A stretch of DNA of 32,739 bases from positions 1-32,739 of IMG/VR virus record IMGVR_UViG_3300020172_001015. One strand, written 5' to 3'. Below are positions 1 to 32,739 of this stretch, in pieces (within the stretch, counting starts at the first letter, position 1; every line of letters begins with the position of its first letter). The notes under the pieces were generated by a model that saw nothing but the letters and a program-made list of their open reading frames with translations, made no database searches and was not told the DNA's origin. The DNA is from a virus. Made by a program: the position numbers and the translations under genes.

Positions 1-1
1 T

Positions 2-2215
2 AAAGATTATTTAAAAAAATTAAGCTCACTAGGGTATAGTATTATACCCTGTGATGAAACTAAAAAGCCAATAGGTAAATGGAAAGATTATCAAAAATCT
101 AATCGTACAAGTGATGAGATAGAGTTGTTAAACTGCCCTAAATACGGACTTGTAACAGGTTTTAATGATTTAGAGGTTATAGATATTGATCTTAAAGTTT
201 TAAGTACTGTAAGCGAAAAAAAACAATGGTGGGATGAATACCTTGCATTTCTTTGTGATAACATTGTTGATTTTATGGATAAGGTTGTTATATCAAGAAC
301 CCAAAGTGGAGGCTATCACATTCTTTACAAGTCCAAAACTATTGTTGGAAATACAAAGATAGCAAAGCTTGAAGGTATGACAGAGGCAATAATTGAAACA
401 AGGGGTACAGGTGGTTTTGTAGTTATTTATGATAACTTTCTAACTGAAAAAGAATATCATCAAATAGATTATATTACTGAAGAGGAAAGGGAAATAATAT
501 GGTCAATATCAAAAACTTATAATTATGAAAGTCCTGAAACATTAGAGTTACCTAAAAAGTCAGAGTACATTGTAGAAAATGAGATTACACCATGGGAGGA
601 CTATAATAATAAACATTCAGTATTTGACATTATTGACGATGAATTTACTATTGTTAGGAATACTCAAAATTCTTATGTAATCAAAAGACATGGAGCAACA
701 AGCCCCCATTCAGGCTATGTGTTTAAAAATACAGGATGCTTATTTCTATTTACAACAGGGACACAATACCCAAATGAAAAATTATTAAGTCCATTTAACT
801 TATATACTATCAGATACCATAATGGAGATTATACAGCTTCAGCAAGTGAAATCTATAAAAAAGGTTATGGAAGTAGAGTAGTAAAAGAAGTTGAATCTAT
901 ACGCAAAGAAGTTGTATTGAATCAAGAAGACTTAACTTTTCCTTTGGACATCTACCCTGACAACATTAAAAACTATTTGTTAGAATGTAACAGAACATTA
1001 AACAGTTCAATTGATTACATGGGTTGCGCTTTCATGTGGGTACTTTCTGTAATTATCGGTAACTCAATAAAGGTACAAGTAAAAACAGGTTGGATTGAAT
1101 CTGTTAATATGTGGTTAGCTTTGGTTGGTAAACCCGGTGTCGGTAAAACTCCAAACATTGAAAACGTAATTTTTCCATTACACAAAGCAAATAGTAATGA
1201 GATAAAGAGCTACATTAAAAAAATGACTGCATTTGAGAAATACCAAGAGTTAGATAAAAAAGAAAAGGAACGTGTTGAAGAACAAAAAGAACCTAAAAAA
1301 ACTCAGTTTATTGCAAATGACATTACACTTGAAGCCCTTATTGATTTACATTCAGAGAATAAAAATTCTATTGGTGTGTTCAAAGATGAGTTGTCAGGAT
1401 GGTTAAAAGACATGAATAAATACAGGGCTGGATCAGATTTAGAGTTTTGGTTGTCTACATGGTCAAACAAGGGGGTTTCATTGAATAGGAGGACATCAAA
1501 AAACGCTTTTATAGAAAGTCCAATCATTCCTGTTTTGGGAGGTATACAGCCGGGGATTTTAAATGGTTTTTTTAGTACTGAAAACAAAGACAACGGTTTT
1601 GTAGATAGGATGCTAACATGCTACCCTGATGTAAAGATTGAAGAGTTTAGTGATGCTGAAATGGATGAACAAGTACATGAATGGTATAATAGTTATATTT
1701 TAAACTTTTACGATAAGATAAAAAAAGATTATGTATTAAAAGATACTGAAGATGAAATTGTATCACACGTTGCATTATTAAGTCCTGAAGCGAAAACGGA
1801 ATACATAAGAATAGATAAAGAAATAACAGCAATTCAAAATTCTGATATTGAAAACGAATACATGAAAAGTATGTTACCGAAACAAAAATCGTATATCCCA
1901 CGATTTGCATTAATGTTAAATGTTTTATACGCACATGAAGGAAAATCAAATAGCATGTTTATTATATCAAAGGAATCAATGTTAGCTGCTGAAAAATTAA
2001 GCAAATATTTTATTAACATGGCTAAAAAGATTAAAATTGATAGTGTTGAAGTAGGAGAATTAAAACAAGTTATAAGCAATAACAAAACTAAATCTAAAAA
2101 AGAACAAGTTATTGAAGCTTACAAATTGAATCCTGATTTCAATAAAAAAGAATTAGCTGAATTATTAGGTATGAGTAGGCAAAGTATTTACAACGCACTA
2201 AACGAAATAAAATAA
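2..2215 (+). CDS. Primase-polymerase / DUF3987 helicase fusion (5' end missing)
   Basis: Replication protein that probably primes and unwinds phage DNA. The frame is open from base 2, so the true start lies outside the window; the TTG at 125 is not the start because the upstream codons read as a typical prim-pol N-terminus (GYSIIPCDETKKPIGKW). 737 residues are visible. The N-terminal part fits the bifunctional primase/polymerase family: GLVTG, then VIDIDLK near residues 59-65 (the two metal-binding Asp), SGGYHILYK with the catalytic His, and RGTGGFVVI. The middle fits DUF3987: a Walker A GKPGVGKTP near residue 375 and a Walker B-like GVFKDELSGW. The last 25 residues form a helix-turn-helix (KKELAELLGMSRQSIYNALN), probably for DNA binding. 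Its stop overlaps the next start by one base (TAATG), so the two are translationally coupled. Domain calls are from motifs. Confidence 0.88.
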   Translation, partial: KDYLKKLSSLGYSIIPCDETKKPIGKWKDYQKSNRTSDEIELLNCPKYGLVTGFNDLEVIDIDLKVLSTVSEKKQWWDEYLAFLCDNIVDFMDKVVISRTQSGGYHILYKSKTIVGNTKIAKLEGMTEAIIETRGTGGFVVIYDNFLTEKEYHQIDYITEEEREIIWSISKTYNYESPETLELPKKSEYIVENEITPWEDYNNKHSVFDIIDDEFTIVRNTQNSYVIKRHGATSPHSGYVFKNTGCLFLFTTGTQYPNEKLLSPFNLYTIRYHNGDYTASASEIYKKGYGSRVVKEVESIRKEVVLNQEDLTFPLDIYPDNIKNYLLECNRTLNSSIDYMGCAFMWVLSVIIGNSIKVQVKTGWIESVNMWLALVGKPGVGKTPNIENVIFPLHKANSNEIKSYIKKMTAFEKYQELDKKEKERVEEQKEPKKTQFIANDITLEALIDLHSENKNSIGVFKDELSGWLKDMNKYRAGSDLEFWLSTWSNKGVSLNRRTSKNAFIESPIIPVLGGIQPGILNGFFSTENKDNGFVDRMLTCYPDVKIEEFSDAEMDEQVHEWYNSYILNFYDKIKKDYVLKDTEDEIVSHVALLSPEAKTEYIRIDKEITAIQNSDIENEYMKSMLPKQKSYIPRFALMLNVLYAHEGKSNSMFIISKESMLAAEKLSKYFINMAKKIKIDSVEVGELKQVISNNKTKSKKEQVIEAYKLNPDFNKKELAELLGMSRQSIYNALNEIK

Positions 2216-3426
2216 TGAAAACACTTAGAGATTATCAAGTTGACCTATCTAAAAAAGCGGTCGATATACTTAAAGAAAAGAAAATAGTTTACCTTCAGTT
2301 CAGCGTACGTGTTGGAAAAACAGCAACAGCACTTGAAACATGTAGACTATACGGCGCTAAAAAAGTGCTATTCTTAACAAAGAAAAAAGCTATTGGGTCG
2401 ATTGAAAGTGACTACAAAGATTTTGGTTTTACATTCGATTTAACGGTAATAAACAATGAGTCGTTACAAAAGGTAACAGACAATGATTTTGACATCGTTA
2501 TACAAGACGAAGCGCATTCTATGGGTGCGTTTCCAAAGCCAAGTAATAGAACAAAAGATTTTAAGTTACGGTTTTCACGTGTGCCAATGATATTACTTTC
2601 GGGTACACCTTCAGCAGAATCGTACTCGCAATGGTATCACCAATTTTGGCTTAGTGCATACAACCCATTTGCACAATATAAAAACTTTTACCAATGGTCA
2701 AAGACTTTCGTAAATGTTAAGCAAAGGCAGTTAGGACATGGATTGATTAACGACTACTCAGATGCAAAGATTGATTTAATAGATGCGGTTATACAACCTT
2801 ACATTTTAAAATTCACTCAAGAAGAATCAGGGTTTGAATCAAAGGTTAATGAGCATGTGATTTATTATCCTACTCTATGCCGTAACTTAATTGAACGATT
2901 GGAGAAAGACTTAATCATTGAAGGTAAAGAGAACGTTATATTAGCAGATACGCCGGTTAAGCTACTTCAAAAGGTACACCAATTGGAGTCTGGCACAATT
3001 AAGTTTGAATGTGGTAAATCAATGATATTAAACACACGTAAAGCTGAATTTATTAGAGATTACTTTGAAGGTAAAAAACTTGCAATACTTTACTACTTTG
3101 TAGAGGAATTTGAACTATTGAAACTTATATTCCCTAACTTTACAACAGACTTAGACGAATTTAATAGAACCGACAAACATTACATTGGCCAATGTTATTC
3201 AACAGCGATGGGCGTAAATCTTAGTGCTGCTTCATGTTTGGTTTTTTATTCAATAGGATATAGTGGCAGTATGTTCATCCAAGCTCGCGACCGCATGACA
3301 ATTAAAGGTAGAAAATCAAACGATGTTTATTTTGTATTTGGTAAAGATTCTTTATTAGAACGAATTTACAAAACGGTATCTAAAAAGAAAAATTTTACAT
3401 TAAAGATGTACGAGAAAGGAAAGTAA
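2215..3426 (+). CDS. Superfamily 2 DEAD/DEAH-box helicase
   Basis: ATP-dependent DNA helicase or translocase of the phage replication module. In order: a Walker A with an unusual front half (FSVRVGKTATALE, residues about 28-40), motif II as IQDEAHSMG (DEAH) near residue 97, motif III as LLSGTPSAES near residue 127, and motif VI-like QARDRMTIKGRK near residue 357. The RecA2 half is short but closes with the expected arginine-rich motif. At 403 residues it matches compact phage SNF2-like helicases. The start overlaps the stop of the primase-helicase, so the two are likely co-translated. The last codons carry the upstream half of the promoter for the non-coding element that follows. Confidence 0.85.
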   Translation: MKTLRDYQVDLSKKAVDILKEKKIVYLQFSVRVGKTATALETCRLYGAKKVLFLTKKKAIGSIESDYKDFGFTFDLTVINNESLQKVTDNDFDIVIQDEAHSMGAFPKPSNRTKDFKLRFSRVPMILLSGTPSAESYSQWYHQFWLSAYNPFAQYKNFYQWSKTFVNVKQRQLGHGLINDYSDAKIDLIDAVIQPYILKFTQEESGFESKVNEHVIYYPTLCRNLIERLEKDLIIEGKENVILADTPVKLLQKVHQLESGTIKFECGKSMILNTRKAEFIRDYFEGKKLAILYYFVEEFELLKLIFPNFTTDLDEFNRTDKHYIGQCYSTAMGVNLSAASCLVFYSIGYSGSMFIQARDRMTIKGRKSNDVYFVFGKDSLLERIYKTVSKKKNFTLKMYEKGK

Positions 3427-3438
3427 TTTGTATCTTTA
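3406..3438 (+). promoter_or_regulatory. Bacteroidota-type promoter for leader element A
   Basis: TATCTTTA at 3431-3438 matches TAnnTTTG except for the last base, with an ATG/TG at 3406-3408 about 22 nt upstream as a weak -33 box. The expected start, a few bases downstream, falls at the first base of the 5' hairpin of element A (3442). It lies at the end of the helicase gene, which constrains the -33 half. The same 8-mer occurs at 29417-29424. Confidence 0.5.
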
Positions 3439-3441
3439 CCA

Positions 3442-3521
3442 TGTAGGGTGGTAGCTACAATAAGAAATTTTTAAATCCCTCAAGTTGACGTGACTACCAC
3501 CACTGATACTTGAGGTTTTTT
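3442..3521 (+). ncRNA. Kissing-loop terminator RNA, element A
   Basis: Non-coding stretch that folds by exact base pairing. Hairpin P0: TGTAG (3442-3446) with CTACA (3455-3459), enclosing the 8-nt loop GGTGGTAG (3447-3454). Hairpin P2: CCTCAAGT (3478-3485) with ACTTGAGG (3508-3515), followed by six T (3516-3521), i.e. an intrinsic terminator with an unusually large 22-nt loop. Inside that loop CTACCACC (3494-3501) is the exact complement of the whole P0 loop. The two hairpins can therefore kiss over 8 bp, forming an interleaved pseudoknot. The HNH gene starts 5 nt after the T-run, so the element is either a short RNA or a leader that blocks transcription and the translation start. I do not recognise a named RNA family. 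Element B (31909-31998) has the same plan. Confidence 0.7.
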
Positions 3522-3526
3522 ATTTT

Positions 3527-4012
3527 ATGGAAGTTTGGAAAGATGTTATTGGGTACGAGGGATTGTATCAAGTGAGTAATTTAGGTAATGTTAAAACATG
3601 TAAAGAAAAAATTTTAAAGAAAAGTTTTACTATTGACTTTTATCATAGAGTAAATTTATTAAATGGAAGTGAAAATAAAAGTAAAAACTTTAGAATACAT
3701 AGATTAGTAGCTATGGCTTTTATAGAAAATTTAGAAAACAAAGAAACAGTTAATCATATAGATGGTAATAAACAAAATAATAATGTAGAAAATCTTGAAT
3801 GGGCTACAAGAAAAGAACAAACTCAACACGCATTAAGAACAGGGCTTTTTAAACCTCCTAAATGTATAGAAGTAATAGACATTAAAACAAAAAAAATATA
3901 TAAAAACGCAAAAGAAATTAGCATATTATTTAATATTAATATATCAACATTAAGAGCAAAGTTAAACGGAACAAGAAAAAATAATACTAATTATGAGTAC
4001 GTTAGAAAGTAA
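3527..4012 (+). CDS. HNH homing-type endonuclease (NUMOD4-HNH-NUMOD1)
   Basis: Probable free-standing homing endonuclease that nicks or cuts DNA to spread its own gene. The N-terminus EVWKDVIGYEGLYQVSNLG is a classic NUMOD4 domain. Residues about 60-105 carry the HNH core (HRLVAMAFI, then VNHIDGNKQNNNVENLEW, then a closing His in QTQHALRTG). The C-terminal 50 residues (CIEVIDIKTKKIYKNAKEIS) look like NUMOD1, a DNA-binding repeat. It begins 5 nt behind the T-run of element A and its 3' end overlaps the VRR-NUC start by 20 nt, so it looks wedged between an older leader and the nuclease gene. No separate promoter is visible. Very A-rich codon use fits a recent arrival. Confidence 0.9.
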   Translation: MEVWKDVIGYEGLYQVSNLGNVKTCKEKILKKSFTIDFYHRVNLLNGSENKSKNFRIHRLVAMAFIENLENKETVNHIDGNKQNNNVENLEWATRKEQTQHALRTGLFKPPKCIEVIDIKTKKIYKNAKEISILFNINISTLRAKLNGTRKNNTNYEYVRK

Positions 4013-4265
4013 GATACAAGCTTCATGTTTGAAGTATGCGAAATCAAAAGGTTGGTACGTGTTAAAAGTAATAAAGTGCAATGTAAATGGATTTCCTGAC
4101 TCAGTTATTTTTAAAGACGGCAAAACAATTTTTGTAGAGTTTAAATCGTTGATAGGCAAACAATCAAAGCTTCAAAAGTACCAACAAAAACAACTTGAGG
4201 CGCAAGGTTTCAAATATTATTTGATAAATAATTTAAAAAACTTTCAAGAAATAGTTGCAGATTAA
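3993..4265 (+). CDS. VRR-NUC domain nuclease
   Basis: Small PD-(D/E)xK nuclease of the VRR-NUC type, 90 residues, the usual length for stand-alone phage members. Visible motifs: an N-terminal Glu in LESKIQ, the catalytic block GFPDSVIF followed by IFVEFKSLIG (D...E-x-K), and a Q-rich helix (KLQKYQQKQLEAQGFKYY) typical of the fold. Such phage proteins often process branched DNA or junctions, beside helicase and recombination genes as here. The start lies inside the HNH gene in another frame. Its 3' end carries the TTG box of the promoter for the next gene. Confidence 0.82.
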   Translation: MSTLESKIQASCLKYAKSKGWYVLKVIKCNVNGFPDSVIFKDGKTIFVEFKSLIGKQSKLQKYQQKQLEAQGFKYYLINNLKNFQEIVAD

Positions 4266-4284
4266 TTATTAATGATTATATTTG
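4255..4284 (+). promoter_or_regulatory. Bacteroidota-type promoter for the 62-aa protein
   Basis: TTG at 4255-4257, 19 nt spacer, then TATATTTG at 4277-4284: a full match to the TTG-N19-TAnnTTTG consensus known for Bacteroidota sigma factors. It sits about 25 bp ahead of the start at 4310 and probably also drives the recombination genes behind it. Confidence 0.72.
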
Positions 4285-4309
4285 TAATGTAATCAAAACA
4301 AAACACACA

Positions 4310-4498
4310 ATGGAAGCAGTTAAATTTTTAAAAGTAGGTAATGAATCGATAGGGTTCAATTTAGGTGGAAAATGCAATGTATACGTTGCAGTTTTAGGTA
4401 ACAAATTTGGTTACTTGCCAAATGAGGATAAACCTTATATGCCGATAGGTGGAAGAAAAACTTTGAAAATGGTTGTTAATCTTTTAATCTTTAAATAA
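4310..4498 (+). CDS. Small conserved protein, copy 1 of a duplicated pair
   Basis: 62 residues, function unknown. Predicted beta-rich, with no membrane segment. The C-terminal half carries KFGYLPNEDKPYMPIGG, identical in the paralogue at 29533-29718. Over those 17 codons the two genes differ at nine third positions with no amino-acid change, so the protein sequence is under selection. It follows its own near-consensus promoter, which suggests early or strong expression. Position at the head of the ERF/Gp157 block is compatible with a regulatory or host-takeover role, but that is inference. Confidence 0.78.
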   Translation: MEAVKFLKVGNESIGFNLGGKCNVYVAVLGNKFGYLPNEDKPYMPIGGRKTLKMVVNLLIFK

Positions 4499-4499
4499 A

Positions 4500-4712
4500 A
4501 TGAAAACCAAACAAAGAAAGTTAAATTGGATACTTAGAAAGGTAGACGTTAACAAGTTATTATCCGCCGATTTCTCAGTGAGTGGAATCACAGTAGGAGC
4601 AAGAAAGGAAGATGTTTCAATCGATGACCTAAAAATGAATTGGGACTCAATCGACTTCAAAGGTACAATAGTAGTATTAACAAAAGGAAATTTTAAACTT
4701 GTTTTAGTATGA
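4500..4712 (+). CDS. Hypothetical protein, 70 aa
   Basis: Unrecognised. Basic N-terminus (KTKQRKLNWILRKVDVNKLL), then a mixed strand/helix stretch with the acidic segment KEDVSIDDLKMNWDSIDFKG, and a hydrophobic beta end. It starts one base after the preceding stop and overlaps the ERF gene by four bases (ATGA), so it belongs to the same operon and is probably translationally coupled to recombination functions. No cysteine cluster or signal peptide. Confidence 0.6.
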   Translation: MKTKQRKLNWILRKVDVNKLLSADFSVSGITVGARKEDVSIDDLKMNWDSIDFKGTIVVLTKGNFKLVLV

Positions 4713-5212
4713 AGAATTTATACAAAGCGTTGGCAAACTTCCAACAGGAAGTGCCAACAATACACAAAGGCACTCAAGGTTTTGGCTACTCATATGCAGA
4801 CCTTACAGCGATATACAAAGTCATTAATCCATTAATGAAAAAGAACGGGTTAGGCTTTACGCAATTGCTTCAAGAAAATCAAATGGTTACTATCATATTT
4901 CACGTTGAAAGCGGTGAGTCAATTGAAAGTAAAACAGATATTCCAATGAACGTACAACTCAAAGGTATGAACGACTTTCAGGTTATGGGTAGTGCGATAA
5001 CTTACTTTAGAAGATACTGTCTTTCATCTATGTTAGGACTTGTTACCGATAAAGATATCGATGCAAGTGGTGAACAAACAGGCAAACGTAAAGAAACAAT
5101 TTCAGACGATCGCTTAGCTGCTGCACTTGAGAAGATTAGAAAGGGCGAGTACACAATGGAAAAGTTAAAAGAGAAGTTTGAATTAACTACCCAGCAATTA
5201 GAGTTATGTTAG
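4709..5212 (+). CDS. erf: ERF-family single-strand annealing recombinase
   Basis: Single-strand DNA annealing protein for phage recombination and repair. The first 115 residues match the ERF family: LYKALANFQQEVPTIHKGTQ, FGYSYADLTAIYKVINPLMK, GLGFTQLLQENQMVTIIFH, then MGSAITYFRRYCLSSMLGL near residue 92. The C-terminus (TISDDRLAAALEKIRKGEYT) is a charged tail that may contact partner proteins. Length (167 aa) is short for ERF but common in Bacteroidota phages. It overlaps the Gp157-like gene by 7 nt, a pairing often seen in phage recombination modules. Confidence 0.88.
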   Translation: MKNLYKALANFQQEVPTIHKGTQGFGYSYADLTAIYKVINPLMKKNGLGFTQLLQENQMVTIIFHVESGESIESKTDIPMNVQLKGMNDFQVMGSAITYFRRYCLSSMLGLVTDKDIDASGEQTGKRKETISDDRLAAALEKIRKGEYTMEKLKEKFELTTQQLELC

Positions 5213-5700
5213 AAAAATCATTATACAAAATAAATACCGACTACTTAGAGCTTATTAGCCAAGTAGAACAAGCAGAAGGCGTTTTGACTACTGAGTTAGA
5301 AGATGCTTTGATGATTAACAAATCAGAGCTACAAGTAAAATCTATTGCTTATGTTGAAGTTATCAAGCAAAGAGAAAGCCTTAACGATAGAATAGATGAA
5401 GAAATAAAGCGATTACAAGCGATTAAAAAGAATAACGATACATTGGTATCAAGACTTAAAACAAACTTGTTACAAGCAGTTTCTTTATTTGGCAATTATG
5501 AAGCTGGATTCCTTAAAATAGGAACAAGAAAATCAAAGCAAGTAGTTGTTGAATATGATGTGAACGATTTGCCAAAGCAGTATAAGAGTGTAAAGGTTAC
5601 AGAAACAGCAGACAAGGTAGCAATTAAAAAAGCCTTAGAAAGTGGTGAAACAGTGTACGGTTGTCGATTAGTAGAAAACATAAACTTAACAATAAAATGA
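5206..5700 (+). CDS. Gp157-family protein
   Basis: Resembles the Siphovirus Gp157 family of phage proteins found beside recombinases and SSBs; some members are linked to phage resistance in streptococci. The first 90 residues are a long coiled coil (TELEDALMINKSELQVKSIA, ESLNDRIDEEIKRLQAIKKN). Then comes the family hallmark LGTRK-like GFLKIGTRKSKQVVVEYDV, followed by LPKQYKSVKVTETADKVAIK and KALESGETVYGCRLVENINL, equivalent to the usual IPxxY/DKxxIK/K-ALKxGExVxGxxL pattern. Length is normal. The stop shares bases with the start of the next micro-ORF (ATGA). Confidence 0.8.
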   Translation: MLEKSLYKINTDYLELISQVEQAEGVLTTELEDALMINKSELQVKSIAYVEVIKQRESLNDRIDEEIKRLQAIKKNNDTLVSRLKTNLLQAVSLFGNYEAGFLKIGTRKSKQVVVEYDVNDLPKQYKSVKVTETADKVAIKKALESGETVYGCRLVENINLTIK

Positions 5701-5780
5701 ACGATTTATATTATGAATCCACTTATGAGATTCAGCAATTAAATAATGATGAATTAGAGTTGTATTTGAAAACAGTATGA
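5697..5780 (+). CDS. Micro-ORF, 27 aa
   Basis: Acidic peptide MNDLYYESTYEIQQLNNDEL followed by ELYLKTV. It has an ATGA overlap with the Gp157-like gene on one side and with the next ORF on the other, the same coupling used throughout this operon; that is the only reason to believe it is translated. No function can be proposed. Confidence 0.4.
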   Translation: MNDLYYESTYEIQQLNNDELELYLKTV

Positions 5781-5929
5781 AAAAATCAATAGTTAACTTC
5801 GAAGACATACCAATAGACATTATTCGTATGCGACTAAAGTATCAGAAGAAAAAGTACAGTGTAACCGAATGCGTCAAAGAGGCGTTCAGAATAGCTAATC
5901 AAAAAATAAAAGAAGATGAAAGTAAATGA
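5777..5929 (+). CDS. Hypothetical protein, 50 aa
   Basis: Small basic protein (MKKSIVNFEDIPIDIIRMRL, then KYQKKKYSVTECVKEAFRIA). The KYSVTECVKEAF segment resembles a ribbon-helix or short helical DNA-binding element, but the match is weak. ATGA overlap upstream and a 14-nt overlap with the next gene make it part of the operon. Confidence 0.5.
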   Translation: MKKSIVNFEDIPIDIIRMRLKYQKKKYSVTECVKEAFRIANQKIKEDESK

Positions 5930-6314
5930 TTTAAGAATAGGGAATCTTTTGTTATTTGAAAATGAAACACAAGAAGTGTCTTCTATTCATTCAGATAACA
6001 CTATAAGATTAAAGAAAACCAAAGATGACAAATGCCATGGTTGTTATCATGTTGATACAGTAACAATTGAACCCATTACAATTACAGAAAAATGGTTGTT
6101 AAAGTTTGGTTTTTATTACCAATCGTCTGATAAAAACTATGTTGTGAAATCTAAACAAGAAAATAATAACTCTATTAAAAAAATAGATGGGGACTGGTGT
6201 TATAACAATGATTATTCAGATGCTTCGTGTTATTTTGTAAGAGAACTTAAATACGTTCACGAATTGCAAAACTTGTATTACGCTTTAAATGAGGAAGAAT
6301 TAACAATAAAATAA
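5916..6314 (+). CDS. Conserved Bacteroidota phage protein (RIGNL...TEKWLLKFGF)
   Basis: 132 residues, function unknown, but of a type frequent in Bacteroidota phages and prophages. Hallmarks: the start LRIGNLLLFENETQEVSSIH, the middle IEPITITEKWLLKFGF, and the end YVHELQNLYYALNEEEL. The N-terminal half is probably a small beta barrel and the end helical. It lies among recombination and DNA-binding genes, overlapping the preceding ORF by 14 nt. The start has an A-rich upstream region (AAAGAAG) as for other genes here. Confidence 0.75.
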   Translation: MKVNDLRIGNLLLFENETQEVSSIHSDNTIRLKKTKDDKCHGCYHVDTVTIEPITITEKWLLKFGFYYQSSDKNYVVKSKQENNNSIKKIDGDWCYNNDYSDASCYFVRELKYVHELQNLYYALNEEELTIK

Positions 6315-6320
6315 AAGAAG

Positions 6321-6617
6321 ATGAAAAACGAAATGAAATTTTCAGGAACGATCACAAATGTATTGGAAGTGATTGAAGTAGGTGCAAACAAGAAAATCGA
6401 GTTTGTAGTAAAAGAAAACAATGGACAATATCCTCAAAGTGTGAAATTCAGTATCTTTGGTACTGAGAAAGTAGATAAGTTCTTGCAGTATAACAAGGTA
6501 GACCAAGAAGTTGAAGTACATTTTAACTTTAAAACGACCGAGTGGCAAGGGAAGTATTTCACGAATAACGAAGCGTGGAGAGTGAGCAAAGTACAAACAG
6601 AAGAAACACCGTTTTAA
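6321..6617 (+). CDS. DUF3127 SSB-like OB-fold protein
   Basis: Probable single-stranded-DNA-binding protein of the replication/recombination module. The order FSGTITNVLEVIEVGANKKI, KIEFVVKENNGQYPQSVKFS, then VEVHFNFKTTEWQGKYFTNN and EAWRVSKV matches DUF3127, an OB-fold family. The last residues (TEETPF) resemble the acidic, phenylalanine-ended tail that bacterial SSBs use to recruit partners. At 98 residues it is of normal length. It sits between a conserved hypothetical and a helical small protein, a few bases apart. It is the best SSB candidate in the window. Confidence 0.82.
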   Translation: MKNEMKFSGTITNVLEVIEVGANKKIEFVVKENNGQYPQSVKFSIFGTEKVDKFLQYNKVDQEVEVHFNFKTTEWQGKYFTNNEAWRVSKVQTEETPF

Positions 6618-6618
6618 C

Positions 6619-6927
6619 ATGAAAAAGAAAGTTACCAGCCTCAGCGATTTGACTGAGGCTAAACGCCAGCAGGCGATAGAATACTACCAACACGTAGCAC
6701 GTGCAATGATGCTTTGTCAATCTGCTTTGCACTCCTTAGATGATGTATCGGATAATATGTTTCACAAGCACGAAATCAAGAGAACTATCAACACGTTCAT
6801 GAATGGAGTTGAAAGGTTTGCTAATACTTTTGTAGAAAATAACAACGAAACAATGGCACAGACTTACTCGAACATTATTAAGCAGATTGATGAATTTAAA
6901 GAAAACATTAAAGTTCAGATACAATGA
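6619..6927 (+). CDS. Hypothetical helical protein, 102 aa
   Basis: Unrecognised. Almost entirely helical, starting with KKKVTSLSDLTEAKRQQAIE, followed by amphipathic helices rich in His, Asn and Met. No membrane segment. It begins two bases after the SSB-like gene stop and ends in an ATGA overlap with the next ORF. Co-expression with the SSB-like protein suggests a replication accessory role, but nothing in the sequence proves it. Confidence 0.65.
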   Translation: MKKKVTSLSDLTEAKRQQAIEYYQHVARAMMLCQSALHSLDDVSDNMFHKHEIKRTINTFMNGVERFANTFVENNNETMAQTYSNIIKQIDEFKENIKVQIQ

Positions 6928-7079
6928 TTTCAAGAAACAACAAGAACCGTAACCGATGGATGATCGCGATAGCATTCGACATTGATAGGTGGAAGCGTAG
7001 AGAGAACAGAGTAGGGGTTAAGAATTTAGGTAGAATGATTAGAAAAGCATTAAACAATAAAGAAGATGACAACAATTGA
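6924..7079 (+). CDS. Hypothetical basic protein, 51 aa
   Basis: Strongly basic, with an Arg/Asn-rich start (MISRNNKNRNRWMIAIAFDI) and a central DIDRWKRRENRVGVKNLGRM. The start overlaps the previous stop (ATGA) and the end overlaps the next ORF by 14 nt, which supports translation. Could bind nucleic acid; no family recognised. Confidence 0.5.
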   Translation: MISRNNKNRNRWMIAIAFDIDRWKRRENRVGVKNLGRMIRKALNNKEDDNN

Positions 7080-7242
7080 AGAACAAATTACAGAATTAAA
7101 AGCATTATTAACAGGCGATTTATTTCAAGACGGGGATTTGATGCAAAAGATATATGAGTTGAAAAAACAACTTAATCCCGAAATAGAAACCAATCCCGAA
7201 GCGGATGAAGATGAGGACGGATGCTTATTTTGTGGTTCATAA
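7066..7242 (+). CDS. Hypothetical protein with C-terminal CLFCGS, 58 aa
   Basis: Starts MTTIEEQITELKALLTGDLF, a short coiled coil, followed by an acidic linker (EADEDEDG) and a terminal CLFCGS with a CxxC pair. The pair could hold a metal or be redox-active, possibly in a dimer. It overlaps the preceding ORF by 14 nt. Too short for a firm assignment. Confidence 0.5.
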   Translation: MTTIEEQITELKALLTGDLFQDGDLMQKIYELKKQLNPEIETNPEADEDEDGCLFCGS

Positions 7243-7252
7243 TCAGCAAGTT

Positions 7253-7369
7253 ATGTGTGAAATAACATCAGTATTTTATATGGATTGCTATGGTTTCAAT
7301 TCAATAGACAAAAAAATAATACATGAAGTTAAAATGAAAATAAATAATTACAAAAGTATTTTTATATGA
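7253..7369 (+). CDS. Micro-ORF, 38 aa, coupled to thyX
   Basis: MCEITSVFYMDCYGFNSIDK followed by a basic tail. It ends in an ATGA overlap with thyX, the coupling used in this operon, which is the main support. No function seen; it may serve only to bring ribosomes to thyX. Confidence 0.4.
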   Translation: MCEITSVFYMDCYGFNSIDKKIIHEVKMKINNYKSIFI

Positions 7370-8010
7370 GTAAGATTGAATTAATATCAGTGTACGGTAA
7401 CGATGCAACCGTTTGCGATGCAGCGAGAGTGTCGTTTGATAAGAAAGCAAGTAACTATTCAGATGAACAGAATAGTAGGTTAATAAACTATTTGGTAAAG
7501 CACAAACACACCTCAGTGTTTAGACATCCACAACTGACTTTTAGAATACAAGCACCCGTATATGTCGAAAGACAATTGTTTAAACACCAAGTTGGAATGA
7601 GTGCCAATAGTATAAGCGGACGGTATTGTGATTTCTCTGACACTTACACACTAATCAGTGAATGGAGAGAGCAAAGCAAAGATAGCAAACAAGGAAGTGC
7701 GGAAGCTTTACCGTACGATACGCAAGAGAAATGTAATGAGATTGAATACAATGTTAAAGAGGCTTGTCAGAATGCGTATAAACAATTAATTAGTTTAGGG
7801 GTATCAAAAGAACAGGCGCGAACTATACTACCTTTAAATCTTAACACAACTTTTTTGTGGACAGGCAGTCTGCTATCGTTTATCCACGTTTTCAACCTTA
7901 GACTTAAGTCAGACGCACAACAAGAAACGCGTGAAGTAGTTACCGAAATGTTACGATTATTAAAAGAAAACGGTAACTTTGCAGAGTCATTAAAAGCTTT
8001 TGAATTATGA
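7366..8010 (+). CDS. thyX: Flavin-dependent thymidylate synthase
   Basis: Converts dUMP to dTMP using FAD, NADPH and methylene-tetrahydrofolate, supplying thymidine for phage DNA. Visible: HKHTSVFRHPQLTFRIQAPV, then YVERQLFKHQVGMSANSISG-RY (residues about 66-87), which corresponds to the ThyX signature. The C-terminal ILPLNLNTTFLWTGSLLSF and LRLKSDAQQETREV match the family's substrate-binding end (AQ-E-R). Length (214 aa) is normal. The signature is atypical: the usual RHR reads KHQ, and there is one extra residue before the conserved Asn. It is ATGA-coupled to the ORF before it and to the DUF3310-like gene after it. Confidence 0.88.
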   Translation: MSKIELISVYGNDATVCDAARVSFDKKASNYSDEQNSRLINYLVKHKHTSVFRHPQLTFRIQAPVYVERQLFKHQVGMSANSISGRYCDFSDTYTLISEWREQSKDSKQGSAEALPYDTQEKCNEIEYNVKEACQNAYKQLISLGVSKEQARTILPLNLNTTFLWTGSLLSFIHVFNLRLKSDAQQETREVVTEMLRLLKENGNFAESLKAFEL

Positions 8011-8345
8011 AATGTATAGTAGATAACATAAGCGGTCTTACTAAAGGTAACCACTACAACGTAATAGAACGAACAGATAAGTATTTTTGGGTATTAGACG
8101 ACAAAGAAATGGTAAGGCAGTTTCTTAGTTATGAAGACGAAACAATCTTTGAAAAAACAGAGCCGAAGTATTACAATAATGAAAATGGTTCATTATATTT
8201 GTTCGCACAACAACAAGACCTTAATGCATGGGAATTCGATATTATAAAACGAGTTGTAAGATGCAGAAAAAAAGGTAACTTTGAACAAGATTTAGAGAAA
8301 ACAAAGTATGCGATTGATTTATATTTAAAGGAATATGGAAGATAA
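8007..8345 (+). CDS. DUF3310-like protein
   Basis: 112 residues. The N-terminal half (CIVDNISGLTKGNHYNVIER, then DKYFWVLDDKEMVRQFLSYE) resembles a small SH3-like barrel. The C-terminal half (NAWEFDIIKRVVRCRKKGNF, then EQDLEKTKYAIDLYL) matches DUF3310, a phage helical domain sometimes called a nucleotide kinase-like element but without proven activity. It lies between thyX (ATGA overlap) and the MazG-like gene (11-nt overlap), which supports a link to nucleotide metabolism. Confidence 0.68.
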   Translation: MKCIVDNISGLTKGNHYNVIERTDKYFWVLDDKEMVRQFLSYEDETIFEKTEPKYYNNENGSLYLFAQQQDLNAWEFDIIKRVVRCRKKGNFEQDLEKTKYAIDLYLKEYGR

Positions 8346-8619
8346 GATATTAGACTGGGCTATTGAACGTGATATCCTTAAGTACGACAATAGATTCAAA
8401 CAACTTGCAAAGGTAAACGAAGAGGTTGGCGAACTTTGTAGTGCGATGCTCAAAGACGATAAAGTAGAAATAATTGACGCCTTGGGTGATGCTTACATTA
8501 CTTTAGTTATATTAGCAGCGCAAATGGACCTATCACTTGACAACTGCATAGAGCGAGCGTTTAAAGTGATTGAACACAGGCGAGGAGAAACACGAAACGG
8601 AACATTTATCAAGGAGTAA
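8335..8619 (+). CDS. MazG-like nucleotide pyrophosphohydrolase
   Basis: Hydrolyses a nucleoside triphosphate to the monophosphate plus pyrophosphate; phage members often act on dUTP or lower ppGpp. The all-alpha NTP-PPase motif is present: KVNEEVGELCSAML (E-E-x-x-E) near residues 27-40 and DALGDAYITLVILAA (the Asp pair) near residues 50-64. The end AFKVIEHRRGETRNG is also typical. With ThyX next door, dUMP supply for thymidylate synthesis is a plausible role. It ends in a one-base overlap with the sigma-like gene. Confidence 0.8.
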   Translation: MEDKILDWAIERDILKYDNRFKQLAKVNEEVGELCSAMLKDDKVEIIDALGDAYITLVILAAQMDLSLDNCIERAFKVIEHRRGETRNGTFIKE

Positions 8620-9101
8620 TGAATTTAGAACAGATTGCGCAGTATCACAACGAATGGGTTAAAATTGTTAAAACATTTGGAGCCAAGAGCGAAGCCGAAG
8701 ATATAGTACAGGAAATGTATTTACGCTTTCACAAATACTCGAAAGGCCAAAAGATTAATAAAGCATTCATTTGGGTGATGCTGCGCAACTCTTACTACGA
8801 CTATTACAAGAAACAAATATTTACAATTGACATTGATAACGTTCATGATATTGCCGAAGAGGGTAACAAAAACAATGATGACGAGTTATACTATAAGACA
8901 ATAGACAACGAAGTGAATAAATGGGAATGGTTTGATAAACAATTATTCTTATTATATTTGCGAAGTGGGAAGTCAATGAGAGAAATACAAAAAGAAACAG
9001 GTATATCTCTGAAGATTATTTTCTACACTATTAAAAAATGTAAATTAAAATTAAATGGCAAAGTCGAAAGGATTAGGAGATACAGTAGCGAAGTTTACTG
9101 A
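8619..9101 (+). CDS. Phage sigma-70-like factor
   Basis: Probable RNA polymerase sigma factor that redirects transcription, plausibly to the late genes that follow. Region 2 is visible as SEAEDIVQEMYLRFHKY near residue 25 and AFIWVMLRNSYYDYYKKQ near residue 49. Region 4 is seen as LFLLYLRSGKSMREIQKETG followed by ISLKIIFYTIKKCKLKL near residues 115-150, a helix-turn-helix. Length 160 aa matches small ECF-like phage sigma factors. It is the last gene before the terminase block, where a late regulator would be expected. Its 3' end overlaps the next gene by 47 nt. Confidence 0.75.
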   Translation: MNLEQIAQYHNEWVKIVKTFGAKSEAEDIVQEMYLRFHKYSKGQKINKAFIWVMLRNSYYDYYKKQIFTIDIDNVHDIAEEGNKNNDDELYYKTIDNEVNKWEWFDKQLFLLYLRSGKSMREIQKETGISLKIIFYTIKKCKLKLNGKVERIRRYSSEVY

Positions 9102-9450
9102 GGCAACAGGAATAGATAAGTTAGTTAACTTTATTGCAGGGTCTGATTGTGGATGCAAAGCAAGACAGGAGAAACTAAACAAGTTATTCCCTTATAAAAC
9201 TCCTGAATGTTTAACAGAGGTTGAATACAATAAGTTGAATGACTTACTACCTCAAATCAGTGTTAAAGTAAAACCATCGCAACAATTAGAGTTCTTAGAA
9301 ATATATAACAGAATATTCAAAGCGAAACAATTACCAACTACTTGTGCGTCTTGTTTGGCAGACATGATTCGTAAAGTTAAGTTGGTATACAATGAGTATG
9401 AAATTAAAAAACCTATGGTTGATTTCAATGAGAAAGAGATTTTAGGGTAG
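9055..9450 (+). CDS. Conserved CGC-box protein ahead of terminase
   Basis: 131 residues; a type often found just upstream of terminase in Bacteroidota phages, function unknown. Hallmarks: GLGDTVAKFTEATGIDKLVN, then SDCGCKARQEKLNKLFPYKT near residues 30-49, and a CASCLADMIRKV motif near residue 101. The four cysteines (CGC and CxxC) may bind metal. It overlaps the sigma-like gene by 47 nt. A role in DNA packaging or a terminase accessory is suggested only by position. Confidence 0.72.
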   Translation: MAKSKGLGDTVAKFTEATGIDKLVNFIAGSDCGCKARQEKLNKLFPYKTPECLTEVEYNKLNDLLPQISVKVKPSQQLEFLEIYNRIFKAKQLPTTCASCLADMIRKVKLVYNEYEIKKPMVDFNEKEILG

Positions 9451-9474
9451 TACTTGACTAATCAAGAGATTTCA

Positions 9475-9756
9475 ATGGCACACGGAGGTAAAAGAGAAGG
9501 AGCAGGACGCAAAGCGATTTCAGATGAGGTAAAAGGATTTACACTTGCACAACCACACGTTGAAGATGCGTTCAGAGTAATTGCAGAAATAATGATTGAC
9601 GAAACAAAACGTCCATCAGACAGGATAGCAAGTGCAAAAATAATTATTGAATATGGTTGTGGTAAACCAAAAGAGCGTATTGAATCGGATGTTAATATCA
9701 ACACAACAACACTAAAGGAACTAATTAGTTTTGGTAATACTGAATCCGAAATATAA
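9475..9756 (+). CDS. terS: Terminase small subunit-like protein
   Basis: Probable small terminase that recognises phage DNA for packaging. I chose the ATG at 9475 over the TTG at 9454 because MAHGGKREGAGRKAISDEVK is the usual N-terminus of this group (GG-REGAGRK, a basic DNA-binding arm). The rest is helical (DAFRVIAEIMIDETKRPSDR, IASAKIIIEYGCGKPKERIE). 93 residues from that start, short for a small terminase. It overlaps the large subunit by 26 nt, the expected neighbour. Confidence 0.7.
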   Translation: MAHGGKREGAGRKAISDEVKGFTLAQPHVEDAFRVIAEIMIDETKRPSDRIASAKIIIEYGCGKPKERIESDVNINTTTLKELISFGNTESEI

Positions 9757-10936
9757 AGCTTTTATAAATGATAGCAGATACTTTATTATCACAGGTGGTC
9801 GGGGTAGTGGTAAGTCATTTCCTATTAATTTACTTTTATTATCGCTTACATATGAAACAGGACATGTTATTCTATTTACACGTTATACCCTTACTTCTGC
9901 TCACGTCTCTATTATACCTGAATTTATTGACAAGGTTGATATTTTAGGTAAACACAAAGACTTTCATATTACCAAGGATGAGATAATAAACCTAACAACA
10001 GGAAGTAAGATTATATTCAAAGGTATTAAAACATCGAGCGGTCAACAAACTGCTAACCTTAAATCATTGGCAGGTGTTACTACATGGGTGTTAGATGAAG
10101 CTGAAGAGTTAACAGACGAGGATGTATTTGATAAGATTGATTACTCTATAAGACATAAGGATATTCAAAATAGAGTAATACTAATACTTAACCCCGCGAC
10201 AAAAGAACATTTCATCTATCAAAAGTTCTTTGAGAGCAGAGGAGTAGAAGCTGGAGTCAATACAATTAAAGGCGATACGACGTACATTCACACAACGTAT
10301 CAAGATAATATATCAAACCTTTCTGAAAGTTTCTTAAATCAAATAAAAACGATAAAAGAACGACGCCCTGACAAGTATAAACATACCATTCTTGGTGGAT
10401 GGTTAGACAAAGCTGAAGGTGTTATCTTTACCAATTGGAGGATAGGAGCATACAATAAAGATAATGGTTCGGTATTCGGGCAAGATTACGGATTCAGCAC
10501 AGACCCATCTACATTGGTTGAAACATCAATTGATAAGACTAACAAGATTATTTATGTTAGACTACATATTTATCAAACAGGGTTAACGACATCGCAATTA
10601 GCACAACTAAACAGGCAATTTGCAGGGCGTGATTTAATAGTAGCGGATAATGCAGAGCCACGTTTGATAAACGAATTAAAGGCACAAGGTTTAAACATAG
10701 TGCCAACAATTAAAGGAGCTGACTCAGTAAAATATGGGATAAGTTTATTACAAGACTATGACTTAATTATTGACGAAAATTCCGTAGATTTGATAAAAGA
10801 ATTAAACAACTATTGCTGGCTTGAAAAGAAATCAGAAACTCCGATTGATAAGTTCAATCATGGTTTAGATGCTTTACGTTATGCAGTTAGTTATCAGTTA
10901 GCAAACCCAAACAAAGGAAAATATGGAATCAGGTAA
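9731..10936 (+). CDS. terL: Terminase large subunit
   Basis: ATP-driven DNA packaging motor and nuclease. ATPase half: Walker A ITGGRGSGKSFPINL near residues 19-33 and Walker B TWVLDEAEELTDED near residue 118, followed by the coupling motif ILILNPATKEH. Nuclease half: FGQDYGFSTDPS near residue 250, IVADNAEPRLINEL near residue 303, and DKFNHGLDALRYAV near residue 378, the three acidic blocks of the RNase H-like fold. 401 residues, normal. The only plausible start is TTG at 9731, inside terS; an internal ATG would remove the fold. It belongs to the Terminase_3/PBSX-like group by motif. Confidence 0.95.
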   Translation: MVILNPKYKAFINDSRYFIITGGRGSGKSFPINLLLLSLTYETGHVILFTRYTLTSAHVSIIPEFIDKVDILGKHKDFHITKDEIINLTTGSKIIFKGIKTSSGQQTANLKSLAGVTTWVLDEAEELTDEDVFDKIDYSIRHKDIQNRVILILNPATKEHFIYQKFFESRGVEAGVNTIKGDTTYIHTTYQDNISNLSESFLNQIKTIKERRPDKYKHTILGGWLDKAEGVIFTNWRIGAYNKDNGSVFGQDYGFSTDPSTLVETSIDKTNKIIYVRLHIYQTGLTTSQLAQLNRQFAGRDLIVADNAEPRLINELKAQGLNIVPTIKGADSVKYGISLLQDYDLIIDENSVDLIKELNNYCWLEKKSETPIDKFNHGLDALRYAVSYQLANPNKGKYGIR

Positions 10937-11114
10937 ATCACTAAGACAAATGATTAATGAAAGTGCGGTTAAGGTTGCCGATGCTTACAAGGACGAATAC
11001 GGAGACAATTGGAAATTCCAATGCGTGGAGTCAATCGATAACGAGGTAGCGAAAGCGGAAGCGACTTTGAAATATTGGAAAGGTGTTAAATCGAAAGTAA
11101 TGCAAGCAAGATGA
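10923..11114 (+). CDS. Hypothetical protein, 63 aa
   Basis: Unrecognised helical protein (MESGKSLRQMINESAVKVAD, then a coiled stretch ending ATLKYWKGVKSKVMQAR). It overlaps the terL stop by 14 nt and the next ORF by 4 nt. Position between terminase and tail genes is its only clue. Confidence 0.55.
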   Translation: MESGKSLRQMINESAVKVADAYKDEYGDNWKFQCVESIDNEVAKAEATLKYWKGVKSKVMQAR

Positions 11115-11296
11115 TGACAGCAGTACAATGGTTAATGGATAAATACAGAACTCAAAATGGAGTTATTACAGCCGCTGATTATCACACGGCCAAAGAAATG
11201 GAAAAGCAACAGATAATTGATGCGTATAAAGCTGAATTATATCCATGTTCTGATGAAGACGCTGAACAATACTACAACGAAACATTTAACAAGTAA
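11111..11296 (+). CDS. Hypothetical protein, 61 aa
   Basis: Acidic helical protein (MMTAVQWLMDKYRTQNGVIT, ADYHTAKEMEKQQIIDAYKA) ending in an acidic Tyr-rich tail (CSDEDAEQYYNETFNK). This pattern recurs in Bacteroidota phages as a short ORF of unknown role. ATGA overlap with the preceding gene. Confidence 0.55.
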   Translation: MMTAVQWLMDKYRTQNGVITAADYHTAKEMEKQQIIDAYKAELYPCSDEDAEQYYNETFNK

Positions 11297-11297
11297 G

Positions 11298-11435
11298 ATG
11301 AGAGAGTATGCAGCGTATGTAATTACAATTTTATTTATTATTAGTTTTAGTATAAACTTATGGTTTTTACTACTAACTCCTGTATTTGTAATATTATTAA
11401 TTTTATTATTAAAAAAAAATGCAAGTAGAAATTGA
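11298..11435 (+). CDS. Small membrane protein, 45 aa
   Basis: Begins at the ATG at 11298 (MREYAAYVITILFIISFSIN), one base after the preceding stop. A longer reading from 11217 would overlap the upstream gene by 80 nt and is less likely. Nearly all of residues 6-38 are hydrophobic: two short membrane helices, or one long one, with a basic end KKNASRN. Possible holin-type or inner-membrane role; no family recognised. Its end overlaps the tail chaperone start by 17 nt. Confidence 0.5.
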   Translation: MREYAAYVITILFIISFSINLWFLLLTPVFVILLILLLKKNASRN

Positions 11436-12096
11436 AATACCTTCCAACCTATCCGAAATAAGTTTAGATAGGTATCAAAAGTACATGCTAACTCTTAACA
11501 ACTCAGACGATAAAGAGTTTGTATTTCAAAAGATGATTGAAATCTTTTGTGGCTTAGAGCTTAAAGAAGTTGTTAAAATGAAAGCGTCAACCGTTATCGA
11601 ATTGGTCCAACACTTTAACAAATTGTTTAGTGAAAAGCCTAAATTTAAACATAGATTTAAATTGAACGATGTTGAGTTTGGATTCATTACGGACTTAGAA
11701 AATATATCCTGGGGAGAATATATCGATATAGAGGCAAATATAATCGACTTTGATACAATGCACCAAGCGATGGCGGTTATGTATCGACCAATCGTTAAGC
11801 AGTCTAAGGATAAGTACGAGATTGAACCATACAACGGGGACTTAACTTATGCTGAGGTTATGAAGTACGCACCCTTAGATGTTGTATTGCCTGCATCGGT
11901 TTTTTTTTGGAATTTAGGGAACGAGTTGTTAAACAATATTCTGACCTCTTTGGAGCAGAAGAAGAACAAAACCCGTATAGTGAAAGCGTTCAATTTGGCA
12001 AACGATGGGGTTGGTATCAATCAATCTATCAACTCGCTAAAGGAGACATTACAAAGTTTGACGCAGTTACAGAACAGGGATTATTTAAGGCTCTGA
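11419..12096 (+). CDS. Tail assembly chaperone-like protein (unshifted product)
   Basis: N-terminal part of a tail assembly chaperone-like protein, which by analogy with lambda gpG would bind the tape measure during tail assembly. Starts MQVEIEIPSNLSEISLDRYQ, followed by a helical region and ITDLENISWGEYIDIEANII. Near codon 163 a run of nine T (11900-11908) creates the slippery heptamer T TTT TTT in this frame. A -1 slip there enters the 11907-12173 frame, whose product looks more protein-like than the tail encoded by this frame (low-complexity Asn/Lys/Leu/Gln). Unshifted length is 225 aa; shifted about 251 aa. The chaperone role is inferred from position ahead of tail genes and from this G/GT-like layout. 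Confidence 0.68.
   Translation: MQVEIEIPSNLSEISLDRYQKYMLTLNNSDDKEFVFQKMIEIFCGLELKEVVKMKASTVIELVQHFNKLFSEKPKFKHRFKLNDVEFGFITDLENISWGEYIDIEANIIDFDTMHQAMAVMYRPIVKQSKDKYEIEPYNGDLTYAEVMKYAPLDVVLPASVFFWNLGNELLNNILTSLEQKKNKTRIVKAFNLANDGVGINQSINSLKETLQSLTQLQNRDYLRL
11901..11907 (+). promoter_or_regulatory. Candidate -1 ribosomal frameshift site (T heptamer)
   Basis: In the upstream frame the codons read GTT TTT TTT TGG, so T TTT TTT is a perfect X XXY YYZ slippery heptamer. Slipping -1 continues as TTG GAA TTT, the frame of the 88-codon ORF. The alternative is a homopolymer length error: ten T instead of nine would make one continuous ORF. Confidence 0.55.
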
Positions 12097-12173
12097 CGTT
12101 GTTAACTTTTGAGAAACAAAAAGCAAGTATTGAAGTTAAACAATTAAAGAAGTCACATGAGAGGATATTATGA
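11907..12173 (+). CDS. Tail assembly chaperone C-terminal part (-1 frame)
   Basis: 88-codon frame that begins exactly at the T-run and has no ATG of its own, only a TTG formed by the last two T. It overlaps the preceding ORF for 190 nt. The sequence is well structured: FGKRWGWYQSIYQLAKGDIT near residues 30-49, then LFKALTLLTFEKQKASIEVK. The WGWY-sIyqLa-GDI pattern is typical of a helical phage protein found in Bacteroidota tail modules. I infer it is made as a fusion with the upstream 163 residues, as lambda gpGT is. Its end overlaps the next gene by 17 nt. Confidence 0.65.
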   Translation: MEFRERVVKQYSDLFGAEEEQNPYSESVQFGKRWGWYQSIYQLAKGDITKFDAVTEQGLFKALTLLTFEKQKASIEVKQLKKSHERIL

Positions 12174-12615
12174 TATAAGTACGAAGCTAAAAGAAGCGTT
12201 AATTAATGACCCGTTAGTTAATCAAGTAACGAAAGGCAGTCTTGATAAGATTACCAACGCAAAACAAGATATGTATCCACTTTGTCATATTATATTTAAC
12301 GACGCAAGATTTAACGGGGCTACTCAAGTGTTCAATATATCTTTGGTTATGATGTCAATAGTTGACGTTAGTAAAGACAATGTAACGGATATTTATGTTG
12401 GAAACGATAATGAAGATGATGTGTTACATACAACGTTAGGGATATTAAACCGAGTTTACGAGAGCATTAGACGTGGGGCTTTGTATGATTTAGGGTACCA
12501 TATTATGGATGACACCGCAACGTGCGAACCATTTGTTGACCGCTTTACAGATGCTGTTGCTGGTTGGACTATGACATTCGACATTGTTGCACCTGCTGAA
12601 ATGACAATCTGTTAA
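12157..12615 (+). CDS. Tail completion/terminator-like protein
   Basis: 152 residues. Starts MRGYYDISTKLKEALINDPL and carries YPLCHIIFNDARFNGATQVF, and near the end FVDRFTDAVAGWTMTFDIVA with the finish PAEMTIC. Overall a helix followed by beta strands, as expected for small neck or tail-terminator proteins. This type is common between the chaperone and the connector gene in flavobacterial phages. The role is inferred from size, fold pattern and position only. Confidence 0.6.
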   Translation: MRGYYDISTKLKEALINDPLVNQVTKGSLDKITNAKQDMYPLCHIIFNDARFNGATQVFNISLVMMSIVDVSKDNVTDIYVGNDNEDDVLHTTLGILNRVYESIRRGALYDLGYHIMDDTATCEPFVDRFTDAVAGWTMTFDIVAPAEMTIC

Positions 12616-12616
12616 A

Positions 12617-13171
12617 ATGGATTTAAGGTTAACAGGATTACAGGAGGCACTCGATGAGTTTAAGAAGTATGTAATACAACAATCAAAGAGTAATTTAACT
12701 AAAGGTCGTTCACCATACGGAAGCTATAACAACACAAAGCGACTATACAACTCATTGAAAGGTGAAGCGAAAGTTTACGCTAAAGGTTACTATTTAAACT
12801 TCCAAATGGAAGACCACGGGTTTTACCAAGACCAAGGGGTTAAGGGTAAGTTTTCAAGCTTAAAAGCCCCTAACTCACCATATAAGTTCGGTAGTGGAAC
12901 GGGTAAGAAAGGAGGGTTAACTCAAGGCATTGAACGGTGGGTAAAGTCAAAACGTTTTCAGTTTAGGGATAAAGATACGGGTAAATTCTTATCTTACAAA
13001 TCTACTGCGTTTTTAATCACAAGGTCAATCTATGCAAAAGGGTTAAAACCTACTTTATTTTTCACTAAACCTTTTAACGTGGGATACAAAAAGCTACCTG
13101 AGGAGTTAATAAAGAAACTACGTATAGACGTAGAGAAACTATTTGACTATTCAATTAAACAACCGAAATGA
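12617..13171 (+). CDS. Head-tail connector / neck protein (HK97 gp10-like)
   Basis: 184 residues; resembles neck proteins that join head and tail. Visible features: an N-terminal helix (LTGLQEALDEFKKYVIQQSK), a strand MEDHGFYQDQGVKGKFSSLK (the E-x-G-xYxDxGVkG pattern), GGLTQGIERWVKSKRFQFRD, and KSTAFLITRSIYAKGLKPTL followed by FFTKPF. This pattern (GVkG, gl-rWi, SIy-kGik-t-Ff--PF) is frequent in Bacteroidota phages. It starts one base after the preceding stop and overlaps the next gene by 4 nt. Confidence 0.65.
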   Translation: MDLRLTGLQEALDEFKKYVIQQSKSNLTKGRSPYGSYNNTKRLYNSLKGEAKVYAKGYYLNFQMEDHGFYQDQGVKGKFSSLKAPNSPYKFGSGTGKKGGLTQGIERWVKSKRFQFRDKDTGKFLSYKSTAFLITRSIYAKGLKPTLFFTKPFNVGYKKLPEELIKKLRIDVEKLFDYSIKQPK

Positions 13172-14178
13172 TACGAGCAAGGTCACCATACATAATTACC
13201 ATAAACGAAACAGGGCAAGCAACAACTAAATTAGAGTTGTTTATTAGCTTAACAACATTCTCAGGAGATCCACAATACACATTTAAAAAGATAATACCAA
13301 GCTCAAACGAACCAGCAACATATTACGACATTGCACCATATATTCGTGAGTACTTTCAGCATAACGTTTATACGGACATTACAACTTTGACTACTTCATA
13401 CGGATGCGACCAAAAGGTTAATGTTAGAGTAAAGAGATACGCGGACAACGTATTGATTGATACGAATGACTACAAAGCAACGGATGGTTACTCAGAGTTC
13501 ACGGATGGTTATAACTATAACGGAGGAAGTTATTTGTTAGACCAAAAAAACTATTATTATCATAGTGGCTCGAATGCGGGTTATATATTAGCATACGTTC
13601 AAACGGGGGGTAAGATACGATGGACTGATTCAGCAGCAGTAACATATTTAAGCTCGTCACTAACGAATACGTTTTACTACATACCAAGGGCTTATGATTC
13701 GAGATTTACCGAGCAATGGAAAGTCGAAGTTTTAAACTCTTCTGACGTTGTTCAAGCTACGTGGATGTTTTACCCCGTTGAAGAATGTTTGTATACACCC
13801 GTTAAGGTTGATTTCATAAATAAGTACGGAGCGTTTCAACGTGAGTTCTTTTTTAAAGCGTCTACGGATACTTTCAATACTGAAGGCAAGGAATACAACA
13901 TTAAACAATCTATAGTTGATTACAACGTGTCTAAAGGGCAAAAGATAGCGTTCAATATTAATGGTAAACAATCGATAAAAGTAAATAGTGGTTGGGTAAA
14001 TGAAGATTTCAAAGATAATTTAAAGCAATTAATGCTAAGTGAAAAGATATTAGTGGACGGAAAACCAGCAATATTGAAGACTAACACAATGGAATTAAAC
14101 AAACATTTAACAACTAAGCAGATTAATTACGCTTTAGATTTTGAATTTGCATACGATTATATAAATACCTTAGTATAA
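13168..14178 (+). CDS. Putative tail protein, 336 aa
   Basis: Beta-rich structural protein with no membrane segment or signal peptide. The N-terminus IRARSPYIITINETGQATTK and YDIAPYIREYFQHNVYTDIT suggest a jelly-roll-like tail component, and the middle has many Tyr/Asn-rich strands. Precise role unknown. It overlaps its neighbours by 4 nt and 1 nt, within the tail block. Could be a distal tail or baseplate part. Confidence 0.65.
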   Translation: MIRARSPYIITINETGQATTKLELFISLTTFSGDPQYTFKKIIPSSNEPATYYDIAPYIREYFQHNVYTDITTLTTSYGCDQKVNVRVKRYADNVLIDTNDYKATDGYSEFTDGYNYNGGSYLLDQKNYYYHSGSNAGYILAYVQTGGKIRWTDSAAVTYLSSSLTNTFYYIPRAYDSRFTEQWKVEVLNSSDVVQATWMFYPVEECLYTPVKVDFINKYGAFQREFFFKASTDTFNTEGKEYNIKQSIVDYNVSKGQKIAFNINGKQSIKVNSGWVNEDFKDNLKQLMLSEKILVDGKPAILKTNTMELNKHLTTKQINYALDFEFAYDYINTLV

Positions 14179-16400
14179 TGAGAAAAATAGATATATATAT
14201 TGAGGTGACGGAGGGCAATTATAGTAAAATAGAGCTATATAATGACGAGGATATTCAGATAAATTCGTCTATTCAAAACATTCAAGACCTTGCAAAGGTG
14301 TATACTGACTTTACTCAGTCGTTTACCGTGCCGGCATCGTCACACAATAACAATATTTTCGAGCATTTTTATGAGTCTTCAGTCGATGGACGTGACCATA
14401 ACTTAAGAAGAAACGCGTATATCGAGATTCAAACAACTCCGTTTAGGAGTGGGAAGATACAATTAGAGAAAGCTAACGTTGTAAATAATAGAGCGGAAAG
14501 CTATTCTATAACGTTTTACGGGGATTTAATGAGTTTAAAAGACAAGTTCGGGGATGATACATTGAAAGATTTAGATTTAAGCCCTTGGTCGTTTTATTAT
14601 AGCGCAGCAAGTGTAAAAACAAGACTGACAAGTTCTGGTCCTTATAATGTTAGGTTCCCTTTAATTTCTTCAAAAAGAATTTGGACTTCGGGACTAAGCG
14701 CAAACACAGATATAAATGACTCACGTTATGGTATTAAATACACTGAGTTGTTTCCCGCGTTGCGTGTTAGAAAAATATTTGACGCGATACAAACAAAGTA
14801 CGGGGTTACGTTTGACAGCTTGTTTTTTAATCGAAGATTATTCACTGACTTATATTTATGGTTAAAGAATGCACCAACGTTTAAAGCATTAACGGAAACG
14901 GTACCGTTTACTATGGATGATATTCAGTTGAATGTAGACGGTAGGGTAAGTAATGTTTTTAATGCGGTAGCATTAGGAGATACTAAAGAGATTAGTGTAT
15001 ACGCTATGGGAGTTGCAAGTATTGCTGACACGGATGTTTTTTTAGATGTGTATTTTAATAATAAATTGTGGCAAACGTTTAAGTTAAAATCAACAGGTAC
15101 GTATTTTGATAATGAACTTTTTTATTTTACAACTTTAGACTCTGTACTAACTTTTAAAGTTAGAGCGTCAAACATTTGTACTGTTACATCTGGGATACGT
15201 ATAGAGTATAAAGATGTAAACGAATATAACGTTAAAAACCTTCAGTTTAGGTGTGTAAATAAGGCGTTAGCTAACGCAACAATAGACCCTTCTTTATATG
15301 CGCCAAACATTAAAGTTAGTGAATTTGTAAGTGGTATTTTAAAAATGTTTAATTTAACTTGTTACGCTAAAACAATAGATACGTTTCAAGTTGAACCGTT
15401 AGATGATTGGTATAGTAAAGGGGCGGTTGTTGATATTACAGAGCATGTCATCACGGATGAAATAGAAGTAGAGCGCCACAAGTTATACAAGGAAATTTCA
15501 TTTAATTATGAGAAGTCAGAAAGTTTTTTAAACAAAGGATATTTCAACGAAACAACAAACGCAACGCGTGAATTTGGGGATGTTAAACAATCGTTTTCTA
15601 ATTACGACGGGGAAGAATACAAAGTAGAGTTACCATTTGAAAACATACTTTTTGATAAGGATAATACAGCATATTATCCTGAACCACCTAGAGCATGTGT
15701 ATTAGACAGTACAACGTCAACCGAAAGCTATGAAAATAAACCTATACTGCTTTATTTAGATGAAGAAAGAGAATCGAATTTTTGGTTTGATAATGGGGAT
15801 GGTACATCTTCGTATATTAATTGGTATATGCCTTTAATAAATCAAATCACATACAACGGAAATATTTATTCTAATCATTTTTCAGTAGAACCAAGCGCGT
15901 TTGATGGTACGCCAATAGTAAACACGTTATATTCTCAGTATTATGATAGCTACTTGTCTAACTTATTTAACAAACAAAACAGACTTACAAAGTTAAAAGC
16001 ATTGTTGCCTATTTCATTACTTACAAGCTTGAAGTTAAATGACCGTTTAATAATTCGCGATAAACGTTATATGATAAATGAATTAAAATGCAACCTAACA
16101 AGTGGGGAGGTAGACTTAGAGTTAATTAATGATTTTAGGCCAGTAGTAAACGTTAATTTACCCACCGTATCTGCATTAGGTACAACCGTTGAGGTGCCGT
16201 TATTTGCTGATGGGAATTACAATACATTTAATTATAATAGTTATGATAGTATTTACGGTGCGGTTGTAGCGAAATCTACTTCTACGGATGAAGACACGTT
16301 AATCGAAATTATAATACCAGCAAACACAACAGGGACACCTATAAGTTGGGATATACTTAAGAATTACCAACCATACGCAACAATTTATCAGCATGCTTAA
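14178..16400 (+). CDS. Large conserved tail tip / baseplate protein
   Basis: 740 residues. The first 130 residues are the most recognisable: LYNDEDIQINSSIQNIQDLA, KVYTDFTQSFTVPASSHNNN, then AYIEIQTTPFRSGKIQLEKA and SYSITFYGDLMSLKDKFGDD, a pattern shared by many flavobacterial phage tail proteins. The remainder is beta-rich with INELKCNLTSGEVDLELIND near the end, a phrase typical of tail-tip hub-like proteins. No enzymatic motif seen. It lies just before the tape measure, so it may be a distal tail or tail-hub component; the assignment is positional. Confidence 0.72.
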   Translation: MRKIDIYIEVTEGNYSKIELYNDEDIQINSSIQNIQDLAKVYTDFTQSFTVPASSHNNNIFEHFYESSVDGRDHNLRRNAYIEIQTTPFRSGKIQLEKANVVNNRAESYSITFYGDLMSLKDKFGDDTLKDLDLSPWSFYYSAASVKTRLTSSGPYNVRFPLISSKRIWTSGLSANTDINDSRYGIKYTELFPALRVRKIFDAIQTKYGVTFDSLFFNRRLFTDLYLWLKNAPTFKALTETVPFTMDDIQLNVDGRVSNVFNAVALGDTKEISVYAMGVASIADTDVFLDVYFNNKLWQTFKLKSTGTYFDNELFYFTTLDSVLTFKVRASNICTVTSGIRIEYKDVNEYNVKNLQFRCVNKALANATIDPSLYAPNIKVSEFVSGILKMFNLTCYAKTIDTFQVEPLDDWYSKGAVVDITEHVITDEIEVERHKLYKEISFNYEKSESFLNKGYFNETTNATREFGDVKQSFSNYDGEEYKVELPFENILFDKDNTAYYPEPPRACVLDSTTSTESYENKPILLYLDEERESNFWFDNGDGTSSYINWYMPLINQITYNGNIYSNHFSVEPSAFDGTPIVNTLYSQYYDSYLSNLFNKQNRLTKLKALLPISLLTSLKLNDRLIIRDKRYMINELKCNLTSGEVDLELINDFRPVVNVNLPTVSALGTTVEVPLFADGNYNTFNYNSYDSIYGAVVAKSTSTDEDTLIEIIIPANTTGTPISWDILKNYQPYATIYQHA

Positions 16401-16539
16401 TACAATTATTCAATTATTAAAAACAGACAATTTCTATGCTCAGAGTGAGATAGTAGACATTGCAAAGGGGAAGTACAAACTTACAACTTCATTTAAAGAA
16501 TCCATAAAACAAGCGATAAGATGGCAGAAAAGAAAGTAA
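16393..16539 (+). CDS. Small tail-module protein, 48 aa
   Basis: Bridges the end of the tail-tip gene and the start of the tape measure, overlapping both (8 and 19 nt). Reads MLNTIIQLLKTDNFYAQSEI, then KGKYKLTTSFKESIKQAIRW and a basic end. Overlaps and reasonable composition support translation. It could be a small tail accessory; no family recognised. Confidence 0.5.
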   Translation: MLNTIIQLLKTDNFYAQSEIVDIAKGKYKLTTSFKESIKQAIRWQKRK

Positions 16540-18155
16540 TTGAGTTAGAAATTAAGGATAATGTTAAGTCATTACGCGCGCAATTAAAAGAGGCACAAGC
16601 AGAAGTTGCTAAGCTTGCAGATATTTACGGGACGACATCTAAAGAGGCGGCAAATGCAGCGAAGAAAGCGGCAGAGTTAGCGGATAAGATAGGGGATGCA
16701 AAAGCATTAACGGATGCGTTTAACCCTGACGCTAAGTTTAACGCTTTGACGTCGTCGTTGAGTGGTGTTGCGAGTGGGTTCGCTGCCTATCAAGGTGCGT
16801 TAGGATTAGTAGGAGTTGAGAGTAAAGCAGTAGAAGAACAACTATTGAAAGTTCAAAGCGCGATGGCTTTGTCTCAAGGGTTGCAGTCAATAGGTGAATC
16901 AATCGATAGTTTTAAGCAATTAGGTTCGGTTATAAAAAACCAAGTTGTAGCAGCATTCAGTACGTTAAAGGGTGCTATCATTGGAACGGGGATAGGAGCG
17001 TTAGTGATTGCTATTGGAATTTTATTACCAAAAATTATAGAGTGGGCTGATTGGACAGGCAGAGCGAGACGTAAGCAAGAAGATTTAAACGATAGTTTAG
17101 AAAGACAACAAAACAAAATTAGAGACAGCCGAAAAGAACTTGAAAAAGATTTAGATTTTAGGTTGCGATATGCGAGAGCGTTAGGAATGTCTGAAGAGGG
17201 ATTGGCTAAGATGAGAGAAAGCAATACTAAGAAAACAAACGCTAATATTTACACAGAAATTGAAGCTGCTCGTAAAAGATTAAAGTCTTTGCGTGAAGCT
17301 GATTTAGGCGTTATGGCTTCATCAAAAGAAGAGTATGAAGAACTTGTAAAAAACAATAGAAAGAAACGTGAGGCAATAGTTGAGGAAATAAAAGCGTTGA
17401 CAGATAGTATAAAAAGAAACAATGAAGACATATTAATCGAACAAACAGAACAAAATAGAAAAGAAGTTGATGTAGTAAAGAAAGGCGTTAAGGAAAAGAA
17501 AGAAGTACAAGAACGTGCAAAGCTTGATGAAATAAACACTTTAAAAACAAAAAGCGCGGATGATTTAATAAAAGAAGAACAAAGAAAAGCGGATAAATTA
17601 ACAGAAATAAACAAAGCGTATACAGAACAATATTTAAAAGATTTAAAAGAACGTACAGAAAAAGAGATTGCGTTAGAAAAACAAAAGAATGACAAGAAGA
17701 TTGATTTAACACGAATGTCTTTTGATGTGTTGGGAAGTGTTGCAAACTTATTTGCTAAAGGTAATGAAGCAGACCAACGTAAAGCGTTTCAATTAAACAA
17801 AGCGGCGAGTTTAGGCAATGCGATTATTAACACTGCTCAAGGGGTAACAGCCGCATTAACACAAGTGCCTTTATTCCCTGGTATGCAGATAATAGAAGCT
17901 GGATTAGTGGGTACGTTAGGAGCTTTAAACATTGCAACGATAGCAAACTCACAATTCCAAGGAGGCGGAACGGGAGAAACAGCAACGCCAACTGCACCAA
18001 GTGTACGGACACCAAGCTTTGACATTATACAAGCACAACCACAAATGCAGCTAAGCCAATTACAACAACAACCAATTAAAGCATATGTAGTGAGTGGTGA
18101 AGTGTCAACAGCGCAAGCCTTAGACCGTAATAGGGTAAGAAATGCAACATTTTAA
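16521..18155 (+). CDS. Tape measure protein
   Basis: Sets tail length and helps DNA pass into the cell. 544 residues: an N-terminal coiled coil (IELEIKDNVKSLRAQLKEAQ, EAANAAKKAAELADKIGDAK), a hydrophobic membrane-type segment around residues 152-172 (LKGAIIGTGIGALVIAIGIL), a long charged coiled coil rich in Lys/Glu (residues about 185-400), then a second hydrophobic Ala/Gly-rich region (residues about 435-480), the usual makeup. About 540 residues implies a tail of roughly 80 nm using the common 0.15 nm per residue rule, so a siphophage. The gene ends with a short spacer before the protease. Confidence 0.85.
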   Translation: MAEKKVIELEIKDNVKSLRAQLKEAQAEVAKLADIYGTTSKEAANAAKKAAELADKIGDAKALTDAFNPDAKFNALTSSLSGVASGFAAYQGALGLVGVESKAVEEQLLKVQSAMALSQGLQSIGESIDSFKQLGSVIKNQVVAAFSTLKGAIIGTGIGALVIAIGILLPKIIEWADWTGRARRKQEDLNDSLERQQNKIRDSRKELEKDLDFRLRYARALGMSEEGLAKMRESNTKKTNANIYTEIEAARKRLKSLREADLGVMASSKEEYEELVKNNRKKREAIVEEIKALTDSIKRNNEDILIEQTEQNRKEVDVVKKGVKEKKEVQERAKLDEINTLKTKSADDLIKEEQRKADKLTEINKAYTEQYLKDLKERTEKEIALEKQKNDKKIDLTRMSFDVLGSVANLFAKGNEADQRKAFQLNKAASLGNAIINTAQGVTAALTQVPLFPGMQIIEAGLVGTLGALNIATIANSQFQGGGTGETATPTAPSVRTPSFDIIQAQPQMQLSQLQQQPIKAYVVSGEVSTAQALDRNRVRNATF

Positions 18156-18176
18156 TCAAATCTAAGTTATAAAGAT

Positions 18177-18743
18177 ATGCAGAACATAGAGCTAACAATT
18201 AAGGACGACGAGCAAGGGGTATTCGCAATTTCATTAGTCGACAAGCCGGCCATACAAGAAGATTTTATTTTCTTAAGTGAAATAAGCGTTGAATTGAAAG
18301 TAACCAACGATGAAAAACGTGAAGTTGTAGGGCTTGCATTGGTACCTAACAAACAGATTTACAGACGTATACAAGACAAAGAGTTTACGATTTCGTTTAG
18401 TGAAGAAACCATAGCAAAGGTGCAAGAGCTTTATCTTAAAAAGAATTACAATAACAACGTAACGGTAGACCACGAACATAGTGTTGAAGGGGTTAGCTTA
18501 ATCGAGAGTTGGATTGTAGAGGATGAGAAATTCGATAAGTCTAACTTGTATAATCTAAATGCGGTTAAGGGTTCATGGGTTGTTAAAATGAAGGTGTATA
18601 ATGAAGAGGTGTGGCAACAAATCAAGGACGGTAAATTCAAAGGGTTTAGTATCGAGGGTAAGTTTGACGGCTTAGACCAATTGCAAGCGGAAAGTCATGA
18701 GGACATTGTCAACGAAATAAAGCAACTATTAAATAACATATAA
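18177..18743 (+). CDS. Prohead protease (XkdF / Peptidase_S78_2-like)
   Basis: 188 residues. The beginning LTIKDDEQGVFAISLVDKPA followed by IQEDFIFLSEI is the XkdF-like ISLVdkPAI pattern. Next come VVGLALVPNKQIYRR, then VTVDHEHSVEGVSLIESWIV (probable catalytic His region), KGSWVVKMKVYNEEVWQQIK and KFKGFSIEGKFDG. In this family the protein processes scaffold and capsid during maturation. It starts the head module, upstream of scaffold and capsid. The catalytic triad is not proven. Confidence 0.8.
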   Translation: MQNIELTIKDDEQGVFAISLVDKPAIQEDFIFLSEISVELKVTNDEKREVVGLALVPNKQIYRRIQDKEFTISFSEETIAKVQELYLKKNYNNNVTVDHEHSVEGVSLIESWIVEDEKFDKSNLYNLNAVKGSWVVKMKVYNEEVWQQIKDGKFKGFSIEGKFDGLDQLQAESHEDIVNEIKQLLNNI

Positions 18744-18744
18744 A

Positions 18745-19464
18745 ATGGGAGTTACACAAATAGATAACACGAACACGGTTAGCAATGCAGCTTGGAAGGT
18801 TCAAGTTGATAAGCTAACAACTGAGAGCGGAATCGTAAAAGAAGACGGGACTATTCACTATATTGATGGTAAGTTAAAATATCATTCAAGCGGCTCTATT
18901 AAAGAGGTTGGAGTTGGCCAAGATTATAGTGTTACTGTATTAGAATACACTACTTCTTTGCCTGTAAGCCCAACAGTAGGTGATAGGTATTTATATCCAT
19001 CGGGGACTTATGCGGGAGTAGTAGAATGGGATGGGGCATTTTGGTCTTATGTTTTTCAGAATTCAACAGCAGCAGTTGGTACATTAGTTACATCTTTAAA
19101 AAACAATATCACTTATAGATGGAATGGTACAAGTTGGGTTGTTTACACACGTTTGACGGTTGTTGATTTAAACTTAGCTCGCAAAACAGCATCCTATACT
19201 TTAGTAGCGGACGACAACGGAAAAGTTATTGAAATGAACGTAGGTACTGCTAACAATTTAACTGTTCCTAATAGCGTTTTCTCAGCAGGTCAGCAAGTAT
19301 TAATAACACAATACGGAGCTGGACAAACAACAATTGTTGCTGGTTCGGGTGTGACGTTAAGAAGTTCGGGAGGTAAATTGAAGTTAACTGACCAATATGC
19401 GACCGCTACATTGATTTTTATCAGTGCAAGTGAGGCATACGTAACGGGTAATTTAACAGCTTAA
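18745..19464 (+). CDS. Virion fibre protein (head or tail fibre-like), 239 aa
   Basis: Probably a surface-exposed virion protein. An N-terminal linker with short strands, a middle part resembling the DUF2793-type fibre repeat (GDRYLYPSGTYAGVVEWDGA, then WSYV and NITYRWNGTSWVVYTR), and a C-terminal beta domain (YTLVADDNGKVIEMNVGTAN, then GAGQTTIVAGSGVTLRSSGG) that is common at the tips of phage fibres. No signal peptide. Position between the protease and capsid suggests a head fibre or decoration rather than a tail fibre, but this cannot be settled from sequence. Confidence 0.65.
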   Translation: MGVTQIDNTNTVSNAAWKVQVDKLTTESGIVKEDGTIHYIDGKLKYHSSGSIKEVGVGQDYSVTVLEYTTSLPVSPTVGDRYLYPSGTYAGVVEWDGAFWSYVFQNSTAAVGTLVTSLKNNITYRWNGTSWVVYTRLTVVDLNLARKTASYTLVADDNGKVIEMNVGTANNLTVPNSVFSAGQQVLITQYGAGQTTIVAGSGVTLRSSGGKLKLTDQYATATLIFISASEAYVTGNLTA

Positions 19465-19700
19465 TGATTCCATCGTTTATACGTTATAAAGAAGTCGGTG
19501 TTGTAAAAGATACCGACTCTATTTTTATACAGCCAATAGACTCTGAGATTCCTAACAAGGTTACTGTTATAGATTTCTTGAATGCAGATACATTGGATGG
19601 GGGGATTTTATTTGGAGGCACGGGAGTAGATGAGGACGTATATAAGATTATAGGAGGGATAGGAGTTAGTTTAAATTCTGATAAAATAAGCAATGAGTGA
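19464..19700 (+). CDS. Hypothetical protein, 78 aa
   Basis: Unrecognised. Beta-rich start (MIPSFIRYKEVGVVKDTDSI) then a Gly-rich end (LDGGILFGGTGVDEDVYKII). ATGA-type overlap with the preceding fibre gene and an 8-nt overlap with the next fibre gene suggest a fibre accessory or adaptor. No catalytic motif. Confidence 0.55.
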   Translation: MIPSFIRYKEVGVVKDTDSIFIQPIDSEIPNKVTVIDFLNADTLDGGILFGGTGVDEDVYKIIGGIGVSLNSDKISNE

Positions 19701-21042
19701 TATAACTAAAAGGATTATAATAAAAAAAGGAGCAGGTGTTCCTACTATTCCATCGAGTACAGACCATAGGGATGGTACGTGGTTAGCTACGGATATTTAC
19801 GAGGGGGAGTTATATTTAGATACAGTAACAGGATTCAATTATACACGTTACGGAAGTACAATAGTAGATTTATTCCCATCTTCTTCGGGGCTTGCTGGAG
19901 ATGAGTTTGTGTTTGTATTCTCAAAATTAGATTTTCCAACACAAGTAGGTGGAGTTATAACATTAGAAGATAACTATACGTACTTTATCACTAAAACAAT
20001 TGATTTAACAGGGGATAGAATTGTAGGGGGTGTTAATAGCACAATCATAGGAGGTTCATCTGAGAATTGTATATTAAAATCAACAGGGTTAAGTAGTTCA
20101 ACAGCATTGATAACATCGGTTTATTCTTTGCCTATTCGTAATATTACTATCACGCATGGTACAGCATTAAACCTTGATGGTGATGGCACGACAACAGCTT
20201 TAGATTGGTTTGGTGTAAACTTCACGGATTGCGCAACTGTTGGAACGATTAAAGACTATACAAATTTTGTGATGAGTGATAGTGCGTTCTTGAATAGTGG
20301 AAACTTAACCTTTGATGGTACGATTGGAACGATTGGAATGAGTAATTGTCTTTTTGATTGCGCTACTACGTCAACTGCTTTGATATTGCCAAGTACACTA
20401 ACGGTATCTCGGAGGTTTAGAATTATTTATTCGTCTTTCGTTGTGTTAAGTGGTGAAACGGGAATAAATGTGAATTCAAGTGCTACAATTTCAAGTGAAA
20501 GGTACATTTTAGACACGGTAAACTTCAGCGGTGGGGGAACTTATCAAAGTGGTGTTGCCTATACAGATAACAAAGCTTTATTTGTGAATTGTGTTGGTAT
20601 TACAAACACGTCTACTAAGGGATTCATGTATATGCTTAACAATACAACAGATACAACTATTGGAGTGGCTAACGTGAATACATGGGTAAAAGCAACAGGG
20701 ACGACAACAAGTGGCACTAACTCGAAATTCACACATACAACAAATAGACTAACGTATAATGGGGCTTTCACAAATTCATTCTTAGTAACGTTAAACGCAA
20801 CCGTAAGAAGTGCGGGTACAAATCAATCTATTTCAATTGGTGTTGCTAAAAACGGAACTATAATAACTGAAAGTGAGGGGATAATTAGAACTGCAACAGC
20901 AAACGTTGAACATGGAGGAAGTACTCAAGCGGTTCTTGAAATGGTAGCAAATGACTATATAGAATTGTTTGTTAGAAACACATCATCAACCGATATAAGA
21001 GTAACAGATTTTAATTTCAACGTTGTAAAAATCCCTGTCTAA
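19693..21042 (+). CDS. Fibre/spike protein with probable beta-helix and C1q/TNF-like tip
   Basis: 449 residues. The N-terminus holds ATDIYEGELYLDTVTGFNYT, a short adaptor motif frequent in fibres. Residues about 75-300 are Ser/Thr/Gly-rich short strands consistent with a right-handed beta helix (e.g. DNYTYFITKTIDLTGDRIVG). The last 140 residues (FTNSFLVTLNATVRSAGTNQ, then ISIGVAKNGTIITES and YIELFVRNTSSTDIRVTDFN) look like a trimeric jelly-roll tip of the C1q/TNF type. No active-site motif identified, so binding rather than cleavage is favoured. With 18745 and 19464 it forms a fibre cluster between protease and scaffold. Confidence 0.65.
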   Translation: MSDITKRIIIKKGAGVPTIPSSTDHRDGTWLATDIYEGELYLDTVTGFNYTRYGSTIVDLFPSSSGLAGDEFVFVFSKLDFPTQVGGVITLEDNYTYFITKTIDLTGDRIVGGVNSTIIGGSSENCILKSTGLSSSTALITSVYSLPIRNITITHGTALNLDGDGTTTALDWFGVNFTDCATVGTIKDYTNFVMSDSAFLNSGNLTFDGTIGTIGMSNCLFDCATTSTALILPSTLTVSRRFRIIYSSFVVLSGETGINVNSSATISSERYILDTVNFSGGGTYQSGVAYTDNKALFVNCVGITNTSTKGFMYMLNNTTDTTIGVANVNTWVKATGTTTSGTNSKFTHTTNRLTYNGAFTNSFLVTLNATVRSAGTNQSISIGVAKNGTIITESEGIIRTATANVEHGGSTQAVLEMVANDYIELFVRNTSSTDIRVTDFNFNVVKIPV

Positions 21043-21656
21043 TGAACGAGATTAAATACATATTAGAGCAGTTACGCAAGACTAAAGTTATAGTGTTATT
21101 AATTCTATTGGTTGCATTCGTGTTGTTTTATTACAAGTCATTAGTTACGGAGGTAGTTATTACGAAAATCGATAAAGTTGACGAAGTTAAAAAAGACATT
21201 AACAACAATGTTTTGATTCAACAGATGCTTAACGACTTAATGCTAAGATATAACGCTGATAGGGCTTATGTATTCCAATTTTCTAACAATGTAATGTACT
21301 ACGATGGTACGCACCGAAATCATACGTCTATGAGTTTTGAAGTGTGTGCAAATGGTGTTAGCTATGAATCAAGAAACTTGCAGAAGTTACCCGTTAGTTT
21401 ATTCCCTTTGTTCTTACAGGAGGTAATGTTAGACAAATGTAAGTACATAGATATTGATAAAATGCAAGAAACATCCACAAGGTTAGCATTAAGAAAACAG
21501 GGGATTAAATCGCTATGCGTTGCGCCTTATTTTAAGGATGGTTACTTTGTTGCTTACATTGGTGTAGATTACGTAAAAGAGTGTAACAATTTAGATTTTG
21601 ATTATAAAGATTTTAAACAGAAAACAAACGAAATAGGCTCAGTGTTGTGCGAATGA
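21042..21656 (+). CDS. Membrane-anchored protein with GAF-like domain
   Basis: 204 residues. Residues about 17-33 form one membrane helix (VIVLLILLVAFVLFYYK), followed by a coiled linker (ITKIDKVDEVKKDINNNVLI) and a cytoplasmic or periplasmic domain with RYNADRAYVFQFSNNVMYYD and VAPYFKDGYFVAYIGVDYVK, which fit a GAF-like fold. No zinc or kinase motif. Comparable proteins occur in Bacteroidota phages, but the role is unknown: sensing or interference with host signalling is possible. Its start overlaps the spike gene stop by one base. Confidence 0.6.
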   Translation: MNEIKYILEQLRKTKVIVLLILLVAFVLFYYKSLVTEVVITKIDKVDEVKKDINNNVLIQQMLNDLMLRYNADRAYVFQFSNNVMYYDGTHRNHTSMSFEVCANGVSYESRNLQKLPVSLFPLFLQEVMLDKCKYIDIDKMQETSTRLALRKQGIKSLCVAPYFKDGYFVAYIGVDYVKECNNLDFDYKDFKQKTNEIGSVLCE

Positions 21657-21670
21657 TTAAAACAAATAAT

Positions 21671-21832
21671 ATGAGAAAAGCAGGTAAAAAAGGCTGTCTT
21701 TGTAAAGATGGTAAGTACAGAAAAGAGTGTTGCGATGGTACAAACCAAGGGATAGGCAACGAAAGAGAACACACGGTAGCAGTGGTTAACAACGTAGCAG
21801 AAGTGCGTGTAATTAGCACAACTAATGGTTAA
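21671..21832 (+). CDS. Cysteine-rich small protein (GCLCKDG...CCDG), 53 aa
   Basis: Begins at ATG 21671 (MRKAGKKGCLCKDGKYRKEC); the GTG at 21647 would add an unlikely leader. Four Cys as C-x-C and CC, followed by TNQGIGNEREHTVAVVNNVA. The GCLC-dG-y---CCdG--QGIG arrangement recurs in Bacteroidota phage structural operons. Possibly a small capsid accessory or a metal/disulfide-stabilised peptide. Confidence 0.6.
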   Translation: MRKAGKKGCLCKDGKYRKECCDGTNQGIGNEREHTVAVVNNVAEVRVISTTNG

Positions 21833-21876
21833 AAATGCAACAGATAGTTATTAATTAAGTTTTAAAAGAAAACAGT

Positions 21877-22461
21877 ATGAATAAAGAAATAAAAGAAGCT
21901 CTTAAAACAATCAAGACATTCCTAGGGATGGAGATTAAGTTAGAGCAAATGAAACTAATGGACGGCTCGACAGTTATTGAAGCCGATTCATTTGAACCAG
22001 GGCAGTCAGTAATGATTTTAGTACCTGAGTCTGAAGCGATGCCTTTAGAGGTTGGAGAATACAAGCTTGAAGATGGTCGTATTTTAGTAGTGAGTGAACA
22101 AGGTATTATCGGAGAGATTAAAGAGGCGGCAGCAGAAGAAGAGCCAGCACAAGAGGAAGAAATGCCCGTTGAAGCAGATGCAACTCCTGATGTTAAACAA
22201 CCTAAAAAAGTTGTAACTATTACAGAGCAACACTTTAAAGCAATGGAAGAGAAAGTTGCGGAACTTGAAGCAAAACTTGCAGCAGTAGAGGTTAAAGAAG
22301 AAGAGCAACCAACTGACTTAGTAGAGTTTAAAGCTGAAGAGCCAAAACCAATTCAATTCAACCCTGAGAACGTTAACGAGATTCAACACGTTGACCTATC
22401 ACCAAACAAACCACGTTCTATTCGTGATTCAATTTTAGAAACAATTTATAACAACAAATAA
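21877..22461 (+). CDS. Capsid scaffold-like protein
   Basis: 194 residues, very acidic and Glu/Ala-rich. N-terminal part with short strands (MKLMDGSTVIEADSFEPGQS, VGEYKLEDGRILVVSEQGII), then a low-complexity acidic stretch (AAAEEEPAQEEEMPVEADAT) and a coiled coil (HFKAMEEKVAELEAKLAAVE). The C-terminal SIRDSILETIYNNK is basic/amphipathic, as expected for a scaffold that binds the capsid inner wall. It directly precedes the major capsid gene by 10 nt, which is the strongest argument. Confidence 0.72.
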   Translation: MNKEIKEALKTIKTFLGMEIKLEQMKLMDGSTVIEADSFEPGQSVMILVPESEAMPLEVGEYKLEDGRILVVSEQGIIGEIKEAAAEEEPAQEEEMPVEADATPDVKQPKKVVTITEQHFKAMEEKVAELEAKLAAVEVKEEEQPTDLVEFKAEEPKPIQFNPENVNEIQHVDLSPNKPRSIRDSILETIYNNK

Positions 22462-22471
22462 ACAAACAAAG

Positions 22472-23425
22472 ATGGCAACAACTACATCGTTAACTACTTC
22501 ATACGTTGGACAAGATTCTAAACTATGGGTAAAGGCTGCTTTATTAAGCGGTAACACATTGGCAAATGGAGGTATGACAATTGTACCTAACATTGCTTAC
22601 AAAACTACAATGTTTAAATTAGCAACTGATGACTTGCTAAAAAATGCAACGTGTGATTTTGATCCAACATCAACTGTAACAATTACAGAAAGATATTTGA
22701 CATTAGAGAACTTCCAAGTTAACTTAAGCCTTTGTAAAAAAGATTTTATCAGTTCTTGGCAGTCTGAAGAGATGGGATTCTCTGCTAACAAAGTGTTGGC
22801 TAAATCATTCCAAGATTTTTTCTTGGCGTATATCACTGAGAAAGTTGCTTCATCTGTTGAGGTTTCTATTTGGAGAGGTGCAACAGCAACAGCAGGTCAA
22901 ATCGATGGTATTTGTACATTGTTAGCTGCTGACGCTGCATTGCCTACTGCTCAAGAAATCGCTTCCACTACGGTTACATCTGCAAATGTTGTGGCTGAGT
23001 TAGGAAAAATTGTCGATGCAATTCCTGACGCTTTGTATGGTTCTGCTGACTTGAAAATCTACGTTTCTAAAAATATTTTTAAAGCGTATGTTAGAGCGCT
23101 CGGAGGTTTCTCAGTTGCTGCTACATCAAATTCAGGTGTTGACGCTAAAGGTACAACTTGGTACAATGGTGGTGATGTTACTTTCGACGGTATTCCATTG
23201 TTCGTTGCTAACGGATTAGCTTCTAACGTTGCTATTGCTGCTGAGACTTCTAACTTGTTCTTTGGTTGTGGTTTATTAAACGACACTAACGAAATCAGAG
23301 TAATTGATACTGCTGAGACATTAGGAGACCAAAATGTACGTTTCGTATTAAGAGCTGGTATTGCAGTTAACTATCATTCAGTTTCTGATATTGTAACTTA
23401 CGGAATCACCAATTCCGTAAATTAG
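22472..23425 (+). CDS. Major capsid protein
   Basis: 317 residues, probable HK97-fold shell protein. N-terminal arm (MATTTSLTTSYVGQDSKLWV), then NIAYKTTMFKLATDDLLKNA, TERYLTLENFQVNLSLCKKD, the DFFLAYITEKVASSVEVSIW helix region, and a C-terminal FVLRAGIAVNYHSVSDIVTY as usual for this family. Codon use shifts to clean, T-ending codons relative to neighbours, in line with high expression. The gene is followed by a strong terminator at 23446-23481, so it ends a transcription unit. Confidence 0.85.
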   Translation: MATTTSLTTSYVGQDSKLWVKAALLSGNTLANGGMTIVPNIAYKTTMFKLATDDLLKNATCDFDPTSTVTITERYLTLENFQVNLSLCKKDFISSWQSEEMGFSANKVLAKSFQDFFLAYITEKVASSVEVSIWRGATATAGQIDGICTLLAADAALPTAQEIASTTVTSANVVAELGKIVDAIPDALYGSADLKIYVSKNIFKAYVRALGGFSVAATSNSGVDAKGTTWYNGGDVTFDGIPLFVANGLASNVAIAAETSNLFFGCGLLNDTNEIRVIDTAETLGDQNVRFVLRAGIAVNYHSVSDIVTYGITNSVN

Positions 23426-23445
23426 TAATAATCAATAGATTACGT

Positions 23446-23481
23446 GGGGAGGAGGCTTAAAAATCCCTCCCCTTTTTTTTT
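23446..23481 (+). terminator. Intrinsic terminator after the capsid gene
   Basis: Stem GGGGAGG (23446-23452) with CCTCCCC (23466-23472), 13-nt loop, then nine T (23473-23481). It separates the capsid gene from the paralogue pair that follows. A weak TAACTTTA (23481-23488) follows but lacks an upstream TTG. Confidence 0.85.
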
Positions 23482-23501
23482 AACTTTAAAACTTAAATAT
23501 T

Positions 23502-24044
23502 ATGGCTTGTTTAATTACAGCAGGACGCGCGGAGCAATGTAAAGAAACGATTGGAGGTCTAAAGGCGGTATATTTCATTAATTACCAAATTGTTCCTTCT
23601 GACGTTACATTTTCGGGCGACCTTATTACAGCGGTTACCAACGTGGATAACTTATTTAAATACGAACTAAAAGGAAATGATAACGTTTTCGACCAAGAAA
23701 TAGTTTCAAGTCGTGAGGCTGGTACAACTTTCTTTAGACAAACGTTAACAATTAAGTTGAAAAAACAAGATGCTACGACTCACAAAGAAATTAAACTTTT
23801 GGCCTATAGTCGACCACACGTCCTAATTGAAAATAACAACGGTCAATTCTTTTTGATGGGATTGTTTAGAGGTGCTGATTTAACGGCGGGAAGTATAAAC
23901 AATGGAGGAGCTTTAGGTGATTTCAACGGGTACTCTTTAACGTTTACTGCGGAAGAAGCTTTACCAGCACCATTCACGGACGTAACAAGCTCGGCTACTA
24001 TTGTTTCTGATTGTTTCACAGGTGCAACCGTTGTAACTGCTTAG
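23502..24044 (+). CDS. Tail tube/decoration-like protein, copy 1
   Basis: 180 residues, beta-rich. Starts MACLITAGRAEQCKETIGGL; the core carries DNVFDQEIVSSREAGTTFFR and QTLTIKLKKQDATTHKEIKL, then FFLMGLFRGADLTAGSINNG and GDFNGYSLTFTAEEALPAPF. Very similar to the next gene, so a tandem duplication. The fold pattern suits a tail tube or head decoration protein; location behind the capsid favours a structural protein. A terminator lies 20 nt upstream, so it starts or continues a new unit. Confidence 0.72.
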   Translation: MACLITAGRAEQCKETIGGLKAVYFINYQIVPSDVTFSGDLITAVTNVDNLFKYELKGNDNVFDQEIVSSREAGTTFFRQTLTIKLKKQDATTHKEIKLLAYSRPHVLIENNNGQFFLMGLFRGADLTAGSINNGGALGDFNGYSLTFTAEEALPAPFTDVTSSATIVSDCFTGATVVTA

Positions 24045-24046
24045 TC

Positions 24047-24643
24047 ATGGCTTGTGCGATAACTCACGGACGTTTAGAGGGATGTAAGGATAGTCTAGGA
24101 GGGCTTAAAAACATTTACTTCATAAACGAAGACATAGCGTCTAATTACATTTATAAAGAAACAGCACCCGGTAGTAATGTTTATATAGTTGATACAGATT
24201 TTAGTGAATCAATAGATTACGTTAACTTTGTTCAAAATCTTTATAAATATGAATTGAAATCTAACGAAAATGTTTATGACCAAGAAATAGTAAGTTCACG
24301 CGAAAACGGGACTACATTCTTTCGTCAAACATTGACTATTAAACTAAAGAAACAAGACGCTGCTACGCATCAACAAGTTAAATTGTTAGCATATGCAAAA
24401 CCGCGCATCTTAGTTGAGACAAACGAAGGGGATTTCTTCTTAGTTGGTTTATTTAGGGGGGCTGATTTGACAGCTGGAAGTATCAATTCGGGAGGGTCGC
24501 TTGGTGATTTCTCGGGTTATTCCTTGACTTTTGTTGCGGAAGAGTTATTACCCTCACAGTTTGTTTATTTAGGTACTGACGCATTTTATTATGACATAGA
24601 TCCGTTAGGAGGTTCAACTCCAAGTATGATTGTAACAAGTTAA
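24047..24643 (+). CDS. Tail tube/decoration-like protein, copy 2
   Basis: 198 residues from ATG 24047 (MACAITHGRLEGCKDSLGGL), two bases after the stop of copy 1; a TTG at 24011 in the same frame would overlap copy 1 and is rejected. Shares NVYDQEIVSSRENGTTFFRQ, LTIKLKKQDAATHQQVKLLA, FRGADLTAGSINSGG and GDFSGYSLTFVAEELLPSQF with copy 1. It differs by an added stretch after residue 30 (NYIYKETAPGSNVYIVDTDF) and a distinct tail, so the two copies have diverged for different positions or partners. A terminator follows. Confidence 0.72.
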   Translation: MACAITHGRLEGCKDSLGGLKNIYFINEDIASNYIYKETAPGSNVYIVDTDFSESIDYVNFVQNLYKYELKSNENVYDQEIVSSRENGTTFFRQTLTIKLKKQDAATHQQVKLLAYAKPRILVETNEGDFFLVGLFRGADLTAGSINSGGSLGDFSGYSLTFVAEELLPSQFVYLGTDAFYYDIDPLGGSTPSMIVTS

Positions 24644-24649
24644 TTAATG

Positions 24650-24678
24650 GAGGGGTTTAAACGCCCCTCTTTTTTTTT
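24650..24678 (+). terminator. Intrinsic terminator after the second paralogue
   Basis: GAGGGG (24650-24655), 8-nt loop, CCCCTC (24664-24669), then nine T (24670-24678). Together with 23446-23481 it brackets the paralogue pair as its own unit. Confidence 0.85.
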
Positions 24679-24710
24679 GCAACAAAAACACAAAATTAGG
24701 TTATACTAAT

Positions 24711-25028
24711 ATGATAGTACTAACCACAGCAACAACGCCACAAACAATTTACTTCATTCCAAGGAATGAGACGGGTAATTCAAACACGTTGGTAGTAACG
24801 GACGAGCAAACAAACGTATCTACTACTATTTCAATAACAACTTACACAACGGGCGATTATTACCACACAGCAACTGCTACATTTGGATTAGTTGAGGGAC
24901 ATACTTACACCTTAAAAATTAAAAAAGATTCAGAAGTAAGATTTTATTCAAAGATATATTGCACGGATAACCCATCATCCACATTTACACAAAGCGAAAG
25001 CACTAACGAGTTTTTAATATATGAATAA
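24711..25028 (+). CDS. Hypothetical beta protein, 105 aa
   Basis: Ig-like beta pattern with Thr-rich strands (MIVLTTATTPQTIYFIPRNE, YTTGDYYHTATATFGLVEGH, TYTLKIKKDSEVRFYSKIYC). Such proteins precede the portal gene in several Bacteroidota phages. Role unknown; decoration or adaptor is possible. Overlaps the portal start by 8 nt. Confidence 0.6.
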   Translation: MIVLTTATTPQTIYFIPRNETGNSNTLVVTDEQTNVSTTISITTYTTGDYYHTATATFGLVEGHTYTLKIKKDSEVRFYSKIYCTDNPSSTFTQSESTNEFLIYE

Positions 25029-26871
25029 TAACATTATACAACTATCTTCATACACTGCCCCTGTAATTGTTGAGAACAATAAGAATGAGTGGGTCGAATA
25101 CGGAGAGGATAATAACTACTATCAGTTCTTAATTGATAGATATAGCAATTCAGCAACGAATAACGCCGTAATTAATAACATTTGTCGATTGATATTCGGT
25201 CAAGGGTTAAGTGCTACGGATAGCGCAATGAAGCCAAACGAATGGGCGCAATTACTATCTATATTAAAGGAAGATGATTTAAGACGCATAATATTTGATT
25301 TGTACGCATTAGGGCAATGTGCCTTACAAATTCATTATGATAAAGGACATAAAGCGATTACACGGGCTTTTCATACACCTATTCAGTTATTAAGACCTGA
25401 GAAGTGCAACCAGGATGGTGACATTGTAGGTTACTTCTATTCAGACAATTGGAGCAATCCAAAGAAGTATGTCCCTAAACGATTCGATGCTTTTGGAACG
25501 TCGAAAAAAGAAGTTGAGATTTTATATTTAGCGCCTTATAGTGCGGGTATGAAATACTTTTCAAACGTCGATTACCAAGGGGGGATTGATTACGCATTGT
25601 TAGAAGAGAAAATAGCTGAATACCTTATAAATGAGGTTAGTAACTCCTTCGCGCCGACTACGATTGTAAATTTTAACAATGGGACCCCAACCGACGAGAT
25701 GAAGGACGAAATTTCTGCGTCTGTTATCGGTAAGCTTACAGGGTCAAAAGGTAAGAAAGTTGTAATATCATTCAACGAAAACGAAGCTACAAAAACAACG
25801 GTCGATACTATTCCTTTACAAGATGCTGCGGACCATTATTCTTATTTGTCAGATGAGTCAACAGCTAAGATATTACGTAGCCACAATGTAACTACACCTT
25901 TATTGTTTGGTGTAACTTCAGCAAGTGGATTTAGTAGCAATGCTGATGAAATGAAAACAGGAGCTTTGTTATTTGAAAACATGGTAATAAAGCCAAAACA
26001 ACAGATGATCGTTGAGATGATAAACAAAATATTATCTTTCAATGGTATATCTTTAAAACTATCTTTCAAAACATTACAACCTTTAGACAACTCAGGGGAA
26101 TTACTTGCAGGAGATTCTAAACGTGTTATCGATGGTATTAATTCACTCTCTCCATTGGTTGCAAACAAAGTGCTTGAATCAATGACCCCAAACGAAGTTA
26201 GAGCTTTAGTTGGTTTAGTTCCTGAACAAGCAGGTGGGAATATTACGCAAATGAGCGCACAAGACGAGTTAGACGTTGCGAAATATGGGGAAGATATTGA
26301 TTTAGATGAATGGGTGTTAGTTGATAGTAGAGAGGTTGATTATGAGTTAGAGGATGAATTGGATGCGGAGCTTGAAAAACTTAACAACCCAACAACGTTA
26401 TCAAAGGTTTTAAACTTTGTAAAAACGGGTATAGCAAGACCAAACGCAACATCAGAGCAAGATGGTAAAATGTTTAAGCATCGTTACAGATATACAGGTG
26501 AAATAACTGAAAAGTCCCGTTTATTTTGTAGAAAAATGATTGAAGCTAACAAAGTTTATCGTAAAGAAGATATTGTTAGAATGAGTAGTGAAATTGTAAA
26601 TGAAACAAGAACCCGCAAAGATGGTACAATAGGAGGTTTTGGGCCACGCGGGGCAACTACATATGACATATGGTTATATAAGGGATCAGGCGCTTGCCAC
26701 CACAAATGGGTTCGTGAAACTTATTTAAGAAAGTCAGACGTTAACAATCCACTTGCGAAAAAGTTTACACCATCACAAACGCGTAAGCAAGGCGAAACAG
26801 CACCAACAAACGATAAGCGAGTATATACAAGACCGATTGATATGCCTAATCAAGGATTTTTACCTAAATAA
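25021..26871 (+). CDS. Portal protein with MuF-like C-terminal extension
   Basis: 616 residues. The first 400 fit an HK97-type portal: an open N-terminus, NNAVINNICRLIFGQGLSAT, then DLYALGQCALQIHYDKGHKA, and the clip/stem and wing region with KILRSHNVTTPLLFGVTSAS. The remaining 200 residues contain EDIDLDEWVLVDSREVDYEL, then FKHRYRYTGEITEKSRLFCR, SRLFCRKMIEANKVYRKEDI and LYKGSGACHHKWVRETYLRK. This cysteine/histidine pattern resembles MuF-like head morphogenesis domains and appears fused to the portal. The portal is about 14 kb downstream of terL, an unusual distance. Confidence 0.8.
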   Translation: MNNNIIQLSSYTAPVIVENNKNEWVEYGEDNNYYQFLIDRYSNSATNNAVINNICRLIFGQGLSATDSAMKPNEWAQLLSILKEDDLRRIIFDLYALGQCALQIHYDKGHKAITRAFHTPIQLLRPEKCNQDGDIVGYFYSDNWSNPKKYVPKRFDAFGTSKKEVEILYLAPYSAGMKYFSNVDYQGGIDYALLEEKIAEYLINEVSNSFAPTTIVNFNNGTPTDEMKDEISASVIGKLTGSKGKKVVISFNENEATKTTVDTIPLQDAADHYSYLSDESTAKILRSHNVTTPLLFGVTSASGFSSNADEMKTGALLFENMVIKPKQQMIVEMINKILSFNGISLKLSFKTLQPLDNSGELLAGDSKRVIDGINSLSPLVANKVLESMTPNEVRALVGLVPEQAGGNITQMSAQDELDVAKYGEDIDLDEWVLVDSREVDYELEDELDAELEKLNNPTTLSKVLNFVKTGIARPNATSEQDGKMFKHRYRYTGEITEKSRLFCRKMIEANKVYRKEDIVRMSSEIVNETRTRKDGTIGGFGPRGATTYDIWLYKGSGACHHKWVRETYLRKSDVNNPLAKKFTPSQTRKQGETAPTNDKRVYTRPIDMPNQGFLPK

Positions 26872-26880
26872 TTTTAAGAC

Positions 26881-27381
26881 ATGGCAGAAGCACTATTAAT
26901 ATCAAAAAAAGACTTGCAAGAATACACCTCACTTAACGCAAATACAGACGTTGATAAGGTTATTCAATTTGTGTTGGTTGCTCAAAATATTTGGATTCAA
27001 CAATACACGGGTAGTAAGCTATTGGATAAGATTAAAACAGATATTACCAATAATACTTTATCAGGTAATTATATAACACTTGTAAGGTCGTATTTAAAGC
27101 CTATGCTGATACATTTCACAATGGTTGAATACTTACCTTTTTGCGCTTACACAATTTCAAACAAGGGTATTTATAAGCACCAATCTGAGAATAGCGAAAT
27201 CGTATCAAAAGAGGAGGTTGATTACTTAATCGAGAAAGAAAAACGTATTGCTGAATCGTATTCACAAAGGTTTTTAGACTATATTTGTAAGAACAATAGT
27301 TTATTTCCTGAGTACACAGCTAATCAGAATGGTGATGTATATCCGCAACATAATAACTATTTAACTAATTGGTATTTATGA
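26881..27381 (+). CDS. Head-tail connector-like protein
   Basis: 166 residues, helical: LLISKKDLQEYTSLNANTDV, FVLVAQNIWIQQYTGSKLLD, then TLVRSYLKPMLIHFTMVEYL and IEKEKRIAESYSQRFLDYIC. This pattern (helix bundle with WIQ-YTGSKLLDKI) matches phage connector proteins of the gp6/DUF6712 type. Located right after the portal, as expected. It ends in an ATGA overlap with a micro-ORF. Confidence 0.7.
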   Translation: MAEALLISKKDLQEYTSLNANTDVDKVIQFVLVAQNIWIQQYTGSKLLDKIKTDITNNTLSGNYITLVRSYLKPMLIHFTMVEYLPFCAYTISNKGIYKHQSENSEIVSKEEVDYLIEKEKRIAESYSQRFLDYICKNNSLFPEYTANQNGDVYPQHNNYLTNWYL

Positions 27382-27473
27382 AGAAAAAAAAAGAGTATAA
27401 ACCAAAGGAAGAAAATATAATTAAACTTAAAATTTATCTAAATGATATTAGCAACCCACGGAATAATAAGTAG
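27378..27473 (+). CDS. Micro-ORF, 31 aa
   Basis: Basic peptide (MKKKKEYKPKEENIIKLKIY and LNDISNPRNNK) starting at the ATGA overlap with the connector gene and overlapping the fibre gene by 32 nt. Supported only by coupling; function unknown. Confidence 0.35.
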   Translation: MKKKKEYKPKEENIIKLKIYLNDISNPRNNK

Positions 27474-28332
27474 TAGCGGAGGCAGTTTGCCTTTGTTATT
27501 AGATGCGTACAGCGGAGCAAATGCTGCGTATTCATTACGCAAATTAAATACAGCATACACAGGTTATGCTATTCGTGTAAGACGTTCAAGCGATAATACA
27601 TCACAAGATATTGGTTTTGTAGGTAACATTTTAGACACTTCTGCAATCACAACTTTTGTTGGAGCAAATGATGGTTATGTTTCTATATGGTACGACCAAA
27701 GCGGAAACAGTAAAAACGCTACTCAAGTTTCTTTAGCTAATCAACCACAGGTTGTCATTAGTGGAACGTTACAAACGCTAAATAGTAAACCAACGTTATA
27801 TTTTGATGGGGCTTCAAGATATTTTGATTGTGGTTATTTAAATGGGGGTACTAACCCATCTGATTATTCTACATTTGCATTGGTGAGATACACATGGGCT
27901 TCTTATCAAATATCATCAATTATACATTCTCAAAATACTGATGGTAATACTGGCTATAATATGATTGATATGTGGAGCAATGGAAAAATGATAGGGCAAT
28001 CATCCAACGGTGCAAATACCAGATATTGGGAAACTACATCATCAATAACATTAAGTCAAAGATATTTATTTGAGGGTCATTACAAGTCAAATACAGCACC
28101 ATATATAGGCAAATATTATTGGAATAACAACTCTATTACAACAACAAGCTGGGTTGGTTCGGGTCAAAATAATGGCGGTACAGAATTTAAAACATCAATA
28201 GGTCGAGGAGGTGAAAACAACGGAGCTTACTTTAAAGGCGAAATGCAAGAATTAGTAACTTATTTTTCTGACCAAGTACCTAATAGAACAGGTATATCAA
28301 CGGATATTAATACACATTATTCAATCTACTAA
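27442..28332 (+). CDS. Tail fibre / receptor-binding protein, lectin-like
   Basis: 296 residues. The segment AYSLRKLNTAYTGYAIRVRR and DIGFVGNILDTSAITTFVGA, then GYVSIWYDQSGNSKNATQVS and KPTLYFDGASRYFDCGY, is the ConA-like fold seen in phage fibre tips and alpha-L-arabinofuranosidase B-like proteins. No catalytic pair is obvious, so binding to host surface sugar is likelier than hydrolysis. The first ATG at 27442 is used; the N-terminus has no signal peptide. Followed by the small 73-aa gene and the lysis genes. Confidence 0.72.
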   Translation: MILATHGIISSSGGSLPLLLDAYSGANAAYSLRKLNTAYTGYAIRVRRSSDNTSQDIGFVGNILDTSAITTFVGANDGYVSIWYDQSGNSKNATQVSLANQPQVVISGTLQTLNSKPTLYFDGASRYFDCGYLNGGTNPSDYSTFALVRYTWASYQISSIIHSQNTDGNTGYNMIDMWSNGKMIGQSSNGANTRYWETTSSITLSQRYLFEGHYKSNTAPYIGKYYWNNNSITTTSWVGSGQNNGGTEFKTSIGRGGENNGAYFKGEMQELVTYFSDQVPNRTGISTDINTHYSIY

Positions 28333-28333
28333 T

Positions 28334-28555
28334 ATGTTAGGATATACATTTACAACTGAAGCTGAAGCAATAACAGCACGGAATCAAGCGGCAACTCATA
28401 AAGGGTTGCCAAACGCTCAAGGGGACACTTTGTATTGGGTGAACTATAATTATTCATCAATAGATGGTATTTACTACATACAACACGTTGAAGGACTTGA
28501 GACGGTGTTGGGTGCGCCTGCAGAATTTACGGTAACATCACCATATGAAGCGTAA
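28334..28555 (+). CDS. Small fibre-linked protein, 73 aa
   Basis: Reads LGYTFTTEAEAITARNQAAT, then DTLYWVNYNYSSIDGIYYIQ. This alpha/beta pattern recurs downstream of Bacteroidota phage fibres and could be a fibre assembly helper. Starts two bases after the fibre stop and overlaps the next ORF by 11 nt. Confidence 0.55.
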   Translation: MLGYTFTTEAEAITARNQAATHKGLPNAQGDTLYWVNYNYSSIDGIYYIQHVEGLETVLGAPAEFTVTSPYEA

Positions 28556-28667
28556 ATACTACGAAGGGCAAAAACTAAACGGTAAGATAGTGCATACAAT
28601 ATGGCATGATGCAAGTAATTATTTAATAAAATATACAGATGGAAGTTTTGAAGAATTTAAAAAATAG
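28545..28667 (+). CDS. Hypothetical protein, 40 aa
   Basis: Short beta-like peptide (MKRKYYEGQKLNGKIVHTIW, then YLIKYTDGSFEEFKK) bridging the fibre helper and the holin-like gene by overlaps (11 and 29 nt). It resembles many short phage ORFs with a WxDxxNYxxxYxDGS pattern; function unknown. Confidence 0.45.
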   Translation: MKRKYYEGQKLNGKIVHTIWHDASNYLIKYTDGSFEEFKK

Positions 28668-28848
28668 ATGGTTAGCACCAACTCCTAATTTTTGGAAGAA
28701 AGTGCAAAGTGTAGGAATAGTTATCGGAGGGTTAGGAGCAGTTATCGTTGCGCCTCCTTTCGGGCTTACCTTAGTAGGTGGTTATATGGTTGCCGTTGGT
28801 TCGGTGGCTGGTGTTTTATCTCAACTTACAGTAGATGAACAACGTTAA
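28639..28848 (+). CDS. Holin-like membrane protein
   Basis: 69 residues with two hydrophobic segments (VGIVIGGLGAVIVAPPFGL and LVGGYMVAVGSVAGVLSQL, residues about 25-62) and a charged N-terminus (MEVLKNLKNRWLAPTPNFWK). The W-aPTPnFwkkv start followed by two helices is the usual look of small holins in flavobacterial phages. It overlaps the YkuD-like enzyme by 14 nt, the classic holin-endolysin order. Function inferred. Confidence 0.65.
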   Translation: MEVLKNLKNRWLAPTPNFWKKVQSVGIVIGGLGAVIVAPPFGLTLVGGYMVAVGSVAGVLSQLTVDEQR

Positions 28849-29416
28849 GAACTACAACGATAAACAGATACTCGATAGAGTTAAAAGTTTAAAATCATTT
28901 AAGACTATTCCTCAAGGGTATTGGATAGTTGGGGTTAGAAGTGAAGAGGACGCGCCAAACAAATATGACGACAAATTTTACTTATTCAATGGCGAGCAAT
29001 TTGTGAAAGTTGTAACAGGCACAACTAACCCTGGTACACCAATCTTACAAGGTGGCTTTCTTAAGTATAACAAGGTAGGCGCTGCGGTTGTTAAAGCTGA
29101 TGAGGTTTACTACGACGTTTGGAAGTTTGGACTGCATCAAGGGAAGATGCCTGCCCTAAAACAAGTAGGACCATTCATTGTTTATCGCGACGGAGATAAA
29201 GATGGGAAGAGTGAGGAAATAGGCGCGCCAATTACGGGGAGTGGTTATGGTATTAACTTTCACACATGTAGCTACCTTGAAAAAGTAGTAGGTGAAAACA
29301 TAGGTGGCTGGAGTGCTGGTTGTCAAGTAGTTAACAATACGGAACAATATTACATGGTGATCAACCTAATCAAGAATCAAAACAGAATAACCTATTGTTT
29401 ATTAAAAGAATTTTAG
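28835..29416 (+). CDS. YkuD/L,D-transpeptidase-like lysis protein
   Basis: Candidate endolysin or peptidoglycan-modifying enzyme, 193 residues. The C-terminal half has GSGYGINFHTCSYLEKVVGE followed by IGGWSAGCQVVNN, matching the YkuD layout His-x17-Ser-x-Gly-Cys, with Ala where the usual motif has His just before Gly-Cys. The N-terminal half (GYWIVGVRSEEDAPNKYDDK, FYLFNGEQFVKVVTGTTNPG) is a beta-rich region of the same fold. No signal peptide, so a holin is needed for exit, and a holin-like gene precedes it. The following intergenic region holds a promoter and a terminator. Confidence 0.6.
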   Translation: MNNVKNYNDKQILDRVKSLKSFKTIPQGYWIVGVRSEEDAPNKYDDKFYLFNGEQFVKVVTGTTNPGTPILQGGFLKYNKVGAAVVKADEVYYDVWKFGLHQGKMPALKQVGPFIVYRDGDKDGKSEEIGAPITGSGYGINFHTCSYLEKVVGENIGGWSAGCQVVNNTEQYYMVINLIKNQNRITYCLLKEF

Positions 29417-29424
29417 TATCTTTA
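29395..29424 (+). promoter_or_regulatory. Bacteroidota-type promoter at the end of the lysis gene
   Basis: TTG (29395-29397), 19-nt spacer, TATCTTTA (29417-29424): one mismatch to the consensus and the same 8-mer as the promoter of element A. A start near 29428 would be followed at once by the terminator at 29440-29468, giving a very short RNA. Confidence 0.5.
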
Positions 29425-29439
29425 TAGTGTGTGTTTTAG

Positions 29440-29468
29440 GCGGTTAAGAAATTAATCGCTTTTTTTTT
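29440..29468 (+). terminator. Intrinsic terminator after the lysis gene
   Basis: GCGGTTAA (29440-29447), GAAA loop, TTAATCGC (29452-29459; one G-T pair), then nine T (29460-29468). The flanking TTTTAGGC/GCCTAAAA repeats give a larger outer stem. It closes the late region. Confidence 0.8.
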
Positions 29469-29478
29469 GCCTAAAAGT

Positions 29479-29509
29479 TTGGTGTATTAATAATTAATAT
29501 ATATATTTG
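29479..29509 (+). promoter_or_regulatory. Bacteroidota-type promoter for the second 61-aa protein
   Basis: TTG (29479-29481), 20-nt spacer, TATATTTG (29502-29509), then a start codon at 29533. Same style as the promoter at 4255-4284 ahead of the paralogue, including the A-rich leader with ACAC just before the ATG. Confidence 0.72.
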
Positions 29510-29532
29510 TTGCATAATTAAAACATAAACAC

Positions 29533-29718
29533 ATGAAAACAACTTATATTAAAGTAGAAAACACAGCAACAGGTTACGGATTAGGTGGTAACGTTAACAT
29601 TTATGTTGCTTGTCAAGGTGATAAATTTGGTTATTTACCAAATGAAGACAAACCATACATGCCTATTGGTGGTAAAAAAACATTAAAAAGAGTTGAATCT
29701 ATTTTAATTTTTAAATAA
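29533..29718 (+). CDS. Small conserved protein, copy 2 of a duplicated pair
   Basis: 61 residues, unknown function. Aligns without gaps over most of its length to the 62-aa protein at 4310-4498, with 17 identical residues KFGYLPNEDKPYMPIGG and a LxVYVA/IYVA core (NVNIYVACQGDKFGYLP). Driven by its own promoter, it is the first gene of the early-type cluster behind the lysis terminator. No membrane helix, no metal motif. A duplicated small protein with promoters of its own suggests a dosage-critical early role. Confidence 0.75.
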   Translation: MKTTYIKVENTATGYGLGGNVNIYVACQGDKFGYLPNEDKPYMPIGGKKTLKRVESILIFK

Positions 29719-29724
29719 TAAAAC

Positions 29725-29880
29725 ATGGAAACAACAAGACAACAATCAGAAACTTGTAATATGGACGACCAAAATGGAATAAGCCAAAAAGATGCTGTTA
29801 AAATAATATTTGATCAATTACCTTATTACATACTTAAAACTAAAAAAATTGATTTTGATAAAAAAAATAGCAAAATATGA
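29725..29880 (+). CDS. Hypothetical protein, 51 aa
   Basis: METTRQQSETCNMDDQNGIS followed by KDAVKIIFDQLPYYILKTKK. An acidic start and a basic end, no family seen. It starts 6 nt behind the 61-aa gene and ends in an ATGA overlap with the next ORF, so it is part of the same coupled chain. Confidence 0.45.
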   Translation: METTRQQSETCNMDDQNGISQKDAVKIIFDQLPYYILKTKKIDFDKKNSKI

Positions 29881-30029
29881 GTTACGCAGTTGAAATATTA
29901 GAGAAAGAAAGAATTTTGCTTTTAAAGTGTTTAAATGAATGGGACACACAAACATACCCTGAAGCAAAGAAAGAGCGCGAGAAACGCTTAAACGATATAA
30001 ATAACGCATTACAATTACTAAACACATGA
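29877..30029 (+). CDS. Hypothetical coiled-coil protein, 50 aa
   Basis: Highly charged helix (MSYAVEILEKERILLLKCLN, then KKEREKRLNDINNALQLLNT), likely a coiled coil. ATGA overlaps on both sides. Unknown function. Confidence 0.5.
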   Translation: MSYAVEILEKERILLLKCLNEWDTQTYPEAKKEREKRLNDINNALQLLNT

Positions 30030-30199
30030 AAACAGCAGATTTAATTGAAAGCCAAATATCAGAAATACGAGAAAAGGTTGGCTATGGTAACAGATTCGAC
30101 AAAGTAAAATTTTCTGAGGAGTTAGTAACCGAAGCGCAAAAGGTAGCGGGTGAAAACTATGAATTCATCTTAAAAATTATGGGACATGAAGCACGCTAA
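30026..30199 (+). CDS. Hypothetical protein, 57 aa
   Basis: MKTADLIESQISEIREKVGY, then FSEELVTEAQKVAGENYEFI. Amphipathic helices, acidic. ATGA overlap upstream and a 14-nt overlap with the membrane protein downstream. No family recognised. Confidence 0.5.
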   Translation: MKTADLIESQISEIREKVGYGNRFDKVKFSEELVTEAQKVAGENYEFILKIMGHEAR

Positions 30200-30341
30200 T
30201 TATTTAATCGCAATGTTAATCATTGCTTTAATCGTAGGGTTCGTTAGATACGAAGTAGGGATTTCACAAGCTATTTGGAGCGGAATAGCATTATTTGGTT
30301 TAGTAACTGTTATATATTTTGATCATGACAACACTATTTAA
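30186..30341 (+). CDS. Small membrane protein, 51 aa
   Basis: Two hydrophobic helices (ANYLIAMLIIALIVGFV and AIWSGIALFGLVTVIYF) with a short basic bend between. It may sit in the inner membrane; could be superinfection- or lysis-related, but nothing specific is seen. Overlaps both neighbours. Confidence 0.55.
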   Translation: MKHANYLIAMLIIALIVGFVRYEVGISQAIWSGIALFGLVTVIYFDHDNTI

Positions 30342-30648
30342 AAAGATATTTGGCAAAGACTTATTTTTCATGCCTTACGATGTTGAATTCAATCTTATAA
30401 GCACTGATACTATGGATGTATCATTTGAAGGTATTACAGCGCAAATAAACGTGTATGACGGCAATGTTTACCAAATGAATGGCGAGTACATTTGTACAGT
30501 TGAAGAGTTAGAAGAATTTGACCAATTTAAAAAACTAAATGAGTGCTGGAGATGTGGCGGACGCGGTGAGTACTTCGTGACGATATACGACAATGACGCA
30601 CCACTTGATAAAGAACTAATAAATTGCGATTGTGAGAAAGCCTTCTGA
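30325..30648 (+). CDS. Zinc-ribbon-like small protein, 107 aa
   Basis: Starts at ATG 30325 (MTTLFKKIFGKDLFFMPYDV); a TTG two codons earlier is less likely. The N-terminal part is beta-rich with MNGEYICTVEELEEFDQFKK. The C-terminal part has CWRCGGRGEYF and INCDCEKAF, i.e. CxxCxGxG and CxC as in the DnaJ zinc ribbon. Likely binds one zinc ion and could be a nucleic-acid or protein adaptor. Overlaps its neighbours by 17 nt. Confidence 0.55.
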   Translation: MTTLFKKIFGKDLFFMPYDVEFNLISTDTMDVSFEGITAQINVYDGNVYQMNGEYICTVEELEEFDQFKKLNECWRCGGRGEYFVTIYDNDAPLDKELINCDCEKAF

Positions 30649-30931
30649 AGAAAACTATATTTACGAGCGAGTGCGTAATATGTTAGAGTCGGGATGGATA
30701 CAGCTTGACATCGCAAAGCATTTAAATTTACCCGTTTCAGTTGTTGGCCACGCAATAGCGAAATGGGAAGGTAAAAAGTACATAACAAGCCTATATTTTG
30801 GCTACAAAAACGAAGCATATGAAGAAGAAAATTATATTTATAAAGCCCCTACTTTTGACGAGCTTTCTGATGATGAACAAGCTATCTATCGGTCAATTGA
30901 GTATACAGCAAATCAAAGCAAAGAAGATTAA
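30632..30931 (+). CDS. Helix-turn-helix small protein, 99 aa
   Basis: GTG start at 30632, overlapping the preceding gene by 17 nt. NYIYERVRNMLESGWIQLDI followed by AKHLNLPVSVVGHAIAKWEG is a clear helix-turn-helix pattern (residues about 8-45). The second half is acidic (KAPTFDELSDDEQAIYRSIE). Possible transcription regulator or replication initiator of the early region. Its end overlaps the glucosaminidase frame. Confidence 0.6.
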   Translation: MRKPSEENYIYERVRNMLESGWIQLDIAKHLNLPVSVVGHAIAKWEGKKYITSLYFGYKNEAYEEENYIYKAPTFDELSDDEQAIYRSIEYTANQSKED

Positions 30932-31190
30932 ACACGCGGAGATTGTTCACGCACAATACAGGCTTGAAACAGGTAATGGCAAGAGTAGAGCATTTCGAGA
31001 GTACAACAATGCGTTTGGATTCATCTATAAGCGCAAATTAATGCGATTTAAGAGCGTTGAAGAGTGCGTAGAGTATTACAAGACTTGGCAGGCTAAAAGA
31101 TACGTTACAGGGGATTATTTCGAGTTTCTTAAAAAAATAGGTTACGCAGAGGAAGAAGGATATATTGAACTATTAAAACAAATGTTATGA
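30870..31190 (+). CDS. Glucosaminidase-like peptidoglycan hydrolase
   Basis: Probable N-acetylglucosaminidase of the FlgJ/GH73 type. Motifs: AEIVHAQYRLETGNGKSRAF (the Q--lETG-gkS block with the candidate catalytic Glu), YNNAFGFIYKRKLMRFKSVE, and YFEFLKKIGYAEEEGYIELL near the end. The start is uncertain: ATG 30870/30873 gives about 106 aa, TTG 30897 is possible, and an ATG at 30819 gives a hydrophobic signal-like start (MKKKIIFIKPLLLTSFLMMN) but overlaps the HTH gene heavily. 106 aa is short but covers the core domain. It could be a virion or secreted lysozyme additional to the YkuD-like enzyme. Confidence 0.68.
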   Translation: MMNKLSIGQLSIQQIKAKKIKHAEIVHAQYRLETGNGKSRAFREYNNAFGFIYKRKLMRFKSVEECVEYYKTWQAKRYVTGDYFEFLKKIGYAEEEGYIELLKQML

Positions 31191-31327
31191 AAAAATACAT
31201 TTATAAAGGTGTAATAATAACATACGCAGGATTTAAAACGGAAGATTACTATTGTTTTTATGGATACTTTGAAAACTCGTTTCTTTACCTAAAAGAATAT
31301 CAAATTTTAAAATTAAAAGAAATATGA
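31187..31327 (+). CDS. Hypothetical protein, 46 aa
   Basis: MKKYIYKGVIITYAGFKTED, then YYCFYGYFENSFLYLKEYQI: Tyr/Phe-rich short beta protein, no family. ATGA overlaps with both the glucosaminidase and the lipoprotein gene support it as a coupled ORF. Confidence 0.5.
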   Translation: MKKYIYKGVIITYAGFKTEDYYCFYGYFENSFLYLKEYQILKLKEI

Positions 31328-31575
31328 AAAAACTAATAATTGCAGCGGCATTGCTCATGGTAGGCTGCCAAAAAGAGGAAGTGAAAACGTGCGATTGCCT
31401 TCGCATAACGGACATTAAACATGATTCGTTGGTATTTTACGAGAATACCGTTTACACAGCAGAAATAACCATGATCAGCGATTGTACGTTTCTGCAAACA
31501 AAACGGATGTTTCATAGTGAAATAGAACCCTATAAACAAAACAAAGTCGGTGAATGCTGGCAACCTCCATTTTAA
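31324..31575 (+). CDS. Small lipoprotein, 83 aa
   Basis: Signal peptide with lipobox (MKKLIIAAALLMVGCQKEEV; cleavage before Cys15). The mature part is short with Cys in KTCDCLRITDIKHD, a central MISDCTFLQTKRMF and a terminal GECWQPPF. Probably placed in the outer membrane or periplasm. Phage lipoproteins often block superinfection; that is inference. It is the last gene before the terminator at 31583-31609 and shares its overall plan with the lipoprotein at 32019. Confidence 0.7.
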   Translation: MKKLIIAAALLMVGCQKEEVKTCDCLRITDIKHDSLVFYENTVYTAEITMISDCTFLQTKRMFHSEIEPYKQNKVGECWQPPF

Positions 31576-31582
31576 ATCCAAG

Positions 31583-31609
31583 CCCAATCTTTAACGGTTG
31601 GGTTTTTTT
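31583..31609 (+). terminator. Intrinsic terminator after the first lipoprotein gene
   Basis: CCCAATC (31583-31589) with GGTTGGG (31596-31602; one G-T pair), 6-nt loop, then seven T (31603-31609). It ends the early chain from 29533. Confidence 0.85.
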
Positions 31610-31629
31610 GTGTGTAAACTTTTACACTT

Positions 31630-31666
31630 TTGGACACTTTACCATTGATTATCAGTGTACATGTGT
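31630..31666 (+). repeat. 37-bp direct repeat, copy 1
   Basis: TTGGACACTTTACCATTGAT (first 20 of 37). 35 of 37 bases match copy 2 at 31745-31781, 115 bp downstream. Here the dyad extends: ACACTTTAC pairs with GTAAAGTGT downstream (ending at 31673). Confidence 0.8.
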
Positions 31667-31744
31667 AAAGTGTACAGTTTACACGAATAAAAATAAATAA
31701 TGTAAATTAAAAAATAAATTATTGAAAATGTAAAAAGTGTAAAA

Positions 31745-31781
31745 TTGGACACTTTACCATTGATTATCAATGTATATGTGT
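31745..31781 (+). repeat. 37-bp direct repeat, copy 2
   Basis: Matches copy 1 with two changes. Its centre CATTGAT-T-ATCAATG is a perfect 7+1+7 palindrome and GGACAC (31747-31752) pairs with GTGTCC (31778-31783) around it with equal 5-bp spacers, a nested symmetrical site as expected for a dimeric or tetrameric DNA-binding protein. Confidence 0.8.
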
Positions 31782-31872
31782 CCAAAAAGTGTCCAAAAAC
31801 AGGTGTACAAATTGTACACGGTGTACAACTATTATTTGGAATTGTTCTAAATTACGATTATTTTAAAATAAA

Positions 31873-31905
31873 TTGAATCTAATTAAAATAATATATATAT
31901 ATTTG
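31873..31905 (+). promoter_or_regulatory. Bacteroidota-type promoter for leader element B
   Basis: TATATTTG at 31898-31905 is an exact TAnnTTTG match, with TTG at 31873-31875 (22-nt spacer, slightly long). The expected start, 4-5 bases later, coincides with the first base of the 5' hairpin of element B (31909). It follows directly on the repeat array, which may regulate it. Confidence 0.7.
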
Positions 31906-31908
31906 CAG

Positions 31909-31998
31909 AGTGTTAGGTCGCAACCTCATATGAAACACTAAAGACATTTGCCCGTCAATTTGTAGAAACTGCGACCTCTACATTTTGACGGGCTTTTT
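31909..31998 (+). ncRNA. Kissing-loop terminator RNA, element B
   Basis: Non-coding stretch with exact pairings. P0: AGTGTT (31909-31914) with AACACT (31934-31939), loop 19 nt. P2: GCCCGTCAA (31950-31958) with TTGACGGGC (31985-31993) and five T (31994-31998), a terminator with a 26-nt loop. The first 8 nt of the P0 loop, AGGTCGCA (31915-31922), are the exact complement of TGCGACCT (31970-31977) in the P2 loop. A competing local pairing AGGT/ACCT (31915-31918 with 31923-31926) could act as a switch. The lipoprotein gene starts 20 nt after the T-run. Same architecture as element A, different sequence; no named family recognised. Confidence 0.72.
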
Positions 31999-32018
31999 AA
32001 TTTATTAAATAATTTATT

Positions 32019-32243
32019 ATGAAAAAAAAGATTTTAATTTTTAGCATTGCTTTGACAATGTTAAGCTGTTCAAAAGAACCATCAACGTGTGGTAGAATTG
32101 TAAGTGATAATGTACATGATTATTCTGTTACAATTAGAAATTCAAACACTAACAACTTGAAAACATTTTACCTTACAGAAGGTGATTGGATGAACGCACA
32201 CCCCGGAGATAATTATTGTATCACTAACACAACACAATGGTAA
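32019..32243 (+). CDS. Small lipoprotein behind element B, 74 aa
   Basis: Lipobox signal (MKKKILIFSIALTMLSCSKE; cleavage before Cys17). Mature part: STCGRIVSDNVHDYSVTIRN, then EGDWMNAHPGDNYCITNTTQ and W. The Cys after the lipobox, the central D/H block and the Cys near a terminal Trp mirror the lipoprotein at 31324, so they may be distant paralogues. It starts 20 nt after the T-run of element B, so expression likely depends on read-through or on the RNA fold. Possible superinfection exclusion or surface role, unproven. Confidence 0.7.
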   Translation: MKKKILIFSIALTMLSCSKEPSTCGRIVSDNVHDYSVTIRNSNTNNLKTFYLTEGDWMNAHPGDNYCITNTTQW

Positions 32244-32245
32244 TT

Positions 32246-32449
32246 ATGGAAAAGTTTAATGAAAGAAAAAGTAAGTTACAAAGACTTATGGTTGATATTG
32301 ACGATTTAAAAGTTAATCCTATTGGAGAAGATTTTGGAGATGTTAAGTTGAAAGACGAGTTTGAAATTAACGATGAAATAAAAAAAGTAATTAAAATATA
32401 TAAAAACGATTATTTAGATTTAGAATATATATTTATAACAACTATATGA
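32246..32449 (+). CDS. Hypothetical protein, 67 aa
   Basis: I use ATG 32246 (MEKFNERKSKLQRLMVDIDD); an ATG at 32237 overlapping the previous stop would add three residues. Basic start, acidic middle (NPIGEDFGDVKLKDEFEIND), then IKVIKIYKNDYLDLEYIFI-like end. No family. Overlaps the last gene by four bases. Confidence 0.55.
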   Translation: MEKFNERKSKLQRLMVDIDDLKVNPIGEDFGDVKLKDEFEINDEIKKVIKIYKNDYLDLEYIFITTI

Positions 32450-32739
32450 AAAAGGAATACATAAAACAATGGGTTGAAAATGCCCTTACAAGAACTAAAA
32501 ACGTTAATTCAAACGCACCGGGTTCTTATAGTTTAAAACATATTTGCGAAAGTTCAATCGGTGTTTATGTTTCTAATCAAGAGATTATCGATGTAATGAC
32601 AGAGTTAGGATTTGAAAAAAGGAAATACGGTGTTAACTATGATTTTAATATCTCTAAAATAGTTGATAAGGTTGTGTTTAAAAACAAATTGTCAGAAACG
32701 TATAAAGACGATCTTAGAGTGTATCATAGAAGAAGTAAA
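32446..32739 (+). CDS. Phage small protein, 3' end at window edge
   Basis: 98 codons to the edge with no stop. The pattern SYSLKHICESSIGVYVSNQE, IIDVMTELGFEKRKYGVNYD and FNISK fits a small helical domain frequent in phage early regions (SYxLKHxxE-x-YVsNgexIxAmxxxGF-NxxFNxSk); biochemical role unknown. The window ends exactly at a codon boundary, and the window starts with TAA. If the ends are joined without gap this gene would stop there; with a 4-base overlap it would run into the primase frame. Confidence 0.55.
   Translation, partial: MKKEYIKQWVENALTRTKNVNSNAPGSYSLKHICESSIGVYVSNQEIIDVMTELGFEKRKYGVNYDFNISKIVDKVVFKNKLSETYKDDLRVYHRRSK

Follow-up and report, generated by a model that had tools for sequence, protein, structure and literature searches.

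The P4 CI and P1 c4 RNAs are phage RNAs of untranslated leaders, which are complementary to short segments on both their upstream and downstream sides and control transcription termination. In the IncIalpha/IncB rep leader, stem-loop I pairs beside the start codon of the replication initiator, and a kissing partner (Inc RNA) competes. The PeSL cassettes combine an early promoter and a stem-loop before exchangeable phage genes, and we know of no loop-loop pairing in them. The put RNA of HK022 acts on RNA polymerase and prevents termination, and it contains neither a terminator nor a kiss. Bacteroidota hosts do without Shine-Dalgarno sites, and little is known of how phage genes are timed in them. 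To our knowledge, no leader element of the kind described below has been known for Bacteroidota phages.

The DNA analyzed here, called the window, is an IMG/VR virus record of 32,739 bp from a tailed phage with terminase, portal, and tape-measure genes. TAnnTTTG boxes of the Bacteroidota type are present in it. The window had no DNA similarity to cultured phages, and single elements gave chance matches only. Two of its leaders, elements A and B, each carry a hairpin 1 whose loop (K) is complementary to a segment (K') in the loop of a following terminator hairpin. Element B belongs to a leader-RNA family that stands before many genes in viruses of Flavobacterium-type bacteria and in which types A, B, and C can be told apart; the family looks like an undescribed set of built-in switches of gene control. 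In subtype C1, K is repeated before the start codon.

The order K, K', K of C1 resembles seqA, seqB, seqC of P4 CI and P1 c4 (Rfam RF01695). Unlike these RNAs, the family has a 7–8-bp kiss between a hairpin at +1 and the terminator's own loop within a single short leader, a downstream copy of K is absent from most members, and there was no match to Rfam, c4 included. C1 follows the same logic as the IncIalpha/IncB leader and several family members precede replication initiators, whereas here the competitor lies in cis at the 5' end and the structure includes an intrinsic terminator. As in ColE1 RNA I/RNA II, loops of 7 nt are fully paired loop to loop, but the pairing is intramolecular and sense here and intermolecular and antisense in ColE1. 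The hairpins close to the start of the transcript may also be compared, by analogy, with those of HK022 put RNA. The likeness to PeSL lies in a small promoter-plus-hairpin cassette and in one element standing before different genes, although the phages and the host phylum are different. PeSL cassettes of T4-type phages are mentioned in PMC4503421 and PMC3950731.

Layout and Predicted Folding of Element B

The initial annotation described the P0, loop-loop, and terminator helices of element B as exact, and placed the element just behind an exact TAnnTTTG box, with its end 20 nt short of a lipoprotein gene. Letter-by-letter reading confirmed all of this (Table 1), the ATG lying exactly 20 nt past the T run. 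Hairpin 1 begins 3 nt behind the -7 box TATATTTG, which has the form of a Bacteroidota primary-sigma promoter. Transcripts of F. johnsoniae begin 4–5 nt after the TAHHTTTG box (PMC6847099), and the start of element B is therefore predicted at 31910-31911. At the other end, the G+C-containing hairpin GCCCGTCAA/TTGACGGGC is directly followed by TTTTT, which predicts an intrinsic (Rho-independent) terminator. Hairpin 1 stands at the predicted transcript start and the ATG within about 50 nt behind the terminator, a layout that helps define the family. The RNA fold had a z-score of -5.8, and none of 200 shuffles was as good. With a descriptor of P0, kissing, and terminator, B scored 23 and A scored 21, compared to 19 at most in 30 dinucleotide shuffles of one strand.

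Table 1. Coordinates and sequences of the features of elements A and B in the window.
Feature	Position	Strand	Sequence or remark
Element A	3442-3515	+	type A
-7 box, element A	3431-3438	+	TATCTTTA, 7 of 8 match
Hairpin 1, element A		+	TGTAG[GGTGGTAG]CTACA
Terminator, element A			CCTCAAGT/ACTTGAGG, UGAC/UGAU internal loop, GTG/CAC inner helix
Apical K', element A	3494-3500	+	CTACCAC, covariation support
Gene behind element A	3527-4012	+	NUMOD4-HNH homing-type endonuclease (Pfam PF07463, PF13392)
Element B	31909-31998	+	letter-by-letter reading
-7 promoter element, element B	31898-31905	+	TATATTTG, exact TAHHTTTG, Bacteroidota primary sigma factor
Hairpin 1, element B	31909-31939	+	P0 AGTGTT 31909-31914 / AACACT 31934-31939
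Loop K, element B	31915-31922	+	AGGTCGCA
Terminator hairpin, element B	31950-31993	+	predicted fold; compensated outer and inner helices in relatives
Terminator outer stem, element B	31950-31958 / 31985-31993		GCCCGTCAA / TTGACGGGC, 9 bp
Terminator inner helix, element B	31961-31966 / 31977-31982		TGTAGA / TCTACA
Terminator apical loop, element B	31967-31976		10 nt, holds 7-nt core of K'
K', element B	31970-31977	+	TGCGACCT, exact complement of K AGGTCGCA
U-tract of predicted intrinsic terminator, element B	31994-31998	+	T5
Gene behind element B	32019-32243	+	74-aa putative lipoprotein, lipobox MKKKILIFSIALTMLSC

Some features of the earlier description had to be modified. The terminator loops of 22 nt (A) and 26 nt (B) do contain the complement of the upstream loop, but they are not open, as an inner helix leaves an apical loop of 8–10 nt, in which the 7-nt partner lies. 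The 8-nt complement behind the proposed 8-bp inter-loop helix of B is exact, but 7 bp is the safer length of the kiss because pairing at the eighth position (T31977) would be in competition with the inner helix. Elements A and B share the order of the helices but not, as had been stated, their spacing: the gap between hairpin 1 and the terminator is 10 nt in B and 18 nt in A, and the hairpin-1 loop has 11 extra nt in B and none in A.

The 74-aa lipoprotein showed a weak match to the Cor superinfection-exclusion family (phrog_1119, E = 8e-4), and another small ORF that resembles a lipoprotein gene occupies 31324-31575. Directly upstream of element B, an iteron-like region (31612-31830) contains a 37-nt direct repeat (31630 and 31745, 95% identity) together with several TGGACACTTTAC/GTAAAGTGTACA-type inverted repeats; this region is possibly an origin or operator. 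Elsewhere in the window, a paralogous pair of ~62-aa proteins of the GDKFGYLPNEDKPYMPIGG type is encoded at 4310-4498 and 29533-29718. Each of these genes has its own TATATTTG box (4277 and 29502) and a plain leader without a kissing element.

Collection and Distribution of Related Elements

Relatives were sought via the helicase adjoining A, the lipoprotein behind B, DNA patterns, and whole-record scans; the U-tract and the stem were built into most search descriptors. The pattern TATATTTGN{45,75}TTAGTAGG and the first type-A and type-B patterns were too loose and brought in many chance contigs, and only full elements were kept. Among 66 records (1.55 Mb), the descriptor combined with the -7 box gave 73 matches compared to 3 in shuffled copies, a rate which is biased as a frequency because most records had been picked through a pattern match. 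Six K sequences, which were AT-rich matches or lacked family features, were dropped by hand, leaving 64 elements in 54 records with 45 distinct sequences.

Four cultured phages whose selection was independent of the motif carry an element, namely Flavobacterium 11b (33634-33723), Polaribacter P12002L (34389-34462, minus strand), FCL-2 (37487-37582), and Cellulophaga phi18:3. The same element was found in Polaribacter P12002S, which was fetched as the sister of P12002L. No convincing element was found in Nonlabens P12024L/S, Riemerella RAP44, phage ctfjg026, and Flavobacterium 6H, and Bacteroides B40-8 had a weak candidate only.

The exact core pattern of type A was absent from about 85,000 species genomes, and a type-A covariance model found a member in 1 of 395 Bacteroidia genomes, beside phage-like genes. 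These results indicate that the family occurs mostly in phages. The 10 matches of the exact C1 core pattern among the same number of species genomes were rejected as chance. The single chromosomal member (L538, C14:38855-38945, minus strand, K GTCGAAG) precedes a small ORF and a 277-aa protein resembling a phage replication protein, and it is probably a prophage.

Rfam 15 gave no match in the window at gathering thresholds, and elements of types A, B, and C gave weak matches far below threshold. A literature search, chiefly of freely readable journals, found no description of such an element.

Covariation of the Loop-Loop Helix

The kiss is judged to be real because the pairing is kept while its letters change. 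In the alignment of type A (13 sequences), the loop-loop helix was 100% paired, with three positions and 12 cells showing double changes, and the whole structure did better than each of 500 shuffles and every slid control. In a previous set of 12 sequences, four positions had double changes. The helix was also 100% paired in type B (7 sequences), where 9 cells were doubly changed and 3 of the 7 kiss positions showed compensatory double changes. The K variants of this type, AGGTCGCA, AGGTCGGA, and AGATCTCA, each occur with their complement. P0 was retained in all 7 sequences, and the outer and inner helices of the terminator were conserved with compensation. In the family as a whole, four separate helices covary.

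As the descriptor itself demands a kiss, searches free of it are important. The type-B pattern GCCCN{1,3}TCAATTTGTA with its matching 3' arm holds neither K nor K', and an exact 8-nt partner was present in 8 of 8 distinct terminators found with it. Type-A terminators picked by their skeleton had a 7-nt partner in all 10 distinct cases; the fetching scan included part of K' and nothing of hairpin 1 or K. The partner was likewise present in 17 of the 17 printed C1 matches to the loop skeleton plus CTG. Moreover, the model that found the Bacteroidia-genome member was built without K:K' pairing, and the pair GTCGAAG/CTTCGAC lay outside its training set.

The initial annotation had named as its refutation related phages that keep the terminator stem and lose the loop-loop complementarity; in these three sets the partner was kept throughout. 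Its proposals of a kissing-loop terminator behind a putative Bacteroidota promoter and of regulators that form a family and differ in loop identity are supported. That an RNA of the predicted fold forms is nearly certain. The local AGGT/ACCT stem, which had been suggested as a competitor of the kiss and the basis of a two-state switch, was not supported: relatives with the loop AGATCTCATACATAGT (L066, L017, and L312) are unable to form it, and it is missing in the AGATCTCA relatives.

Anatomy of the Family and Its Downstream Genes

Sequence and covariation establish both hairpins and their kiss, as well as the promoter, the U-tract, the constant place before the start codon, and the second copy of K in C1. 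Hairpin 1 starts 2–5 nt behind the -7 box in 35 of 45 elements. Transcript starts in F. johnsoniae lie 4–5 nt behind this box (PMC6847099), which would place hairpin 1 at the very 5' end of the RNA (about +1). An ATG follows 6–52 nt behind the element in 45 of 45 (two at contig edges), and in nearly all members the start codon is 6–25 nt behind the stem. A U-tract follows the hairpin in nearly all members, being weak in two C1 members (L449 and L451). Promoter, hairpins, U-tract, and start codon are always on one strand in a fixed order, while the spacers vary freely.

The terminator hairpin consists of an outer stem, an internal loop constant per subtype, an inner helix, and the apical K' loop. 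The internal loop is UGAN/NGAU in type A, U-rich in type B, and AGUA/GAA in type C, and UGAA/GGAU also occurs among the subtypes. We take AGUA/GAA to be the consensus of the sarcin-ricin/loop-E motif. A constant internal loop may fix the angle that the kiss requires, or it may be a binding site for a protein. L028 and L083 (K CTGGAAG) are mosaics, in which hairpin 1 and the loop of type A are joined to the U-rich internal loop of type B, suggesting that the pieces recombine.

The genes behind the elements encode NUMOD4-HNH and T5orf172-type nucleases, lipoproteins, helicases, BT4734-type primases, DUF6291 proteins, and unknowns; replication initiators stand behind the elements of P12002L (gp44), FCL-2 (gp54), and L529. 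Behind the AGATCTCA-type element lies a lipoprotein gene in L066, and L070 and L312 each have a different ORF there. Thus the element behaves as an exchangeable cassette, and its presence before unrelated genes fits a general expression module. A metabolite riboswitch, whose ligand-binding core would be highly conserved and linked to what the gene does, was rejected, since the loops vary freely with compensation and the downstream genes are unrelated; constancy within a subtype is limited to internal-loop motifs such as AGUA/GAA.

Repetition of K Before the Start Codon in Subtype C1

K was repeated between terminator and ATG in 12 of 45 elements, compared to 1.7 on average and 6 at most with K shuffled among the elements. 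In the C1 members, including L071 (12437-12550), L335, L436, L421, and L448, this copy (K2) stands directly before the start codon and follows the changes of the loop. The triplets K/K'/K2 were compared directly, as the MAFFT alignment was too poor for counts by column. They read AGTACAG/CTGTACT/AGTACAG, GATACAG/CTGTATC/GATACAG, GGTACAG/CTGTACC/GGTACAG, AGTGCAG/CTGCACT/AGTGCAG, and GAGCAG/CTGCTC/GAGCAG; the exceptions were L443 with a mismatch in K2 and L441 without K2.

In most C1 members with K2, it spans about -2 to -8 of the start codon. Positions -3 and -6, which favor translation initiation in Flavobacterium (PMC6847099), are covered by it. Hairpin 1 and the start site are therefore rivals for one terminator loop, and a two-state switch, which found no support in its AGGT/ACCT form, is plausible in C1 by means of this second copy. 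Elements A and B of the window, like types A and B generally, have no K2, and one mechanism may thus not fit all subtypes.

Discussion

We propose that element B is a cis-acting leader RNA of the phage working as a kissing-loop attenuator, in which the kiss promotes termination and read-through feeds the gene, and we give this reading a probability of about 0.52. Transcription would begin at the foot of hairpin 1, whose 7–8-nt loop would kiss the apical loop of the terminator while RNA polymerase copies the leader. The kiss would pin the apical half of the terminator hairpin and so speed closure of the stem, and most transcripts would stop as an RNA of ~85 nt. The downstream gene, in B the lipoprotein, would be made only from the read-through fraction, its amount set by formation of the kiss. 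In C1, the copy of K at the start codon would compete for the terminator loop, and the kiss would also decide if the start site is free. With K' in the apical loop, the kiss is compatible with the terminator and, judged by sequence alone, could either strengthen or weaken termination. Because the two can coexist, the kiss is not a classical antiterminator, and it most likely promotes termination, since K' is in the apical loop and hairpin 1 would be ready first. We infer termination in vivo, a kiss that promotes rather than opposes it, action in cis, and hence the direction and trigger of the control.

The closeness of the start codon to the stem, and in C1 a copy of K at about -2 to -8 that tracks the changes of K', would also suit a device of translation or mRNA stability, in which transcription mostly runs past the leader while the folded 5' end shields the mRNA and either blocks or releases the start site, which lies a few nucleotides behind the terminator hairpin. 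Structure in the start region does tune initiation in Flavobacterium (PMC6847099). A U-tract in nearly all members is needless for a purely translational role, however, and types A and B carry no second K; we consider this reading unlikely. The elements have their own promoter, a 5' hairpin, and a terminator, as would the gene of a small RNA of ~85 nt acting in trans on other transcripts or on its own copies through K:K', for dose sensing or exclusion of relatives. Plasmids control their copy number by kissing RNAs at replication initiators, and several members precede such genes. Yet K and K' are in the same molecule and the intramolecular kiss should win, and a small RNA has no need of a constant place 6–52 nt before a start codon. 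In none of the 9 records with more than one element do two elements share a K sequence, but this distinctness is not significant (identical in 0 of 11 pairs, 0.65 expected) and is too weak an argument for trans action. K and K' occur elsewhere in the window at only roughly chance frequency, and the suggested cross-talk with other RNAs, those of the host included, found no support; a role chiefly as a small RNA is rather improbable. Antisense copy control found no support either, as no minus-strand TAnnTTTG (CAAANNTA on the plus strand) is present in 31880-32040 around element B.

A signal like the put RNAs of HK022, by which a 5' RNA modifies RNA polymerase to ignore its own and later terminators, would account for a site immediately behind a phage promoter, for two hairpins with a specific tertiary pairing, and for the location before early-type (replication) genes. 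But put RNAs have no U-tract and no loop-loop helix, and we regard this reading as very unlikely. K and K' are also inverted repeats in the DNA and iteron-like repeats lie directly upstream of B, as might be expected of sites for a DNA-binding protein. The arrangement of promoter, hairpins, U-tract, and start codon on one strand in fixed order, with four covarying helices and freely varying spacers, is that of an RNA, and a mere DNA feature is hardly credible. A further reading, which we regard as speculative and quite improbable, is phage-wide self-recognition of RNA: the loop pair would be the private address of a cassette, the cis kiss and the start-codon copy would form a three-way switch of termination and translation, and like leaders would sense each other in trans, giving dose control of replication and homing genes.

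The family combines the absence of an Rfam entry with strong covariation and a tertiary contact inside a predicted intrinsic terminator, and cultured phages of Flavobacterium, Polaribacter, and Cellulophaga carry members of it. With it, one can test how a distant loop-loop contact sets the strength of a terminator, and its natural sets of differing kissing pairs could be used as regulators in Flavobacterium. For the phages themselves, it raises the possibility that their replication initiators and homing endonucleases are controlled by RNA.
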